DNA of 64,000 nt. Origin: Flaviramulus basaltis. Lineage in GTDB: Bacteria > Bacteroidota > Bacteroidia > Flavobacteriales > Flavobacteriaceae. The translations under genes were made by a program, and so were the position numbers. Shown one piece after another: positions 1 to 64,000 of the stretch (positions are counted from its first letter, which is position 1; every line of letters begins with the position of its first letter). A model generated the notes under the pieces. That model made no database searches. It saw only the letters and a list, made by a program, of their open reading frames with translations, and was not told where the DNA came from. The stretch spans positions 868,001-932,000 of the forward strand of contig NZ_FPKV01000001.1 of NCBI RefSeq assembly GCF_900114265.1, written 5' to 3'.

Positions 1-1593
1 TTAAATTGGCAGGCAAGTATAGGTTATTCTAGTCCTACTTGGCGTGAAGATTTGTTTATTAAAAGAACCGTGAACAACGAAACATACAATCAAACTACAA
101 TTGAGCCTTATAATCCACAAAGTATTAATGCAGGAGCTAGCGTGGATTATTATATTAACGAGAACCACTCTATAGGAATTGGAGTTAGAAGAAACACAAC
201 AAACTCTGATAGGGTTTCCAAAAGTTCAAACATAATTACTAGCGAAACAACAACGGATTATTTGTTATCTAAAAATAATTATGATCGCGATCAAGTGGTT
301 TTTAATGTTAATCCTTATTATGAGTTTAAAACAGAAGCTCATAAATTCACAGCCGATTTTAATTTTGTAGACTATTCTAACGATAATCTAAACACGATTT
401 CTTCACTTTCTGGAAGTACTATTGCATACACAAACCAACGTTATTTACAAGATGGTGAATACCAAATTAAAACGTATAAAGTAGATTATACAAGAACCTT
501 TTCTGAAGATTTTAAACTGAGCTTTGGCAGTAAATATTCGCAAGTAAATACAGATAGCGATTTAATGTCTTTTAGCCAAAACAATAGTGGAACCTTTAAT
601 TTTGATGAAGATGCCAGCAATCGTTTTTTAGTAGACGAAAATATTTTTGCACTTTATTCTAAATTAAATTTAACCAAAGGAAAATGGTCTTTTTCTGGCG
701 GATTGCGTTTTGAGGACAGCAATACAAAAGGAATATCTAGTAGTGATAATGAAACTAGAGAACGTAAAATTTCCAAAGTGTTTCCAAGCGCATCAGTAAG
801 TAGAAAAATTGATAAAAGTTTAAGCGCAAGTGTGGCGTATAGTTATCGTATTAGACGCCCTAATTACAATACTTTAAATTCATTTGTAACGTATTATGAT
901 CCGCTTTCATCTGATGTTGGAAACGAAAATTTAAAACCATCATTTACTAATAATTATCAATTTAATTTAACTTACGATGGACAACCTTTTTTTACGGTGG
1001 GTTATAGTGAAACAAAAGATGATATGTTTCAATTTATATCTCAAAATAATGAAACAGCCGAAATTATGCGAACAACAATTAATTTATCAGACAGCAAAAA
1101 TTGGAATTTTAGATTGTTTGGACCGTTAAGTTTTATAAAAGGCGTTGAAGGTTATACAGGTTTTATTGTGAATTATAATAAATTTGAATCTAACCCTAAC
1201 AACTTAAATTTACAAAAATGGAGTTTAATGTGGTTTACACAAGCTAGTTATGAGTTGCCTTGGAAAATTAATGCTGAAATAAGCGGAAACTATGGCACAG
1301 GTGCTTTAGAAGGTGGTATTGATGCAGAATGGTTTGCAGGATTAGATTTTTCTTTTGGAAAAAAGTTTTTAGACGAAAAGCTAAAAGTAAATTTAGGCTT
1401 TAATAAAATGCTTAATAGAGGTTTTGTTGGTGTTATTAATTATAACAATCTAGCAGCAGATATTGAAAGTAATGAGTCAAGACAAAATATTCAGTTAAGA
1501 GTATCCTATAGTTTTGGATCTAAATTCGGAAAGAATAAAAACCACAGAAACGCATCAGAAGAAGAGGAAAATAGAATTGATGATAATAATTAA
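1..1593 (+). CDS. Outer-membrane beta-barrel protein (TonB-receptor-like), C-terminal part
   Basis: The reading frame is open from the first base of the window, so the N-terminus (signal peptide, any carboxypeptidase-regulatory domain and plug) lies upstream. The visible part, over 510 residues, is a run of alternating beta strands rich in Tyr, Phe, Asn and Ser with aromatic strand ends, the look of a TonB-dependent receptor barrel of the flavobacterial 'outer membrane beta-barrel' type (OMP_b-brl_3-like). After the last aromatic strand (LRVSYSFGSKFG) it carries a charged tail rich in Lys, Asn and Glu. The kinase/response-regulator pair follows 15 nt downstream on the same strand, so the three may be co-transcribed. 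The transported substrate cannot be inferred. Confidence 0.8.
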   Translation, partial: LNWQASIGYSSPTWREDLFIKRTVNNETYNQTTIEPYNPQSINAGASVDYYINENHSIGIGVRRNTTNSDRVSKSSNIITSETTTDYLLSKNNYDRDQVVFNVNPYYEFKTEAHKFTADFNFVDYSNDNLNTISSLSGSTIAYTNQRYLQDGEYQIKTYKVDYTRTFSEDFKLSFGSKYSQVNTDSDLMSFSQNNSGTFNFDEDASNRFLVDENIFALYSKLNLTKGKWSFSGGLRFEDSNTKGISSSDNETRERKISKVFPSASVSRKIDKSLSASVAYSYRIRRPNYNTLNSFVTYYDPLSSDVGNENLKPSFTNNYQFNLTYDGQPFFTVGYSETKDDMFQFISQNNETAEIMRTTINLSDSKNWNFRLFGPLSFIKGVEGYTGFIVNYNKFESNPNNLNLQKWSLMWFTQASYELPWKINAEISGNYGTGALEGGIDAEWFAGLDFSFGKKFLDEKLKVNLGFNKMLNRGFVGVINYNNLAADIESNESRQNIQLRVSYSFGSKFGKNKNHRNASEEEENRIDDNN

Positions 1594-1608
1594 TATGTTT
1601 GTGTTATT

Positions 1609-2619
1609 ATGAATACTAAACTCAATAAATCAGACTTTATAATTTTAGGTATCTATTTTATAGTCTCTTTCTCTTTACAAGGAAAAGACTATTATGATAG
1701 AGGCGCAATGCTGAAAGAATATCTTTTTGATTTTCCTTCTGAAGTAATTGCTATTTGCAGTATCATTTTTTTATATGTGTTTTGGTTAATTCCAAAGTTT
1801 GTAAACAAAAAAAAATATTTTTTATTTGGTGTTTTAGGATTGCTAATTTTAATTATTATTACTGCGTTTCAGTATACCGTTGGTTTTTGGTCTGGAGATA
1901 ACGACTGGAAAAATTTTCCAACTGGATTAGATTTTGTTTTTAAAATGATAGATAGAGGTACTTATCAAACAGCTTTTCCTTTTGCGTTATTTCTTACTAA
2001 AAAATTCTATGAAGGTCAAAATGAATATCTAAAAATTGAAAAACAACAAAAAGAAAACGAACTAAAATTATTACGTTCTCAAATAGATCCTCACTTCTTA
2101 TTTAATAATCTAAACACGTTAGATTCTTTAATAGATAGCAATACAGAAAAAGCCAAAGAGTATATAAATAGACTCTCATTAATTTATCGTTATCTAATTA
2201 AAACTAAAGATGCTGAGGTTATGGAACTGTCTGAAGAGATCCAACTAGCAGAAAACTATATGTTTTTAATTAAAACACGATTTGAAGACGATTATGATTT
2301 TAAGATAGATATTCAAACATCAATTGAAAACAAGTTTATTCCAACAGGAGCAATACAAACACTATTAGAAAACGTTGTAAAGCATAATAAACCAAATAAA
2401 GTAAATAGCATAAAAGCAGTTATTTCTATTGATGAAAACACATTAAAAGTATCAAACACAAAATCGAGTATTCAGTCAAAAAACGAATCGTTTGGCACTG
2501 GTTTAGAAAATTTAAAAGCACGGTATAAATTATTATCAGAAAAAGAAGTAATCATTATAAACACAGATAAGGAGTTTAATATTTCTATTCCAATTATTAA
2601 ATTAATTGACGAAAATTAA
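1609..2619 (+). CDS. LytS/YehU-type sensor histidine kinase
   Basis: This is a membrane histidine kinase of the His_kinase (LytS/YehU) family, 336 aa. There are about four hydrophobic segments in residues 10-130. A short coiled coil follows, then the H-box RSQIDPHFLFNNLN with phospho-acceptor His at about residue 162. The C-terminal part keeps the ATPase signatures TLLENVVKHN (N-box) and GTGLENLKARY (G-box). There is no large periplasmic sensor domain, so the signal is probably sensed in or near the membrane. The partner response regulator starts 4 nt after its stop codon, typical of a co-translated pair. Its target genes are not visible, although the upstream barrel gene is a candidate. Confidence 0.9.
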   Translation: MNTKLNKSDFIILGIYFIVSFSLQGKDYYDRGAMLKEYLFDFPSEVIAICSIIFLYVFWLIPKFVNKKKYFLFGVLGLLILIIITAFQYTVGFWSGDNDWKNFPTGLDFVFKMIDRGTYQTAFPFALFLTKKFYEGQNEYLKIEKQQKENELKLLRSQIDPHFLFNNLNTLDSLIDSNTEKAKEYINRLSLIYRYLIKTKDAEVMELSEEIQLAENYMFLIKTRFEDDYDFKIDIQTSIENKFIPTGAIQTLLENVVKHNKPNKVNSIKAVISIDENTLKVSNTKSSIQSKNESFGTGLENLKARYKLLSEKEVIIINTDKEFNISIPIIKLIDEN

Positions 2620-2623
2620 AGCG

Positions 2624-3388
2624 ATGAAAATTTTAATTCTAGAAGACGAAATACCAGCATATCAAAAACTAGTTTCTTTTATAGCAGACTATTTTGAGGA
2701 AGACATTCCTCACGATTGGGCGCGTTCTAACTCAGAAGGAAAAGAATTTCTAGTTAACAATAACTACGATTTTATATTATCCGATATTCAATTATTAGAC
2801 GGTGTTTCATTCGATTTATATGATGAAATTTCTATAGATGCTCCAATTATTTTCTGTTCTGCTCACGATGAGTTTTTGTTTCAAGCATTTAATACAAATG
2901 GTATTGCCTATATTTTAAAACCTTATACCCAAATAGATTTTAAAAAAGCAATAGAAAAATACCAATCGTTGTTTAAACAAGGCGATTATAATTCGCTTAC
3001 AAGTAAAACAATTAGCGAACTTAAAGTTGCTTTACAAGAAGAACACAACAATTATAAGAAGCGTTTTGTGATTAAAAAAGCAAAAGGGATTCAGTTATTA
3101 AATGTCTCAGAAATTAGTACAATTGAAGCTTCCGGAGATTTTTGTATTGCGACAGATTTTCAGGGAAAACGTCATACAATCTCTCAAAATTTAGGGGTAA
3201 TTCATCAACAATTACAACCAACTAAATTTTTTAAAATAAACAGAAGCGAAATAGTAAATATTGATTTTATTGACAATATTGAAAGTCATTTTAAAAATCG
3301 ATTACTCATAACCATGACAGGTTTAAAAGAAAAAGCCATGACAAGCTCATCTACAACTTCAGATTTTAGAAAGTGGTTGGAGCAGTAA
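2624..3388 (+). CDS. LytTR-family response regulator
   Basis: This is a two-component response regulator of 254 aa with an N-terminal receiver domain and a C-terminal LytTR DNA-binding domain. The receiver keeps the acidic pair LEDE near the N-terminus, the phospho-acceptor Asp at about residue 54 (ILSDIQLLDG) and the conserved Lys at about 99 (LKPY). The LytTR domain covers about residues 150-250 and contains the family hallmark FFKINRSEIVN. I chose the ATG at 2624, four bases after the kinase stop, over a TTG 18 nt upstream because it begins directly with the receiver strand MKILILEDE. A hairpin with flanking A/T runs directly after the stop likely ends the transcript. Confidence 0.92.
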   Translation: MKILILEDEIPAYQKLVSFIADYFEEDIPHDWARSNSEGKEFLVNNNYDFILSDIQLLDGVSFDLYDEISIDAPIIFCSAHDEFLFQAFNTNGIAYILKPYTQIDFKKAIEKYQSLFKQGDYNSLTSKTISELKVALQEEHNNYKKRFVIKKAKGIQLLNVSEISTIEASGDFCIATDFQGKRHTISQNLGVIHQQLQPTKFFKINRSEIVNIDFIDNIESHFKNRLLITMTGLKEKAMTSSSTTSDFRKWLEQ

Positions 3389-3391
3389 AAT

Positions 3392-3422
3392 AAAAAACCC
3401 CATTTTTCAATGAAGGTTTTTT
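3392..3422. terminator. Bidirectional terminator between LytTR gene and lepA
   Basis: AAAAAACC and GGTTTTTT arms enclose an inner CATT/AATG hairpin. The A and T runs on both sides allow it to work in either direction. It sits between the end of the response regulator (+) and the end of lepA (-). Confidence 0.6.
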
Positions 3423-3463
3423 GTGTCTAAAAATCTAATTGTGTAGTAAAATAAAAAATCAAA

Positions 3464-5260
3464 TTAATCATTCAGTTTTAAAACAGCCATAAACGCTTGC
3501 TGTGGTATTTCAACATTACCAACTTGACGCATACGTTTTTTACCTTTTTTCTGTTTTTCAAGTAATTTACGTTTACGTGAAATATCACCTCCGTAACATT
3601 TTGCAGTAACATCTTTACGAAGTGCTTTTATAGTTTCTCTAGAAATAATTTTAGCACCTACAGCGGCTTGAATAGGAATATCAAATTGTTGACGCGGAAT
3701 TAATTCTTTAAGTTTCTCACACATTTTTTTACCTATGTGTTGTGCATTATCTGCATGTATTAAAGCAGAAAGGGCATCAACAGGTTGTGCGTTTAATAAA
3801 ATATCAAGACGAACTAATTTTGAGGTTTTCATGCCAATTGGCGAATAATCGAAAGAGGCATAACCTTTAGAAACGGTTTTTAATCTATCATAAAAATCGA
3901 ATACAATTTCAGCTAAAGGCATTTCAAAAGTTAACTCAACACGCTCTGTAGTTAGATAGGTTTGATTTATTATTATACCACGTTTTTCAATACACAAAGA
4001 CATCACGTTACCCACAAAATCTGCTTTAGTAATAATGGTTGCTTTAATATAAGGTTCTTCAACGCGGTTTACGGTTGATGGATCAGGTAAATCGGAAGGG
4101 TTATTAACAATAAAAGCTTCATCAGGAGTTTTATTTGTATAAGCATGATAAGATACATTGGGAACAGTTGTAATAACCGTCATATCAAACTCACGTTCCA
4201 ATCGTTCCTGTATAATTTCCATGTGAAGCATGCCTAAGAAACCACAACGGAAGCCAAAACCTAATGCTGCAGAACTTTCTGGTTGAAATACAAGTGAAGC
4301 ATCATTTAACTGAAGCTTTTCCATGGAGTTACGAAGCTCTTCATAATCTTCCGTATCAACAGGATAAATACCAGCAAAAACCATTGGTTTTACATCTTCA
4401 AAACCTTCAACAATATTGGTTGTTGGTTTAGCAAAATCGGTAATAGTATCTCCAACTTTTACTTCTTTAGCGGTTTTTATACCCGTAATTAGATAACCAA
4501 CATCACCAGTTTTTACACTTTGTTTTGCAACTTGAGTCAGTTTTAAAGTCCCAACTTCATCTGCATAATATTCTTTATCGGTAGCAACAAATTTAATTTT
4601 TTGACCTTTTTTAATCTCACCATTAAAGACTCTAAAATATGTTTCAATACCTCTAAAAGTATTATAAACTGAATCGAAAATCAAAGCTTGTAAAGGCGCA
4701 TTTGGGTCGCCTTTTGGAGCCGGAATACGCTCAATTACTGCTTCTAGAATTTTATCAACTCCAAACCCTGTTTTTCCACTAGCGTGTATCACTTCCTCTG
4801 GTTTGCAACCTAACAAATCTACAATATCATCAGTAACTTCTTCAGGATTCGCGCTTGGTAAATCTACTTTATTTAAAATAGGAATAATTTCTAAATCGTT
4901 TTCTAAAGCTAAGTATAAATTAGAAATAGTTTGTGCTTGAATGCTTTGCGCCGCATCTACAATTAGCAATGCGCCTTCACAAGCTGCAATAGAACGGGAT
5001 ACTTCGTAACTAAAATCTACGTGGCCAGGTGTGTCTATTAAATTTAGAATATACTTTTCACCGTTATATTCATAATCCATTTGAATAGCGTGTGATTTGA
5101 TAGTAATACCACGTTCACGCTCCAAATCCATAGTATCTAAAAGCTGATCTTGTTTTTCTCTATCGGTTACCGAGCCTGTAAAATCTAACAAACGGTCTGC
5201 AAGAGTGCTTTTTCCGTGATCTATATGTGCAATAATGCAAAAATTTCTAATATTCTTCAT
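3464..5260 (-). CDS. lepA: Elongation factor 4 (LepA GTPase)
   Basis: EF4/LepA is a ribosome-associated translational GTPase that acts on stalled or pre-translocation ribosomes. The protein is 598 aa, the family's usual length. It shows the G1 motif AHIDHGKST, the G3 motif DTPGH, the G4 motif NKVD, EF-G-like domains II, III and V, and the LepA-specific C-terminal domain ending in [12 protein letters not shown] chose the ATG at 5260 ([12 protein letters not shown]); an upstream in-frame ATG would add 11 residues not typical of the family and would lie too close to the predicted promoter. It is transcribed alone, divergently from dusB. Confidence 0.97.
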
Positions 5261-5290
5261 AGTCAATAATCTATACCTAGATTTAATTTG

Positions 5291-5298
5291 CAAATATA
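5291..5298 (-). promoter_or_regulatory. -7 element of lepA promoter
   Basis: On the minus strand this reads TATATTTG, matching the Bacteroidetes -7 consensus TAnnTTTG, 30 nt upstream of the lepA ATG. A clear -33 TTTG at the usual spacing is not obvious. Confidence 0.5.
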
Positions 5299-5361
5299 GA
5301 TAATTTCCAACCTTAAAATCCCTTACAAAAGAAAGGACTTAGTTCTTTCTTAAAAAAACAG

Positions 5362-5369
5362 TAATTTTG
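5362..5369 (+). promoter_or_regulatory. -7 element of dusB promoter
   Basis: TAATTTTG matches TAnnTTTG and lies 17 nt upstream of the TTG start of dusB. This would leave a 5' leader of only about ten bases. Confidence 0.45.
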
Positions 5370-5386
5370 CCATAAATTAGATAATC

Positions 5387-6382
5387 TTGGTAAAAATAGA
5401 CAACATAGAACTTCCTGACTTCCCATTGCTTTTAGCGCCAATGGAAGATGTTAGCGACCCACCATTTCGTGCTTTATGTAAAGAACAAGGCGCAGATGTT
5501 GTTTATACTGAGTTTGTGTCTAGTGAAGGCCTAATACGTAACGCTGCCAAAAGTGTTATGAAATTAGATATTTACGAAAAAGAGAGACCAGTTGGTATCC
5601 AAATTTTTGGAGCAAATTTAGAAAGTATGCTTCAAACCATTGATATTGTTTCAGAATCTAAACCAGACATGATAGATATTAATTTTGGTTGTCCCGTAAA
5701 AAAAGTAGTAAGCAAAGGTGCGGGAGCTGGCATTTTAAAAGATGTTTGTTTGATGGAGCAACTTACCGCAGAAATGGTAAAACGCACCAATATTCCTATT
5801 ACAGTAAAAACCCGTTTGGGTTGGGATCATAATTCTATTAAAATAGTTGAAGTCGCAGAGCGTTTACAAGATGTGGGCTGCAAAGCCATTGCAATTCATG
5901 GGCGAACACGTGCACAAATGTATAAAGGTGATGCAGATTGGAAGCCTATTGCAGAAGTTAAAAACAACCCACGTATGCATATTCCTGTTTTTGGAAACGG
6001 TGATATTACATCTCCAGAACGCGCCATGGAAATGCGAGACAGTTATGGTTTAGACGGCGCTATGATTGGTAGAGCAAGTATTGGTAATCCTTGGTTTTTT
6101 AAACAGGTCAAACACTTTTTTAATACAGGCGAACATTTAGGACCTATTTCTTTAGAAGAACGTGTTGATGCTGCGCGCAGACATTTACAAATGGCAATAG
6201 ATTGGAAAGGTGAAGTTTTAGGTGTTTTTGAAACTAGAAGACACTATACTAATTATTTTAAAGGCATACCACATTTTAAAGAATACAGAACAAAAATGGT
6301 AACAAGCGACCAGTCTAAAGATGTTTTTGCTGCTTTTGATGAGGTGTTAGAAAATTTTGCCGATTATCAATTTACAGAATAA
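5387..6382 (+). CDS. dusB: tRNA-dihydrouridine synthase (DusB family)
   Basis: This FMN-dependent enzyme reduces specific uridines in tRNA D-loops to dihydrouridine, using NADPH. The TIM-barrel hallmarks are LLAPMEDVSDPPFR near the N-terminus, catalytic Cys in NFGCPVKKV, VKTRLGW, AIHGRTRAQMYKG, and the phosphate-binding GNGDI and GAMIGRASIGNPW. The protein is 331 aa, normal for the family. The start is a TTG (LVKIDNIELPDFPLLL); no in-frame ATG occurs before the conserved APMED motif, where starting would remove the first barrel strand. It stands alone, divergent from lepA and convergent with the LolC/E-type permease gene. Confidence 0.94.
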   Translation: MVKIDNIELPDFPLLLAPMEDVSDPPFRALCKEQGADVVYTEFVSSEGLIRNAAKSVMKLDIYEKERPVGIQIFGANLESMLQTIDIVSESKPDMIDINFGCPVKKVVSKGAGAGILKDVCLMEQLTAEMVKRTNIPITVKTRLGWDHNSIKIVEVAERLQDVGCKAIAIHGRTRAQMYKGDADWKPIAEVKNNPRMHIPVFGNGDITSPERAMEMRDSYGLDGAMIGRASIGNPWFFKQVKHFFNTGEHLGPISLEERVDAARRHLQMAIDWKGEVLGVFETRRHYTNYFKGIPHFKEYRTKMVTSDQSKDVFAAFDEVLENFADYQFTE

Positions 6383-6399
6383 TTCTTTTTTTAAAACAA

Positions 6400-7605
6400 T
6401 TAATGGTTTTGTACCATTGATTTTGTTATTCTAGACGAAGCTATTTTTGATGCTATAATTCCTAAAATTGAAATAGTGAAAAGCACAATAAAAAAGTTTT
6501 CCACTTTTATAGTTACGGGGTAAGCTAGCGATGGTGTTATCATTACTAAACTAAAAGCTTTTTGAAGCCATGTAATTAAAAATGCAATTATTAAACCTAT
6601 AATACCTCCAATAATACTCATTAAACTTCCTTGCAAAAAGAAAATCTTACGAATATCTTTAACAGTTACACCAATATTAAATAGAGTATTAAGGCTTTTC
6701 TTTTTATCTAAAACCATCATAATTAAGGATCCAATAATATTAAAAAAAGCAATAATTAAAACGAGAGTAAATATTAAATAAACCGCTAAATTTTCGGTAT
6801 TTAACATTTTATACAAAGCATCGTTAAGTTGAGTTCTATTTTTTAAAAAAACCTTATCACCTAAAATATTTTGAATGTTTGTTTTCGCCAAGCTTTCGTC
6901 AATACCTTTTTTAAGTTTAAATTCTAATGAAGTAACTTGGTTTGGAGAGTAACTTAATAGGTTTTTTGTTAAATCGATGGGCGCATAAATATATTCGTCG
7001 TTTAGACTTTCATTTATGTAAAACACACCCACATTAACTGCGTTAACTGTATTAAAAGCATTTTTTGTTGAGGTTATTTGTCCTTTTCCCGGTTTTGGAA
7101 CGTAAATTTTTATAGGCTTTGTGAAGTCTAAAAGACCAAGAGATAAACTGTTGGAAATGCCCCAACCCACTACAATTTGATTAGATTTTTGGTCTAGCCA
7201 ATTTCCATAATCAATTATAGAATCAGCACTTACAACATTTTGATAATTTTCGTCCACACCTTTTACGGTTGCTAAGGTGTTTTTATCTTCAGATGTTATA
7301 ATAACGCGTTCTTCAATAATTTTAGAATAAAATGCAATGTCATTTAAAGAATCAAGCTTAGTAATGTCGTCTTCAGTTAGAATAAACGACTTTCCTATGG
7401 CAGTTTCAGCTTTTAAATCAGGATCAACAACACTTGAAAACTGTAAAGTGAAATCTTTTAAACCGGCAAAACCAGAAAGTACAATAAATAACGAAGCAGC
7501 ACCTAAAACAACGCCAATTAAAGCAATGTTGGTTATAAAATTGATAGCATTATTACTGCTTTTAGACCGTAAATAACGTTTGGCTATATATAGTGAAACA
7601 TTCAT
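6400..7605 (-). CDS. ABC transporter permease, LolC/LolE-like (FtsX family)
   Basis: This is an inner-membrane permease of the MacB/FtsX/LolCE type, 401 aa. It has one N-terminal TM segment after the conserved start MNVSLYIAKRYLRSK, a periplasmic domain of about 220 residues, and three C-terminal TM helices. In the family such subunits extract lipoproteins from the inner membrane for the Lol pathway or move other amphiphiles. The cognate ATPase (LolD-like) is not adjacent. It lies downstream of rbfA on the same strand with a 69-nt gap, so co-transcription is likely. Assignment to LolC/E rather than another FtsX-type permease is from overall layout and common flavobacterial synteny. Confidence 0.82.
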   Translation of the reverse strand: MNVSLYIAKRYLRSKSSNNAINFITNIALIGVVLGAASLFIVLSGFAGLKDFTLQFSSVVDPDLKAETAIGKSFILTEDDITKLDSLNDIAFYSKIIEERVIITSEDKNTLATVKGVDENYQNVVSADSIIDYGNWLDQKSNQIVVGWGISNSLSLGLLDFTKPIKIYVPKPGKGQITSTKNAFNTVNAVNVGVFYINESLNDEYIYAPIDLTKNLLSYSPNQVTSLEFKLKKGIDESLAKTNIQNILGDKVFLKNRTQLNDALYKMLNTENLAVYLIFTLVLIIAFFNIIGSLIMMVLDKKKSLNTLFNIGVTVKDIRKIFFLQGSLMSIIGGIIGLIIAFLITWLQKAFSLVMITPSLAYPVTIKVENFFIVLFTISILGIIASKIASSRITKSMVQNH

Positions 7606-7674
7606 GCTTTAAATATAAAAAAGAAAACTAAGGTTTTAATTTAAAGCACACAACTTAGTCGTATTTAAAAAAGA

Positions 7675-8070
7675 TTAAGATTTTTTCCTTTTATCTAAAA
7701 TAGTAGGATCTTTAATTGGGTTTTCTTCTCCTTTTAAAGATTTATTTATTTTATCAATATATTCTAAAGAGTCATCAATAAAAAACTCAAGATTAGGCAT
7801 ACGTCTTAGTTGGTTTTTAGTACGTTGTGATAATTCATGTCTAATTAATGGCGTGTTTGATCTTATGCCGTCAAGAAGTTCCTTAGCCTTATCATTGGGA
7901 AAAATACTTAAATACACCTTTGCAACCGATAAATCTACAGTAACTTTAACTTTAGAAACGGATATTAAAATACCACGCAAACCGCCATTGGTAGCGGCTC
8001 CTTGAAGCACCTCAACCAAATCCTGTTGTAAAACTGAACCTATTTTTTTTTGTCTTTGACTTTCTTCCAA
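7675..8070 (-). CDS. rbfA: Ribosome-binding factor A
   Basis: RbfA is a small KH-type protein that binds free 30S subunits and assists 16S rRNA 5'-end maturation, notably in the cold. The protein is 131 aa. It starts MEESQRQKKIGSVLQQDL, has the family motifs ISVSKVKVTVDLSVAKVYLSIF and LRRMPNLEFFIDDSLE, and ends in a basic tail. It is the first gene of a probable rbfA-permease operon, with a promoter-like TATTTTTG upstream. Confidence 0.95.
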   Translation of the reverse strand: MEESQRQKKIGSVLQQDLVEVLQGAATNGGLRGILISVSKVKVTVDLSVAKVYLSIFPNDKAKELLDGIRSNTPLIRHELSQRTKNQLRRMPNLEFFIDDSLEYIDKINKSLKGEENPIKDPTILDKRKKS

Positions 8071-8105
8071 AATATAAAATTTAAAAACCTTTTGGGTTTA
8101 GGGTG

Positions 8106-8113
8106 CAAAAATA
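8106..8113 (-). promoter_or_regulatory. -7 element of rbfA promoter
   Basis: The minus strand reads TATTTTTG (TAnnTTTG) 35 nt upstream of the rbfA start codon. Confidence 0.4.
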
Positions 8114-8212
8114 AGGCATATTTAAAGATTATCTTACTTTTGAATTGTAAATTTTGTATCTTATATTATAAATAGAACTCTAGTTTTACTGAAATAACAA
8201 ACAAATTTATTA

Positions 8213-8617
8213 ATGAACAAAATAGAACACATAGGTATTGCAGTAAAAAATCTTAATCATTCCAACAAATTGTTTTCTAAGCTATTTGGTAAATCGCATT
8301 ATAAAACAGAAGAAGTGGTAAGCGAAGGGGTTAATACATCGTTTTTTAAAGTAGGTGAAAATAAAATTGAATTATTAGAGGCCACAAAAGAAGATAGCCC
8401 AATAGCAAAATTTATAGATAAAAAAGGAGAAGGCATACACCACATTGCTTTTGATGTAGATGACATAGAAGCTGAAATTAAACGTTTAAAAAAAGAAGGA
8501 TTTATAGTTTTAAATGAGGTACCAAAACAAGGCGCAGACAATAAATTAGTAGCCTTTTTGCATCCAAAATCTTCAAATGGTGTTTTAATAGAATTGTGTC
8601 AAGAGATAAAGAAATAA
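8213..8617 (+). CDS. mce: Methylmalonyl-CoA epimerase
   Basis: This enzyme interconverts (2R)- and (2S)-methylmalonyl-CoA in propionate metabolism, feeding methylmalonyl-CoA mutase. It is a vicinal-oxygen-chelate (glyoxalase) fold protein of 134 aa, the usual length. It begins MNKIEHIGIAVKNL with a metal-binding His. It continues through KIELLEATKEDSPIAKFI and GEGIHHIAFDVDDIE (His/His metal site), and ends GVLIELCQ with the conserved Glu. It stands alone just upstream of the tRNA gene. The mutase genes are not in the window. Confidence 0.93.
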   Translation: MNKIEHIGIAVKNLNHSNKLFSKLFGKSHYKTEEVVSEGVNTSFFKVGENKIELLEATKEDSPIAKFIDKKGEGIHHIAFDVDDIEAEIKRLKKEGFIVLNEVPKQGADNKLVAFLHPKSSNGVLIELCQEIKK

Positions 8618-8666
8618 TTTTTCTTGGTAACATCCAAAATAAGTAGTAATATTGCACTCCAATTTC

Positions 8667-8740
8667 GGTCCTATAACTCAGTTGGTTAGAGTATCTGACT
8701 CATAATCAGAAAGTCCCTGGTTCGAGCCCAGGTGGGACCA
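8667..8740 (+). tRNA. tRNA with CAT anticodon (Met, or lysidine-type Ile2)
   Basis: A full cloverleaf is present. The acceptor stem GGTCCTA pairs with TGGGACC, the D-arm is CTC..GAG, the anticodon stem TCTGA/TCAGA encloses loop CTCATAA (anticodon CAT), and the T-arm contains GGTTCGAGCC. CCA is not encoded. CAT is shared by elongator tRNA-Met and by tRNA-Ile2, whose C34 becomes lysidine. The C4-G69 and C5-G68 acceptor pairs resemble tRNA-Ile2 of E. coli and B. subtilis, so the Ile2 identity is open. The 3' end is the attachment site of the adjoining integrative element, which leaves the tRNA intact. Confidence 0.93.
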
Positions 8741-8760
8741 CTACTAGAAATTGTAAAGCC
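8728..8760 (+). repeat. attL core (33-bp direct repeat, tRNA 3' end)
   Basis: The sequence starts CCAGGTGGGACCACTACTAG and continues to AAAGCC. It is identical, base for base, to 15971-16003. The first 13 bases are the 3' end of the tRNA, and the rest is downstream flank. Confidence 0.95.
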
Positions 8761-8790
8761 CTGTAAACGTTGAGTTTATCGGGTTTTTTT
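8759..8790 (+). terminator. Element-borne terminator behind the tRNA
   Basis: An imperfect stem CCCTGTAAAC / GTTTATCGGG (two mismatches) is followed by eight T. It begins where the att core ends, so the element supplies a new terminator to the tRNA gene it has entered. Confidence 0.6.
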
Positions 8791-8797
8791 TGTTTTA

Positions 8798-8819
8798 GGG
8801 GACTAATGAGGGGATGAAT
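8798..8819 (+). repeat. Left tandem arm-type repeat
   Basis: Two copies of a 10-mer (GGGGACTAAT and GGGGATGAAT) are spaced 12 nt start to start, 37 nt inside attL. They match the right-end pair GGGGACGAAT x2 at 15831-15852 in sequence, orientation and spacing. They are probably arm-type sites for the element's integrase or excisionase. Confidence 0.7.
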
Positions 8820-8895
8820 AAAATAAGTTTTTACATTTAATACAGCATATTTCTTACAAAAATGTTTTATATTTCAAAAATAAAGATGAAATATA

Positions 8896-9747
8896 TTGAA
8901 TTCGCAAAATAATATTTTTAAAAGAATGCTAAAGGCTTATCCTGTCAAAGCGTTAAAAGATGATTTTAATTTATCGGGTTTAAAGCAAGATGACTTAATT
9001 AATGATGTGTTAAGTTCAGAAACAAACGATAGTATTTTATCTTTTGGTTTTAGAAATTTTGGATATCTTCATCAGAATCTATATGTTTTTGACTATTCAG
9101 GAACAGTACCAAGAGTGATTAATATTGCTGGTAGCACCATTATAGATGATATTACTACTCATAATATAAGAGAAATTAATTTAACTTTTGATATTGAGTA
9201 TTCTCTGTTTAATCCTCAATCTGCTTCTCAAGAAGTATTAATATTTAGGTGTCCCGTAAAAGTGATAATCAATAATAAACATGTGATAATTAGAATTAAT
9301 ATTTTGGAAAGAAATGCTAATAGTTATTATTCACATAAAGTTTTCACGATAGGGAAAGATATTGAAGACAGGAATATTATTTCACGAATTCATACTGCGT
9401 TTGGGTTGGTAGTAAATTTATACCCGTTAGATATTACTAAGGGTATAAAGTTTTTATGGGAAGATAATTTTATTGACGCCGCATATGTCAAATTTAAAAA
9501 AAGCAGAAGCACTACAACTGAGTCCATGGATGAGGAACATACATTGAAAGATAATTATCCAGATGTTTACAACGAGATAACAACTACTCCACTTGATAAA
9601 AATGTGTTCAGAGTTAAAAGAGATGTTGACGATTATATTAATACCTTTGCAGTAGAGCCTAGAAAAGGAAAATTGGCGTTTAAAAGATTTCCTTTTAAAG
9701 TTGATTCGCTAGAGAAACTTTTAGATTTGATAATATCAAATAATTAA
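8896..9747 (+). CDS. Unknown protein, first gene of element cassette
   Basis: This 283-aa protein is not recognised. It has no signal peptide or TM helix. The middle (about residues 50-190) is rich in short alternating hydrophobic stretches (INLTFDIEYSLF, VIFRC-like, VKVIINNKHVIIRINIL), suggesting a beta-rich fold. The C-terminal third is charged (KFKKSRSTTTESMDEEH). The start is uncertain: TTG at 8896, or the first in-frame ATG at 8926. The next gene begins one base after its stop, and a third overlaps that one, so the three form a tight translationally coupled cassette just inside attL, a usual place for cargo. A sensor or regulatory role is possible but not shown. Confidence 0.75.
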   Translation: MNSQNNIFKRMLKAYPVKALKDDFNLSGLKQDDLINDVLSSETNDSILSFGFRNFGYLHQNLYVFDYSGTVPRVINIAGSTIIDDITTHNIREINLTFDIEYSLFNPQSASQEVLIFRCPVKVIINNKHVIIRINILERNANSYYSHKVFTIGKDIEDRNIISRIHTAFGLVVNLYPLDITKGIKFLWEDNFIDAAYVKFKKSRSTTTESMDEEHTLKDNYPDVYNEITTTPLDKNVFRVKRDVDDYINTFAVEPRKGKLAFKRFPFKVDSLEKLLDLIISNN

Positions 9748-9748
9748 G

Positions 9749-10084
9749 ATGATTTTAGACTTATTAAATAAACAAACAGCACTTTTTGATGAATTAGATC
9801 CACAAAGGATTTATGTCGAAAATGTTAGAAGTTTTTTTCGTATACCATTTAAAGCAGCAAAATTTTTTTGTGAAATGGCTGTGAAGGATAAAGTCTTTAT
9901 AAAAAAATATGGAATTTATTGTCCAAATGAGGAGTGTGGAAGGCTTATTAAGTCATATAGCTCAAGAGACGAAGTTGAAAACCATGTCAATTGTGAAACT
10001 TGTGAAATGGCTGATAGAGAAAAGTTTAATTTTGATAAGGAAGATTTTGAAATTATAGAATTTTATCAACTTTTCAAAAAATGA
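9749..10084 (+). CDS. Small winged-helix-like/zinc protein, second gene of cassette
   Basis: This 111-aa protein is not recognised as a named family. The N-terminal half (LDPQRIYVENVRSFFRIPFK through VFIKKYGIYCP) has the spacing of a small winged-helix domain. It is followed by two Cys pairs, CPNEEC at about residues 58-63 and CETC at about 85-88, a likely zinc site. The tail is acidic. It starts 1 nt after the 283-aa gene, and its stop overlaps the start of the 2-TM gene (ATGA). Its layout resembles adaptor or regulatory subunits of multi-gene systems, but this is inference. Confidence 0.75.
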   Translation: MILDLLNKQTALFDELDPQRIYVENVRSFFRIPFKAAKFFCEMAVKDKVFIKKYGIYCPNEECGRLIKSYSSRDEVENHVNCETCEMADREKFNFDKEDFEIIEFYQLFKK

Positions 10085-10311
10085 AACCCGTAACTAAACA
10101 TAAGGCAGAAGTATATTCTATTTTAGTTGATTTAATGTTGAAAACATTATTTGCCCTTATCGCGATAGGAGTTTTTGTGGCTGTTGCTGTCAAAATGCTT
10201 TATATAGCTAACCCTACTTGGGAGTCTGTTGGACCTTATGCGGCTTTTGATACATTACTAGGTGGGACTGTTTTTATTGTTTTTAGACATTATTTTCCTT
10301 CTGGAAAATAA
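10081..10311 (+). CDS. Two-TM small membrane protein, third gene of cassette
   Basis: This 76-aa protein has a short basic N-terminus (MKPVTKHKAE), a long TM segment (about residues 20-42, LFALIAIGVFVAVAVKMLYI), a short loop, and a second hydrophobic stretch (about 52-70) ending FRHYFPSGK. Its ATG overlaps the stop of the preceding gene by 4 nt, so it is translationally coupled. Small two-TM proteins at the end of cassettes can be pore-forming effectors, holins or anchors. No family was recognised, and this role is only a hypothesis from context. Confidence 0.75.
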   Translation: MKPVTKHKAEVYSILVDLMLKTLFALIAIGVFVAVAVKMLYIANPTWESVGPYAAFDTLLGGTVFIVFRHYFPSGK

Positions 10312-10564
10312 GTTTAAATAAATTTCGAATAAGCTAAAATAGCTAAAACCGAAATTTTATTCGCCTATCTGATAATAGTAAAAGCCTTAATTTGTGACAG
10401 ATTTTTTAATTTCTATTATGTAATATTGAATATGCTTAGATGTTTCATATGTAATTGGAGGTAATTCTTCTTCCTTATAGTAAGCTGTCTAATTTTTTAT
10501 ATCTAATAATTATTTTTTTAAAGTTATATACGGGGTATTATTGCAGGAAATTTAATCAAAAATA

Positions 10565-10987
10565 ATGACTAATAAAATCCGTTTTTTGGAAGAATTCATA
10601 AATTGTTTTTTAGAAACAGGAACAAAAAGAAGAAATTTTCAGAATACTATAGGAAACATAACTTCTCAAATAAATAAAATATCTAGAAAGCAGTTTGATA
10701 AAAAATTGATTTTTAGTGAAGAAGAAGTTATTAAGGCATTTAGTATTAATGGCTATGAGATAATGAATAATTTTGGATGTGAATTTGATTGGGATAAATT
10801 CCGAAATGGAACTATTCTTCCTGAGACTAATTTCATAAATGTAAAAACACCAAAGTTAAAAAGACTAATTTCTGCAACTTATAAATCGGCTAAGTCTAAT
10901 TGGAACCCAGAAACAATTGTTGAAGTCTATGAATTGAAAATAGCAGTTAAGGAATTTTGGAATTTAAATAAGACAATGTTGAATTAA
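10565..10987 (+). CDS. Unknown 140-aa protein, partner of NERD gene
   Basis: The protein is not recognised. It is probably alpha-helical and basic, with no TM segment, Cys pair or nucleotide-binding motif. Features include a C-terminal helix around VEVYELKIAVKEFWNLNK. It is preceded by about 250 nt of non-coding, AT-rich DNA and followed after 8 nt by the NERD-domain gene, so the two are likely one transcript. Base composition is like the rest of the element. Confidence 0.65.
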   Translation: MTNKIRFLEEFINCFLETGTKRRNFQNTIGNITSQINKISRKQFDKKLIFSEEEVIKAFSINGYEIMNNFGCEFDWDKFRNGTILPETNFINVKTPKLKRLISATYKSAKSNWNPETIVEVYELKIAVKEFWNLNKTMLN

Positions 10988-10995
10988 AACATTTG

Positions 10996-11580
10996 ATGGG
11001 AATAATTGTAATTTGTGTCTTAGCCTTTTTATTATACTTATGGGTTCAGGGTAATAAGCCAAGAATTAAAGGTCATGTTGGAGAGTATAAAGTTAAGAAT
11101 ATTTTACTTAAAGCATTTAAAAACCCAAATGCTACAGTTTTTAATGATATCACAATTCGATTAAATGGAGATTCAACGCAAATAGACCATGTAGTTATTT
11201 GCGAAAAGGGGATTTTCGTAATTGAAACTAAAAATTATTCTGGGTGGATTTTTGGAAACGAAAGAAGTAAAAAATGGACACAAGTAATATTTAAGAAAAA
11301 GACATCTTTTCAAAATCCATTACATCAAAATTATAAGCATATTAAATTCTTAGAAAGTATTTTAAACATTGATATTAGATTATGTATTTCTCTAGTTGTA
11401 TTTACTAATAAATGCGAATTCAAAACAAACATGCCTTTTAATGTAATTCAGAGTAAAAATCTAAAAAACTTTATTTATTCAAATATAACAAACAAGCTTA
11501 AGCCAAATGAGGTAAGAAGTTTGACAAGTAAGTTAATTTTATCTATTGATAATAATAAGTTTAATACCTCTATTCATTAG
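10996..11580 (+). CDS. Membrane-anchored NERD (nuclease-related) domain protein
   Basis: This 194-aa protein has an N-terminal TM segment (residues 2-17) followed by a NERD domain. The domain keeps the family signatures GHVGEYKVKNIL at about 26-37, QIDHVVICEKGIFVIETKNY at about 62-81 (acidic residue, then the E-x-K pair at 77/79 that resembles the restriction-endonuclease-like core) and NPLHQNYKHIKFL. NERD proteins are predicted nucleases found on plasmids and in accessory islands. I use the ATG at 10996, directly after a TTG. The gene converges on rep, with the two ends overlapping by 11 nt. DNA processing or defence is plausible; activity is not shown. Confidence 0.85.
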   Translation: MGIIVICVLAFLLYLWVQGNKPRIKGHVGEYKVKNILLKAFKNPNATVFNDITIRLNGDSTQIDHVVICEKGIFVIETKNYSGWIFGNERSKKWTQVIFKKKTSFQNPLHQNYKHIKFLESILNIDIRLCISLVVFTNKCEFKTNMPFNVIQSKNLKNFIYSNITNKLKPNEVRSLTSKLILSIDNNKFNTSIH

Positions 11581-12409
11581 CTAGAGCTCTATTTTTCTCA
11601 TCTAATCTTTTATAAAGTGGTAAAGTATGTCTATTTAAATCAATCATTTTAACATTAATTACAGGACTATTTCGGTCTTTATCTACAATCTCTTTCGAAA
11701 CTGCGTTAAGACGCTTAAATTGGTCTGTAAATTCAGTTGTTGTATAGAAATCTGTATAAAGTTCAGATACTTTCCTTGAGCAATTCCATACTTGACATTT
11801 AAACTTCTCATTATTCTTTGTGACATATTTAGTTACATAAGATGTTATTCTTTTAATATTGCTGGCGTTTAATTGTTTTACATCAAAAGCAGAAGAGGGT
11901 TTAAAATCTTTATCTCTTGGAACAATTCCATTTTTTTGTTGAAGTGCTAACCAATAATTCCACCACTTTTCAATTTTCCAATATTTATTTGTTATCATAT
12001 GAAAATGTGGATTGCCCTTAAATTCATCATTTTTGGTTTGTCTCTCGACAACCCATATATATTGAAAATCTTCACTTCGTTTTTTGACATTATCAATAAA
12101 TTTTCTTAAAACATTTACAGCTTCTTCATCAGAAACTTTGTTTAAAAAAGTAAGAGTAACAAAACTTAGCCTTTTTTGAGTTCTAGAAAAACAAGTTATT
12201 TTTTTTCTAATTTTTTGTTTCGAACGCCTAGACAAGGAACGTTCTTTTCGCTCCTTGTCTTTACTTTCCTTTTTTTTTGCTTTTGGTTTTTTAACAGATT
12301 CTTGTTTTTTTCGGTCTAATGCAGAGCCAGTAAACTCGCTTTTTGGTGTTATTCCATATTTCGCAGTTGAAAAAGCTACGCTCACACCGTATGTGTTCTT
12401 AACTATCAT
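11570..12409 (-). CDS. rep: HUH-type rolling-circle replication initiator (Rep)
   Basis: This 279-aa protein has the three Rep motifs. Motif I is FVTLTF (about 83-88). Motif II is NPHFHMI, with the metal-binding H-hydrophobic-H at 135-137. Motif III is YVTKYVTK (about 191-198) with two Tyr four residues apart (Y191, Y195), as in superfamily I Reps such as phiX174 gpA and microvirus replication proteins. A very basic stretch precedes motif I (about 33-70). In the family, one Tyr nicks the plus-strand origin and becomes covalently attached to the 5' end. Four AAAGGTT repeats lie directly upstream and are a candidate operator or origin. The HUH endonuclease call is firm; the exact family is open. 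Confidence 0.88.
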   Translation of the reverse strand: MIVKNTYGVSVAFSTAKYGITPKSEFTGSALDRKKQESVKKPKAKKKESKDKERKERSLSRRSKQKIRKKITCFSRTQKRLSFVTLTFLNKVSDEEAVNVLRKFIDNVKKRSEDFQYIWVVERQTKNDEFKGNPHFHMITNKYWKIEKWWNYWLALQQKNGIVPRDKDFKPSSAFDVKQLNASNIKRITSYVTKYVTKNNEKFKCQVWNCSRKVSELYTDFYTTTEFTDQFKRLNAVSKEIVDKDRNSPVINVKMIDLNRHTLPLYKRLDEKNRALANE

Positions 12410-12443
12410 AATCTGAATCGTTGTATAAGTATTAAAACCATTA

Positions 12444-12494
12444 AAAGGTTATTTATTAAAGGTTTTTATATAAAGGTTTTTAGTTTTAAAGGTT
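12444..12494 (+). repeat. Iteron cluster upstream of rep (4 x AAAGGTT)
   Basis: AAAGGTT occurs at 12444, 12458, 12472 and 12488, spaced 14, 14 and 16 nt. The first is also the right arm of a small hairpin (AACC...GGTT). The cluster lies between the rep start and the upstream 71-aa gene. Regular spacing at about 1.4 helical turns suggests a protein-binding array, either a Rep origin or an autoregulatory site. Confidence 0.6.
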
Positions 12495-12509
12495 AAAAAA
12501 AAGAAAAAC

Positions 12510-12725
12510 TCACTCAATGAACGGAGGTACAAAAACCCCCTTTTTAAATTGTTTCATAAACGCGCTACTTCTTCTATTGTAAACATTCATATACAGCCAA
12601 GTAGGGTGCTTTTTGTTTAAGAACATTGAGAAGCCATTTAGCTTATGAACAAACTCCCATTTTTTTGGTTTAGTTTCATTTTCTAAGAAGACTATAACCG
12701 AGTAATCATTTTTCTTTTTTAACAT
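12510..12725 (-). CDS. Small unknown element protein (71 aa)
   Basis: This is a short basic/aromatic protein beginning MLKKKNDYSVIVFLENETKP and ending KGVFVPPFIE. It has no recognised domain and no TM helix. It overlaps the 3' end of the HTH gene by 7 nt and precedes rep, so the order is HTH, this gene, iterons, rep on one strand. Position suggests a replication or regulatory accessory, which is inference. Confidence 0.6.
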   Translation of the reverse strand: MLKKKNDYSVIVFLENETKPKKWEFVHKLNGFSMFLNKKHPTWLYMNVYNRRSSAFMKQFKKGVFVPPFIE

Positions 12726-13033
12726 GATTTGCCCCCTCTCTTTAAATCAAAGTTTGTCTTTGTAAGTGCGTTTAGAATATCATCTTCTTTGTAAAGAACA
12801 CGTCCGCCAATTCTGTAAGAACTGATAATTCCCTCTTTAGTCCATTCGTGCAAAGTTGGAAGAGAAACGCAAAGAATATCAGCTGTATTCTCTCTAGAAA
12901 ACAATTTTGGAGTTTGTTTTTTTGTAGGATTAAGTTGTTCTAAAACAGCTTGTGTAACTGCTTCGTGTAATACATTTTTTATCGCTTCTTCTAAATCAGC
13001 GATGTTAAAGTTGTTAATTTGAATTTGTCCCAT
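12719..13033 (-). CDS. Excisionase-family helix-turn-helix protein
   Basis: This 104-aa protein has a C-terminal MerR-like/HTH_17 domain at about residues 45-90. The typical pattern is LFSRENTADILCVSLPTLHE followed by WTKEGIISSYRIGGRVLY and YKEDDI. The N-terminal 40 residues are a helix that may dimerise (DLEEAIKNVLHEAVTQAVLE). Proteins of this type next to Bacteroidetes integrases act as excisionases or as replication-gene regulators. Here it heads the operon leading to rep. Confidence 0.85.
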   Translation of the reverse strand: MGQIQINNFNIADLEEAIKNVLHEAVTQAVLEQLNPTKKQTPKLFSRENTADILCVSLPTLHEWTKEGIISSYRIGGRVLYKEDDILNALTKTNFDLKRGGKSC

Positions 13034-13113
13034 TTTATCTTATTTAAGGATTAATAATGGTGCAAACAAAATGTATTACTTTGGGTGGGTAAGTCTTGGG
13101 GTAACCCCAGATA

Positions 13114-13824
13114 TTATTTTAAAGAATTTATGTCTTGTTCAATTTTTTTAGAGACATCTTCAAACTGTTCATTTTCAAATAGTTTAAGTAGTTTTTCAAA
13201 ATTTCTTTTTGTTCGCACATCATTGTCTTTTGAATTGTGATAAATTTTTGGAATGTATTTGCGAGTATTCGTTTCGTCAAGGTCAAGAATTTTAGACAAC
13301 ACAAAACCAGCTTTCGTGTCATCAATCCCCACTAAATTTAAACCTAAATATTGTAACGCTAATAATTTTTGTTTATGAGATAAATAGGATGGGTTTGATT
13401 TACCGTTTTGTTTAATTTCAGGTTCTTTCAACCATAAAACATATTTTCCAAACTCCAAGCCTTGAATATGGTATTTTTCATAACGCTCATTGAACCTATC
13501 ATTTTGGAGTTGGGTTATGTCACTGCCTTTTTCAAATGGAATAAATTTTATCTCTTTCCCATTATAATAATAGTGCTCATAGGCTTTAATAAATGTATCC
13601 CAACCATATTTCACCTCAGAGAAAACTTTTTTTATTGTTTCAATTTTTGGTTTGTAACTGTTATTGATGTTATCAAATAGGTTGTTTGTAGTAACATTAA
13701 AGTTTTGGTGGTTAAAAAAAGTGTCAATTTGTTTTAATTCGTCCTGTATATATAGTTTTTTATTTGCTATGACATTTGACCTTGATAAAAAGTCACTTTG
13801 TAATTCTTCGAAAAATATAATCAT
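13114..13824 (-). CDS. Unknown integrase-linked protein
   Basis: This 236-aa protein is predicted mostly helical with no TM segment. The last 90 residues (from SYLSHKQKLLALQYLGLNL through NFEKLLKLFENEQFEDV) have the pattern of a C-terminal helical module I know from hypothetical proteins beside Bacteroidetes integrases. The N-terminal part has no recognised match; an RteC-like relationship was considered and not supported. Its ATG overlaps the integrase stop by 1 nt, so the two are translationally coupled, suggesting a role in element control. Confidence 0.75.
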   Translation of the reverse strand: MIIFFEELQSDFLSRSNVIANKKLYIQDELKQIDTFFNHQNFNVTTNNLFDNINNSYKPKIETIKKVFSEVKYGWDTFIKAYEHYYYNGKEIKFIPFEKGSDITQLQNDRFNERYEKYHIQGLEFGKYVLWLKEPEIKQNGKSNPSYLSHKQKLLALQYLGLNLVGIDDTKAGFVLSKILDLDETNTRKYIPKIYHNSKDNDVRTKRNFEKLLKLFENEQFEDVSKKIEQDINSLK

Positions 13825-15056
13825 TAGTTAAAAAATGGGTGTGTTAATAATTTGTCTGCGTTTTCTTTTTGTGTTACTCTTATATATTGAAGAAAAGAAC
13901 GTTCTGTTTTATGTCCTGTTATTTTCATTATTGATATACTTGGGACTTCTGCTAAATATAGATTAGTTGCAAAACTTCGTCTAGCGGTGTGAGTTGAAAC
14001 AAGTTTGTGTTTTGGTAAAATCTTTTTTTCAATCTTACCGCCTTTTGTAATTGTTGTTTCTATAAGCTCTTTTATTCCTGCCAAACTAACCACCTCTTTT
14101 AAATAGTCATTCATAGTTTGGTTTGTGTATGATTTTGGCAATCTGTTTTTATGTTTTTTTAAAATAGTTCTAACAGTTCTGTGAAGTGGAATAGATACTC
14201 TTTGCCCTGTTTTTTGAGTTCTTATTTGAATTACTGTATTATCTGAAACAATATTTTCGGGATTAATTTGAGTGAAATCTGAAAATCTTAAACCCGTATA
14301 ACAGCCTATTAAAAATAAATCTCTAACCCTTTCCAGTCTTGGACTAGCTTTTAAATCTAATTCTTCGATTTTCTCTAATTCGTCAATGCTTAAATAAACA
14401 GTGTCGGCTTCTTCCCGTATTGTTTTGAACTTTTTGTTTCTAAACTCTAAATTTTTGTTGTGACCTCTTTCTGTTGCTTCGTTCATAAAAGACTTAATTG
14501 TTTTTATGTGTTTACCAACAGTATTTGAGGATAGATTATGTGTTGATTTTAAAAACCCCAAATAGTGATTGTAAAACTCAAGAGTAATATTTTCATAATT
14601 TATAGGCTTATATTTTTTTGCATACTCCTTTAGGTACTTGAATGTAGTTTTGTAAACCTTAATTGTTCCAATAGTTTTATTGAGTTTACTTTCTTCTATA
14701 TAAGATTCAATAAATTCAAATAATGTTACTTGTTTTGGTTTTAATAAATTATCGGATAATTCGTTTTCTAAAACTTCTTTCAATAATGTGTTATTCGGTT
14801 GAATACCGTCATTAAGCAATGTCCTAAAAGCATTATTAATACCATTTTCAATTTTGTCTAGTCGTGAGTTAAATTCGGGATACTCTTTAAATTGTTTAGA
14901 TGCTTTTACCCTTTGCGCGGTTTTATTCCAAAACTTTGGGTTTATTGTTTCCCCTGTTGAATACTTGAACCGTTTGTATTGGTAATTGTAAATAAGGTAG
15001 ATTAAAGTTTCTACTTTTGCGTTTGGTTCTTTTAATATAAATTTTGCCTTTGACAC
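13824..15056 (-). CDS. int: Tyrosine site-specific integrase
   Basis: This 410-aa phage-type integrase has an arm-type DNA-binding domain at about 1-100 (LIYNYQYKRFKYSTGETINP), a SAM-like core-binding domain at about 110-210, and a catalytic domain at about 220-405. The catalytic residues are visible: R257 (GCYTGLRFSD), K282 (RTQKTGQ), H356/R359 (HTARRSFAT), H382 (GHKTERSFLQ) and Tyr at about 391 (FLQYIRV). It should recombine the 33-bp core at the tRNA 3' end. It lies near the right end of the element, and its stop is coupled to the following gene. Confidence 0.95.
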   Translation of the reverse strand: MSKAKFILKEPNAKVETLIYLIYNYQYKRFKYSTGETINPKFWNKTAQRVKASKQFKEYPEFNSRLDKIENGINNAFRTLLNDGIQPNNTLLKEVLENELSDNLLKPKQVTLFEFIESYIEESKLNKTIGTIKVYKTTFKYLKEYAKKYKPINYENITLEFYNHYLGFLKSTHNLSSNTVGKHIKTIKSFMNEATERGHNKNLEFRNKKFKTIREEADTVYLSIDELEKIEELDLKASPRLERVRDLFLIGCYTGLRFSDFTQINPENIVSDNTVIQIRTQKTGQRVSIPLHRTVRTILKKHKNRLPKSYTNQTMNDYLKEVVSLAGIKELIETTITKGGKIEKKILPKHKLVSTHTARRSFATNLYLAEVPSISIMKITGHKTERSFLQYIRVTQKENADKLLTHPFFN

Positions 15057-15073
15057 TAGAAATAATTTTGAAG

Positions 15074-15772
15074 TTATTGGTTTAATTTATTTCTGAACTT
15101 TTTATATTCTTCGTTGATTTCATTTCCAATCCGTATCCATTTTTCGTTATGATTTAGTTCACCAATTTTTATAAACAGTTCACTTACAGTTGGGATTTTT
15201 CCAATATTTTGATTTGATGGATGAGGGATTATTGTAATTTCATAGTTGTACTTTTCTTTATTTTCATTTAGAAATTTAATTACCGAAGATTGTTTTGAAA
15301 TAACTAGAATTTTTTTTGGTTCTAGTATTTCTATTTCTTTTAATAGATATTGATTGCAATTTTTAAATGCTTTTGAAAAGTTTGATTTATGAGAGTAACA
15401 TTTAACCGCATCAGTTATATATGTTTCTTCACGATTGAGGTTCAATAATTTAAAAAAATAATTTTCATAATGTTTGATTATTGCCTTACTTGGTTTGCCA
15501 AACTGTTCCCAGCCAAAAACATATCCTAATTTATTTATATCTTCTCCACTAGCTGGCGATTCAGCTATAACTAGTGTTTTAATGTTGTCAGTTAATTTGA
15601 AGTATGGTAAATCTTGTCTTTTCGAATACGAAATACATTTATCTCCACAACTAGCGCATTTATTTGAATGACTTTTTTCAGAATTATCTATTAAATATTC
15701 TTGATTTAACTCTTGAAAATAGACGCCGTAAATATCTTTAAACAATTCTTTAATTTTAATGTCTTTGTTCAT
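15074..15772 (-). CDS. Fe-S uracil-DNA glycosylase superfamily protein
   Basis: This 232-aa protein has the layout of family 4/5-like uracil-DNA glycosylases. It has a Cys pair C39-x2-C42, motif AESPASGED (about 70-78, in place of the usual GEAPG-x-x-ED), TDAVKCY with C125, C139 fourteen residues later (the usual position of the fourth cluster Cys), and a final HPS motif at 184-186. Four cysteines with this spacing are expected to hold a 4Fe-4S cluster. I use the ATG at 15772 rather than a TTG 9 nt upstream. It is the first gene of the right-end operon, 17 nt before the integrase. Base excision from modified or uracil-containing DNA is likely; whether it serves repair, defence or the element itself is unknown. 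Confidence 0.82.
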   Translation of the reverse strand: MNKDIKIKELFKDIYGVYFQELNQEYLIDNSEKSHSNKCASCGDKCISYSKRQDLPYFKLTDNIKTLVIAESPASGEDINKLGYVFGWEQFGKPSKAIIKHYENYFFKLLNLNREETYITDAVKCYSHKSNFSKAFKNCNQYLLKEIEILEPKKILVISKQSSVIKFLNENKEKYNYEITIIPHPSNQNIGKIPTVSELFIKIGELNHNEKWIRIGNEINEEYKKFRNKLNQ

Positions 15773-15830
15773 GTGATACAATCTTTTTTGTATTAACTTG
15801 TAAGCAAATATATACTAAAAAGTCTTTATA

Positions 15831-15852
15831 GGGGACGAATGAGGGGACGAAT
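15831..15852 (+). repeat. Right tandem arm-type repeat
   Basis: Two perfect GGGGACGAAT copies start 12 nt apart, 118 nt inside attR and just upstream of the UDG-like gene. Same orientation and spacing as the left pair at 8798-8819. It is a candidate integrase arm site and may also overlap the promoter of the right-end operon. Confidence 0.7.
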
Positions 15853-15970
15853 AATTTTGTTTTCGTTTAATTTTACCTTATTTCGCTTAACTATAAAATT
15901 CAGCAAAAACAAGGGTTAAGGTGTTTAAATTCAATAAAATAGAGTAAAATACAACAAGATTATATGTGGA

Positions 15971-16003
15971 CCAGGTGGGACCACTACTAGAAATTGTAAA
16001 GCC
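15971..16003 (+). repeat. attR core (33-bp direct repeat)
   Basis: This is a perfect copy of 8728-8760. It holds only the last bases of the tRNA, so it is the displaced end of the original tRNA locus and marks the right border of the element. Confidence 0.95.
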
Positions 16004-16029
16004 TTTCATTTATGAAAGGCTTTTTTTAT
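16001..16029 (+). terminator. Original tRNA terminator, displaced beyond attR
   Basis: A perfect stem GCCTTTCA-TTTA-TGAAAGGC is followed by seven T. It would lie directly behind the tRNA in the element-free chromosome. Confidence 0.8.
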
Positions 16030-16086
16030 TTTATATAGTTTTAAAAAACAGGTGTTTAAGCCTTTTGTTTAAATATTATAGGGCTT

Positions 16087-16254
16087 TTAATTAAAAAAGA
16101 AGCTTGAAAGTATAACCGCAATAATTAGTATAATAAGAATTCCAATCACAAAAAAAGTGACAGTTTTAGTTGTCTTATCTTTTTGGAATATGTAGTTTTC
16201 TTTTTCATCTTCTGACTCCTTAACTAGCTCAAAGTTTTCTTTTTCTTGTTTCAT
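16087..16254 (-). CDS. Small single-TM protein (55 aa)
   Basis: A short reading frame starts ATG at 16254. The first 30 residues are highly charged (MKQEKENFELVKESEDEKEN). One strong TM segment of about 20 residues follows (VIGILIILIIAVIL) and the protein ends at FFFN. The arrangement is that of a tail-anchored cytoplasmic protein. It lies just outside attR, so it belongs to the host chromosome. No family is recognised, and support is from composition only. Confidence 0.5.
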   Translation of the reverse strand: MKQEKENFELVKESEDEKENYIFQKDKTTKTVTFFVIGILIILIIAVILSSFFFN

Positions 16255-16625
16255 AATATGAATTTTATAATTAACTAACGGTTAAATTAGTTTAAATTAC
16301 ATTGTTCAATTAATTCATTTCGATTAAATCTTTGCTCAATCACTTTAGAAGTAATATTTTTCAAACAAAACATAACTCGCTTGTTATGAGTTTGGTATGT
16401 TTTTAAAGATTATTTATGTCTATTATTAAGTATGTGCATTTTAGTTTTTGTTTTAGACTAAATTATATATATTTGTTTAGTAAATTGAAAACGGGATTAT
16501 TTTTATGCGTGCATGCTTTTATTAATTAAAGAATAAAAATAATTACATAATTTCAGAAAATAAGCTATTGGTCGATGATTTTAAGCTTCTCCAAGTTATT
16601 TTACTGTTAGTAAACGCATAATTTT
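16255..16625. other. Non-coding AT-rich interval
   Basis: I see no gene here. The only structure noticed is a CATAAC/GTTATG inverted repeat at 16371-16388. The right end leads into the promoter of the PID-CTERM gene. Confidence 0.5.
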
Positions 16626-16655
16626 TTTGTTAACTCGCTTTTTATTATACATTTG
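16626..16655 (+). promoter_or_regulatory. Bacteroidetes-type promoter of the PID-CTERM gene
   Basis: A -33 TTTG (16626-16629) and a -7 TACATTTG (16648-16655, TAnnTTTG) are separated by 18 nt, the consensus arrangement. The ATG follows only 7 nt after the -7 box, so the transcript would be leaderless or nearly so. Confidence 0.6.
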
Positions 16656-16662
16656 AGACCCC

Positions 16663-16860
16663 ATGACAATACAAAATAAAAGAATACTTGCCTCAATCTT
16701 ATTTGTATTAATAAGCTTTATGTGTGTTGGTCAAACTCCACCACCGCCAGGACCACCACCGCCAGGTTTACTACCGATTGACGGAGGGGTTTTATGTGGA
16801 GCCGCTTTTGCTATATTTTATGGGGTTAAAAAATTATTATTCAGAAAATACAATAATTAA
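16663..16860 (+). CDS. PID-CTERM small surface-sorted protein
   Basis: This 65-aa protein has a signal peptide ending near VGQ, a Pro/Gly linker (PPPPGPPPPGLL) and the short sorting signal PIDGG, followed by a hydrophobic helix (LCGAAFAIFYGV) and a basic end (KKLLFRKYNN). This tripartite C-terminus is the PID-CTERM sorting signal known from flavobacteria, analogous to PEP-CTERM. Almost nothing remains of a mature domain, so the protein may be little more than a processed peptide. It has its own promoter, and its stop overlaps the end of convergent ribE by 4 nt. The family call is from the motif; function is unknown. Confidence 0.75.
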   Translation: MTIQNKRILASILFVLISFMCVGQTPPPPGPPPPGLLPIDGGVLCGAAFAIFYGVKKLLFRKYNN

Positions 16861-17453
16861 GAGGATTTATTCAATTCTATCAGTTTAGCTACATATTTCC
16901 CTAAAACATCAAATTCTAAATTTACTGTTGTACCAATTTTAAAAGTATTAAAATTTGTATGCTCATAAGTATAAGGTATAACAGCAACGCTAAATGCATC
17001 TTTTTTTGAATTCACAACGGTTAAGCTTGTTCCATTTACGGTTATAGAGCCTTTTTCAATGGTAATATTATTAAGTGTTGAATCATAGCTAAAACTAAAT
17101 ACCCAACTACCATTAACATCTTCAATATTAGTACAAGTCGCTATTTGATCTACATGACCTTGTACAATATGCCCGTCAAGTCTATCTCCAAGTTTCATAG
17201 CACGTTCAAGGTTAACTTTATCATTAACTTTTAAAGTATTAAGATTAGTTTTATCTAGAGTTTCTTTAATTGCGGTTACCGTATATACATCATCATTAAT
17301 AGCTACAACAGTTAAGCAAACACCATTATGAGCAACGCTTTGGTCAATTTTTAATTCAGAGGTTAAATAACTTTTAATAGAAATATGTAGGTTGTCAAAC
17401 TCTTCTTTTAAATTTGAAACTTCACCTATATCTTCAATAATTCCAGTAAACAT
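16857..17453 (-). CDS. ribE: Riboflavin synthase, alpha chain
   Basis: This enzyme dismutates two 6,7-dimethyl-8-ribityllumazine molecules to riboflavin. The protein is 198 aa with two homologous lumazine-binding halves. The first begins MFTGIIEDIGEV and holds SVAHNGVCLTVV and DRLDGHIVQGHVDQ. The second holds ITIEKGSITVNGTSLTVV. The MFTGIIE start and the repeated NG-[VT]-[CS]-LTVV motif are diagnostic. The gene stands alone, divergent from pdxA with 65 nt between start codons, in line with both being cofactor biosynthesis genes. Confidence 0.96.
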   Translation of the reverse strand: MFTGIIEDIGEVSNLKEEFDNLHISIKSYLTSELKIDQSVAHNGVCLTVVAINDDVYTVTAIKETLDKTNLNTLKVNDKVNLERAMKLGDRLDGHIVQGHVDQIATCTNIEDVNGSWVFSFSYDSTLNNITIEKGSITVNGTSLTVVNSKKDAFSVAVIPYTYEHTNFNTFKIGTTVNLEFDVLGKYVAKLIELNKSS

Positions 17454-17474
17454 ATTATTATCTGTTTATTTAGT

Positions 17475-17482
17475 TAAATTTG
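17475..17482 (+). promoter_or_regulatory. -7 element of pdxA promoter
   Basis: TAAATTTG (TAnnTTTG) lies 36 nt upstream of the pdxA ATG in the short ribE-pdxA divergent gap. Confidence 0.45.
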
Positions 17483-17518
17483 CAACATCAAAATTACAAA
17501 CAAAAGTTGTCATTTTTA

Positions 17519-18571
17519 ATGGAGCAAGCAGAAAATATAATAGTTGGTATATCTATAGGAGATTTAAACGGCATTGGAGGAGAAATAGTTTTAAAAACAT
17601 TTGAAGACCCAAGAATGTTAGAGTTTTGCACTCCTGTAATATTTGCTTCGGCAAAAACCATGACCTTTTTTAAAACACATTTTAAATCTGAAATTAAATT
17701 TCATTCTATAAATACTATCGACCAATTGGTAATTGGAAAGTTTAACGTGTTTAATTGTTGGAATGAACCAGTAAAAATTGAATTTGGTAAAGAAGATTTA
17801 AAAATAGGGCAATATGCTGTTAAGTCTTTACAAAAAGCAACAGAGGCTTTAAAGAATAATAATATAGATGTTTTGGTTACTGCCCCTATTAATAAACACA
17901 ATATTCAATCTAAAGATTTTAACTTTCCTGGACACACAGATTATTTGGCAAAAGAACTAGAGGGGGAAAGCTTAATGTTTATGATAACAGATAATTTAAG
18001 AGTTGGTTTGTTAACAGATCATGTACCAGTTAAAGATGTTTCAAATCATATTACATCAGAACTAATCGAAAAAAAGATAAACACTGTTTATTCATCATTA
18101 AAAAAAGATTTTAAAATAGAAAGACCAAGAATAGCTGTATTAGGTATAAACCCACACACAGGAGATAATGGGGTAATAGGCACAGAGGATGATGATGTTT
18201 TAAGGCCAACACTTCAAAAAATAAAAGAATCAGGTAAATTAGTTTTTGGGCCTTATGCTGCAGATAGTTTTTTTGGCTCCAATAATTACAAAAATTTTGA
18301 TGCTATTATTGCATCTTATCATGATCAAGGTTTAATACCGTTTAAAACATTATCATTTGGACAAGGCGTTAATTTTACAGCAGGTTTAAATAAGATAAGA
18401 ACATCTCCAGATCACGGAACAGCTTACGAAATCGCAGGAAAAGGAATAGCAGATGAAAACTCATTTAAAGAAGCTGTTTTTAGCGCTATTCAAATATTTA
18501 AAAACAGATTTAATTATGATGAGCTTACGGCAAACCCATTAAAAAAGGCACCAAAAAGCGAACGCCGCTAA
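17519..18571 (+). CDS. pdxA: 4-hydroxythreonine-4-phosphate dehydrogenase
   Basis: PdxA oxidises 4-phosphohydroxy-L-threonine in the DXP-dependent pyridoxal 5'-phosphate pathway. The protein is 350 aa. Hallmarks are VGISIGDLNGIGGEI near the N-terminus, TAPINKHNI, the metal-binding FPGHTDYLA, INPHTGDNG, DAIIASYHDQGLIPFK and RTSPDHGTAYEIAGK. I use the ATG at 17519, placing the conserved first strand seven residues in. An upstream in-frame start would fall inside the predicted promoter. It is probably monocistronic; the next gene has its own promoter. Confidence 0.95.
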   Translation: MEQAENIIVGISIGDLNGIGGEIVLKTFEDPRMLEFCTPVIFASAKTMTFFKTHFKSEIKFHSINTIDQLVIGKFNVFNCWNEPVKIEFGKEDLKIGQYAVKSLQKATEALKNNNIDVLVTAPINKHNIQSKDFNFPGHTDYLAKELEGESLMFMITDNLRVGLLTDHVPVKDVSNHITSELIEKKINTVYSSLKKDFKIERPRIAVLGINPHTGDNGVIGTEDDDVLRPTLQKIKESGKLVFGPYAADSFFGSNNYKNFDAIIASYHDQGLIPFKTLSFGQGVNFTAGLNKIRTSPDHGTAYEIAGKGIADENSFKEAVFSAIQIFKNRFNYDELTANPLKKAPKSERR

Positions 18572-18646
18572 GGGCTTGATTGCTAATTATTGCACCTAAT
18601 TAGAAAGGAATGAAATTTATAAACAAAAAAATGTTTATAAGTAATG

Positions 18647-18673
18647 TTGCGTAAATAAAAATTTATATATTTG
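18647..18673 (+). promoter_or_regulatory. Promoter of yceD-rpmF(-fab/acc) cluster
   Basis: TTG at 18647-18649 and TATATTTG at 18666-18673 are 16 nt apart, close to the Bacteroidetes -33/-7 layout. They lie 23 nt upstream of the DUF177 gene. Confidence 0.5.
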
Positions 18674-18696
18674 CAGGCTCAAAATAGAAGTGAGAA

Positions 18697-19236
18697 ATGA
18701 AGCCATTAAAAGATTTTACAATTCCTTTTGTTGGATTAAAGATAGGGAAGCATCATTTTGAGTACAAAGTTGAACAAGAGTTCTTTAAACATTTTGAGTA
18801 TGAAGATTTTAAAGATGTAAACATTATAGTAAATGTTGATTTAGAAAAAAAGTCAACATTACTAGAGTTACACTTTAAAATTTCTGGATGGGTTAATGTG
18901 AATTGCGACCTAACTAACGAGCCTTATAATCAAAACATTAAAGATGAATTTGATTTGGTTGTTAATTTTGGAGATGAGTATAATGATGAGCATATAGATA
19001 TTCTTATTATTCCTCATGGAACCTATGAAATTAATATACAGCAGTATATATATGAATTAATTATACTTGCGGTTCCAGCAAAACGAATTCACCCAGGTGT
19101 TAAAGATGGCACTTTAGATTCAGATATACTTAAAAAATTAGAAGAGTTAAGCCCAAAGCTTAAAGAAAATAAAGAAAACAAGGAGGATATTGATCCTCGG
19201 TGGAATACATTAAAGAAATTATTAACGGATAAATAA
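18697..19236 (+). CDS. YceD/DUF177 family protein
   Basis: This 179-aa protein belongs to the YceD (DUF177) family, linked in bacteria and plastids to 23S rRNA/L32 accumulation. The family core motif is visible as WVNVNCDLTNEPYNQ (about 67-81, the equivalent of the C-x-R-C-L region). An acidic stretch follows (FGDEYNDEHIDILII), and the C-terminus ends in DPRWNTLKKL, the usual family ending. It is followed after 9 nt by rpmF, the near-universal gene pair that supports the call. Confidence 0.9.
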   Translation: MKPLKDFTIPFVGLKIGKHHFEYKVEQEFFKHFEYEDFKDVNIIVNVDLEKKSTLLELHFKISGWVNVNCDLTNEPYNQNIKDEFDLVVNFGDEYNDEHIDILIIPHGTYEINIQQYIYELIILAVPAKRIHPGVKDGTLDSDILKKLEELSPKLKENKENKEDIDPRWNTLKKLLTDK

Positions 19237-19245
19237 AAACATAAA

Positions 19246-19446
19246 ATGGCACATCCTAAAAGAAAAATCTCGAAAACAAGAAGAGATAAAAGAAGAACAC
19301 ATTACAAAGCAACTGCGCCACAGATTGCTACTTGCCCAACAACAGGTGAAGCACATTTATATCATAGAGCACACTGGCATGAAGGAAAACTTTATTATAG
19401 AGGTCAAGTATTAATTGACAACTCAGAAGTAGAAAACGTTGCATAA
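19246..19446 (+). CDS. rpmF: 50S ribosomal protein L32
   Basis: This is a 66-aa basic ribosomal protein starting [20 protein letters not shown], with [14 protein letters not shown] in the middle, the standard bL32 pattern. Only one of the usual zinc-ribbon cysteines (Cys at about 27) is present, so it is probably the non-zinc (C-) form. It sits between the yceD-like gene and fabH as in many bacteria. A strong hairpin follows it, so fabH may be transcribed from its own promoter or by read-through. Confidence 0.97.
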
Positions 19447-19467
19447 GTAGGTTTGCAAGCATATATC

Positions 19468-19497
19468 AAAACGCTCATTTATGAGCGTTTTTTTTAT
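19468..19497 (+). terminator. Terminator after rpmF
   Basis: The stem AAAACGCTCAT / ATGAGCGTTTT has a tight loop and a run of eight T. Confidence 0.8.
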
Positions 19498-19546
19498 GGA
19501 ATGCTTTTTCTAAATCACAAAAACACATAATTTGCATGATATTACG

Positions 19547-19577
19547 TCAAAATTCAGTAATTTTCGTGAAATTTTGA
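19547..19577. promoter_or_regulatory. Inverted repeat upstream of fabH
   Basis: TCAAAATT (19547) and AATTTTGA (ending 19577) form perfect 8-bp arms around a 15-nt spacer, 50 nt before the fabH ATG. It could be an operator controlling the fabH-accB-accC run. AT-richness makes chance possible. Confidence 0.35.
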
Positions 19578-19627
19578 TCGTTTTTGTCCAATTTTAATGA
19601 TTTTTTGGTCGAATTAACTATAACGTT

Positions 19628-20629
19628 ATGAGTAAAACCTCAGCAGCAATTACAGCTGTAGGCGCATATGTGCCAGAATATGTATTAACCAATCAAATTC
19701 TTGAAACAATGGTTGATACAAATGATGAATGGATTACCAGTAGAACAGGAATTAAAGAACGCCGAATTCTTAAAGAAGAAGGCAAAGGCACGTCTTATTT
19801 AGCAATTAAAGCCGCACAAGATCTTATAAGTAAAAAAGGAATTGATCCTAAAGATATCGAGCTTGTCATAGTTGCAACAGCAACACCAGATATGAAAGCC
19901 GCTTCAACAGCATCTTTTACTGCATCAGAAATAGGAGCAGTAAATGCCTTTTCATTCGATTTAGATGCCGCATGTTCAAGTTTTTTATATGGAATGTCTG
20001 TTGCTTCAAGCTATATTGAGTCTGGAAGATATAAAAACGTATTGCTTATAGGAGCCGATAAAATGTCTTCACTTATCAATTATAAAGATAGAGCTACTTG
20101 TATTATTTTTGGAGATGGTGCTGGTGCTGTTTTATTTGAGCCTAATGAAGAAAATTTAGGATTTCAAAATGAATATTTAAGAAGTGACGGAACAGGTAGG
20201 GAATTTTTACAAGCAAAACATGGTGGATCATCATTTCCTTCAACACCAGAAACCATGGAGGCTGGAGGTCACTATGCTTTTCAAGAAGGTAGAACAGTAT
20301 TTAAAAATGCGGTATTTAATATGGCAGATGCTGCTGTAAAAATATTAGAGCGTAACAATCTAACTAATGATGATGTCGATTGGCTTGCTGCACATCAAGC
20401 AAATAAACGTATTATTGATGCTACGGCACAACGCATAAATTTAGAAGAAGAAAAAGTAATGATTAATATTCATAAATATGGTAATACCACATCAGCTACC
20501 TTACCATTGCTTCTAAATGATTATGAATCACAACTAAAAAAAGGAGATAATATAATATTCGCAGCTTTTGGAGGCGGATTTAATTGGGGGGCTATTTATT
20601 TAAAATGGGCTTATAATTCAGAAAACTAA
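19628..20629 (+). CDS. fabH: 3-oxoacyl-ACP synthase III
   Basis: FabH (KAS III) condenses acetyl-CoA (or a branched starter) with malonyl-ACP to start type II fatty-acid synthesis. The protein is 333 aa. The thiolase-fold hallmarks are GAYVPEYVLTN, NDEWITSRTGIKERR, catalytic Cys in LDAACSSFLYG (about 120), His in WLAAHQANKRI (about 250) and Asn in HKYGNTTSATLPLLL (about 280). The C-terminus FAAFGGGFNWGAIYLKW is typical. It is followed by accB and accC, which supply malonyl-CoA. Confidence 0.96.
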   Translation: MSKTSAAITAVGAYVPEYVLTNQILETMVDTNDEWITSRTGIKERRILKEEGKGTSYLAIKAAQDLISKKGIDPKDIELVIVATATPDMKAASTASFTASEIGAVNAFSFDLDAACSSFLYGMSVASSYIESGRYKNVLLIGADKMSSLINYKDRATCIIFGDGAGAVLFEPNEENLGFQNEYLRSDGTGREFLQAKHGGSSFPSTPETMEAGGHYAFQEGRTVFKNAVFNMADAAVKILERNNLTNDDVDWLAAHQANKRIIDATAQRINLEEEKVMINIHKYGNTTSATLPLLLNDYESQLKKGDNIIFAAFGGGFNWGAIYLKWAYNSEN

Positions 20630-20652
20630 CCAAAAACTAATTTAGCAAAATT

Positions 20653-21135
20653 ATGGATATAAAAGAAATTCAAAACTTAATCAAGTTTGTTGCAAAGTCA
20701 GGAGCAAGTGAGGTTAAATTGGAGATGGATGATATTAAAATCACGATTAAAACTGGGTCAGAGTCAGACACAACAATTGTGCATCAAATTCCTGCTACCC
20801 AAGTACCTCAAATGGCTGCCGTTCCAACTGTAGCTGAGCCAGCTACTTCAGCTACAACTACAGAAGCAGCAGCAACTACAGAAGAAAACTCAAAATATAT
20901 TACTATAAAATCACCAATAATTGGTACATTCTATAGAAAACCTTCTCCAGATAAACCTTTGTTTGTTGAGGTAGGACAAACTATTGCCGAAGGCGATGTG
21001 CTTTGTATTATAGAAGCAATGAAACTTTTCAATGAAATAGAATCAGAAGTTTCAGGAAAAGTAGTTAAAATATTAGTTGACGATTCTTCACCTGTAGAGT
21101 TTGATCAACCATTATTCTTAGTAGATCCATCTTAA
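20653..21135 (+). CDS. accB: Acetyl-CoA carboxylase biotin carboxyl carrier protein
   Basis: This 160-aa protein carries biotin between the carboxylase and transferase parts of acetyl-CoA carboxylase. The N-terminal dimerisation/interaction segment ([17 protein letters not shown]) is followed by an Ala/Thr/Pro-rich flexible linker (about 50-80). A C-terminal biotinyl domain follows, with the biotinylation site in [13 protein letters not shown]. Length and order are standard. It lies 23 nt after fabH and 88 nt before accC. Confidence 0.97.
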
Positions 21136-21137
21136 TT

Positions 21138-21217
21138 TAGATTATTAGGGTTATAGATTATTAGGGATGTTAATTTTCTAATAATTCAATAATTCAATTT
21201 TCTAATTATCTAATTCA
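21138..21217. repeat. Short AT-rich repeats between accB and accC
   Basis: TAGATTATTAGGG occurs twice (21138-21150, 21154-21166), followed by overlapping near-copies of TAATTCAATAATTCAA and CTAATTATCTAATTC. This is a low-complexity intergenic repeat patch, a type common between genes in flavobacteria. Confidence 0.5.
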
Positions 21218-21223
21218 AAAAAG

Positions 21224-22576
21224 ATGTTCAAAAAAATATTGATTGCCAATAGAGGGGAAATAGCACTTCGTGTTATTAGAACCTGTAAAGAAATGGGTAT
21301 TAAAACAGTTGCAGTATATTCAACTGTTGATGCCGAAAGTTTACATGTTAAGTTTGCTGATGAAGCGGTTTGTATAGGACCTGCACCAAGTAGCGAATCT
21401 TATTTAAAAATGTCTAATATTATAGCTGCAGCAGAAATTACTAATGCAGATGCTATTCATCCAGGTTATGGTTTTTTATCAGAAAACGCTAAGTTTTCAA
21501 AAATCTGTGAAGAGCATGGTATAAAATTCATTGGCGCTTCACCAGAGATGATTGATAGAATGGGAGATAAAGCCAATGCTAAAGCGACTATGAAAGCTGC
21601 AGGAGTACCTTGTGTTCCCGGAAGCGAAGGTGTTATAGAGACCTTTGAGGAATGCCAAAAAGTAGCAAAAGCTACAGGTTATCCTGTAATGCTTAAAGCA
21701 TCTGCTGGTGGAGGCGGAAAAGGTATGCGAGGTGTTTTTAAACCAGAAAACCTTAAAGACGCTTGGGATTCTGCAAGACAAGAAAGTAAAGCGGCTTTTG
21801 GTAATGACGATATGTACATGGAAAAACTTATTGAAGAACCAAGACATATTGAAATTCAAATTGTAGGAGATTCTCGAGGAAAAGCATGTCATTTATCAGA
21901 AAGAGATTGCTCAATTCAACGTCGACACCAAAAACTTACTGAAGAAGTACCATCACCATTTATGACGGATAAACTTCGTGATAAAATGGGTAAAGCAGCG
22001 GTGAAAGCAGCAGAATATATTAAATATGAAGGTGCTGGAACTATAGAATTTCTAGTTGATAAAAATAGAAATTTCTACTTTATGGAAATGAATACGCGTA
22101 TTCAAGTAGAGCACCCTATTACAGAACAAGTTATTGATTTCGATTTAATTCGCGAACAAATACTTGTAGCCGCAGGAGTGCCAATTTCTGGTAAAAATTA
22201 CATACCTAAGCTTCATTCTATTGAGTGTCGTATTAATGCCGAAGATCCATTTAATGGATTTAGACCATCACCAGGTGTGATCACTACATTGCATGCTCCT
22301 GGAGGCCATGGAGTGCGTTTAGACACACATGTTTATGCAGGTTATGCTATACCTCCAAACTATGATTCTATGATTGCAAAGTTAATTACAACGGCGCAAA
22401 CGAGAGAAGAGGCAATTAATAAAATGAAGCGTGCCTTAGATGAATTCGTCATAGAAGGTATTAAAACCACGATTCCATTTCACAGACAGCTTATGGATCA
22501 TCCAGATTATTTAGCAGGTAATTACACTACTAAATTTATGGAAGATTTCGTTATACAAAAACAAGTTGAAGAATAA
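21224..22576 (+). CDS. accC: Acetyl-CoA carboxylase, biotin carboxylase subunit
   Basis: This ATP-grasp enzyme carboxylates the biotin of AccB using bicarbonate and ATP. The protein is 450 aa, the usual length. Hallmarks are [34 protein letters not shown], the glycine-rich ATP loop [34 protein letters not shown], the metal-binding [16 protein letters not shown], and ECRINAEDP. It completes the fabH-accB-accC run. The accA/accD subunits are not in the window. A strong hairpin terminator follows. Confidence 0.97.
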
Positions 22577-22585
22577 ATAATTAAG

Positions 22586-22613
22586 ACTCCGAAAGCAATT
22601 TCGGAGTTTTTTT
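22586..22613 (+). terminator. Terminator after accC
   Basis: The perfect stem ACTCCGAAA-GCAA-TTTCGGAGT is followed by seven T. Confidence 0.9.
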
Positions 22614-22640
22614 ATGGTGTTACTTTTGCAAAACAGCAAA

Positions 22641-22709
22641 AGTCAGGCTATCTGTTCTATCTTTTTTTCGTGCCTCAAAAAAGGATGCCACGTCTATCCT
22701 TAACACGAG
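22641..22709. repeat. Dispersed flavobacterial intergenic repeat (copy 1)
   Basis: This segment contains AGTCAGGCTATCTGTTCTAT, a T-run, CGTGCCTCAAAAAAGGATGC and CGTCTATCCTTAACAC. Its reverse complement aligns with 55730-55760 over about 30 bases (roughly three quarters identical). The motif order is one I recognise from intergenic repeats in many Flavobacteriaceae genomes. Confidence 0.6.
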
Positions 22710-22743
22710 TTGTTTCTTCAATGATAAATGGTAAATTAGCAAC

Positions 22744-23856
22744 ATGAATTTGTCATACTGGGAAATAAAATCATGGTTAACCAACATAGATTATACTATT
22801 GTTGGCAGTGGTATTGTTGGGTTAAACTGTGCGCTATATTTAAAAGAGCGTTTTCCAAAATCAAATATTCTAATTTTAGAAAAAGGCATGTTGCCACAAG
22901 GAGCCAGCACAAAAAATGCTGGTTTTGCTTGCTTTGGAAGCCTTAGTGAAATTATAGATGATTTAAATAGTCATACAGAAACAGAAGTTTTGCAGCTTAT
23001 AAAAAAGCGCGTTAAAGGTTTAAAATTATTACGCAAAACCTTAGGAGATAAAACCATTAATTATCGAAATAATGGCGGTTATGAGTTATTTTTAAATAAC
23101 GAGCACTTATTGGATAAGTGTATTTCAAAAAAAGAAGACATAAATAAGTTATTGAAACCAATATTTAAAAAGGACGTTTTTAGTATTAAACCAAACAGTT
23201 TTAATTTTAAAAACATTGAGTCAGAATACATTTTCAATCAATTTGAAGGGCAAATTGATACAGGAAAAATGATGGAAGCATTGCTTAAAAAAGCTCAAAA
23301 AAAAGGCATTAAGATTTTAAATAATTGTGTTGTTGAAGTTTTTACCGAAAAAAGCGATTCAGTTAAAATTAAAACAAATGAATTTGAGTTCTACACATCA
23401 AAATTACTCATTGCAACAAATGGTTTTGCTTCACAGCTATTAAATGAAGAAGTAAAACCTGCTAGAGCACAAGTAATGATTACAAAACCAATTAAAAACC
23501 TTCATATTAAAGGCACGTTTCATTTAGATAGAGGTTATTATTATTTTAGAAATATAGATAATAGAATTCTTTTTGGTGGAGGAAGAAACCTAGATTTTAA
23601 GGGAGAAGAGACCGCAGAATTTAATCAAACAGACATCATTCAAAATAAATTAGAAGAACTATTAAAAACAACTATTTTGCCAGAAATTTTATTTGAAATT
23701 GAACATCGTTGGAGTGGTATTATGGGCGTTGGAAATCAAAAAAAAGCCATTGTAAAACAGCTTTCTAATAATGTATATTGTGGCGTGAGACTAGGCGGAA
23801 TGGGAATTGCAATTGGCTCATTAATTGGTCAAGAATTAGCACAATTAATAGAATAG
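22744..23856 (+). CDS. FAD-dependent oxidoreductase (DAO family)
   Basis: This 370-aa flavoprotein of the D-amino-acid-oxidase/glycine-oxidase-like family has an N-terminal dinucleotide-binding motif TIVGSGIVGLNCALYLKE and the acidic second-strand end ILILEKGMLPQGASTKNAG, as in DAO-type enzymes. The substrate-side strand is ATNGFASQLL. The C-terminal FAD motif is YCGVRLGGMGIAIGSLIGQELA. The substrate is not known. It starts a close run with mtgA (4-nt gap) and the Gre-like gene, so the three are probably co-transcribed although functionally unrelated. Confidence 0.85.
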   Translation: MNLSYWEIKSWLTNIDYTIVGSGIVGLNCALYLKERFPKSNILILEKGMLPQGASTKNAGFACFGSLSEIIDDLNSHTETEVLQLIKKRVKGLKLLRKTLGDKTINYRNNGGYELFLNNEHLLDKCISKKEDINKLLKPIFKKDVFSIKPNSFNFKNIESEYIFNQFEGQIDTGKMMEALLKKAQKKGIKILNNCVVEVFTEKSDSVKIKTNEFEFYTSKLLIATNGFASQLLNEEVKPARAQVMITKPIKNLHIKGTFHLDRGYYYFRNIDNRILFGGGRNLDFKGEETAEFNQTDIIQNKLEELLKTTILPEILFEIEHRWSGIMGVGNQKKAIVKQLSNNVYCGVRLGGMGIAIGSLIGQELAQLIE

Positions 23857-23860
23857 TTTA

Positions 23861-24541
23861 ATGAAACGATTGTATAGATTTCTTTTAAAATTAATTTTTT
23901 GGTTTTTTGCTCTATCCATTGGTTTGGTTGTTTTGTATAAATATGTTCCCGTTGCAATAACACCTTTAATGGTGATACGTTATTTTGAAAGTGAAAATAA
24001 AGCGGCTTGGAAACACGATTGGATTCCTATGGAAAACATATCAAAAAACCTTCAACTAGCTGTTATTTGTAGTGAAGACCAAAAATTTTTAAACCACAAT
24101 GGGTTTGATGTTGAAGCTATAGAGAAAGCTTATAAAAATAACAGTAAAGGAAAACGTATTAGAGGCGGAAGTACAATAACTCAGCAAACGGCAAAAAACG
24201 TATTTCTTTGGCCGCAAAGAAGTTGGTTGCGTAAAGGTTTAGAAACCTATTTCACTTTTTTAATTGAAAAAATTTGGACTAAAGATCGAGTTTTAGAGGT
24301 GTATTTAAACAGTATTGAAATGGGAAATGGTGTTTATGGTGCTGAAGCCGCTTCTCAATATTGGTTTAAAAAAGCAGCACAAAAATTGTCAAAACAGGAA
24401 GCCGCAGCAATAGCTTCTATATTACCAAACCCTAGAAAATATAAAGCGAATCCAGCTTCAAATTACATTCAAAGCAGAAAGAATTGGATTGTTAATCAAA
24501 TGAATTACATTGGAAAGCTTGAATTTAAAACAGAAAAATGA
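23861..24541 (+). CDS. mtgA: Monofunctional peptidoglycan glycosyltransferase
   Basis: MtgA polymerises lipid II into glycan strands at the outer face of the inner membrane. It is a 226-aa GT51 protein with one N-terminal TM segment (about 8-28). The catalytic domain has motif 1 CSEDQKFLNHNGFD with catalytic Glu, motif 2 IRGGSTITQQTAKNVF, motif 3 (WTKDRVLEVYLNSIEMGNG) and motif 4 (GAEAASQYWFKKAA). There is no transpeptidase domain, which distinguishes it from class A PBPs. Its stop overlaps the start of the Gre-like gene (ATGA), so translation is coupled. Confidence 0.95.
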   Translation: MKRLYRFLLKLIFWFFALSIGLVVLYKYVPVAITPLMVIRYFESENKAAWKHDWIPMENISKNLQLAVICSEDQKFLNHNGFDVEAIEKAYKNNSKGKRIRGGSTITQQTAKNVFLWPQRSWLRKGLETYFTFLIEKIWTKDRVLEVYLNSIEMGNGVYGAEAASQYWFKKAAQKLSKQEAAAIASILPNPRKYKANPASNYIQSRKNWIVNQMNYIGKLEFKTEK

Positions 24542-24999
24542 ATGATTCTCTAGTAATAAAACAATTACTTTATAACCAGTGTTTCGGTTTTATTGAAACA
24601 CGATTAAAGACAATTCAAAGCACTATTTCAGAAATTCAAGAATCTCTTACTTCTGAAACCAAAAGTAGCGCTGGAGACAAACACGAAACAGGTCGCGCTA
24701 TGTTGCAATTAGAACGTGAGAAAGCGGGCAATCAATTAGCCGAAGTTCAAAAAGTAAAAGAAATTCTATCTAAAATAGATGTTGAAAAACACAATAAAAA
24801 CATAAGTTTAGGAAGTGTGGTTTATACCACTAAATCTAATTATTTTATTGCTATTAGTGCTGGGGAGCTCTATATTGATGGTGATAAGTTTTATGCTATT
24901 TCTGCAAACACACCTATTGGACAATTTTTAATTGGGAAAAACATTGGTGATGAGATTGTGTTTAGAGAACAGAAATTTAAAATTGAAAAGATTTTATAG
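24538..24999 (+). CDS. GreA/GreB-like protein
   Basis: This 153-aa protein has a helical N-terminal half (about 15-85). It carries SSAGDKHETGRAMLQLERE, resembling the coiled-coil finger region of Gre factors, where acidic tip residues act in RNA polymerase transcript cleavage. The C-terminal half is a small beta domain (SLGSVVYTTKSNYFIAISAG, TPIGQFLIGKNIGDEIVF) resembling the GreA C-terminal FKBP-like domain. It is shorter and more diverged than true GreA, so the exact role is unsure. In databases such proteins are sometimes labelled 3-oxoacyl-ACP synthase, which the sequence does not support. It overlaps the mtgA stop by 4 nt. Confidence 0.65.
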   Translation: MNDSLVIKQLLYNQCFGFIETRLKTIQSTISEIQESLTSETKSSAGDKHETGRAMLQLEREKAGNQLAEVQKVKEILSKIDVEKHNKNISLGSVVYTTKSNYFIAISAGELYIDGDKFYAISANTPIGQFLIGKNIGDEIVFREQKFKIEKIL

Positions 25000-25914
25000 A
25001 GTGCTTTTTTTTATTAAAAGATAAACTATTTGATAGTTTTTTAATTGAGTATCATGCTCAAAAAACACTTTTTGCTCATCCAAATTTGCTTCAATTAAGT
25101 AATAATGGCCTTTAAAATAGCTTTGAATGACTGTAGCTTTTACACTAGATTTTTCAACCACTTTTAGTTGATGAGCGTAAATAATTTCACCACTAATTAA
25201 ATTAAATTCACCAAAAAATGAAGCAATCAATCCTGTTTTAGGTTTTTTGTATAAGGTCTCAGGTGAATCATTTACAACTATTTTATTGTTGTTTAAAACA
25301 ATCATTCTATCGGCAAAACCAAGAACATCTTCCTTGTCGTGAGTTGCCACTATACAAGTGATGTTTTTATCTTTTAAATACCTATAAACGTTTCGTCTTA
25401 AGGATTGTTTTTGGAAATTATCAATGTGGCTAAAAGGCTCGTCTAACAATACTATTTCGGGCTGTTTAGCTAATGCACGCGCTAATGCAACACGCTGTTT
25501 TTGACCACCACTTAAGGTTTTTACTTTAGTTTTTGCAAACTCGGTAAGCTCTACAACTTCTAATAATTCTACTGTGCGTTCTTTTTTTTCATCTGGAAAG
25601 AAATTTGAAAGGTGTTTACCAATATTTTCTTCAACAGTAATAAACGGCATCAAATCAAACTCTTGAGAAACATATTTCATAAAGTCGTAACCAACTACTA
25701 AGTTGTATTTTGGACCTAGAATCTCCGTTTCTTTCCAAAAAACATGACCTTTATTTAAATCAAATTCACCATAAAGTAAATTAAGTAAAGTGCTTTTTCC
25801 GGAACCACTTTCGCCAATAACGGCAAGGTTTTCTCCTTGTTCAACTTTAAAAGAAATGTCTTTTAAAACAGGTGTTTTATTATAGGAAAAAGTTAAGTTT
25901 TCTACTTTAAGCAT
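24994..25914 (-). CDS. ABC transporter ATP-binding protein
   Basis: This 306-aa ABC ATPase has Walker A GESGSGKSTLLNLLYG, Q-loop MKYVSQEFDLMPF, signature LSGGQKQRVALARALAKQ, Walker B EIVLLDEPFSH and H-loop ATHDKED, all intact. About 70 extra C-terminal residues after the ATPase core form a small beta region, as in import-type or MetN/PotA-like subunits. No permease gene is adjacent, so the transport partner is elsewhere or the gene is an orphan. It converges on the Gre-like gene with a 6-nt overlap. A bidirectional terminator separates it from the RND operon upstream. Confidence 0.85.
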   Translation of the reverse strand: MLKVENLTFSYNKTPVLKDISFKVEQGENLAVIGESGSGKSTLLNLLYGEFDLNKGHVFWKETEILGPKYNLVVGYDFMKYVSQEFDLMPFITVEENIGKHLSNFFPDEKKERTVELLEVVELTEFAKTKVKTLSGGQKQRVALARALAKQPEIVLLDEPFSHIDNFQKQSLRRNVYRYLKDKNITCIVATHDKEDVLGFADRMIVLNNNKIVVNDSPETLYKKPKTGLIASFFGEFNLISGEIIYAHQLKVVEKSSVKATVIQSYFKGHYYLIEANLDEQKVFFEHDTQLKNYQIVYLLIKKSTL

Positions 25915-25943
25915 GGTAATTATTGAGGTACAAAAATAGCATA

Positions 25944-25975
25944 AAAAAATCGCTCAATAACTCGAGCGATTTTTT
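25944..25975. terminator. Bidirectional terminator ending the RND operon
   Basis: The perfect 12-bp stem AAAAAATCGCTC / GAGCGATTTTTT has an 8-nt loop. It ends the efflux operon on the minus strand and insulates the ABC ATPase gene. Confidence 0.85.
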
Positions 25976-25997
25976 AAATTTAATAAAATGGTTTGTT

Positions 25998-27437
25998 TTA
26001 ATTCCAGCCACCACCTAAAGCTTGGTACAGTTTTACATTAGCCAATAATTGATCTCTTTTGGTTTCAATAATTTCAATTTTAGAATCTAATGCTTCTCTT
26101 TGTGTAAGCAATACTTCTGTATATTCAGCTCTTGCCGATTTAAAAAGCCTAATAGAAAGGTCAATTGACTCTGTAAGTGCTTGTACTTGTTTTTCTTTAA
26201 GAGAATAACTTTCTTTAAGGTTTTGCAAACTAGATAGTTGATTTGCTACTTCTATGTAAGCATTTAAAATTGTTTTCTCATACTCAAAAACGGCTTGAAG
26301 TTGTCTGTCATTTGCATTTTTATACTCTGCTTTAATAGCATTTCTATTAATTAATGGAGACACAACATCTCCAACTAAAGAGTAGAGTAATGATTCTGGA
26401 GTGCTTGTTAAAAATTTAGGTTTAAAAGCTTCTAACCCAACACCTGCTTTAATACCAATAGATGGATAAAAATTAGCTTTTGCAATGCTTACGTTTAATT
26501 TTGAAACAGACAGCTCTAATTCAGCTTTTCTAATATCTGGTCGATTTTCTAATAATTGTGATGGAATACCTGCATTTATAGAATCCACTTTTTTTGTTAT
26601 AAAATTTTCTGAACTTCTAGTTACAGGTTGCGGATATCTACCGACTAGAAAATTTATAAAATTTTCAGTTTCTACTATTTTTTGCTGAATTTCAAATTTA
26701 TTGCTTTTGTTTTTAAACACTTCAGCTTCAAAACGGCTTACTGCTAATTGCGTGGTTCTTGCAGCCTCCTTTTGAAGCTTTACCATTTTTAATGCATTTT
26801 GCTGAATCTCTAAATTCTGTTCTATTATAGCTAATTGATTATCTAAAGCCATAAGCTCATAATAAGAGCTTGTAATTTCAGAAACCAATTGTGTAACCAT
26901 AAAATTCTTGCCTTCAACAGATGCCAAATATTCTAAAACAGCAGCTTTTTTTCCTTTACGTAGTTTACCCCAGATATCCAGTTCCCATGAAGCAGAAAGA
27001 CCAACGGAATAATTAGCTAATGGTTCTGGAAATTCTTCTTCTTCACGAATATTTAGGGTTTTTTCTACGGCACCATTTCGGGTAAATTCACCTACTTTTT
27101 CTACTTCGGCACCAGCATATATACCAACAAAAGGCAAATATTCTCCTTTTTTTGCTTTTATCTCGTTTTTGACCATATCAACATGCTGTAACATAATATT
27201 AAGCTCTTGATTGTTAATTAAAGCAGCATCTATTAATGCTACTAAATTAGGATCTGAAAAAAAGTCTTTCCATTTTACAGATACCGTATTAGTAGTGTCT
27301 GCAGATTGGTTTTGATATTCATTAGGAACCGTTTTGTTTTCTTCTCTTATATTCTTAGTTGATACACAAGAATATAGTGATAGTATTGTAATAATGCTAG
27401 CAAAACAGAGCTTTCTGATTTTTTTATATTTATTCAT
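25998..27437 (-). CDS. RND efflux outer-membrane lipoprotein (OprM/NodT family)
   Basis: This is the trimeric outer-membrane channel (TolC-like) of the efflux system, 479 aa. The lipoprotein signal (SIITILSLYSC) has its lipobox Cys at about residue 24. Two OEP repeats follow, with PEPLANYSVGLSASWELDIWGKLR in the first half, the linker RPDIRKAELELSVSKLNVSIAKA, and LFKSARAEYTEVLLTQREAL near the end. It is the last gene of the adaptor-pump-channel operon; its start overlaps the pump's end by 8 nt. Confidence 0.93.
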   Translation of the reverse strand: MNKYKKIRKLCFASIITILSLYSCVSTKNIREENKTVPNEYQNQSADTTNTVSVKWKDFFSDPNLVALIDAALINNQELNIMLQHVDMVKNEIKAKKGEYLPFVGIYAGAEVEKVGEFTRNGAVEKTLNIREEEEFPEPLANYSVGLSASWELDIWGKLRKGKKAAVLEYLASVEGKNFMVTQLVSEITSSYYELMALDNQLAIIEQNLEIQQNALKMVKLQKEAARTTQLAVSRFEAEVFKNKSNKFEIQQKIVETENFINFLVGRYPQPVTRSSENFITKKVDSINAGIPSQLLENRPDIRKAELELSVSKLNVSIAKANFYPSIGIKAGVGLEAFKPKFLTSTPESLLYSLVGDVVSPLINRNAIKAEYKNANDRQLQAVFEYEKTILNAYIEVANQLSSLQNLKESYSLKEKQVQALTESIDLSIRLFKSARAEYTEVLLTQREALDSKIEIIETKRDQLLANVKLYQALGGGWN

Positions 27438-30400
27438 CTTTGTTTCTTTTACTAAGTTTTTTAAACAGATTTTTTAATTTGTTTATTTGAGCAGTATTGG
27501 CCGTAGTTTGATTTTCTTTTTCACTATTTCGAATAAACTCTTCTGAAAGCGGTTCGCTAGCTTCATCTTTAATAAGACTTCTTCCTTCTGCCATTTTTGC
27601 AAAAATGTAGTAAAGTCCTGGGATAATTAAAACCCCAAAAAGAGTTCCAATAAGCATACCTCCTAAGGAAGAACCGCCAATGGTTCTATTGCCAATAGCC
27701 CCAGCTCCAGTTGCCATAACTAAAGGAATTAACCCAGCGATAAAGGCAAAGGACGTCATTAAAATTGGTCTAAAACGAGCTCTAGAACCTCCAATAGCTG
27801 CTTCTAAAATTGTAGCACCTTGCCTTTGTTTTTGCACGGCGAATTCAACAATTAATACGGCATTTTTACCTAATAAACCAACTAGCATAATCACACCAAT
27901 TTGTGCATATACATCATTGGCTAATCCCATAGCTTTTAATAGGAAAAAAGATCCAAAAACACCAACAGGAAGAGACAATATTACTGCAAATGGTAAAAGA
28001 AAACTTTCGTATTGTGCTGCAAGAACAAAATAAACAAAGATTAATACGACTATAAAAATGTATAATGATTCATTACCTCTACTAGCTTCATCAAAAGACA
28101 ATCCTTCCCAAGCAATATCGTAACCTCTTGGTAACTGTTTTGCTGCAACTTCTTTTATTGCATTAATAGCATCACCACTTGTAAAACCTTCAGCAGGCAA
28201 ACCTCTTATTGATGCCGAATTGTAAAGATTGTATCTAGTAATTTCATTAGGACCTAATTTCTTTTCAATACTCATAAAAGCAGAATAAGGGACCATTTCT
28301 CCTTCTTCATTTTTAACATAAAGCTTTTCAAGATCTGATGGTAACCTTCTGTATTCTGGTCCAGCTTGTGTATATACTTTAAAGAACCTGCCAAAACGAA
28401 TAAATCCTTGTTCGTATGTACTACCAATTAAAATGTTTAGGTTTTCCATTGCTTTACTAATGGTAACACCCTTTTGCATGGCAATTTTGTTATTTATTTT
28501 TAACTCATATTGTGGATAATTTGCAGAAAAGAAGGTGAATAATCCTGTAAGTTCTTTTCGTTTAGATAGGGCATCCATGAAATCACTATTAATTTTTTCA
28601 AAATGATGGTAATCCGTTGAGTTTGTTTTATCTAATAAACGCATAGCAAACCCTCCAGAAGATCCAAAACCAGGAACTGCCGGTGGTTCAAAATATTCTA
28701 TAACTGCACCCAAATCTTTGGTTTCTTCTTCAAGTTCTTCCATGATTTCGTGTACCGAATGATGACGTTTCGACCAAGGTTTTAAGTTGATTAAACACGT
28801 ACCAGCGTTAGAGCCTCGACCTTCGGTCATGATTTCGTAACCAGCTAAAGACGATACGGATTCTACACCTTCGGTTTCCTCACAAATTTTTTGAAGTTTT
28901 TTAGCCACTTCATTAGTGCGTTCTAAAGTAGCTCCGGGTGGTGTTTGGATGATGGCATAAATCATTCCTTGGTCTTCATTAGGTATAAAACCAGCTGGAA
29001 GCACTTTATTGGTAACAAAGATGCCGACACAAAAAGCAATTAAAATTCCAAAAGTGACAATTCTTCTAGCTACAATTTTATTAAGAATTGCAACGTATTT
29101 TCCTGTAAGTCTTTCAAAACCTTTATTAAACCAATTTATAAAACGATCTATAAGCGATTTTTTAGTTTTTCCGTGGTTGTTTTTAAGCAACATGGCGCAT
29201 AAAACAGGTGTTAATGTTAATGCTACAATTGCTGAAATAACAATAGCTCCTGCCATGGTTATTGAGAACTGGCGGTAGAAAACTCCAACAGGACCAGTCA
29301 TAAAAGAAATTGGAATAAAAACAGAAACCATAACTAAAGTAATGGCAACAATAGCACCTCCAATCTCACCTAAAACTTCATATGAAGCTTTGTAAGGTGT
29401 TAGGTTTTCTTCTTCCATTTTAACATGAACAGCTTCTACTACAACAATAGCATTGTCTACTACAATACCAATGGCTAGCACTAATGCAAATAGTGTAATT
29501 AAGTTAATTGAAAGTCCAAATAGTTGCATAACAAAAAAGGCTCCAATTAACGACACAGGTACTGCTATAATAGGAATTAAAGTAGAACGCCAATCCCCTA
29601 AAAATAAAAATACTACAACAGCTACCAGAATAAAAGCGTCTCTAAGTGTGTGTAATACTTGTTCTATTGATGCATCTAAGAAATTGGACACATCATAACT
29701 AATTTGAAAATCTACATTTGGTGGTAATTCAACTTCTAATTCGGCTAATTTTTCTTTTACAGCTTTAATAACGTCGTTACCATTACTTCCAAAGGTTTGC
29801 TTTAAAACGATAGACGCTGAAGGTTTTCCATCTAGATTAGAATAGATATCAAAAAATTCACTTCCTAAATTTACATCAGCAATATCTTTTAATTGAATAA
29901 TTTCGCCTTCTTTATTGGCACGAATTATAATCTCTTTATATTGGTCAGGTTCGTTATATCTGTTTTGATAAGTTAATACATATTCTAAAGATTGTGAAGT
30001 CATACCAGAACTTCTTCCTAATCGTCCAGGTCTAGCAAGAATACTTTGTTCTTCCATGGCCTCTAAAACTTCTTCTGCCGAAATATTATAAGCTCTCATT
30101 CGGTCTGGTTTTAACCAGATTCTCATTGCATATTTTCTGCTTCCTAATATTTTAGCACTTGCAATCCCTTTTATACGTTGAATTTCAGGGATAATTTTAG
30201 TGTAAGCATAGTTATATAGAAACTTTTCATCATTGTTTTTATCTGTGCTAGAAAGGTTAACGTACATTAACATACTAGGCTGAATAGGAGTAATAACAAC
30301 ACCTTCACGCTGTACCAGTTCAGGCAATAAAGGCATCACTTGATCTACACGTGTTTTAACCCTAACCACTGCTTCATTAGGATCTGTACCAGGGTCAAAA

Positions 30401-30678
30401 ATAACGCGAACGGTTGCTTCACCGGCACTCGTAGCATCAGAAGCAATATATCGCATACCTTGAACACCATTTATGGCAGTTTCTAAAGGAATTAATGTTG
30501 AATTAACCAATACCTCTGAACTAGAACCTGGATATGCTATAAAAATATTTACAGTAGTAGGTGCTATTTGTGGAAATTGAGATATAGGTAATTGCTTTAT
30601 GGCAAGCCCGCCTATAAATACGATTATGACCGAAATGACAATCGCCAAAACGGGTCTTTTTATAAATTGTTTAAACAT
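27430..30678 (-). CDS. RND efflux pump, HAE1 (AcrB/MexB) family
   Basis: This is an inner-membrane proton-driven multidrug pump of 1082 aa. It has the start MFKQFIKRPVLAIVISVIIV with TM1, two large periplasmic loops and twelve TM segments. The TM4 proton-relay region contains the Asp pair (AIGIVVDNAIVVVEAV). GDWRSTLIPIIAVPVSLIGA and GLLGKNAVLIVEFA are further HAE1 signatures. The C-terminal tail after TM12 is longer than in AcrB and rich in Lys, Asn and Glu. It is encoded between the adaptor (25 nt upstream) and the outer-membrane channel. Confidence 0.97.
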   Translation of the reverse strand: MFKQFIKRPVLAIVISVIIVFIGGLAIKQLPISQFPQIAPTTVNIFIAYPGSSSEVLVNSTLIPLETAINGVQGMRYIASDATSAGEATVRVIFDPGTDPNEAVVRVKTRVDQVMPLLPELVQREGVVITPIQPSMLMYVNLSSTDKNNDEKFLYNYAYTKIIPEIQRIKGIASAKILGSRKYAMRIWLKPDRMRAYNISAEEVLEAMEEQSILARPGRLGRSSGMTSQSLEYVLTYQNRYNEPDQYKEIIIRANKEGEIIQLKDIADVNLGSEFFDIYSNLDGKPSASIVLKQTFGSNGNDVIKAVKEKLAELEVELPPNVDFQISYDVSNFLDASIEQVLHTLRDAFILVAVVVFLFLGDWRSTLIPIIAVPVSLIGAFFVMQLFGLSINLITLFALVLAIGIVVDNAIVVVEAVHVKMEEENLTPYKASYEVLGEIGGAIVAITLVMVSVFIPISFMTGPVGVFYRQFSITMAGAIVISAIVALTLTPVLCAMLLKNNHGKTKKSLIDRFINWFNKGFERLTGKYVAILNKIVARRIVTFGILIAFCVGIFVTNKVLPAGFIPNEDQGMIYAIIQTPPGATLERTNEVAKKLQKICEETEGVESVSSLAGYEIMTEGRGSNAGTCLINLKPWSKRHHSVHEIMEELEEETKDLGAVIEYFEPPAVPGFGSSGGFAMRLLDKTNSTDYHHFEKINSDFMDALSKRKELTGLFTFFSANYPQYELKINNKIAMQKGVTISKAMENLNILIGSTYEQGFIRFGRFFKVYTQAGPEYRRLPSDLEKLYVKNEEGEMVPYSAFMSIEKKLGPNEITRYNLYNSASIRGLPAEGFTSGDAINAIKEVAAKQLPRGYDIAWEGLSFDEASRGNESLYIFIVVLIFVYFVLAAQYESFLLPFAVILSLPVGVFGSFFLLKAMGLANDVYAQIGVIMLVGLLGKNAVLIVEFAVQKQRQGATILEAAIGGSRARFRPILMTSFAFIAGLIPLVMATGAGAIGNRTIGGSSLGGMLIGTLFGVLIIPGLYYIFAKMAEGRSLIKDEASEPLSEEFIRNSEKENQTTANTAQINKLKNLFKKLSKRNKDE

Positions 30679-30703
30679 GTCTTTTGTAGATTAAATTCTA
30701 AAA

Positions 30704-31786
30704 TTATTCAGCGTATAGGTCTAACTCAGACAACACTTTATTAGGTTCTAAAAACTTCGTGTGTATTTCTTCATTATTTTTTACCATTCTAATACCTTCT
30801 AGTAAAATAGTATCGTTTTCAGAAAGTCCTTTATCCACTATATATAGGTGAGGTAATTCGCCACCAATAGTAATTTCTTTTTGTTTTACTACATGGTCTT
30901 TACCTACTACAAAAACATATGTTTTATCTAAAATTTCAAAAGTTGCTTTTTGAGGTATTATAATAACATCTTTAAATGGCACAGTCATTAATATGCTTCC
31001 TGTTTCGCCATGTCTTAAAATGCCATCGGGGTTTTGAAAGGTTGCTCTAAAGGCAATGTTGCCAGTTTCGCTATTAAAATCGCCTTCAATGGTTTCAACA
31101 ATTCCTTTTTGGTTAAAACGTTTGTTGTTTGCCATTAATAGTTCTACTTCCTTTTTAGTGTCTTTATCAGCACTGGTTATATAATCTAAATACTCAGTTT
31201 CTGGCACATTGAAGTAAACCCACATTTTACTATTATCAGAGAGTGTAGTTAATAATTCGCCTTCATCTAAAAGACTTCCTTCTCTTGCTTCTAAATGGTC
31301 CATAATACCATCAAAAGGTGCTTTTATTTTTGTAAATCCTAAATGTGTTTCGGCTAGAGCAACTTCAGCAGTTGCTTTTTCATAATTTGCATTTGCTAGA
31401 GCTAATTCATTTTCTGATACCACATTTCCTTCCGCTAAAAGCTTAGTGTTTTTTAACTCAATTTCAGCAGATTTAGATTCTGCTTTTGCCTTTTGTAATT
31501 CTGCTTGATAAATATTTGGCATGATTTGGAACATCGCCTGCCCCTTTTTTACGTGTTGTCCTTCATCAACAGATATGTGCTCTAAATATCCTTTTTCAAG
31601 AGCTCTTAATTCTATATGTCTGATGGAGTGAATTTGACTTACATAGTCTTTGGTTATTGTGGTGTCTTTTTTAACTGGATTAGTAACAAGAAACGCTATT
31701 TGTTCTTTCTTTTCTTCTTTTTTAGTTTCGCAACTAGTGTGTAATAGACATGCGAATAAACCCATGAAAATGAAGTTTTTTTTCAT
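30704..31786 (-). CDS. RND efflux periplasmic adaptor (MexA/AcrA family)
   Basis: This membrane-fusion protein of 360 aa is anchored as a lipoprotein (FACLLHTSC lipobox). It has the usual hairpin order: a first half-lipoyl stretch (HISVDEGQHVKKGQAMFQI), an alpha-hairpin at about 90-140, and a second half-lipoyl stretch (LGFTKIKAPFDGIMDHLEAREGSLLDEG). Beta-barrel and membrane-proximal domains follow, including RHGETGSILMTVPF. It is the first gene of the operon. No TetR or AraC regulator is adjacent; an inverted repeat TTGGT-N10-ACCAA lies 41 nt upstream. Confidence 0.95.
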   Translation of the reverse strand: MKKNFIFMGLFACLLHTSCETKKEEKKEQIAFLVTNPVKKDTTITKDYVSQIHSIRHIELRALEKGYLEHISVDEGQHVKKGQAMFQIMPNIYQAELQKAKAESKSAEIELKNTKLLAEGNVVSENELALANANYEKATAEVALAETHLGFTKIKAPFDGIMDHLEAREGSLLDEGELLTTLSDNSKMWVYFNVPETEYLDYITSADKDTKKEVELLMANNKRFNQKGIVETIEGDFNSETGNIAFRATFQNPDGILRHGETGSILMTVPFKDVIIIPQKATFEILDKTYVFVVGKDHVVKQKEITIGGELPHLYIVDKGLSENDTILLEGIRMVKNNEEIHTKFLEPNKVLSELDLYAE

Positions 31787-31827
31787 AATTTTTTGTTTAA
31801 AAATAAATTGGTAGAATAAAAATATAT

Positions 31828-31847
31828 TTGGTGCAAGTCAGTACCAA
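31828..31847. promoter_or_regulatory. Candidate operator upstream of RND operon
   Basis: TTGGT-N10-ACCAA inverted repeat lies 41 nt before the adaptor start codon. The short arms allow chance occurrence. Confidence 0.25.
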
Positions 31848-31935
31848 TGGATGGATGACTAGCTAAATTCTTTAATAAAAAAGGGGTGAAAATTAGTAAA
31901 CCGAATGTTAATCGTGGTTTATAATAGCAAATTTA

Positions 31936-32343
31936 TCAGATTATAAAAACCTCTAACCTAAGGTGAAGTCTTGTTGAATACTGATTAAAACCATTTCTTT
32001 TACGGAGAGAATTTTTTTGTAATTGAAATGATAAAACATTAAATATTTGTGCTTCAAAAAAGGCAGCTATGTAACTGCCAAAAGGAATAATATTGTTTTT
32101 AGAAATAGATTCTTCGTTTTCTGTATTTTCAATTTCGACAATATCAAAAAACAATTTGTTTTCTTCTTGTTGCTGAATTGGATTATAAGAAGGCGTTTCT
32201 AAATTTTCATTAATTGAAATTTGACTAGTATTTAAAAAGTAATCATCACAATGTTCTGCAATAGAATTTGCATATAGGTTTGAAGCTCCTGTTAAAAACA
32301 AGATTACTATTAATGATAAATATTTTTTGAAAATTTTGGTCAT
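31936..32343 (-). CDS. Unknown exported protein
   Basis: This 135-aa protein starts MTKIFKKYLSLIVILFLTGASNLYA, a signal peptide with cleavage probably after YANS or LYA. The mature part is acidic and Asn/Glu-rich. A hydrophobic segment (FGSYIAAFFEAQIFNVLSF) lies near residue 90, followed by a basic end (RKRNGFNQYSTRLHLRLEVFII). No family is recognised. I use the ATG at 32343; an upstream one would place 13 residues before the signal peptide. It lies upstream of the efflux operon on the same strand with a 149-nt gap, so a link to efflux is possible but not shown. Confidence 0.6.
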   Translation of the reverse strand: MTKIFKKYLSLIVILFLTGASNLYANSIAEHCDDYFLNTSQISINENLETPSYNPIQQQEENKLFFDIVEIENTENEESISKNNIIPFGSYIAAFFEAQIFNVLSFQLQKNSLRKRNGFNQYSTRLHLRLEVFII

Positions 32344-32484
32344 TTCGGCCGTAAAACTATAGCAATTGGGCAATACTACCAAAAGTTAAGAGAGCTTTTT
32401 AACTTTTTTTAAGAAGAAATATTATTTATATAAATAAAAGACCGGTCAAATAAATAAAGCTTAAAAAAATCAAAAATTATTATT

Positions 32485-34635
32485 TTAATCTTTAAATTCT
32501 TTAGTTTTTATAGGCAAAACCTCAAAACCCATGTTATAAAGCGTAAAACCAAAAATATCGGCATATTGCTCAATAGTTTTACTTACAGGTGTTCCTGCGC
32601 CATGACCTGCATCGGTTTCAATTCGAATTAAAGTGGGATTATTACCTGTTTGTTTACTTTGTAATTCGGCAGCAAACTTAAAACTATGTGCCGGAACAAC
32701 TCTATCGTCATGATCGCCAGTGGTTACTAATGTTGCCGGGTATTGTACTCCAGGTTTCACATTATGAACTGGGGAATATGCTTTTAAATATTCAAACATG
32801 TCTTTATCATCTTCGGCAGTTCCATAATCGTAAGCCCAACCAGCACCTGAAGTAAATGTGTGGTAACGTAACATATCTAAAACTCCAACTGCTGGTAATG
32901 CTACTTTTGCTAAATCTGGACGCTGCGTCATGACCGCGCCAACTAATAAACCTCCGTTAGATCCACCTCTTAAAGCTAAATAATCTGATGAGGTGTATTT
33001 ATTTGCTATTAGATATTCGCCTGCTGCAATAAAATCATCAAACACATTTTGTTTTTGCATTTTTGTTCCTGCATCATGCCATGCTTTTCCATATTCCCCA
33101 CCACCACGAAGATTAGGTACAGCTAAAATACCACCTTGTTCCATCCAAACCGCATTTGTAATACTAAAACTAGGAGTTAAGCTAATATTAAATCCGCCAT
33201 AAGCATATAAAATAGTAGGGTTTTTTCCGTTTAATTCTAATCCTTTTTTATGAGTAATCATAATAGGAACTTTTGTTCCATCTTTTGATTTGTAGAATAC
33301 CTGATTACTTTCATATTCATCACTATTGAATTCAATTGATGGTTTCCAGTATAGTTCAGATTTACCAGAATCTACATTAAATTTATAAATACTAGAGGGT
33401 GTATTGTAGTTTGTAAAGTAAAAATAATCTGTTTTTTCTTCTTTTTTGCTACCAAAACCACTTGCTGTTCCTAAACCAGGAAGCTTTATATCTCTAACAA
33501 ACGAACCATCATAATTATATTGTTTAACTTTTGAAATAGCATCAACCATATAATGTGCAAAGAAATAACCACCGCCTGTTGAAGGGGTTAAAACTTGATT
33601 GGTTTCTGGTATAACATCAACCCAATTATCTGGTGTTGGATTTGAAGCATCAACCGAAACCACTTTTTTATTAGGTGCGTTTAAATTGGTAACAAGAAAC
33701 AATTTACTGCCTACGTTTTCAAGAATGTAGGTGTCGCTATCGGTGTTGTCTAAAATTGTAATTAAAGGACTATTTGGAATGGATAAGTCTTTTATATAAA
33801 TCTTGTTTCCAGAGGTTGAAACGCGAGGAGTAATGACTAAATATTTATCATCTTCTGTTACACCTCCATAAATGTAACGGTGTTTTTGTTCAGGTGTTCC
33901 ACCAAAAATTAAAGTATCTTCTTTTTGTGGTGTTCCTAATTTATGGTAATAAACTTTATGTTGATCTGTTTTAGCCGAAAGTTCACTTCCTTTTGGTTTG
34001 TCGTAACTAGAATAATAAAAGCCTTCATTTTTATACCATGAAATCTGAGTGAATTTCACATCAATGAGTGTGTCTTCTATAATTTCTTTAGTTTCAGCAT
34101 TCATTATTAAAATTTTCCTCCAATCGCTTCCACCTTCAGAAATAGAATACGCTAAAGTTTTTCCATCTTTAGAAAAACTCATTCCGCCAAGTGATATGGT
34201 GCCATCATCTGAAAAAGTATTCGGATCTAAAAAAACTTCAGCATCTCCATCGCCTTTTTTTCTGTAATATACATTCTGGTCTTGCAACCCATCATTTTTA
34301 GAGAAATAGGTGTAATCGCCTTCTATAAAAGGGGCGCCAACTTTTTCGTAGTTCCATAAACTAGAAAGGCGCTCTTTTAATTCATCTCTAAAAGGGATAT
34401 TATCTAAATAATTGTAAGTAGCCTTATTTTGTGCTTTAACCCAAGCTTCGGTATCTTTACTTCTATCATCTTCTAGCCAGCGATATGGATCTTTTACTTC
34501 GGTGCCAAAAAAAGTATTAATTGTATCTACGGTTCTAGTTTGGGGATAATTCACTGTAATTCTATTTGATTTTGGGTTTTCTTCTTTGCAAGCCATAAAA
34601 ATAATTAGACTTAATAAAGTGATAATTTTTTTCAT
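32485..34635 (-). CDS. Prolyl oligopeptidase (S9A family), lipoprotein
   Basis: This serine peptidase cleaves after proline in short peptides. It is 716 aa with a lipoprotein signal ([13 protein letters not shown]), an N-terminal seven-blade propeller ([20 protein letters not shown] start), and a C-terminal alpha/beta hydrolase domain. The catalytic triad is visible: Ser in [14 protein letters not shown], Asp in [12 protein letters not shown], and His in ETDAGHGAG. The predicted location is periplasmic, anchored to a membrane. It is monocistronic with asd upstream on the same strand. Confidence 0.95.
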
Positions 34636-34672
34636 TATTAAAGAATTTTGAATCCTCCAAAAATAAACAAAA

Positions 34673-34701
34673 AAGCTCCTTCATTTTAATGAAGAAGCTT
34701 A
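34673..34701 (-). terminator. Terminator after asd
   Basis: The stem AAGCT-C-CTTCATT / AATGAAG-A-AGCTT has A/T runs and lies between asd and the peptidase gene. Confidence 0.7.
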
Positions 34702-34729
34702 AAGTTTAATGGTTTAGTTGATAAAAGTA

Positions 34730-35719
34730 TTACACCAAACGATGTTCGATTAAATATTCTGCAATTTGAATAGTATTTGTTGCAGCTCCTTTACGAAGGT
34801 TGTCGGCAACAATCCACATATTTAATGTATTTGGTTGAGTTTCGTCTCTTCTAATTCTACCCACAAACACCTCATCTTTATTATGCGCATAAATTGGCAT
34901 TGGGTAAGTATTCGTATCTGTATTATCTTGCACAACAACCCCTGGAGTTTGACTTAATAATTTCCGAATATCGGCGACATTAAAATCATTTTCAAACTCA
35001 ACATTTACAGATTCTGAATGTCCACCAGCAGTAGGAATTCTAACAGCAGTTGCAGATACTGAAAATGTACGATCATTCATTATTTTTTGAGGTTCTCTAG
35101 CTAATTTCATTTCCTCTTTTGTGTATCCATTTTCCTCAAACACATCACAATGTGGTAATGCATTTCTACCAATAGGATAAGGGTAAGCCATTTCTCCTTC
35201 TATTCCAGCAATTTCATTTTCTAACTGTCTTACAGCTTTCACACCTGTTCCAGAAACGGATTGGTATGTAGAAACTACAACACGTTTCATTTTATATTTT
35301 TTATGAAGCGGCGCTAAAGCCATAACCAATTGTATAGTAGAGCAATTTGGGTTAGCTATAATTTTGTCTTCTTTTGTTAATTCGTGAGCATTAATTTCTG
35401 GAACGACTAATTTCTTAGTAGGATCCATTCTCCATGCCGAAGAATTATCAACAACCGTAGTACCAACTTCTGCAAATTTAGGGGCCCATTCTAATGAGGT
35501 TTCTCCTCCTGCCGAAAATAAAGCAATATCAGGACGCATAGAAATAGCGGTTTCTAAACCAACCACTTTAAAATCTTTTCCTTTATAAGTTATTGTTTTT
35601 CCAATAGATCTTTCTGAAGCTACAGGAATTAATTCTGTAACAGGAAAATTACGTTCTTCAAGAACTTTTAGCATCACTTCACCAACCATACCAGTGGCAC
35701 CAACAACAGCTACTTTCAT
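34730..35719 (-). CDS. asd: Aspartate-semialdehyde dehydrogenase
   Basis: This NADPH-dependent enzyme makes L-aspartate semialdehyde, the branch point to lysine/DAP, threonine and methionine. The protein is 329 aa. It starts MKVAVVGATGMVGEVMLKVL (Rossmann loop). The active-site Cys is in IANPNCSTIQLVMAL. VVSTYQSVSGTGVKAV and the catalytic His in VRIPTAGGHSESV are also present. Length and motifs fit the standard family. It stands alone between two terminators. Confidence 0.96.
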   Translation of the reverse strand: MKVAVVGATGMVGEVMLKVLEERNFPVTELIPVASERSIGKTITYKGKDFKVVGLETAISMRPDIALFSAGGETSLEWAPKFAEVGTTVVDNSSAWRMDPTKKLVVPEINAHELTKEDKIIANPNCSTIQLVMALAPLHKKYKMKRVVVSTYQSVSGTGVKAVRQLENEIAGIEGEMAYPYPIGRNALPHCDVFEENGYTKEEMKLAREPQKIMNDRTFSVSATAVRIPTAGGHSESVNVEFENDFNVADIRKLLSQTPGVVVQDNTDTNTYPMPIYAHNKDEVFVGRIRRDETQPNTLNMWIVADNLRKGAATNTIQIAEYLIEHRLV

Positions 35720-35771
35720 TTTTTATTATTTAAAAATTTTAAGAAGACAAAACTAAGTATTTTGAATATAA

Positions 35772-35805
35772 AAAAAGCCCTCATTTTGTAAAACGAAGGC
35801 TTTTT
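35772..35805. terminator. Terminator between mscL and asd
   Basis: AAAAAGCC and GGCTTTTT arms enclose an inner ATTTT/AAAAC hairpin. It ends the mscL transcript on the minus strand. Confidence 0.7.
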
Positions 35806-35843
35806 AACAACAAATAACACGAAGTTATTTATTTAACAAAATG

Positions 35844-36245
35844 TTATTTTTTCAACAAGTCTCTAATTTCAGCAAGTAAGTCTTCTTGAGAAGGTCCTGC
35901 AGGAGCAGCTGGAGCTGGTTCTTCTTTCTTTTTCATACTATTAACACCTTTAATAACCATAAACATTACTAAAGCAACAATAATAAAGTCAATAATATTG
36001 GTTAAGAAGTCTCCCCAAAGTACTGCAACTTCACCTACTTTTTCACCAGCATCATTCAAAGCACCTTCTGTTATTATCCATTTTTGTTCTTTAAAGTCAG
36101 ACTTGAAGATTAATCCAATTAAGGGTGAAACAATTCCACCAGTAAATGAGCTTACTACTTTGTTAAAAGCAGCACCCATTACAAAAGCAACAGCAATGTC
36201 TACAAGGTTGCCCTTCATTGCAAATTCTTTAAACTCTTTAAGCAT
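35844..36245 (-). CDS. mscL: Large-conductance mechanosensitive channel
   Basis: MscL is a homopentameric inner-membrane channel that opens on hypo-osmotic shock. The protein is 133 aa. It starts MLKEFKEFAMKGNLVDIAVAFVMGAAFNKVV (N-terminal helix and TM1), has a periplasmic loop, TM2 (FLTNIIDFIIVALVMFMVIK), and a cytoplasmic helix (EDLLAEIRDLLKK) after a Pro/Ala linker. The TM1 pore-lining Gly/Ala pattern is normal. It lies 66 nt after alr on the same strand. Confidence 0.96.
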   Translation of the reverse strand: MLKEFKEFAMKGNLVDIAVAFVMGAAFNKVVSSFTGGIVSPLIGLIFKSDFKEQKWIITEGALNDAGEKVGEVAVLWGDFLTNIIDFIIVALVMFMVIKGVNSMKKKEEPAPAAPAGPSQEDLLAEIRDLLKK

Positions 36246-36311
36246 AATTTTAAATTTATAGTTAGTGAGTTACTAAAATAGTTAAAAATTTTAACATTTT
36301 TTGAAAATTCT

Positions 36312-37418
36312 TTACTTTAAATATGTTCGCTTAACACGTTGAGAAATGGCTGTTATAATTTCGTATGAAATGGTTTTAGCGGTTTCGGCAAGATTTTCGG
36401 CGGTATTGTTGGTTCCAAAAACAATAACTTCGTCCCCTTCTTTACAATCAATATTTGTGATGTTTACCATAATCATATCCATGCAAACATTTCCAAGTAT
36501 TGGTGCTTTTTGCCCATTTATAGTAACAAAGCCTTTTCCATTACCATATTGTCTGCCAATACCATCGGCGTGACCAATTGGTAATGTTGCCGTTTTTAAA
36601 AAAGCATCACTTTTAAAAACACGATTATAACCAACAGATTCACCTTTTTTTATTTCATGAATTTGAGAAATAATGGTTTTTAAAGTACCAATAGGTTTAA
36701 AATTTTTATTTTCTTTTTCAGAATTTCCAAAACCATATAAACCAATACCACTTCTTACCATATCAAAATGAGCTTCAGGATAGTTTAAAACACCAGAAGT
36801 ATTACAAATATGAAACATGGGTCTATAGCCAATACATTTTGTGAAATTACCAGCTATTGTTTCAAAGTTTTTTATTTGATTTTTGGTGAATATTTTTTCA
36901 TCTAAATCTTCACTTGCAGCTAAATGCGAAAAGATTGATTTCACTTTTATAGCTTCAGTTTCTTTTAATTTTGATGCGATAAAATCAACATCATTTTCTC
37001 CAAAACCTAATCTATTTAAACCCGTATTAAATTTTAAGTGAACAGGATAATTGGTTTGTTTTTCTGCAGAAGCGATTTCAATAAATTCATTTAAAATTTT
37101 AGCATTATACAAGCTTGGTTCTAGACAGTGTTTTATTAATTTTTTAAAATTCACAGCCTGCGGATGTAATACTAATATAGGTTTCGTAATTCCAGCATTT
37201 CTTAGTGTAATACCTTCATTAATATATGCCACAGCAAAATAATCAACATCTAGATTTTGAAGATAATTAGCTATTTCAACAGCATCACTTCCATATGCAA
37301 AAGCTTTAACAACAGCTAAAAATTTTGTTTCGCTTTTAAATTTTGATTTAAGGTATTCGAAATTATGTTGGAGTGCTTTTAAGTCAATTTCAAGCACGGT
37401 TTCTTGTGCTTTAGGCAT
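36312..37418 (-). CDS. alr: Alanine racemase
   Basis: This PLP enzyme converts L-Ala to D-Ala for peptidoglycan. The protein is 368 aa. It has PLP-Lys in [13 protein letters not shown] (Phe replaces the usual Asn of VKANAYG), [21 protein letters not shown], catalytic Tyr in VGYNRVFK, and [10 protein letters not shown]. In many Bacteroidetes alr is fused to a MurF-like domain; here it is free-standing. I use the ATG at 37418, which overlaps the end of tdk by 8 nt; an upstream ATG would extend the protein 14 residues into tdk. It is probably co-transcribed with tdk. Confidence 0.94.
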
Positions 37419-38061
37419 TGGAATCTTTAGGTTTTGATGGAGGAATTTCTTGAGCATCATTAACCTTCATGTTTCTAACTTTATCGCGCATCATAGCTTT
37501 ATAATATGCAGCTCTACTTAAGGGCTCGTATTCATCAACCTCACCTAAAAGCACAAGGTTATCGCTTTTAGCTTTTCGGTAACTATATTGTGCTAAATTA
37601 CCAGTTCTTGTACAAACTGCATGCACTTTGGTAACATATTCTGCAGTTGCCATTAGAGCTGGCATTGGTCCAAAAGGGTTTCCTTTAAAATCCATATCTA
37701 AACCAGCAACAATAACGCGTACGCCTTTATTTGCTAAATCGTTACAAATACGTACAATTTCATCATCAAAAAATTGGGCTTCATCAATACCCACAACATC
37801 ACAACCATCTGCCAAAATTGGAATATTTGCAGCGGCAGGAACTGGTGTGGACCGAATTTCATTAGAGTCATGAGAAACTACCATTTCTTCATCATAACGC
37901 ACATCAATGGCAGGTTTAAAAATCTCTACTTTTTGTCTAGCAAATTGAGCACGTTTCAATCTTCGGATTAATTCTTCGGTTTTTCCAGAAAACATGGAAC
38001 CACAGATAACTTCAATCCATCCAAATTGTTCTTTATGATTTACTGTATTTTCAAGAAACAT
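37411..38061 (-). CDS. tdk: Thymidine kinase
   Basis: Tdk phosphorylates thymidine in the nucleotide salvage pathway. It is a type II (TK1-like) enzyme of 216 aa with P-loop [19 protein letters not shown], Asp/Glu catalytic region ([11 protein letters not shown]), [14 protein letters not shown] and lasso-loop AQYSYRKAK. The zinc-site Cys pairs of the family are not complete here; only Cys at about 149 in the AVCTRTG region is clear, as in some Bacteroidetes members. It overlaps alr downstream. Confidence 0.95.
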
Positions 38062-38168
38062 TTCGTAAATTTAACACTAAAATAAGGCGATTATTCGTTT
38101 GTATAAAGGTGGCGTAAATTTACTAAAAAACAAAAGCCTAAATAGCAATAATTTAAAAATTATAAATA

Positions 38169-38912
38169 ATGAAGAAGAAGTTAGAGTCGGAACTCATTAG
38201 TATAGCACATAGAATTCTAAAACTGAGAGGAAAAGAAGATGTTGTTAAAATGCATGCTGAGGTGACTGAGTTATACGAGAAGCTATCTGTATTAAAATTT
38301 GCTCATGAAAATTCTGAAGGCGATATACCAACTATAGGTAGTGATTCTTCTTTTTTTGGCATGTTAGACGAGGCATTTAATAATAAAATAAGTGATACTA
38401 TTGAGGTGGAAGACAAGATTTATATTAATCTAGACGATGTTGAAAATGATGAAATCATGGAGCCAGTAATGAACAAGATTAAAGATATGGTATCTCATAT
38501 GCCAGAAGATATTGAAGAAATTGATACTGTTTTTGAAGAAGCCATTCCTACAAAAAAATATAATAAGTTTGATTTTGATGATATTACTGCAGGATTTGAA
38601 GATACTCCAATTTTCGAACCTGTTGCAAAAGGAAAAAATGGTGTGTCAAACGAAAAAAAATCATTAAACGAAAAGCTTAAAATTGGAGGTTTTAATATTG
38701 GATTAAATGATAAAATAGCTTTTATAAAGCATTTATTTGATGGGGAAAGTGAAGACTATAACCGTGTATTGTCTCAATTAAATACATTGGAATCTTTTGA
38801 AGATGCTAAACGATTTATTGAAAATATGGTTAAGCCAGATTATAACAATTGGGTTGATAAAGAAGAGTTTGAAGATCGTTTTTTGCAAATTATAGAAAGT
38901 AAATTTAATTAA
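38169..38912 (+). CDS. Conserved Bacteroidetes protein upstream of rsmI
   Basis: This 247-aa acidic protein has no signal peptide or TM segment and a low-complexity, acidic middle part (DDVENDEIMEPVMNK, HMPEDIEEIDTVFEE). The C-terminal region is ordered (LNDKIAFIKHLFDGESEDYN, LESFEDAKRFIENMVKPDYN). I recognise it as a conserved unknown in flavobacteria. Its stop overlaps the ATG of rsmI by 1 nt (TAATG), so the two are translationally coupled. No function is assigned. Confidence 0.8.
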   Translation: MKKKLESELISIAHRILKLRGKEDVVKMHAEVTELYEKLSVLKFAHENSEGDIPTIGSDSSFFGMLDEAFNNKISDTIEVEDKIYINLDDVENDEIMEPVMNKIKDMVSHMPEDIEEIDTVFEEAIPTKKYNKFDFDDITAGFEDTPIFEPVAKGKNGVSNEKKSLNEKLKIGGFNIGLNDKIAFIKHLFDGESEDYNRVLSQLNTLESFEDAKRFIENMVKPDYNNWVDKEEFEDRFLQIIESKFN

Positions 38913-39583
38913 TGAGCAAACTCTATTTGGTGCCAACACCCATTGGAAATTTAAAAGACATCACTTTTAGAGCTATTGAGGTTTTAAAAGATGTCGATTT
39001 AATTCTTGCTGAAGATACACGTACTTCGGGCAAACTATTAAAATATTTTGAAATTTCAACCCATATGGTATCTCATCATATGCATAATGAGCATAAAACG
39101 GTTGAAAATATTATTCAAAAATTAAAAAGTGGTATAACTATAGCTTTAATTAGTGATGCGGGAACACCAGCGATTTCAGATCCTGGCTTTTTACTAACTC
39201 GTGCTTGTGTTGAAAATAATATTGAAGTAGATTGTTTACCTGGCGCAACTGCTTTTGTTCCAGCATTAGTAAACTCTGGTTTACCAAACGATAAGTTTGT
39301 GTTTGAAGGTTTTTTACCTGTTAAAAAAGGAAGACAAACGCGTTTATTACTTTTGGCTGAAGAAACTAGAACTATTATTTTTTACGAAAGCCCACATAAA
39401 TTAGTAAAAACCTTAGGACATTTTTGCGAGTATTTTGGAGAAGATAGGCAAGTTTCGGTATCTAGAGAACTCACTAAAATGTTTGAAGAAACCATTCGAG
39501 GGACAGCAAAAGAAGTTTTAGATTATTATACTAATAAACCACCAAAAGGAGAGATTGTTATTTGTGTTGCAGGGAAGAAGTGA
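38912..39583 (+). CDS. rsmI: 16S rRNA 2'-O-ribose C1402 methyltransferase
   Basis: RsmI methylates the 2'-OH of C1402 in the 30S decoding centre, using SAM. The protein is 223 aa. It has the SAM-binding tetrapyrrole-methylase fold: start LYLVPTPIGNLKDITFRA, DLILAEDTRTSGKLL, ALISDAGTPAISDPGFLLTR, LPGATAFVPALVNSGL and FYESPHKL. Length matches the shorter Bacteroidetes RsmI forms that lack the C-terminal extension. It is translationally coupled to the upstream unknown gene. Confidence 0.95.
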   Translation: MSKLYLVPTPIGNLKDITFRAIEVLKDVDLILAEDTRTSGKLLKYFEISTHMVSHHMHNEHKTVENIIQKLKSGITIALISDAGTPAISDPGFLLTRACVENNIEVDCLPGATAFVPALVNSGLPNDKFVFEGFLPVKKGRQTRLLLLAEETRTIIFYESPHKLVKTLGHFCEYFGEDRQVSVSRELTKMFEETIRGTAKEVLDYYTNKPPKGEIVICVAGKK

Positions 39584-39624
39584 TGGTGTTAAAAACCCAC
39601 CTGTTCCAGAAAAAGGGTTATACA

Positions 39625-39789
39625 TTAAAACACTTCTAATATTGTAACCAATTTTTCATCAAAGAACATCAATAGTATAATAAAAACTAAAATGACAGGG
39701 AGAATTACCCAAAACACTATCAATTTTAAACATTTATATAGATATTTTCCTTTGAATTTTGATAGTATATTAATGTTGATAGCCTCCAT
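39625..39789 (-). CDS. Small membrane protein (54 aa)
   Basis: A short frame starts ATG at 39789 (MEAINILSK-like basic N-terminus). One long hydrophobic segment (LIVFWVILPVILVFIILLMFF, in two parts) is followed by a short end (DEKLVTILEVF). It starts 5 nt after the stop of the upstream decayed gene (39795-39990), as in an operon of small membrane proteins. It is not recognised; support is from composition and spacing. Confidence 0.4.
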   Translation of the reverse strand: MEAININILSKFKGKYLYKCLKLIVFWVILPVILVFIILLMFFDEKLVTILEVF

Positions 39790-39794
39790 AACAT

Positions 39795-39990
39795 CTAATT
39801 AAATAAATTTTTATCATTTAGAGGTTTCTTCCAATTTAAAATGAAATTTCTCATTGTGTTTTTTTCAAAACTTTCAATCTCTTTTAGAGTTGTATCAGGG
39901 TGAAGTTTTTTGTGCTGCTATAGCCTAATTAGTTTTACTAAGACCAATTATAAAACTACATAATGCCCATATTATTAAATATGTTTCCAT
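39795..39990 (-). pseudogene. Decayed small membrane protein gene
   Basis: Reading from ATG at 39990, a hydrophobic peptide METYLIIWALCSFIIGLSKTN ends at an in-frame TAG. The same frame continues AIAAQK and then, after a 1-nt slip at a run of six A, a coherent basic peptide (LHPDTTLKEIESFEKN ... LNDKNLFN) leads to a stop 5 nt before the next small gene. One stop plus one frameshift suggests an inactivated gene of about 65 codons. It could instead be chance ORFs, since no homologue is recognised. Confidence 0.4.
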
Positions 39991-40086
39991 GATTTATAAT
40001 AAGAACTCACATCGTTTGCAATATTAAACTTGTCTTGTTGCTATTTTTATTTATCATATCTATCACTCTGCTAAAAATAAAACAAT
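39991..40086. other. Intergenic stretch
   Basis: AT-rich with no gene seen; leads into the terminator at 40087. The interval 40113-40232 is likewise empty. Confidence 0.4.
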
Positions 40087-40112
40087 AAACCTCACCATTT
40101 TTGGTGAGGTTT
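40087..40112. terminator. Strong hairpin terminator
   Basis: AAACCTCACCA / TGGTGAGGTTT makes a perfect stem with a short T loop. A/T runs are weak. It lies between the small membrane-protein patch and the MORN-like gene. Confidence 0.6.
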
Positions 40113-40232
40113 AAATAAATATAAAATAATAAAAGGTATTAAATTTATAAGACTTTCATTAATTAAAAATACTCATAAACTTTTAAAGATTTAATTTTTT
40201 TATCTAATCGGATATTTTATATTAAATAACCT

Positions 40233-40898
40233 TTATTCTCTATCAATCTCATTTATACTAACATCTAAAGTTCCATCATTATTATATAATTTTTCAGCCT
40301 TAAAGTCATCATAGTTAGATGAAATTTCTTCAGAAAGTAATTTACCATCTTTAAATTCTTGAGTAATACTTTTATTATCTTTTGTATACATTTTAGATAT
40401 CAGATCACCGGTTTCGCTGAAAACTGATGATGAAATAACTTTTTCATTCTTTATGCTAGATTCTGAACGTACTTGACCACCTTCATAATATTCAATAACT
40501 TTTCCATAAAGCTCCCCTCTATTATAAGCAGAAAATTTCTTTAGCTTTCCAGAAATATAATATAACAAATCTTCACCATGAAGTACCCCGTTATGATACT
40601 TGGAATGAGTGTATTTTTCACCATTGTTGTGATATACAATATAGTCATTATTTAAAACGCCTTGTTTTACATAAAATTCTTCCCATTTTTTTGATTCGTC
40701 ACCTATTACATAATAACCATCCATAACATTTCTGGAAATATTGTCTCTATATATACTTATGCCTTTATGGAAATCAATAAAGTAAGAGTTTCGTGGAATT
40801 AATTTAATTCCTTCATTGGTTGCTTTGTTATTACAATTAAAAAAACTTAATAACGTGCAAAATAGCAGTGCTTTAATAGCAATTGTAGGTGTTTTCAT
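40233..40898 (-). CDS. Lipoprotein with MORN-like/YwqK repeats
   Basis: This 221-aa protein has a lipoprotein signal (LLFCTLLSFFNCNNK; lipobox Cys at about residue 22). Several variant MORN repeats follow, each with a G-x-x-x-x-Y/F-x-x-G-like pattern, for example NNDYIVYHNNGEKYTHSKYHNG, LHGEDLLYYISGKLKKF and LYGKVIEYYEGGQVRSE. Such repeats appear in Bacteroidetes YwqK-like proteins, sometimes labelled antitoxins, with no proven function. It is monocistronic and likely faces the periplasm or cell surface. Confidence 0.75.
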   Translation of the reverse strand: MKTPTIAIKALLFCTLLSFFNCNNKATNEGIKLIPRNSYFIDFHKGISIYRDNISRNVMDGYYVIGDESKKWEEFYVKQGVLNNDYIVYHNNGEKYTHSKYHNGVLHGEDLLYYISGKLKKFSAYNRGELYGKVIEYYEGGQVRSESSIKNEKVISSSVFSETGDLISKMYTKDNKSITQEFKDGKLLSEEISSNYDDFKAEKLYNNDGTLDVSINEIDRE

Positions 40899-41059
40899 AA
40901 TTTATTGGTATATTTGGTTGGGTTGAATTTAGTGATAATCGATTAAAAAGCAACACTTTATGAAAATAAACCAGACTTTTTACTAGTTTCGCCTTGTTTT
41001 GTAGGTTTTTTTATACAAAAAACACCGATGAACGGTTTTCAAGGTTTAATTCTAACAAT

Positions 41060-41650
41060 TTAAACATGCTTCCCTTTATTCCAGCCATGTTTCTCTAAGT
41101 ATTGATTTCCACTTTTAACTGCTCTATTTTCAATGGAAGTTCCCATGCTATCGTTCCATCTATTCAAATAACCAAACAGAGAAATGACACCAAGCATTTC
41201 AACAATTTCGCCTTCATCCCAATATTGGTTTAAACGGTTTTTTATGATTTCATCAACTGCATTTGGTACTTGAGAAGCAGCTAAACTAAAATCTAAAGCA
41301 GCACGTTCAGATTCATTAAAAGCAGAATGTGTACGGTATTCCCATATATTGTCTAATTGTTCTTGTTCTGCGCCATAGCGTTCTGCAGCTCTAATGGCAT
41401 GTGCTTGACAATATCTACAACCCGTTGCGTTACTTGAAACCCAGGCAATCATTCGTTTTAAGGCCGATGTTACTCTGCCTTCATTAGCCATAACGGCCTT
41501 GTTTAAATTAATAAACGCTTTACTTATTGCTGGGCGACGTTGCATGGTTAATACCGAGTTTGGACAAAAACCCAAGGTTTCATTAAAGAATTCTGCAAGT
41601 TCTTTGGTTTCTAAATCGTAATCTGCAGATAATGGCGTAACAAGTGGCAT
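41060..41650 (-). CDS. AhpD-like peroxidase-related protein (CMD family)
   Basis: This 196-aa protein of the carboxymuconolactone-decarboxylase/AhpD superfamily (uncharacterised peroxidase-related subgroup) has the redox CxxC in SSNATGCRYCQAHAIRAAERYG followed by the family His. NSVLTMQRRPAISKAFINL and ISLFGYLNRWNDSMGT are typical subgroup patches. It is probably a thiol-dependent peroxidase or disulfide enzyme in the cytoplasm. It is divergent from the dipeptide epimerase (about 70 nt apart), and any functional link is not evident. Confidence 0.85.
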   Translation of the reverse strand: MPLVTPLSADYDLETKELAEFFNETLGFCPNSVLTMQRRPAISKAFINLNKAVMANEGRVTSALKRMIAWVSSNATGCRYCQAHAIRAAERYGAEQEQLDNIWEYRTHSAFNESERAALDFSLAASQVPNAVDEIIKNRLNQYWDEGEIVEMLGVISLFGYLNRWNDSMGTSIENRAVKSGNQYLEKHGWNKGKHV

Positions 41651-41718
41651 AAATTTAAAAATTCGTTAAAATCAAAGATATAATTTTATTAACTTTCATC
41701 AATTATATATAGGTATTT

Positions 41719-42729
41719 ATGCAAGTAATTCTAAGATCATTCAATTTAAAATTAAAACATACATTTTCAATATCTAGAGAGTCATATGATGAGCAACCAA
41801 CATTAATTGTAGAATTAAAAGATGGTGATTTTTCTGGGTTTGGAGAAGCTACATCTAACCCATATTATGGTATCACAGTTAAAAAAATGATGGATGCCAT
41901 ATTAGATATTAAAACTTTAATTGAAGCGACTTTAAATAGTACTCCTGAGGAATTTTGGAAACAAATGTATCCTTATTTAAAGCATAATATGTTTGCATTA
42001 TGCGCTTTAGATTTAGCCTATAATGATTTGTATGCTCGAAAAAAAGGTAAAAAGTTATATGAACTCTGGAACTACGACGTTTCAAACAATCCATTAACCA
42101 ATTACACTATAGGAATAGATTCTATCGATAAAATGGTTTCTAAAATGAATGAGTTACCATGGCCAATTTATAAAATAAAGCTAGGTACTAAAGAAGATAT
42201 TAAAATTGTTACTGAGTTAAGAAACCATACAAATGCGATTTTTAGAATTGATGCCAATTGTGGATGGACGGTTGATGAAACTATTAAAAACGCAATAGTT
42301 TTAAAAGAACTTGGAGTTGAATTTTTAGAACAACCATTAAAAGCAGATGATTGGAATGGGCATAAAGAAGTGTTTAAAAAATCTGTACTACCTGTAATAG
42401 CAGACGAAAGTTGTCAAGTTGAATCAGATGTTGACAAATGTTATAAACATTTTCATGGGATTAATGTTAAGCTTGTTAAGTGCGGTGGTTTAACTTCTGC
42501 AAGACGTATGTTAACGCATGCTAAAAAACTAAAGATGAAAACGATGGTTGGTTGTATGACGGAATCATCAGTAGGTATTTCGGCAATTGCACACTTGTTA
42601 CCGCTTTTAGATTTCGTAGATATGGATGGTGCTTTATTATTGTCCAAAGATATTGCCACAGGTATTACTCTTAAAAATGGCGTTACAGAATATAGTGGTT
42701 TAAACGGAACAGGCGTTTCTTTAATTTAA
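41719..42729 (+). CDS. L-Ala-D/L-Glu (dipeptide) epimerase
   Basis: This enolase-superfamily (MR subgroup) enzyme epimerises L-Ala-D-Glu from murein, or related dipeptides, to L-Ala-L-Glu. The protein is 336 aa. It has the N-terminal capping domain (FSGFGEATSNPYYG), catalytic Lys pair in YKIKLGTKED, metal ligands D in IDANCGWTVD, E in FLEQPL and D in IADESCQ, and the second catalytic Lys in VKLVKCGGL. It starts a two-gene operon with the PLP enzyme (7-nt gap). The nearby SusCD and DacB genes suggest a murein-peptide theme. Confidence 0.9.
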   Translation: MQVILRSFNLKLKHTFSISRESYDEQPTLIVELKDGDFSGFGEATSNPYYGITVKKMMDAILDIKTLIEATLNSTPEEFWKQMYPYLKHNMFALCALDLAYNDLYARKKGKKLYELWNYDVSNNPLTNYTIGIDSIDKMVSKMNELPWPIYKIKLGTKEDIKIVTELRNHTNAIFRIDANCGWTVDETIKNAIVLKELGVEFLEQPLKADDWNGHKEVFKKSVLPVIADESCQVESDVDKCYKHFHGINVKLVKCGGLTSARRMLTHAKKLKMKTMVGCMTESSVGISAIAHLLPLLDFVDMDGALLLSKDIATGITLKNGVTEYSGLNGTGVSLI

Positions 42730-42736
42730 CGCAAAT

Positions 42737-43774
42737 ATGATTGTTGAACATTTCCCAGATAGAACAATAAAAGTAGAAGGAAAAACATATTTATATTTTG
42801 GAGGGACTGCTTACTTAGGTCTTCCAACACATAAACTTTTTCAAAAAAAACTAATACAAAGCATTACTAAGTGGGGTTCGTTTTATGGGAGTTCTAGAAG
42901 CTCAAATATTAAATTATCAATTTTTAATAAAGCTGAAGAATTTTTTGCAAAACAAATAGGAGCTGAAGCATCTCTTACCACATCGTCTGGGACATTGGCA
43001 GGGAAATTAGTTTTGGATTGTTTGTCTAAAACTAATGCTATTTTTTATCACTATCCTAAAACACATCCAGCAATTTTAGGAACTAATAGTTCTCCTTTAT
43101 TTATTAAAGGAAAGCTACATCCAAACCTGTTAAATGATAATAAAGAAAATATTGTTATAACAGCAGATGCTGTTTTGGCGTTAGAAGTGGAGCCTACATC
43201 ATTTAGTTTTTTGGAACAGATTTCTAAACAAAAAAATATAACATTGCTGTTAGATGAATCTCATAGTTTAGGAATTGTTGGAAAGGAAGCAAAGGGTCTT
43301 TTTAATACTATTTCTAACAAATATTTAGTAAGAAAAATAATGGTATCTTCTTTAGGCAAGGCTTTGGGGCTATCAGGAGGAATTATTGCTTCAGATAAAG
43401 ATTTTATTGAATCTATGAAAAGCGAAACACTTTTTGTTTCATCATCTTGTGCAAATCCTGGGTACTTGGAGGCATACTTGCAATCTCAAAGTTTAATTAA
43501 GGAACAACAGCAAAAACTTAAAGAAAATTTAGACTTTTTGTTTAATGAGTTAAATTCAGAATCAACACTTAAATTCAATAAAAACTACCCCGTTATTTAT
43601 TGTGAAAATGAAAATATTTATGACTATTTATTTGAACATAAAATCATTATATCAAATTTTAAATATCCAAACTATAAAGGGTTGATGAGTAGAATAGTTG
43701 TTACAGCAAACCATACAAAGTCTGATTTACAAATGTTGCAGAATGTTTTAAATAAAAAAAAGGATGCTAAATAA
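42737..43774 (+). CDS. PLP-dependent aminotransferase/AONS-like enzyme (class I/II)
   Basis: This 345-aa fold-type I PLP enzyme resembles 8-amino-7-oxononanoate synthase and relatives. It has GGTAYLGLPTH, WGSFYGSSRSSNIKL, the Gly/Ser-rich cofactor loop LTTSSGTLAGKLV, Asp in LLLDESHSLGIVG, and the PLP-binding Lys in SSLGKALGLSGGIIAS. It lacks the last part of true BioF and is short, and no biotin genes are adjacent, so BioF activity is doubtful. It is coupled to the dipeptide epimerase. Its stop codon lies within the loop of its terminator. Confidence 0.82.
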   Translation: MIVEHFPDRTIKVEGKTYLYFGGTAYLGLPTHKLFQKKLIQSITKWGSFYGSSRSSNIKLSIFNKAEEFFAKQIGAEASLTTSSGTLAGKLVLDCLSKTNAIFYHYPKTHPAILGTNSSPLFIKGKLHPNLLNDNKENIVITADAVLALEVEPTSFSFLEQISKQKNITLLLDESHSLGIVGKEAKGLFNTISNKYLVRKIMVSSLGKALGLSGGIIASDKDFIESMKSETLFVSSSCANPGYLEAYLQSQSLIKEQQQKLKENLDFLFNELNSESTLKFNKNYPVIYCENENIYDYLFEHKIIISNFKYPNYKGLMSRIVVTANHTKSDLQMLQNVLNKKKDAK

Positions 43775-43789
43775 AAAGCATCCTTTTTT
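43755..43789. terminator. Terminator overlapping the end of the PLP gene
   Basis: AAAAAAGGATGC / GCATCCTTTTTT is a perfect 12-bp stem around a loop that holds the TAA stop (43772-43774). It works in both directions and also fits the end of the SusD gene. Confidence 0.85.
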
Positions 43790-43808
43790 ATTTTTAATTA
43801 CCTATAGT

Positions 43809-45308
43809 TTATTGAAATAGCCAAATATCTGTTACGCTACTGCTTTCATCATATGGGATATTGGTATTTGTATCGGTTTCTGAGGTTGGATAAATACATT
43901 TAGTAAACCATTGTCCTACGTATTCATCATCGGGTTGTTGCAACCTTAAATCTAATCCTTTAAATACATCAGAAGAAAAATCATATCTACGGAAATCACT
44001 ATAAGTTTCTGTATTATGAATGTTAGCGATATACTTTTCTCTCATAATATTATGTAATTGTAAATTGGATTGACCCACATCTACTGATGAATCAGCTAAA
44101 TAATCGGATCCATCTACACCTAATTTATCTATATTAGCCTGAATGCCTTCTAAATAAGCGTTATACCCACTTGCAGTAGTGCCAGAGCTAGTAGTGGTGC
44201 CTCCATTTACTAAAAATTCAGCTTCAGCTTTTATAAACATAGCTTCAGAATAACTTAAAAAGAATAATGGAGAATTGCTACTGGTATGAAAGCCGCCATC
44301 TTTATAATAAACGTTTCCAGATTCTCCGTCTGATGATTCTCCATCACCACCACTCATAAAACCTCTCCAAGGGTCTGTGTCAGGAGCAGGAATACCAACT
44401 CCTGTTTCTTTAACAAACATGGAAGTAAGACGAGGATCTTCTGTAATTGAGCCAGCAAATGGGTATTGTTTACCATTCATTAAGCTTATTAATTGATCAT
44501 TAATAGCATAGTAAAAGTTAGACGTACTCCTCTGCACCACATTTGTAATATAGTAAGGGTTGTTTTTGTCATCGGGATAATCTAATTGAAAATCATCATC
44601 ATTAGAAGTAAAGCCTTTGTTAATTGAAGACAAAACATCTGACGCTGTTGTGCCACCGTTTTTCATCATTTTTAGCTGCATTCTTGCTTTATAGGTGTAT
44701 GCAGCTTTCAACCATTGGTTAAATGCATCATTTCCACCTCCATATATAACATCTTCATTTCCTAACATGAAACCCGATGAATCTGGAGCTTCTAAAATAG
44801 CAATAGCCTCATTTAATAAGTCAAAGGCTTGGTTGTATACGGTTTGTCCATCATCTAAAGTTGGATATTGATAATTAACTGGATCGCTAGCTTGAGAATA
44901 TGATACATCTCCCCAACATTCCACGGCAAAACTTATATTAATAGCTTCTAACATTTTTATTACAGCTCCATAATGTAGCGCCCCATTTTCAGCAGCTTTA
45001 GCTTCTAAGACTTTAATATTTGGCAATATATCAGTGTAAATTACATTCCATGTAGTTGCATTTGAGGTTAAACCACTAGCACCATAACCATATTCACCAA
45101 AATTTTGAACATAATTACTAAATACTATAGCAGCATAATAATTGGCTATTACAGTATTTCTCATAGCTGGACCCATGAGGTCCTTCATTCCTAAGGCGCT
45201 TTCCTCTTGAGCTCCAGATGGTGTATTTACATCTAAGTAATTATCACAACCTATAGCTAGAAAAATAGCTGTAAAAATGAGTGTTAAGTTTATTATATTT
45301 TTTTTCAT
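43809..45308 (-). CDS. SusD/RagB-family nutrient-binding lipoprotein
   Basis: This surface lipoprotein of 499 aa has lipobox AIFLAIGCDNYLDVNT. It is of the SusD-like (SusD_2/SusD-homologue) class with TPR-like helices (AMRNTVIANYYAAIVFSNYVQ) and the C-terminal acid-aromatic end. It caps the SusC barrel and binds the imported oligomer. It follows susC by 11 nt. The substrate is not shown by the sequence. No glycoside hydrolase or sulfatase is near, which argues against a classic carbohydrate locus. Confidence 0.93.
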   Translation of the reverse strand: MKKNIINLTLIFTAIFLAIGCDNYLDVNTPSGAQEESALGMKDLMGPAMRNTVIANYYAAIVFSNYVQNFGEYGYGASGLTSNATTWNVIYTDILPNIKVLEAKAAENGALHYGAVIKMLEAINISFAVECWGDVSYSQASDPVNYQYPTLDDGQTVYNQAFDLLNEAIAILEAPDSSGFMLGNEDVIYGGGNDAFNQWLKAAYTYKARMQLKMMKNGGTTASDVLSSINKGFTSNDDDFQLDYPDDKNNPYYITNVVQRSTSNFYYAINDQLISLMNGKQYPFAGSITEDPRLTSMFVKETGVGIPAPDTDPWRGFMSGGDGESSDGESGNVYYKDGGFHTSSNSPLFFLSYSEAMFIKAEAEFLVNGGTTTSSGTTASGYNAYLEGIQANIDKLGVDGSDYLADSSVDVGQSNLQLHNIMREKYIANIHNTETYSDFRRYDFSSDVFKGLDLRLQQPDDEYVGQWFTKCIYPTSETDTNTNIPYDESSSVTDIWLFQ

Positions 45309-45319
45309 ATTTTTTTATT

Positions 45320-48300
45320 TTAAAATTTGAATGAAACACCAAATGAATACGATTCGGCTAAAGGTATACTTCTTCCAGTAAACCCATTAATATTACTTCC
45401 TGCACTATAGTCGCTTCCTTCAGGATCATATCCATCAAAAGGTGTCCAAATTAAAATATTATTAGCGCTAGCACTAATAGTAATATTATCAATATGTTTA
45501 CTGAAAAAATCACCATCTAGAGTGTAAGAAAGACCTATGTTTCTTAGTTTAATCCATGAAGCATCTTGTAGTAGTACTTCTGCATTTCTTCTCCAATATG
45601 TTGTTGAATTAAATAGATTGTATAGTGCTGATGAAGTTGGAGAGGTGTCTACTTCTTGAGTATTTGGAATATATGATCCAGCATTATTGGGGTCTTCCAT
45701 AACTCCATCAAAAACATATGTATCATTTTCTCTAAATTGTAATGTGTATGCAGAACTTCCCATTCTATTATTAATATAGCTTGTCCAAGAATACTTGTCT
45801 CCTCCTTTTTTCCACTCAAATAAGAAGTTTAAATTAAAGCCTTTCCACTTAATTGTATTTCCAAACCCCATGGTGAAGTCTTCTATTGAATTTCCAACAA
45901 TTACCTTATCGTCAAAATTTGTTGTTGGTAAACCATCACTGTCAAGAATTAGTTCTCCACTTTCAGTCCTGTTTGAAAGGTATCCATAAATAGCGCCAAT
46001 ACGATCTCCTTCTTTTGGTTGGAGGTATAACCTTGCTCCAGTGGGATCAGGATCTGGTGTTAGGAAATCAATATAGGGAACATCATCTGGTAGATCGGTA
46101 ACCTCACCATCATTTGTTGAATATGTATAGTTTATGGTGTAAGTAAAGTTTTTAGTCCTGATGATATCTCCACTCAATAATAATTCGTGTCCGTCTGTTG
46201 TGTAGGTTCCAGCATTTCTTAATAAAGATGTAAAACCTGAAGTTGGTGGTGTATTTACAGGGAAAATAGCATCTGTTACTTTGTTTTTAAAATAGGCATA
46301 ATCTATACGGAAGCGGTTATTAAGAAATCTAAGGTCTGTACCAAGTTCCCAACCTTTCGTTCTTTCAGGTAATAAATTATCATCACTTGACCTATCATCC
46401 AATTCATATCCACCTACTCCGTTCCAAGGAAAACCACTGGCAGGTGAAAAATAAGGTCTGCCACTTAACCCAAATCCTGTGCCATTACCTGCTTCAGCAT
46501 AAGCTATTCTTATTTTTCCAAAAGAGAAAACAGTATTCTCTTTTGAAAATAAACTGTGAACATCATAAGCTAAACTAGCAGAAGGGTAAAAAACAGAATT
46601 ATTTTTTAGAGGCAATGTTGATAACCAATCGTTTCTTCCTGTGAAAGTTAAGAACAGTTTGTTATATAAATCTACCTTAAGTTCTCCAAAAACACCTATT
46701 TCTCGTAGTGTGACAATATCATTTGATACTGCAAAACCGCCTTGTGTATTACTGATATGGTTTACACGCGGAAACAATAAATTTTCACCATATTGTCTGT
46801 TAGATTCCGACTGTCTATCAGAAATTTGATTACCTAAAAGTAAAGATGTATGTATATCTTTTGTGAAATTATGAGTAAAATTGATTAAGAAATTAGATTC
46901 TAAACCTGTAAAATTAATGGTTTGATTAACTATAAAACCATTTTCACCAGAACCCTCATCAAGGTCTGGTGCTACAAATCGACTAAAAACGGAACTGTAG
47001 TTATCTATTTGAGCGGAATAGTTTATACTTATCCATTCTTTTGGTGTCCAAATAAAATTACCACTTGCAATCCAACGATTAGAATCTTCTGTTAAAGAAC
47101 TAAAATCTGCATTATACAAAGGGTTATCAATAAACCCTGGATAAGGATTTCTTCTAGAACCATCTGAATTTAGATAATCAGAGATTGGATAAGCAGGTGT
47201 CCAGTAACCTAATGCACTCATTATAGATTTGTCGCCACCAGTTGGTTTTCGAGAATCTGATTTTGAATAAGTTAAAGAGGTGTTTATCCTAAATGTATTT
47301 GTTGCCTGATAACCAGAATTCACTCTTAATGTTGTTTTCCCATAATCAGTGCCAGGAATAATACCTTCTTCTTTAGTGTCGGACACAGATGCATAATAAT
47401 TAAACTTATCAGACGCTCCAGAAATATTGAAATTTATATTTTTATCAATTCCGGTTTTAAAGGTGTCTTCGAAAGGGTTATATGCACGATCATTTGTTAA
47501 ATCTACAGTTGTGCCATCATATTCAAAACTATCATCAGTGTATCTTACACCCCAAGAATAGGGTCCATTACCGCTACCAACTCCTGTTAAAGTATAGCCG
47601 TCATCTGATTCTGGCGTATAAAGTCTATATGGTCTTCCATATCTTCCTTCTCTAAAAACATATTGTAAATCAGGTGTTTGTTTTACTTGACTTGTGGAGA
47701 TAGAACTAGAAATATTAATTGAGGGTTTTCCTTCTTTCCCCTTTTTAGTAGTGATAATAATTGCTCCGTTTGCAGCTCTAATACCATATAATGCAGTTGC
47801 TGCAGCTCCTTTTAATATATTATAAGATTCTATATCATCAGGGTTTAAGTCATTTGATTTAGATGTGGCAGAATATTTTTCACTACTAAGTACCCATGCA
47901 TTTTCACTGCTACCGGTCAAACTAGGAACAAAAGCATCATTGCTAATAGCAACACCATCAACTACAATTAATGGCTGGCTACTTACAGAGGGATTCATTG
48001 AGGATAGTCCTCTAATAGTGATATCAAATCCACTTCCAACAGACCCCGAAGTTTTGGAAATCTTTAAACCTGCTACTTGACCTTGTAGGGATGAAATAGC
48101 ATTGCTTTTTCCAGCAGTATTAACATCCTCTGCTTTAACCATTGTAGCAGAATACCCCAGTTCTTTCTCATTTCTTTTAATACCAAAAGCAGTCACAACT
48201 ACTTCGTCTAGTGTTCCAGCATCTATTTCTAAATTTACATTTAGTGAAGGACCAGTTATAGCAACCTCTTGAGATTTAAATCCTAAAAACGAAAAAATCA

Positions 48301-48511
48301 AGATATCACCTTCCTTTGCAGAAATTTTATAGTTTCCATCAAAATCGGTTGAGGTTCCATTACTTGTTTCTTTAACTTGAATATTTACACCAGGTAGCGG
48401 AATACTTGAAGCATCCATAACTTTCCCGCTAACAATTATGCTTTGGGAAAATAATAAACTAAATGCGGTTGTAAAAAAAACAAGTAAAGAGAGGGTTGTT
48501 TTTTTCTTCAT
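45320..48511 (-). CDS. SusC/RagA-family TonB-linked outer-membrane transporter
   Basis: This 1063-aa protein has a signal peptide (LLVFFTTAFSLLFSQS). A carboxypeptidase-regulatory-like domain comes next, at about 25-100 (VSGKVMDASSIPLPGVNIQV). The TonB box region is LDEVVVTAFGIKRN, followed by the plug domain (QVAGLKISKTSG, DVAIS-type SusC motif) and a 22-strand barrel ending SYSFGVSFKF. It forms the energised transporter with SusD. It is the first gene of the pair, with its own TATATTTG promoter. Confidence 0.95.
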   Translation of the reverse strand: MKKKTTLSLLVFFTTAFSLLFSQSIIVSGKVMDASSIPLPGVNIQVKETSNGTSTDFDGNYKISAKEGDILIFSFLGFKSQEVAITGPSLNVNLEIDAGTLDEVVVTAFGIKRNEKELGYSATMVKAEDVNTAGKSNAISSLQGQVAGLKISKTSGSVGSGFDITIRGLSSMNPSVSSQPLIVVDGVAISNDAFVPSLTGSSENAWVLSSEKYSATSKSNDLNPDDIESYNILKGAAATALYGIRAANGAIIITTKKGKEGKPSINISSSISTSQVKQTPDLQYVFREGRYGRPYRLYTPESDDGYTLTGVGSGNGPYSWGVRYTDDSFEYDGTTVDLTNDRAYNPFEDTFKTGIDKNINFNISGASDKFNYYASVSDTKEEGIIPGTDYGKTTLRVNSGYQATNTFRINTSLTYSKSDSRKPTGGDKSIMSALGYWTPAYPISDYLNSDGSRRNPYPGFIDNPLYNADFSSLTEDSNRWIASGNFIWTPKEWISINYSAQIDNYSSVFSRFVAPDLDEGSGENGFIVNQTINFTGLESNFLINFTHNFTKDIHTSLLLGNQISDRQSESNRQYGENLLFPRVNHISNTQGGFAVSNDIVTLREIGVFGELKVDLYNKLFLTFTGRNDWLSTLPLKNNSVFYPSASLAYDVHSLFSKENTVFSFGKIRIAYAEAGNGTGFGLSGRPYFSPASGFPWNGVGGYELDDRSSDDNLLPERTKGWELGTDLRFLNNRFRIDYAYFKNKVTDAIFPVNTPPTSGFTSLLRNAGTYTTDGHELLLSGDIIRTKNFTYTINYTYSTNDGEVTDLPDDVPYIDFLTPDPDPTGARLYLQPKEGDRIGAIYGYLSNRTESGELILDSDGLPTTNFDDKVIVGNSIEDFTMGFGNTIKWKGFNLNFLFEWKKGGDKYSWTSYINNRMGSSAYTLQFRENDTYVFDGVMEDPNNAGSYIPNTQEVDTSPTSSALYNLFNSTTYWRRNAEVLLQDASWIKLRNIGLSYTLDGDFFSKHIDNITISASANNILIWTPFDGYDPEGSDYSAGSNINGFTGRSIPLAESYSFGVSFKF

Positions 48512-48539
48512 ATGAATTAATTTTGAGTTAATAGTTACT

Positions 48540-48547
48540 CAAATATA
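48540..48547 (-). promoter_or_regulatory. -7 element of susC promoter, with inverted repeat
   Basis: The minus strand reads TATATTTG, 29 nt upstream of the susC ATG. TTGAGT and ACTCAA arms (48523-48542) overlap its end and could be an operator. Confidence 0.4.
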
Positions 48548-48761
48548 TTGTTTTTTTACTGTTTTTTAATATTTTTTGCATTATTAATCATTTTATCTCC
48601 TTTTTGTAAATAATATCTAACAATTATGTTAAAATATATAATATTTAAGAGAATTGTTTAATTTTAAAACTAAATATAAAACATGTTATTATAAAAGATT
48701 TTATTGTTTATTAATATTTAATAACTAGATACTTAACCTTAATTATTATTAGAATAAAGCT

Positions 48762-50036
48762 ATGTCTGTTTTTGTAAAAAAATCACTCTTATTTGTATTA
48801 ATATTCTCTTTTTTATATAGTTGTAAATCAACTTATATTAATAAAAATATTACAAGAAAAATTGAAACAAGTTTTTATAATGATCAATTTACAGGCGTCT
48901 TAGTTTTTAATCCTAAAACAAACGACACCGTTTTTAAGTATAATGCTAACAAGTATTTTATTCCAGCAAGTAATACTAAAATATTTACACTTTACACTGC
49001 TTTACAATTTTTACCTAACCAAATTCCAGCATTTAAATATACTTTAGAGAATGATAAAATAACAATTCAAGGAACAGGAGATCCTACTTTTCTTCACACC
49101 TTTTTTAATGATAGCACAGCTTTAAAAATGGCTAGAAATTATAAGAATGTCAATATAGTTTTTAATAATTTAGAAGATGATAAGTTTGGACCAGGTTGGG
49201 CGTGGGAAGATTATGATGCTTATTTTAGTCCAGAACGAAGTAGTTTTCCTATATATGGAAATGTTTTAACAATTAATGGGAAAGATAGCTTGCAAAGTAT
49301 TCCAAAAATTCTAAAACAAAGCATAAAATATACCGAAACCTCCAAAAGAAGAAATTATAACGAGAATATCTTTTTTTACAATTTAAAGAAACAAGACACA
49401 ATTGAAATACCAATGGTAATTGATACATTGTTTATAAAAAAACTATGGCAAGATGTCTTGCCGGGAAAAATATCGATATCTAATTACATAGGAAAAAAAA
49501 TGGAGCACATTGCATATAGTGTTCCTTCAGATTCTTTATATAAAAGAATGATGGAAGTGAGCGATAATTTTTTAGCCGAACAAATACTAATTCTAGCTTC
49601 ATCTACAATGTCTGATACTTTAAACTCAAATAAAGTAAGAGAATATATTTTAAATAATCAGTTAAAAGATTTGAAACAGAAACCACGTTGGGTTGATGGC
49701 TCTGGTTTGAGCAGATATAATTTATTTGCCCCCATATCTTTTGTTCAAGTACTCACAAAATTATACAATGAAATTCCAAGAGACCGGTTGTTTAATTTGT
49801 TTCCTATTGGAGGTGAAACAGGGACGTTAAAAAAATATTATTCAGGCATTTCAAAACCATATATTTATGCGAAATCTGGAACAATTGGTAACAATTATTC
49901 TTTAAGTGGTTATTTAATCACAAACTCTGGAGAAACACTAGTTTTTAGTTTTATGAACAATCATTATCTAAAACCATCCGTTGAAGTAAAAAAAAGAATG
50001 CAATCTGTTTTTGAATGGCTAAGGGATAACTATTAA
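48762..50036 (+). CDS. dacB: D-alanyl-D-alanine carboxypeptidase/endopeptidase (PBP4, S13)
   Basis: This 424-aa low-molecular-mass PBP of family S13 trims or cross-cuts peptidoglycan peptides in the periplasm. It has a lipoprotein-like signal (LIFSFLYSCKST). The catalytic motifs are visible: SxxK in PASNTKIFTLYTAL, SxN in VSDNFLAEQ, and K-S-G in YAKSGTIGNNYSLSGYL. RWVDGSGLSRYNLFAP is a typical family motif. It is divergent from susC with 250 nt between, and its product could generate murein peptides for uptake. This link is inference. Confidence 0.9.
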   Translation: MSVFVKKSLLFVLIFSFLYSCKSTYINKNITRKIETSFYNDQFTGVLVFNPKTNDTVFKYNANKYFIPASNTKIFTLYTALQFLPNQIPAFKYTLENDKITIQGTGDPTFLHTFFNDSTALKMARNYKNVNIVFNNLEDDKFGPGWAWEDYDAYFSPERSSFPIYGNVLTINGKDSLQSIPKILKQSIKYTETSKRRNYNENIFFYNLKKQDTIEIPMVIDTLFIKKLWQDVLPGKISISNYIGKKMEHIAYSVPSDSLYKRMMEVSDNFLAEQILILASSTMSDTLNSNKVREYILNNQLKDLKQKPRWVDGSGLSRYNLFAPISFVQVLTKLYNEIPRDRLFNLFPIGGETGTLKKYYSGISKPYIYAKSGTIGNNYSLSGYLITNSGETLVFSFMNNHYLKPSVEVKKRMQSVFEWLRDNY

Positions 50037-50203
50037 AAACAAAGTTAGACTTGCAAAATTCACTTAATATTTTTTGTAAAATTCAAATAGATAAACAGAG
50101 TAATAGAAAGTAAAATTATATAAATGTATGTTTATAACATAGTTGATTTAAGTTTAGATATATTATTTTTGATAATCACAAAAACAAAAAATAATTCACA
50201 AAA

Positions 50204-50650
50204 ATGACAAATCATATTACCACAACTTGGTTGGGAGACATGAAGTTTGAGAGCACAAACCCATCAGGTCACAATTTATTTATTGAAGCAGGGGAAGAAA
50301 ACGGAGGAAAAGGAGAAGGCTATCGCCCAAAAGCTTTAATGTTATCGAGTTTAGCAGGTTGTTCGGGTTTAGATGTGGCTTCATTAATTAAAAAAATGAA
50401 ATTAGAAGTTGAAAATTTTAAAATTGAAATTGAAGCAAATTTAACAGAAGAGCATCCAAAACATTATGATAAAGTTGCTATGCATTTTCATTTTCACGGA
50501 AATAATTTAAATGAAAAAAAACTTCAAAAAGCTGTGGATTTATCGGTTGAAAAATATTGTGGCGTTATGGAAATGTTTCGTCAGTTTGCAGAACTAAAAA
50601 TTGAAACTCATTTTCATAGAACAAAGGTGGATTTTTTTCCTGTTCAGTAG
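50204..50650 (+). CDS. OsmC/Ohr-family protein
   Basis: This 148-aa OsmC-like protein has the two peroxidatic/resolving cysteines, Cys in LSSLAGCSGLDVASLI (about 50) and Cys in EKYCGVMEMF (about 116). The family start is TTTWLGDMKFES. In the family, such enzymes reduce organic or fatty-acid hydroperoxides using dihydrolipoyl or thiol partners; the OsmC subgroup is stress-induced. It precedes recJ by 15 nt and may be co-transcribed with it. Confidence 0.88.
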   Translation: MTNHITTTWLGDMKFESTNPSGHNLFIEAGEENGGKGEGYRPKALMLSSLAGCSGLDVASLIKKMKLEVENFKIEIEANLTEEHPKHYDKVAMHFHFHGNNLNEKKLQKAVDLSVEKYCGVMEMFRQFAELKIETHFHRTKVDFFPVQ

Positions 50651-50665
50651 AGATAAAAAAACCAT

Positions 50666-52354
50666 ATGCGTTGGACTTTAAAGCCAAAACCAGACACTAA
50701 AAAAGTAGAAGCTTTACAAAAAGCTCTTCAAGTCGATAAAACTGTAGCAACCTTATTGTTGCAAAGGGGTATTGAAACTTATGAAGATGCTAAGCGTTTT
50801 TTTAGGCCAAGTTTAGATCATTTGCACAATCCATTCTTAATGAAAGATATGGATAAAGCGGTATTGCGTATTGAGAAAGCCATTACTAATAATGAGAATA
50901 TTTTGGTTTTTGGTGATTATGATGTAGATGGTACAACATCGGTGGCTTTAATGTCATCTTATTTAAAAACTAGAACCAATAATATTGCCACTTATATTCC
51001 AGATCGTTACGATGAGGGTTACGGCATTTCATATCAAGGAATTGATTTTGCTCAAGATAATGATTTCACACTTATTATTGCTTTGGATTGTGGTATAAAA
51101 GCAATAGATAAAGTTACATATGCGAAGGAAAAAGGAGTTGATTTTATCATTTGTGACCACCATAGACCTGGTAAAAATATTCCCGAAGCTATTGCTGTTT
51201 TAGATCCAAAACAAGAAGATTGCGAATACCCATATAAAGAACTTTGTGGTTGTGGAGTTGGCTTTAAACTTATTCAAGCATTAGCATCTAAAGAAGGAAA
51301 AACAGTTGAAGATTTAGTAGAATATTTAGATTTGGTAGCTACTGCTATAGGTGCAGATATTGTTCCTATTACAGGAGAAAATAGAGTTTTAGCATATTTC
51401 GGACTTCAAGTTATAAATCACAATCCACGAATTGGAATAGCGGCACTTATTGCTCAAATAAAGAAACAGGAATTATCCATTACCGATGTGGTTTTTATTA
51501 TTGCACCAAGAATTAATGCTGCGGGACGTATGAAACATGGTAATCATGCAGTGACACTTTTAACAGAAAAGAACCCAGATTTAGCACAACAATATGCTGC
51601 CGAAATAGAAACATTTAATACAGATAGACGAGAAGCAGATAAACAAATTACAATAGAAGCTCTTGAGCAAATTGAAGAACTAAAGGAACAGAAGCGCTTT
51701 ACAACAGTTGTTTATAATGAAAATTGGCATAAAGGCGTTATTGGCATTGTGGCTTCAAGACTAACAGAAACGCATTACAGACCAACTTTAGTTTTTACAA
51801 AAAGCGGAGAAAAACTTGCAGCATCAGCACGTTCTGTTTCTGGATTTGATGTTTATAATGCTTTGGAAGCTTGTAGCGAACATATTGAACAGTTTGGTGG
51901 ACACAAATATGCGGCTGGATTAACGCTTAAAGAAGAAAGTTACGAAGCATTCAAGCAAGCTTTTGAAGATGAAGTTTGCAAAACTATTGATAGAAGTTTA
52001 TTAATTCCCGAAATTAAAATTGATTGGAAAATCGATTTAGAAGAGATTACTCCTAAATTCTACCGAATTTTAAAACAGTTTGAGCCTTATGGTCCAGGAA
52101 ATATGTCTCCGGTTTTTATGACGGATAATTTAATAGATACAGGTTACGGGAAGTGTGTTGGAGAAGATAAAACACATTTAAGGCTAACAGTTAAACAACC
52201 TAAATCAAACTCTTTTGTTTGTATTGGTTTTAGTATGGGAAATAAAATTGATGTTATTTCTGAGAAAAAGACATTTCAAGCAGTGTATTCAATTGATGAA
52301 AACGAATGGCAAGGAAATGTAAGTTTACAACTTAAACTAAGAGATTTAAAATAA
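50666..52354 (+). CDS. recJ: Single-stranded-DNA-specific exonuclease RecJ
   Basis: RecJ is a 5'-3' ssDNA exonuclease in recombination and mismatch repair. The protein is 562 aa. DHH-domain motifs are FGDYDVDGTTSVALMSSYL, IALDCGIKAID and IICDHHRPG. The linker IAPRINAAGRMKHGNHAV, the DHHA1 domain motif FGGHKYAAGLTL and a C-terminal OB-fold ending in QLKLRDLK follow. All metal-binding Asp/His are present. Length is normal. A short unknown gene follows. Confidence 0.96.
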   Translation: MRWTLKPKPDTKKVEALQKALQVDKTVATLLLQRGIETYEDAKRFFRPSLDHLHNPFLMKDMDKAVLRIEKAITNNENILVFGDYDVDGTTSVALMSSYLKTRTNNIATYIPDRYDEGYGISYQGIDFAQDNDFTLIIALDCGIKAIDKVTYAKEKGVDFIICDHHRPGKNIPEAIAVLDPKQEDCEYPYKELCGCGVGFKLIQALASKEGKTVEDLVEYLDLVATAIGADIVPITGENRVLAYFGLQVINHNPRIGIAALIAQIKKQELSITDVVFIIAPRINAAGRMKHGNHAVTLLTEKNPDLAQQYAAEIETFNTDRREADKQITIEALEQIEELKEQKRFTTVVYNENWHKGVIGIVASRLTETHYRPTLVFTKSGEKLAASARSVSGFDVYNALEACSEHIEQFGGHKYAAGLTLKEESYEAFKQAFEDEVCKTIDRSLLIPEIKIDWKIDLEEITPKFYRILKQFEPYGPGNMSPVFMTDNLIDTGYGKCVGEDKTHLRLTVKQPKSNSFVCIGFSMGNKIDVISEKKTFQAVYSIDENEWQGNVSLQLKLRDLK

Positions 52355-52416
52355 AGCAATTTATTATTTAGAATAATTCTAAATAATATTATATTTGATA
52401 AGTAAAACAGTCAGAT

Positions 52417-52776
52417 ATGGAAAACGATATTTATAAAATTTATCATAATAGCATCGGAATTGCTTTTCAGTGGAAGTATACAACATCTAAACAATCGCGA
52501 AATAAAATTCAAATTGTGTTTAGAAATATGGGCTTCTTTTTAACTTTGAAAGAAATAAAACAATTTTATAAAAATGTGTTTGAAGCAAAAGAAACTAAAC
52601 AGTGTACATGTTGTAATAATGACACTGAAACAAGAAGTATTTTAGTTAAAACACCAAGTGAAAAGGTAGATATAGCAGTAAATAAAAAAGAATTAATGGA
52701 AGTAGAAGATTTAATTAGAGGCACATTGTTTCAGTTAAATTTAGATGATTATTTAAATTCTATTTGTAAAAATTAG
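52417..52776 (+). CDS. Conserved small protein of unknown function
   Basis: This 119-aa protein has a central CTCCNN motif (about 64-69) that may bind metal or be redox-active. The N-terminal half is QWKYTTSKQSRNKIQIVFRN and GFFLTLKEIKQFYKN; the C-terminal half is acidic with VEDLIRGTLFQLNLDDYL. No TM segment. I know similar small proteins in flavobacteria, without a function. It lies between recJ and the MFS gene on the same strand. Confidence 0.7.
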   Translation: MENDIYKIYHNSIGIAFQWKYTTSKQSRNKIQIVFRNMGFFLTLKEIKQFYKNVFEAKETKQCTCCNNDTETRSILVKTPSEKVDIAVNKKELMEVEDLIRGTLFQLNLDDYLNSICKN

Positions 52777-52817
52777 ATTTTGTATTTAACCTTTAAAATT
52801 TTCAACTAAAAATATAT

Positions 52818-54086
52818 ATGGCAAAAAAGGACCCTTATGCAGCATTACGAATTAAAGAATTCAATATTTTTCTATTAGTTCGTTTTGTATTAGTTTTTGG
52901 GTGGTCTATGCAATTTATTGTCATAGAATGGGAGGTTTATAGTATTACTAAAGATCCATTATCTCTTGGGGTTATTGGTTTAATGGAAATTATACCAGCA
53001 TTTACCATGGCGTTGTTTGCCGGTCATATTGTAGACCAAAAAGAAAAGCGGAATTTACTAGCGTTATGTATTGCCGCTTTTTCATTAATTAGTCTCGGTT
53101 TATTTCTATTAACTTGGGATAAGGTAGTAGGCGATTGGCCTCCAAAAACCATTTTATATTCTATTTATGGGTTAATATTTTTTGGTGGGTTTTTGCGTTC
53201 GTTTTTTGGACCTACAATTTTTTCTTTAGTTGCTTTAATTGTTCCGAAAAAAGTATACCCAAATGCTGCAACTTGGAATAGTTCTACTTGGCAAATGGCA
53301 TCGGTTTTAGGACCTGCTTTTGGTGGTTTTTCAATTGGATGGTTAGGAGTGCATTGGTCACTTTGCATTATTTTTGGCTTAATATTGTTGTCATTTTTTA
53401 TTTTACTACAAATAAAAAGGAAGCCTATTTTAAATCCTAAAATTGGCGAATCAGTTATAGAAAGTTTGAAAGAAGGAGTCAGTTTTGTTTTTAAAACGAA
53501 AGCTATTTTAGGCGCGATGACGCTAGACATGATAGCTGTATTGTTTGGAGGTGCTATTGCATTACTTCCTGTTTTTGCTCAAGACATTTTAGAGGTAGGA
53601 AGTGAAGGGTTTGGAGTGCTTAGAGCTGCACCAGCAGTTGGCGCGTTTATCACCATGCTAGTTACAGCTTACATACCAATAAGTAAAAATGCAGGTATGA
53701 AATTAATAGCAGCTGTATTTGGTTTTGGTGTATGTATTATTGTTTTTGGGTTGTCTTCTATTTTTTGGATATCGTTACTAGCGTTATTTTTTAGTGGCAT
53801 GACAGATGGTGTTTCTATGGTAATACGGCAAACGATTTTGCAAATAAAAACACCCGATCATATGCGTGGTCGTGTATCATCTGTAAATTCTATGTTTGTT
53901 GGATCTTCAAACGAATTAGGTGCTTTTGAAAGTGGTTTAACTGCAAAACTTTTAGGAACTGTAACTGCTGTTGTTTTTGGAGGAACCATGACATTAATTA
54001 CGGCTGTTACTACAGGTTTGGTTTCACCCTCTTTTAGAAAATTGGATTTAACTAAGGATTTGGAAGCTCATGAAAATGAGGAATAA
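52818..54086 (+). CDS. Major facilitator superfamily transporter
   Basis: This 422-aa MFS permease is of the EntS/drug-exporter type (MFS_3-like), with twelve predicted TM segments and a short charged N-terminus (MAKKDPYAALRIKEF). The loop after TM2 holds FAGHIVDQKEKRNLL (MFS motif A). The C-terminal half has KTPDHMRGRVSSVNSMF, a typical motif of this group. The substrate is unknown; efflux of small organic compounds or siderophores is usual for relatives. Confidence 0.88.
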   Translation: MAKKDPYAALRIKEFNIFLLVRFVLVFGWSMQFIVIEWEVYSITKDPLSLGVIGLMEIIPAFTMALFAGHIVDQKEKRNLLALCIAAFSLISLGLFLLTWDKVVGDWPPKTILYSIYGLIFFGGFLRSFFGPTIFSLVALIVPKKVYPNAATWNSSTWQMASVLGPAFGGFSIGWLGVHWSLCIIFGLILLSFFILLQIKRKPILNPKIGESVIESLKEGVSFVFKTKAILGAMTLDMIAVLFGGAIALLPVFAQDILEVGSEGFGVLRAAPAVGAFITMLVTAYIPISKNAGMKLIAAVFGFGVCIIVFGLSSIFWISLLALFFSGMTDGVSMVIRQTILQIKTPDHMRGRVSSVNSMFVGSSNELGAFESGLTAKLLGTVTAVVFGGTMTLITAVTTGLVSPSFRKLDLTKDLEAHENEE

Positions 54087-54178
54087 ATTGTTTATAAGTT
54101 GTTATTAACAATATAAATTACATTTATTTAGACTTAATAAAAATAAATTATATTTGATTAATTTAAATAACATCAATT

Positions 54179-54934
54179 ATGAGGCAACTTAATTCAAATG
54201 AACTTTTAGACAAATTCAGAGATAATTCAATTGATATAGATTACTGTTCTCATAAGGTCCTCACGGTTAAAGTTAACCAATTTTTTTATTTTCTTTTTGA
54301 TCAAGAAATTTCTAATAGGATTTTAGATAGAATTTCAGAAGATTTTGAAGATTTAAAAATTAAATTAATCTTAGTTCATGAAATTAGTAATGCTAGATCT
54401 CAAAAGGAATTTAAAGAAAGTTTAATTTCTAGAGAACTTCAAGGAGCATTTGGTTTTTTTGAAATTTTAAATAAATATAAAAAAACAAATACATATTCTA
54501 AAGACTACATTGATTTGGTAAGGGATTGGAATTATTATGTTGGAGGAGGTGATTATAATGATTTTAAAGAAGATTTTATCACCCATTTTTTTAAACCTTT
54601 TACAGAATTATTTGAATGGTATTTAAGTGAAAGTAAGACATTGAAAGATGAAGATTATTTTTCTTTTGAAGAACAAAATAAAATAATTATCAGAATTGAG
54701 TCTTTAAGGGAATCATTAGAAAGAATTGAACTTAAAATTGACTTTTCGGGTCAAATATTAGACGAGCATTTAGAAGATTTGGAAAAGTTAGTTAAAACCT
54801 TAAATAAAAAGAATTTAATAGAAATAATAAAAGGAAAATTTGGAGATGAAGTTATATCTAAATTAATTTCTTTTGAATCATTCACCAAATTGATAGAAGC
54901 AATTTCAGGAGAAGAATTTAAACTCTTAAATTAA
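54179..54934 (+). CDS. Unknown 251-aa accessory protein
   Basis: This helical, acidic protein has no signal or TM segment. Features are NQFFYFLFDQEISNRILDRI near the N-terminus, DLVRDWNYYVGGGDYNDFKE in the middle and a coiled-coil-like stretch at about 165-215 (ESLRESLERIELKIDF, LEDLEKLVKTLNKKN). Family not recognised. It converges on lpxH with a 4-nt overlap. A lineage-specific gene is likely. Confidence 0.65.
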   Translation: MRQLNSNELLDKFRDNSIDIDYCSHKVLTVKVNQFFYFLFDQEISNRILDRISEDFEDLKIKLILVHEISNARSQKEFKESLISRELQGAFGFFEILNKYKKTNTYSKDYIDLVRDWNYYVGGGDYNDFKEDFITHFFKPFTELFEWYLSESKTLKDEDYFSFEEQNKIIIRIESLRESLERIELKIDFSGQILDEHLEDLEKLVKTLNKKNLIEIIKGKFGDEVISKLISFESFTKLIEAISGEEFKLLN

Positions 54935-55683
54935 TATTTCTTCAATTCAAAATCTTCACCATCAAAAACACCATAGGTAAAATACTGTATCCAATCACCA
55001 AGATTAATGTATTTTGATTTTTCGTTGAGGTTTATTTCTAATGGTAAATGGCGGTGACCAAACACAAAATAATCACGATGGCTATCTTCTAATTTTCGTT
55101 TGCTGTATTGAACCAACCATTCGTTTTCTTCACCTAAAAAAGTAGCGTCATCATCACCAGAAATTAACTTATTTTTTACTGATAAGTATTGTGCGATACG
55201 CATACCAATGTCTGGATGTGCCCACCTAAATAACCACCTAAAAAAAGAGTTTTGAAACACTTTTTTCATGCGTTTATATCCTTTATCTCCAGGGCCCAAA
55301 CCATCGCCATGTCCAATAAAAAAAGTTTTATTGTTAAAGGTGAATTCTTCTGGTTTATGATAAACAGGGATATTAAGTTCTTCTTCAAAATATCCGTGCA
55401 TCCATAAATCATGATTGCCAACAAAATAATAGATTGGTATTCCAGAGTCTGAAATTTCGGCAAGTTTGCCTAATGTTCTAGTAAAGCCTTTAGGAACTAC
55501 TTTTTTATATTCAAACCAAAAATCGAATAAATCTCCTAACAGGAAAATTGCAGCGGCATCTTGTTTTACTTCATCTAACCAGGCTACAAACTTTTTTTCA
55601 CGCGGACGAGAAGCCTCTGTTGTTGGTGCTCCTAAGTGATTATCTGAAGCGAAATATATTTTTTTTCCTTTTGGAATTTGCAT
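54931..55683 (-). CDS. lpxH: UDP-2,3-diacylglucosamine diphosphatase (LpxH-like)
   Basis: This calcineurin-like phosphoesterase of 250 aa acts in lipid A synthesis (UDP-2,3-diacyl-GlcN hydrolysis to lipid X). The five metal-site motifs are D-x-H in FASDNHLGAP, GD-x-x-D in LLGDLFDFWFE, GNHD in FVGNHDLWMHG, H in FIGHGDGLGPGD and GH-x-H in FGHRHLPLE. These fit LpxH/LpxH2 enzymes. I use the ATG at 55683 (MQIPKGKKIYFASDN), as an upstream start adds six non-conserved residues. Confidence 0.92.
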   Translation of the reverse strand: MQIPKGKKIYFASDNHLGAPTTEASRPREKKFVAWLDEVKQDAAAIFLLGDLFDFWFEYKKVVPKGFTRTLGKLAEISDSGIPIYYFVGNHDLWMHGYFEEELNIPVYHKPEEFTFNNKTFFIGHGDGLGPGDKGYKRMKKVFQNSFFRWLFRWAHPDIGMRIAQYLSVKNKLISGDDDATFLGEENEWLVQYSKRKLEDSHRDYFVFGHRHLPLEINLNEKSKYINLGDWIQYFTYGVFDGEDFELKKY

Positions 55684-55699
55684 GGCGTAAATATAATAC

Positions 55700-55877
55700 A
55701 TTCCTGTGAAGACAGGAATCTCTTTTTTTGCGTTAGGGATTGCAGTGAAAATCCTTTTTTAAAAATAGGGAATTAAGCCCTTCTCTGTGATAAAAATTAA
55801 CAGATTATCAAGTTGTTGACTTTTTATAATGACGTAAAAAAGATTGTAACGTAAAGCCCGACCCTTGTGGTAACGCC
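55700..55877. repeat. Dispersed flavobacterial intergenic repeat (copy 2) with REP-like hairpin
   Basis: It begins with a perfect hairpin ATTCCTGT-GAAG-ACAGGAAT (55700-55719) and a T-run. GCGTTAGGGATTGCAGTG follows (from 55730), and it ends GCCCGACCCTTGTGGTAACG at about 55872. Bases 55730-55760 match the reverse complement of 22676-22706 over about 30 bases. The same phrases recur between genes in other Flavobacteriaceae (my recollection). Confidence 0.55.
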
Positions 55878-56333
55878 CTAAATATTATCGTAATCAAACC
55901 ACTCTGCAAAAGAGCTTTCTGTTTCTTGGAGTTTTAAAGAATGTAAAGAAATATGAGATGGTAAGCGCTTTTTAATTTTTTTAGCAAAGTCTATTACCAT
56001 CATTTCACTTGTAGGCTGGTAATCTACTAAAAGGACGTTATGCCCACGATCTTGAAGCTCTTTTGCAAGTTCTACATGTGGGGTGTTTTTGTTGAAAACC
56101 GTTGCGTGATCGAATACATTTACAATTTCTTCTTTCACGATTTTTTTAAGATCTGCAAAATCGATGACCATTCCAAATTTCACGTTAGTACTGTCTGAAA
56201 TAGGCTTCCCAATAACGGTTACAGATAGTTTATAACTATGCCCATGTACATTTTTACATTTTCCGTCATAGCCATAAAGCGCATGACCGGTCTCAAAAGA
56301 AAATTGTTTTGTGATACGAATATGATTACTCAT
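55878..56333 (-). CDS. queD: 6-carboxytetrahydropterin synthase
   Basis: QueD makes 6-carboxy-5,6,7,8-tetrahydropterin in queuosine biosynthesis. The protein is 151 aa of the PTPS/QueD family. The catalytic/zinc motifs are the zinc His in FETGHALYGYDGKCKNVHGHSYKL (catalytic Cys in CKNVHGH), VIDFADLKKIV, FDHATVFN, and QPTSEMMVIDFAKKI. The C-terminal Glu is in LQETESSFAEW. Length and motifs are standard. Monocistronic. Confidence 0.95.
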   Translation of the reverse strand: MSNHIRITKQFSFETGHALYGYDGKCKNVHGHSYKLSVTVIGKPISDSTNVKFGMVIDFADLKKIVKEEIVNVFDHATVFNKNTPHVELAKELQDRGHNVLLVDYQPTSEMMVIDFAKKIKKRLPSHISLHSLKLQETESSFAEWFDYDNI

Positions 56334-56490
56334 TACATAGAAATTTAGGATACAAAGATATTCATTTTGTTTAATGAAATCATTTTTAGATTACATTTCA
56401 GTACTTTTTTCTATTGAAGGATGGATACTTTCCTTTTTCCTTTATGAGTGGCTTATTTGAGGTTATTGATTTTGTTGAAAACACGTTAAA

Positions 56491-56568
56491 TTATCGTCTT
56501 CTATTTCTATTATAGAAGTAAATTATAATTAAAACGATTGCTAGTATGAGGAACAATCTATTTCCCAT
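56491..56568 (-). CDS. Possible 25-aa membrane miniprotein
   Basis: A frame from ATG at 56568 reads MGNRLFLILAIVLIIIYFYN and ends RNRRR. It is one TM segment with a basic end, the layout of small hydrophobic proteins seen in Bacteroidetes. It is too short to trust without conservation data. Confidence 0.3.
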   Translation of the reverse strand: MGNRLFLILAIVLIIIYFYNRNRRR

Positions 56569-56598
56569 GATATTTGTTTTTTAAATTAATAATTAAAG

Positions 56599-57933
56599 TT
56601 AATACTTTTTAGCTAGCGGTAAAAAAAGTTGTCTAAATTTTATGATTAAAGGGATGCCTCTGGCAATAATCCAAATGGTTAAAGCTATAAAAATAGCGTA
56701 CAGTTTATAACCCAAATTGTCTAGCCAAAATAATAAAGGCACAAAAACTAAAAAGGTTGAAAATATTAAAACATTTCTCAGGTATTTCATTTTGCCTAAA
56801 CCTTTAAAAATACCATCAAAAATAAAGGCTAATGCGCATAAAGGTTGCATAAGTAAAACGATATAAAAAACGGAGTAAAAAGTATTTAAAACCTCTGGGT
56901 CGTTAGAGAAAATATTTCCTATAGGATAATAAAAAATCGCACCTATAGCAGCTGTAATAAAGCCTAAAATAACACCATATTTAATAAGCTTGTTGCTAAG
57001 TGTAATTAGTGAATTATATTCTTTTCCGCCATATAATTTTCCTGATAGAATATTACCCGCACTCGCATAGCCGTCTATAATAAAAGCTCCTAAAAACCAT
57101 AAGTTTATGGCAATTGTATATGCAGCAATATATTTTGCACCATAACTTGTAGCAAATGAACTAGCAAAATATAGGGTTACGTTTAGTGCTATGGTTCTTA
57201 CAAAAAGATTGAGAATCATTAATAAAAAGCGGCTAATTTCTTTATTAAATGGAAAGCTTAATTTTAAAGGGATAATAGTTTTTTTTAATAAATAATAAGC
57301 TGAAAGCATAGCCATAACAAATTGCGCAATAACACTAGCATATGCTGCTCCTTTTATATTCATTGGGTTTATAAAACCTTCAATTCCATAAACTAAAACA
57401 ACATCTAAAACAATATTTAAAAGCGCTCCTATAATAGCAATAATCATTGGGTAATAGGTGTTTTGTAACCCTCTAAAAGCCCCAAAAACTGCGATTGTAA
57501 ACAAAGTAAAAGGGAAGCCGAATACGCGAATTCTGTAATACTCTACGCAATATTCTAAAATTAAATTAGAAGCATTATAGAGTTTGAAAACACTTTCCGC
57601 AAAAGGATAGGTGCCTACAATAATGAGTAAACTTAAAGAGGTTATAATAAATATGGCTTGAGCAGGAAGATTTTTAATTTTGTTTAATTCATTGGCGCCA
57701 ACATATTGAGATACAATTGATGAAATAGCGCTTCGTGTTTGTCCCAACACCCAAATAAGCATAGATAAAAATGTAGTAACAATACCTACTGCTGCTAAAG
57801 ATTCGGTAGCATTAAATTGAATATTACCAACAATTGCTGCGTCTGTTAACGATAAGATAGGTTCTGATATTCCCGAAATTAATGCAGGAATAGCTAGTTT
57901 GTTTATATGTTTTAGGCTAATATCTGTGCTCAC
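56599..57933 (-). CDS. MATE-family efflux transporter
   Basis: This 444-aa MATE transporter has twelve predicted TM segments in two halves. The halves start at IPALISGISEPILSLTDAAIVG and at the second repeat near LNLFVRTIALNVTLYFA. GQTRSAISSIVSQYVGAN and GAFRGLQNTYYPM are typical of the DinF-like subgroup. I use the GTG at 57933: it overlaps the TGA of the acetyltransferase gene (GTGA), a clear coupling signal. A TTG 18 nt upstream is less likely. The substrate is unknown. Confidence 0.9.
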   Translation of the reverse strand: MSTDISLKHINKLAIPALISGISEPILSLTDAAIVGNIQFNATESLAAVGIVTTFLSMLIWVLGQTRSAISSIVSQYVGANELNKIKNLPAQAIFIITSLSLLIIVGTYPFAESVFKLYNASNLILEYCVEYYRIRVFGFPFTLFTIAVFGAFRGLQNTYYPMIIAIIGALLNIVLDVVLVYGIEGFINPMNIKGAAYASVIAQFVMAMLSAYYLLKKTIIPLKLSFPFNKEISRFLLMILNLFVRTIALNVTLYFASSFATSYGAKYIAAYTIAINLWFLGAFIIDGYASAGNILSGKLYGGKEYNSLITLSNKLIKYGVILGFITAAIGAIFYYPIGNIFSNDPEVLNTFYSVFYIVLLMQPLCALAFIFDGIFKGLGKMKYLRNVLIFSTFLVFVPLLFWLDNLGYKLYAIFIALTIWIIARGIPLIIKFRQLFLPLAKKY

Positions 57934-58430
57934 AAGATAAGTTCGTAACAATAAAAAGGATGCTTACTTTGTTTTGGAAAATAAATTTCTCCTAAACGTT
58001 TATAACCACGGAGTTCGTAAAATTTTAAATTTTTAGCATTTTGCGAAAAGGTATCTAACCTTACAGAAGTGAAATTATTTTTTTTAGCATAATGTTCGGC
58101 ATAATCCATAAGTTTTTGGGCATATCCTTTTCCTTGTTCATTTGGATGAATTGCTAAACGGTGGATATAAATATTGTTTAAATTTGGTGTTAACCATGAA
58201 ATAGGAATATATTCTTCATCCATAAAAGTAGAAATAGTAATACATCCAATTATAGTGTTTTCTAATTCAATAATATACAATTCACTCCGTTCAAAATCTT
58301 TTAAAAAAGGCTGTTTGTTGGGATAAAATTCATTCCATTGATAAATGTTTTTCACCACCATACTCGCGGCACATGCTTTTGTTATTTCAAGAAGTTTGTC
58401 AATATCTTTAAGTGTAGCTTTACGAATCAT
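57930..58430 (-). CDS. GNAT-family N-acetyltransferase
   Basis: This 166-aa GNAT enzyme transfers an acetyl group from acetyl-CoA. Core motifs are the N-terminal IRKATLKDIDKLLEITKAC, the motif B/A strand IYIHRLAIHPNEQGKGYAQK with the Q/RGxGxA pyrophosphate-binding loop (EQGKGYAQ), and the C-terminal FTSVRLDTFSQNAKNLKFYE with YELRGYKRLGEIYFP. The substrate is unknown. It is translationally coupled to the MATE gene. Confidence 0.9.
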   Translation of the reverse strand: MIRKATLKDIDKLLEITKACAASMVVKNIYQWNEFYPNKQPFLKDFERSELYIIELENTIIGCITISTFMDEEYIPISWLTPNLNNIYIHRLAIHPNEQGKGYAQKLMDYAEHYAKKNNFTSVRLDTFSQNAKNLKFYELRGYKRLGEIYFPKQSKHPFYCYELIL

Positions 58431-58489
58431 TTAAATGTTTTACTTTTGCCTCAAATTTATTGTAAATTTAGCTTTAAAACTTTATAGAC

Positions 58490-59284
58490 ATGAAGAATAT
58501 TTTAGTTCCAGTTGGCTCATCCAAAAACGCACTTAGTCATTTGCAATATGCTGTAGATTTTGCTGAAGCATATAAAGCGAAACTTTTTGTGGTGCAAGTA
58601 TATAATGTATATACGAAAGCAGGAACCATGATTAAAGTTGATAAAATAATTGAAAGAGAAAGTCTGGCTTATTTAAACGATTTGGTTTCTAAACTAGATA
58701 AAAGGAATGTTGATATTACTGTAAAAGTTCTTAAAGGTAAACTTATAGATACTTTAGAGTTAGCAAGTAAAGCAGCAGATATCGATTTAATTTTAGTTGA
58801 ACCAAGAACAAACTCTGTAAGGGAAGAAGTGTTTTTAGGAAAAACCTCTGGTAAAATTATAAAACAAACACAAATACCAACGCTTATAGTACCAGAAGAC
58901 TACACTTTTAAGCCTTTTACTAATATTTTATTTGCTGTTAAATCTGCAATAATTAAGAAGAAAAATTCGCTTGATCCTTTGGTTTCTGTTAAGGAACATT
59001 TTAAAGCTGTTGTAAATTTATTATTAGTTAAAACGCCATTTTATAATAAAGGTGATTTTGAATTAAAAAATGAAATTAAAAATATTGTTGATAGTGTTAC
59101 TAAAACAGAAAACGCTACAACTTTTCAAGGTGTTTTAGAGCATTTTAAAGTCATAAATCCAGATATGCTTTGTGTTGTAAGACGTAAAAGAGGGTTTTTT
59201 GCAAAAAAATGGGAGAATAATGTGATATTAAAAAAGGACTTTTCAAGTCCAATACCCGTTCTGGTTTTAAGAGGTTTAAAATAA
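58490..59284 (+). CDS. Universal stress protein (UspA family)
   Basis: This 264-aa UspA-like protein has the N-terminal NILVPVGSSKNALSHLQYAVDFA start and the nucleotide-site region DLILVEPRTNS with IPTLIVPED, which deviates from the strict G-x2-G-x9-G(S/T) ATP motif. The C-terminal half is a second, diverged Usp domain (FTNILFAVKSA, LCVVRRKRGF, PIPVLVLRG). Double-Usp proteins are common in flavobacteria. It is monocistronic and lies just upstream of tRNA-Ala. Confidence 0.88.
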   Translation: MKNILVPVGSSKNALSHLQYAVDFAEAYKAKLFVVQVYNVYTKAGTMIKVDKIIERESLAYLNDLVSKLDKRNVDITVKVLKGKLIDTLELASKAADIDLILVEPRTNSVREEVFLGKTSGKIIKQTQIPTLIVPEDYTFKPFTNILFAVKSAIIKKKNSLDPLVSVKEHFKAVVNLLLVKTPFYNKGDFELKNEIKNIVDSVTKTENATTFQGVLEHFKVINPDMLCVVRRKRGFFAKKWENNVILKKDFSSPIPVLVLRGLK

Positions 59285-59289
59285 TTTTT

Positions 59290-59363
59290 GGGGATGTAGC
59301 TCAGTTGGCTAGAGTGCTTGACTGGCAGTCAAGAGGTCGTGGGTTCGAATCCCATCTTCTCCA
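59290..59363 (+). tRNA. tRNA-Ala (GGC anticodon)
   Basis: The 7-bp acceptor stem GGGGATG / CTTCTCC includes the G3-U70 alanine identity pair. One T6-T67 mismatch is present. The D-arm is GCTC..GAGT, the anticodon stem CTTGA/TCAAG has loop CTGGCAG (anticodon GGC), and the T-loop is TTCGAAT. CCA is not encoded. This 3' end is the likely attachment site of the following mobile element. Confidence 0.93.
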
Positions 59364-59376
59364 CTAGTTTTAACAA

Positions 59377-59403
59377 GGCTTCCAAGAGATTGGAGGCTTT
59401 TTT
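59377..59403 (+). terminator. Terminator after tRNA-Ala
   Basis: GCTTCCAA-GAGA-TTGGAGGC stem (one G-T pair) followed by six T. Confidence 0.75.
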
Positions 59404-59409
59404 ATTTTT

Positions 59410-59431
59410 ATATTTGCAGAATATTTGCAGA
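59410..59431 (+). repeat. Tandem 11-mer near tRNA-Ala
   Basis: ATATTTGCAGA occurs twice, abutting (59410-59420, 59421-59431), 47 nt after the tRNA. It sits where the arm-type pair sits in the first element (37 nt after attL), so it may be an integrase arm site. Confidence 0.55.
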
Positions 59432-59467
59432 ATAACTAGAAATTATAGTATTTTAAGATTAAATATT

Positions 59468-59917
59468 TTATTTCCCAGTTATTCTTTTTGTGAGCCAAAA
59501 CTTGTGACTTTTATCTAAAAAAACTACATAGAATGTGTTTTTAATAATATGACCAGCAACAATTGCTTTGCCTGTTATATGTATCCTTGCCCATTCAGCA
59601 TCAACGGGTATGTGGTCGGGGTTTTCAAACAATGTTTTGTGTTGTGGAGGGAAATCCCCGTAAATAGTAAATTTATCTCCATCAACTTGTCTTAATAGTG
59701 CACTGCAGCAATAACCTTGAAATACTTCTAATAATTTAGATAGTAATCCAGCTTTTTGCCAATCTTTAAAACTAGAGGCATATTGTTGTCTTGAATCTAA
59801 ATATTGAAATGACACTTTAAAATTACCCGAAGAAACAGCACTTTTACTTTTTTTATTTTCTAAAGCCTGAATAATTAAAGACTTTTCTTTGTGCTTGAAT
59901 GATGCTTTTTTAGCCAT
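59468..59917 (-). CDS. Putative toxin of Panacea-type TA pair
   Basis: This 149-aa protein follows the Panacea-domain gene and overlaps its end by 8 nt. The sequence is basic at the N-terminus (MAKKASFKHKEKS) with conserved-looking patches FQYLDSRQQYASSFKDWQKA, WARIHITGKAIVAGH and FLDKSHKFWLTKRI. I know similar pairs (short protein with Panacea partner) from plasmids and mobile elements. The toxin role is inferred from the partner; the biochemical activity is not known from the sequence. Confidence 0.7.
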   Translation of the reverse strand: MAKKASFKHKEKSLIIQALENKKSKSAVSSGNFKVSFQYLDSRQQYASSFKDWQKAGLLSKLLEVFQGYCCSALLRQVDGDKFTIYGDFPPQHKTLFENPDHIPVDAEWARIHITGKAIVAGHIIKNTFYVVFLDKSHKFWLTKRITGK

Positions 59918-60401
59918 TCATTTCAGCTCTGTAAAAGTTCAACATACTAGCCTTTGATATGTTGACGTTACAAATATCTCCTTGTGAATAACCTAGACGA
60001 GCCTCAATCCAAGGAGTTTCTTTATGAGTAGCAGATTCTAACTCTAGACCTGTCCATTTAGATAAAGTTTCTAAAACCTCATCAACTACTTCAAGTTGGC
60101 TAGAAGAAATTACATCTTTTAAATTAATTTCAGAATCAAAATCATATTCACTATAAGTGACATCGCTATAAAGTATTGATTTCCCTTTAAGGGTGTTATA
60201 AACACTTCGACAAACGGGTCCATGAACCCAAGCTTCAAAGTCTTCCTCAAACAAAGGCTCTTCAAAATGAGCTAAGTGATAAGCTTGACAATAATATAAA
60301 AGTTTTTGAAGTTTTAAATGAGACATTGGTCCAAAGTATTTTAATATATACCCTGATAAAGTAGATACTTTAATGCTCTTAAAATTATTTAGTGATTCCA
60401 T
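59910..60401 (-). CDS. Panacea (DUF4065/SocA-like) antitoxin
   Basis: This 163-aa DUF4065 protein has the signature LKLQKLLYYCQAYHLAHFEEPLF (in two pieces) followed by EDFEAWVHGPVCRSVYNTL. Its C-terminal part has the late motif HKETPWIEARLGYSQGD. These are the standard features of the Panacea domain, a neutralising antitoxin domain used in many TA systems and related to the GepA/SocA proteins. It is the first gene of the TA operon, and a promoter-like TATATTTG lies about 120 nt upstream. Confidence 0.88.
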   Translation of the reverse strand: MESLNNFKSIKVSTLSGYILKYFGPMSHLKLQKLLYYCQAYHLAHFEEPLFEEDFEAWVHGPVCRSVYNTLKGKSILYSDVTYSEYDFDSEINLKDVISSSQLEVVDEVLETLSKWTGLELESATHKETPWIEARLGYSQGDICNVNISKASMLNFYRAEMNG

Positions 60402-60742
60402 TACCTATTTATTGTTTCAAAAAACATACCAAAAGATATTTTTATTTTCTTTAAACAAAAATATTTTAACTTATTGACTTATAGCTAATTACTTTTTTGA
60501 AAGCTCTTTTTTTAAGAGCGGTGCAAATATAGTAAATTTTTTTTTACAAAAAAGTAAATGTTATAAACATATGTAACGCACCATAAAAGTAGTAAAAAAA
60601 AGACATATTAAAGTTTTTTTTATGTTTTTTTTAAAATTTTTCTTACTAAAATTATTATCATAATACTAAGTTTTATATTTTAAAAGGATTAAAAAGATAG
60701 TATCATGTTTAATAATTAAAGAATAGTTTTTAAAATTGTTGC
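60402..60742. promoter_or_regulatory. Gene-free region with TA promoter and leader hairpin
   Basis: There is no gene over 341 nt. On the minus strand TTTG (60550-60547) and TATATTTG (60531-60524) form a promoter, though the 15-nt spacing is short. The leader then contains the hairpin GCTCTT-A-run-AAGAGC (about 60502-60519), about 100 nt before the antitoxin ATG. The rest is A/T runs. Confidence 0.45.
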
Positions 60743-60973
60743 TTAATCAAAGTTAACAGAATACTTATCCAGTAAATAGCCTGTATTAAAACTTCTTATT
60801 TCTGTGATGGAATTTGTATCTGAATTGTAAACGACCTCAGCAAAGAACCTATAAACTGCATAAAGGTTGCACCGTTCCAACTTTGTAATATGGTTTTCTA
60901 TAAACGCACCTTGTTGGTTTACTACTTCCATGCGTTCGTTAAGAGCTAAGGCATTAAACTCGTATAAGGTCAT
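60743..60973 (-). CDS. Small mobile-element protein (76 aa)
   Basis: It begins MTLYEFNALALNERMEVVNQ and ends FNTGYLLDKYSVNFD. I recognise this MTLYEFN start from small, function-unknown proteins on Bacteroidetes mobile elements. Its start overlaps the stop of the ExoVII-like gene by 1 nt, so they are translationally coupled. It does not look like the XseB small subunit (no long helical hairpin with the conserved LE-x-x-L pattern). Confidence 0.75.
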   Translation of the reverse strand: MTLYEFNALALNERMEVVNQQGAFIENHITKLERCNLYAVYRFFAEVVYNSDTNSITEIRSFNTGYLLDKYSVNFD

Positions 60974-61974
60974 TATTGCTTGGTAGATAAGAAGTATATA
61001 AATGATAAAACAAAAAAGAATAATAAAATTAATATTACGTTTATTGTTTTTTTTTGAGTATTAATTTTGTTTGATGAGTTAAGTTTTTCTTCTTCTAAAT
61101 GCTTTTTGTATAAACTAATTTCATCGTCTTTTGTCTTAATTACTTTGATTCTTTCGTTATAAGTGTTTACAATTCCCTGCAAGAAACTACCAACTGCTGT
61201 TGGTGTTGAAAACCCTTTATCTGCTACTTTCTGTAATAAAGTTTTATCAGCATCATGTCCTATTCCTGTTATAAAAGGTACTGGTAACTCGATTGCTTTT
61301 TTGCATAACTCAATTTCATTAAACACTTCTAAACCACTTCCACCACCTCTTAATAAAATTAGTAAATCCGTGTCCTTAAATCCGCTAGAATTTAAAAAAT
61401 TTAGTATTTCGTCCTTTGTTGAAAGGTTGCATTTATGATGTCTAATTTCATAAAAATTAAAATCTGGAAGTTGCCCTAAATAATCATCCTTTGAAGTAGA
61501 TTGAACCCCTGTAATAACATCTAAAATAGGTTTTTGTCCCTTTTGTATCTTATCCGCTAAAACATCAGTAATCAAAGGAAAATCTCTTTCAAATCGAGCC
61601 TGTACTATATCATATTCCACTTTAGAAATTAGTTGAACCTCCTCTTTATATTTAAGAATTTTAGTTACTTTGAAATATACTTTTAGTCTTGAATTATTAT
61701 CCAAAGATTGACCTCTACTAATGTATCCTTGAAAATTATAATATTTTCCATTTGTGAGTTTAGTTTTTAAATCATTTGTTATCTGAATAGTGATTTTATG
61801 CTGTTTATCCTTACTAAGGATTTCATCGTAATAATATTGTCCGTAAAGTTTGTTATTGTTATCAGAAAAAAATCCTTCAACATCTATAAGGTTACCGTCC
61901 ATAGAAGATGACAGACTATTTGCATATAAATTTAATAGAGTTGAAACTGTAATAGTATTGTCCGTTTTAGACAT
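60973..61974 (-). CDS. Truncated, TM-anchored exonuclease VII large subunit-like protein
   Basis: This 333-aa protein has an N-terminal OB-like region (about 1-110) and an ExoVII_L catalytic region with TGVQSTSKDDYL, LLILLRGGGSGLEVFNEIEL (R209), ITGIGHDADKTLLQK (H240/D243) and STPTAVGSFL. All are close to XseA catalytic motifs. True XseA (400-450 aa) continues into a long coiled coil that binds XseB. Here only about 40 residues of coil follow, ending in a C-terminal TM segment (about 310-330). So the nuclease-like domain is membrane-tethered and lacks the XseB-binding arm. Its function is unknown; it could act in element transfer or defence. Confidence 0.85.
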   Translation of the reverse strand: MSKTDNTITVSTLLNLYANSLSSSMDGNLIDVEGFFSDNNNKLYGQYYYDEILSKDKQHKITIQITNDLKTKLTNGKYYNFQGYISRGQSLDNNSRLKVYFKVTKILKYKEEVQLISKVEYDIVQARFERDFPLITDVLADKIQKGQKPILDVITGVQSTSKDDYLGQLPDFNFYEIRHHKCNLSTKDEILNFLNSSGFKDTDLLILLRGGGSGLEVFNEIELCKKAIELPVPFITGIGHDADKTLLQKVADKGFSTPTAVGSFLQGIVNTYNERIKVIKTKDDEISLYKKHLEEEKLNSSNKINTQKKTINVILILLFFFVLSFIYFLSTKQ

Positions 61975-62043
61975 AAACGTAACTTTAAATTTATGTTAGT
62001 TTTAAAAATAGATAAATTATTACAAAGATTACTATTATAAGCT

Positions 62044-62370
62044 TCACATTTTAAAGCGTGTTTTTATTTTTTGCTCTGGCGAGATGTCTAGCGTTTTTTG
62101 CTCTGGTTTCCTCATAAAAACAAATTGAGGTCTTTTTGGTTGTTTAATATCGGTTTGAACTTCAATAGCTTTAAGTGTTGGTAAAACAAATTTTCCTAAT
62201 TCAATGATAATCTTTACGCGTTCAACTGGTTTTAACTTATCTAAATCAGCCTGTAAAACTTCCAAATTATTCTCTACTAATGTTTGAAATTTTCGTCTTA
62301 TTTCGAGCGTGTTTTTATTGGCTGTTCCTTTTTTACGCCCTCCGAATTTTTGCCCTGTGTTGTTTGCCAT
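62044..62370 (-). CDS. Small basic DUF5681-like element protein
   Basis: This 108-aa basic protein has GRKKGTANKNTLEIRRKFQT near the N-terminus (typical of DUF5681/phage-like small proteins), LKPVERVKIIIELGKFVLP in the middle, and a charged end (SPEQKIKTRFKM). Such proteins commonly occur on mobile elements and may bind DNA, although no function is proven. It follows the origin-like repeat region. Confidence 0.7.
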   Translation of the reverse strand: MANNTGQKFGGRKKGTANKNTLEIRRKFQTLVENNLEVLQADLDKLKPVERVKIIIELGKFVLPTLKAIEVQTDIKQPKRPQFVFMRKPEQKTLDISPEQKIKTRFKM

Positions 62371-62462
62371 GATTTTATATTTTATGTTTAATTTTTACTA
62401 TTTTAATCTACTTTAGTTTATTATTTGGTTAGAGCTATTTTTGAATTGCTTCTTCGGTTTAC

Positions 62463-62573
62463 GGTTTAAACCAGTTTATTTAAACCCTATATCCAAGGTT
62501 TAACAGTTTAATAGCGTATATATACGCTTAAACTAAACCGATAAAAAAGAAATTTAAAGATGTAATTAAACCG
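62463..62573. repeat. Origin-like repeat region (GGTTTA iterons plus palindrome)
   Basis: GGTTTA/TAAACC occurs about six times, beginning with the palindrome GGTTTAAACC (62463-62472) and then at 62481, 62497, 62534 and 62567. A perfect 16-bp palindrome AGCGTATATATACGCT (62513-62528) sits in the middle of a 30-nt near-perfect inverted repeat (62505-62534). It lies just downstream of the RepA-like gene. A replication origin or regulatory region is likely. Confidence 0.6.
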
Positions 62574-62579
62574 ATTGAG

Positions 62580-63731
62580 CTAAAATTGTTTGGCTTGAAT
62601 ATATTCCCCAAGCGTGTAAGGTGCTTTGTTTTTCTCTTGAAGTAACCAGTTATTATTTTTGCAATCAGTAATTAACAACTTTGCTCTATTCATACCTATG
62701 GTGGCTTTGAGTTGGTTTTTATATGCTAAGCTTATCTGAATAACCAATTCAGAATAACTAAAGCTTAAACCGTTTGAAAACACCTCAGTTAATAATTGAT
62801 ACTTTTTAAAGTCTTCTAAATCTGAAACATCAAATTTGTTGTTTTTGGTTTCTGTTCTTACTTCAAAGTTTTCGGCGATTACAGGAATACCGTGTTCGTT
62901 TATTTCAAAGGCAAAAACCTCAGGTTCTATGTCTCTACATTGTAAAGGTGTTACTACTGAAATGGTGTTATCGTTTTCAGATTTTGCAATTTCCAGAACC
63001 GTTTCAGCTTTATTTATTAATTCAGTTCCAATATGACCACGGGCATTTGTATCGCTCTTGTTTTGATGCAATACAGTAACGATATGTATATTACGTTCCT
63101 CAGTCCATTTTAATAGCTTACTGGCTACGTTCGTGGCTTGCTCTTCATCGTTTATAGAGGTTACTAAATCTTTAATACCATCAATCACGACGAACCCAAT
63201 TTTATCATTACTGTAAATTTCATTTTCGATAAACTCCAGACGTTCCGACGGCGTTAAGCTTCTTAAATAGTAAACGTGTAAGTTCTTTGGTTCTGGCTGT
63301 TTAATCTGCGTGCAAATCCTTTTAACAGCCTTTTGTACGTGGTACTTTCCTTGTTCTGTATCAAAATATACCACTTCGTTTTGTAGTGGCGGTAAATGGC
63401 TTTTAAATAGTTCAAGTATTGTGTCTTTACTTAATGCCGCCGATACCGCTATATTAATGTAAAACGATTTACGGCTTTTTGCTTTACCTATTACAAGGCT
63501 AAAGTTTCCAAGCGTTCCCAGTATTGCGTAACCGTCTGTTTTGGTATTGGCTAAACTGTAAGCAATTTGGGGCGGTGGTATAACTTCCTTTACATCGATT
63601 TTGTATTTAAGCCGCTTTAGTTCGTGTTCTTTAATTTTCTGTTCTCGTATTGCCTCTGGAGTTATATTCTCTAATAAAGCATAAGTAGATTTATGAGAGG
63701 GGTCTTTTAAGAATTGTTTTTCGCTATCCAT
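62580..63731 (-). CDS. repA: RepA-like AAA family ATPase (AAA_25)
   Basis: This 383-aa RecA/AAA_25-type ATPase resembles RepA of plasmids and mobilisable elements. It has a Walker A variant VIGKAKSRKSFYINIAVSAA, a Walker B-like IGFVVIDGIKDLVTS, and the sensor-like IVTVLHQNKSDTNARGHIGT. The N-terminal 60 residues and a basic C-terminal region (KNQLKATIGMNRAKLLITDC) may bind DNA or partners. The iteron region lies directly downstream, fitting a replicative helicase/initiator role. Function in this element is inference. Confidence 0.82.
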   Translation of the reverse strand: MDSEKQFLKDPSHKSTYALLENITPEAIREQKIKEHELKRLKYKIDVKEVIPPPQIAYSLANTKTDGYAILGTLGNFSLVIGKAKSRKSFYINIAVSAALSKDTILELFKSHLPPLQNEVVYFDTEQGKYHVQKAVKRICTQIKQPEPKNLHVYYLRSLTPSERLEFIENEIYSNDKIGFVVIDGIKDLVTSINDEEQATNVASKLLKWTEERNIHIVTVLHQNKSDTNARGHIGTELINKAETVLEIAKSENDNTISVVTPLQCRDIEPEVFAFEINEHGIPVIAENFEVRTETKNNKFDVSDLEDFKKYQLLTEVFSNGLSFSYSELVIQISLAYKNQLKATIGMNRAKLLITDCKNNNWLLQEKNKAPYTLGEYIQAKQF

Positions 63732-63735
63732 TGTC

Positions 63736-64000
63736 CTATATATTTATGTCCAATGGATTTTTATAAGGCGAAATGTATGGTTCAAGTTTAAAAGGCTTTT
63801 CAAAACTTAATTCTCCATTATTCCAATAAACTTTATAGTTTTCCCCTTCACAGGTTTGTAGATGTTTCCCGTCTTCATCATGTCCAGTAATGCGAGTGCA
63901 TTCAAAAATCATGCGTTCAAAAGATACAGCTTCCTTTACTTCCTTAATAAATAATGCTTTAGCTGTTTTTTTTGTATCTTGTGCCTGTCCGTTCAAAGAC
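63736..64000 (-). CDS. Unknown element protein, 5' end beyond window
   Basis: The frame is open to the right edge of the window, so the true start may lie outside; a TTG at 63996 is the only candidate start seen. The visible part (about 86 residues) has FERMIFECTRITGHDEDGKH and KVYWNNGELSFEKPF. No family is recognised. Its stop is 4 nt before repA, so the two are probably co-transcribed. Confidence 0.55.
   Translation of the reverse strand, partial: SLNGQAQDTKKTAKALFIKEVKEAVSFERMIFECTRITGHDEDGKHLQTCEGENYKVYWNNGELSFEKPFKLEPYISPYKNPLDINI

Follow-up and report, generated by a model that had tools for sequence, protein, structure and literature searches.

Exonuclease VII-Like Nucleases with a Predicted Transmembrane Tail and No Detected XseB: a Clade Found on Mobile Elements and Near Defense and SOS Genes

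Exonuclease VII (ExoVII) is a soluble, two-subunit repair enzyme. The 64,000-nucleotide (nt) stretch of Flaviramulus basaltis DNA analyzed here (the window) encodes a 333-amino-acid (aa) relative of a different design. It keeps the nuclease core of the large subunit, XseA, and its four catalytic positions, but has a short coil and a predicted C-terminal transmembrane (TM) helix in place of the long region that binds the small subunit, XseB. It lies on a small integrative element, in a genome in which no XseB was found, and it belongs to a clade separate from canonical XseA. What is such a protein for? The reading favored here, with middling confidence, is that it would be a tail-anchored, XseB-independent ExoVII-type nuclease acting on single-stranded DNA (ssDNA) in genome-conflict modules and in SOS/translesion modules as well. 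The anatomy of the sequence, its conservation, the lack of a detectable XseB, the mobile element, and the gene neighborhoods were observed; ssDNA activity, membrane insertion and orientation, oligomerization, and the role in conflict are predictions made from them.

A bolder form of this reading is put forward tentatively, with more doubt than belief. This previously unrecognized clade might serve as an interchangeable, membrane-bound, ssDNA-shredding effector of unrelated defense systems (type I and type III restriction, TOTE, NERD-UvrD, and PD-(D/E)XK) and of SOS cassettes, destroying DNA at the membrane, the site of entry of foreign DNA, and being spread by small integrative elements and plasmids. 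If true, the implications would be 3-fold. (i) A housekeeping nuclease would be seen turning into an immune effector. (ii) A minimal, single-subunit ExoVII would become available for studies of mechanism. (iii) Defense operons in Bacteroidota would gain a new marker gene.

Catalytic Core and Domains

The window genome comprises 4.19 Mb in 32 contigs, and the nearest named relatives of the nuclease gene are from Flavobacteriaceae. The gene (60973..61974, minus strand) is an open reading frame (ORF) of 333 aa, assigned by Pfam, hydropathy, and alignment of catalytic residues. Its product belongs to PF02601 (Exonuc_VII_L), which matches residues 188 to 283 with 68.7 bits against a gathering cutoff of 35.9, yet it falls outside XseA proper, scoring 70.1 bits with the NCBIfam xseA model TIGR00237, below the cutoff of 180. 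The XseA catalytic motifs noted in a preliminary description of this DNA are indeed kept: RGGGSG at residues 209 to 214, GHDAD at 239 to 243, and STPTA at 256 to 260. Residues D164, R209, H240, and D243 align with D155, R205, H238, and D241 of Escherichia coli XseA, which we take to be its catalytic residues. The catalytic D, R, and H do not vary in any of the 17 clade rows or 12 canonical rows of the alignment; at the fourth position, canonical XseA has D or N and the clade D, N, or E. Two residues past TPTA, all 17 clade rows have Gly, versus Ala in all 12 canonical rows.

How is the protein built around these residues? Profile-profile comparison matches the clade with canonical XseA in both the OB-like and the nuclease region (probability 99.6%, E value of 5e-24), and a profile search with the nuclease finds chain A of PDB entry 8txr, titled ExoVII(H238A), at 3e-8. 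The N-terminal region (approximately residues 27 to 110; 61645..61896, minus strand) may adopt an OB-like fold, judging from the profile match to the canonical XseA N terminus and from strands in a low-confidence structure model; a Pfam scan of the 333-aa protein gave no OB-fold match. The ExoVII nuclease core, which holds D164, R209, H240, and D243, occupies approximately residues 149 to 268 (61171..61530, minus strand), its approximate borders drawn from Pfam, profile, and alignment. It is followed, on the same minus strand, by a short helical coil predicted by the structure model (approximately residues 269 to 310, about 42 residues; 61045..61170) and by the predicted C-terminal TM helix (residues 311 to 329; 60988..61044). 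Structure prediction, which had been suggested as a check, renders residues 258 to 332 as a single continuous helix, with a block pLDDT of about 60 to 82 from residue 281 on and lower values before, but the nuclease model as a whole, with a pLDDT of 49.6, is too poor to interpret. A fold search with this model placed 8txr second (Z of 6.6), but with an rmsd of 21 over 144 residues and many Rossmann-like entries at similar Z, and is not taken as proof.

A Tail Shared by Most of the Clade

Replacement of the long XseB-binding coil by a short coil and a C-terminal TM helix had been proposed from the window sequence alone, and the wider comparison upholds it. The tail was measured as the best 19-mer Kyte-Doolittle (KD) score within the last 60 residues, a value of 1.85 or more being counted as a tail. 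The best C-terminal 19-mer of the window nuclease starts at residue 311 and scores 2.83. Of 33 intact clade members drawn from collections of genomes, plasmids, and phages, 30 have the tail, several of these 30 being close relatives, versus 0 of 31 canonical XseA proteins from the same phylum, in which the maximum is 1.36. The tail-less exceptions are L019, which ends early in the coil; L085, a distant protein from Fusobacterium; and L084, with a KD of 1.34. Set aside from the 33 were the broken, truncated, or unresolved copies L082, L083, L142, L143, and L086 and the duplicate L071. As background, a KD of 1.8 or more is reached by 10.4% of the 404 ORFs at clade loci, a set that includes the focal genes, and by 5.8% of the 293 ORFs at control loci. 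The helix at the nuclease C terminus is predicted by hydropathy; that it inserts into the membrane, and in which orientation, we infer.

Could the TM stretch have arisen by a frameshift or an assembly error? All three copies in the window genome (L072, L073, and L074) end in a TM tail, and because the tail is conserved in these copies and across the clade, such an artifact is ruled out. The short coil, by comparison, is particular to the window's subclade, other TM-tailed members having longer coils. Among members that have a tail or nearly have one, total length ranges from 305 aa (L084) to 498 aa, and coil length varies alongside.

A Clade Apart from XseA

Is the window protein simply a canonical XseA that has lost its subunit? 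In a tree of 56 proteins, the 25 clade rows and the 31 canonical rows lie on opposite sides of a split with 100/100 support; the placement of three long branches (L085, L022, and L084) is uncertain. XseB (PF02609) was found in 0 of 16 genomes with a clade gene, the window genome included. As a control for this search, PF02609 matches in 10 of 14 named control genomes. A small ORF in the same direction, XseB-like by eye, lies within 80 nt of 24 of 31 canonical xseA genes. In all 16 genomes, PF02601 matches nothing other than the clade genes, which occupy 18 places in total, two of them broken. The window genome has just three PF02601 matches, all of the short, TM-tailed type, and the counterevidence foreseen in the preliminary description, close full-length XseA relatives in the same context, did not appear. 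Since the tree splits and the genomes are without another PF02601 match, a canonical XseA lacking its subunit is disfavored. The tail, the XseB count, and the separate clade together support the original suggestion of a distinct use of the ExoVII fold, here one with a TM tail and no XseB. Independence from XseB is nevertheless called into question by E. coli XseA, which is reported to need XseB to bind DNA (cited in the accessible text of PMC11077951), a point that weighs against a lone large subunit unless another component takes the place of XseB.

The clade is rare. Full-length matches occur in 6 of 395 genomes of a phylum sample, 2 of 397 genomes of the family, 13 of 395 of the order, and 2 of 237 of a class sample. 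In family f5, 27 of 158 genomes have a PF02601 match: 17 of the clade type (two broken), two clade-type fragments, seven canonical-like, and one broken and unassigned, the types being read from score and match range. None of these 27 genomes has both the clade and the canonical type. Broken or truncated nuclease copies in family f5 genomes (L082, L083, L142, and L143) suggest gene turnover, and one genome (G1178) has one intact and one broken copy.

Other relatives are found on plasmids of Bacteroides, Prevotella, Thermus, and Allomeiothermus; the plasmid copy from Bacteroides has no TM helix at its end, and that of Allomeiothermus has a tail with a KD of only 1.34. A distant, 512-aa relative without a TM tail (L085:5896-7434) comes from a plasmid of Fusobacterium varium, where trbJ, trbL, and traF lie about 2 to 5 kb upstream. 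A phage origin was considered and rejected: scans of viral contigs with nuclease alignments gave no match and then one weak, partial one (L054), and a viral-contig scan with the 108-aa protein described below gave none. An unannotated 7.2-kb gut "phage" scaffold does carry a TM-tailed relative.

The Element Carrying the Window Copy

The gene had been thought to lie on a mobile element, and the boundaries of that element were located. An exact 48-bp direct repeat of the tRNA-Ala 3' end, its copies 7369 bp apart, encloses an integrase and delimits a 7.4-kb integrative element. One attachment-site copy (59317..59364, plus strand) is within the tRNA-Ala gene (59290-59364); the other, at 66686-66733 in the window's frame, is past the window. 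Between the repeats are a Panacea gene with an overlapping 149-aa ORF, the 76-aa gene, the nuclease gene, and genes for a 108-aa DUF5681-like protein, an AAA_25 protein, a 96-aa protein, an excisionase-like helix-turn-helix (HTH) protein, a 253-aa protein, and a tyrosine integrase. The 108-aa protein (62044..62370, minus strand) is similar, at 4e-6 and over 66% of its length, to a Bacteroides phage protein that carries the annotation DUF5681, and it has relatives in other small elements. The AAA_25 protein (62580..63731, minus strand), assigned by Pfam and similarity, resembles phage primase/helicase proteins, and the gene for the 96-aa protein (L074:5736-6026) lies partly within the window (63736..64000, minus strand) and extends beyond its end. 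No capsid or relaxase family matched the element proteins in Pfam or PHROGs (the 110-aa protein being searched by PHROGs only), and no TOTE domain (TPR-OB or TBP) was present among those scanned by Pfam.

The remaining cargo spans 59468-60401 and includes a Panacea (SocA-like) antitoxin-type protein (59910..60401, minus strand; PF13274, 6e-25), whose gene is overlapped by the 149-aa ORF (59468..59917, minus strand), which is without a Pfam family. The two likely form a toxin-antitoxin pair, with the 149-aa product as the candidate, unrecognized toxin.

Three other small elements (L130, L131, and L132), each located beside a tmRNA or tRNA gene and each with a relative of the 108-aa protein, share by eye the order integrase, one gene (441 aa in L130 and about 230 to 240 aa in L131 and L132), HTH, replication genes, DUF5681-like gene, variable cargo, and tmRNA or tRNA gene. 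L131 has no cargo past its last DUF5681-like gene. By blastp at 1e-4, proteins of these three match those of the window element only in the DUF5681-like gene. In elements of this type the variable cargo slot adjoins the attachment site, and the window nuclease occupies that slot.

The 76-aa Neighbor

The gene directly after the nuclease (60743..60973, minus strand) encodes a 76-aa protein and shares 1 nt with the end of the nuclease gene. Relatives occupy the same position at 5 of 7 distinct subclade loci, with overlaps of 1 nt (L074 and L018) or 4 nt (L015) or gaps of 97 nt (L017) and 43 nt (L072). At L073 and L016, a SRAP gene precedes the nuclease and no 76-aa partner comes after it. In L080 and L135, weak relatives (7e-4 and 3e-4) are located upstream of the nuclease, at a distance of about 1.4 kb. 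The family itself is present in 17 of 149 family genomes, the window genome and G481 included, and mostly stands alone: the 17 regions around other 76-aa copies contained no ExoVII-like gene, the small ORF itself being unrecovered in 4 of the 17. The coupling proposed in the preliminary description is therefore real but local; the partner marks one subclade and does not define the clade.

Might it stand in for XseB under another name? XseB is all-helical. The 76-aa protein is modeled with two helices, four strands, and one final helix (pLDDT of 85.5), and PF02609 has no match in the genome, so the identification with XseB was rejected, in agreement with the first impression that the two are unlike. 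A fold search of the model against the PDB returned nothing at an E value of 0.001 or less, the top entry being AcrF1 at 0.024, and PADLOC has no model for either this protein or the nuclease at an E value of 1 or less. What may be a repeat in the L018 partner gene is probably coincidental. About 3.3 kb from the L073 nuclease, which is itself without an intact adjoining partner, there is a degenerate 76-aa gene copy (G000:C11:194296-194520).

Gene Neighborhoods

The survey of TM-tailed homologs and their neighbors that had been recommended was made on 26 representative loci picked by hand. It omitted close relatives (L075, L076, L078, L135, L136, and L138), the fragments L142 and L143, the duplicate L071, and the plasmid loci L022, L084, L085, and L086. 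Defense-type genes (restriction, TOTE, NERD-UvrD, PD-(D/E)XK, and others) are found at 10 of the 26, a tally assembled by hand, control loci having been scanned by PADLOC and marker proteins only. Translesion/SOS genes are found at six (L016, L069, L073, L080, L081, and L082), and L135 and L136 add two more in the larger set of 35. Neither class is present at 11 of the 26, and several family f5 loci resemble ordinary chromosome. Both facts, like the lack of a PADLOC model for the nuclease, count against the favored reading, and the six translesion/SOS loci would suit a repair role equally.

The clearest defense locus is L140:1888-16512, where a type I restriction-modification system, a TOTE-type helicase, and TPR-OB genes surround the nuclease on one strand. 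The order is an ATPase-like ORF (by eye), a 339-aa protein, a helicase with a TBP-TOTE domain (PADLOC PDC-M16A), a DUF7017/S1CSD-TOTE protein, the nuclease, HIRAN, HsdM, HsdS, a 182-aa protein, and HsdR. At L134:1384-14691, also on one strand, type III methylase and restriction genes come before the nuclease, as does the gene for an 895-aa protein weakly similar to UvrD_C_2; NERD-UvrD and an ORF that looks ATPase-like by eye come after it. The nuclease gene here overlaps the preceding gene by 10 nt and stops 4 nt before NERD-UvrD. NERD-UvrD recurs at L083, together with an N6-methylase, around a broken nuclease copy. L021 has PDDEXK_4 (PADLOC PDC-S26) beside the nuclease, and the annotated PD-(D/E)XK nuclease found in the same place in L019 clusters with it. 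Annotated GIY-YIG, WYL, and methyltransferase genes accompany L020, NACHT accompanies L018, and HSDR_N_2, TIR_2, and SMODS accompany L015. Of the other copies in the window genome, L072 has an HsdS gene nearby and L073 an HsdM-like gene, the latter recognized by clustering only.

The translesion/SOS loci include tight arrangements. In L073, umuC, umuD, SRAP, and nuclease genes form a chain with 1-nt overlaps throughout, and in L016 a SRAP gene precedes the nuclease with a 1-nt overlap. An AlkB-like gene is 11 nt upstream of the broken copy in L082, a LigD-type fusion is 44 nt upstream of the nuclease in L069, and S24-type repressor, imuB-like, and DnaE-like genes are found at L080, L082, L135, and L136.

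How much weight can these neighbors bear? PADLOC matched 368 model families among 126 nearest neighbors versus 25 among 100 control neighbors, a contrast that is inflated because restriction models are redundant and that serves as a pointer only: one HsdS alone matched 95 models, and no model matched more than 3 of the 126. The association of the nuclease with its neighbors is strong in single operons and only suggestive in number.

Alternative Readings

One alternative is a nuclease of the DNA damage response that replaces XseAB in repair and translesion cassettes, trimming ssDNA or clearing DNA-protein adducts, with mobile elements spreading the SOS module. The L073 chain, the SRAP gene with the same 1-nt overlap in L016, the repair-type genes at L080, L082, L135, L136, and L069, and the finding of XseB in none of 16 genomes would all suit it. 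So would the Y-family genes located within 9 kb of 5 of 18 clade places (16 genomes), versus 0.26 expected from density, although positions were compared by hand, the loci are not independent, and three of the five are in one family. The direct comparison of loci is less favorable, translesion/SOS genes occurring at 8 of 35 clade loci versus 1 of 20 canonical XseA loci (one-sided p of 0.085, not significant); the 20 control loci also contain one AlkB-like and one SRAP-like gene. With defense genes at 10 of 26 loci, and with a fork nuclease not being expected to be membrane-anchored, this account is judged unlikely, if deserving of some weight.

The 1-nt and 4-nt overlaps with the 76-aa gene, the adjoining Panacea pair, and the reported toxicity of excess XseA (also cited in the accessible text of PMC11077951) raise a different idea, that of a restrained toxic nuclease. 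The 76-aa protein would bind and control it, as an antidote or a substitute for XseB, and its release would damage cellular DNA. This is thought improbable: the partner is missing at 2 of 7 distinct subclade loci and, in the rest of the clade, did not turn up at most loci; its gene is 97 nt (L017) or 43 nt (L072) away in others; its family mostly stands alone; and its predicted fold has no PDB match at the threshold given above. Finally, the broken and truncated copies L082, L083, L142, and L143 could be taken to mean that the gene is decaying or hitchhiking and useless to the element. The selection estimate tells against this, dN/dS being 0.04 to 0.11 in six nuclease pairs (with dS over 1.3 in three of them), as do the invariant catalytic residues, and the idea is given very little credence.

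Proposed Mechanism and Comparison with Known Systems

RmuC, a membrane-anchored, coiled-coil nuclease linked to recombination, offers a likeness. It too combines a membrane anchor, a coil, and a nuclease domain, but its TM segment is N-terminal and its fold is PD-(D/E)XK. For a tail-anchored, XseB-independent ExoVII, the OB-like and nuclease domains would be cytoplasmic, with the coil and the single C-terminal TM helix holding the nuclease at the inner membrane. Anchor and coil self-association might together replace the XseB-stabilized ExoVII body, providing both assembly and placement. ExoVII is described as processive, highly specific for ssDNA, and able to act from either end, releasing products of 4 to 12 nt (accessible text of PMC3434165). 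The anchored form would likewise cut ssDNA near the membrane to oligonucleotides. The single strands would be supplied by DNA entry itself or by partner helicases and restriction enzymes, the helicases opening strands once restriction or replication damage has occurred. One could then picture the nuclease as an interchangeable part of genome-conflict and SOS/translesion modules, used by mobile elements and hosts, and the window copy as element cargo that probably limits competing phages or plasmids.

Has anything of this kind been described? Among the matches listed in a literature search that covered titles and abstract openings, most subscription papers lying outside it, no TM-tailed ExoVII appeared. 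An association of UmuC with SRAP is described in the accessible text of PMC12926913; the umuC-like and SRAP genes directly before the nuclease in L073 and L016 resemble it, with the chain gaining a nuclease. The UmuC-SRAP passages there name no nuclease and "exonuclease VII" does not occur in the main text, and the main text of an SRAP paper (PMC3765255) is likewise without the words exonuclease, nuclease, and ExoVII. TOTE conflict systems, named for TPR, OB, TBP, and Effector, are presented in a preprint (accessible text of PMC12458937). TOTE was recognized at 1 of the 26 representative loci, L140, where the nuclease comes directly after the TBP-TOTE and S1CSD-TOTE genes. A further mixed arrangement is seen at L015:111-14578, in which RadC, SSB, SprT-like, and ParA-type genes are followed by the nuclease, a 78-aa partner, and then TIR and SMODS genes (CBASS-like).
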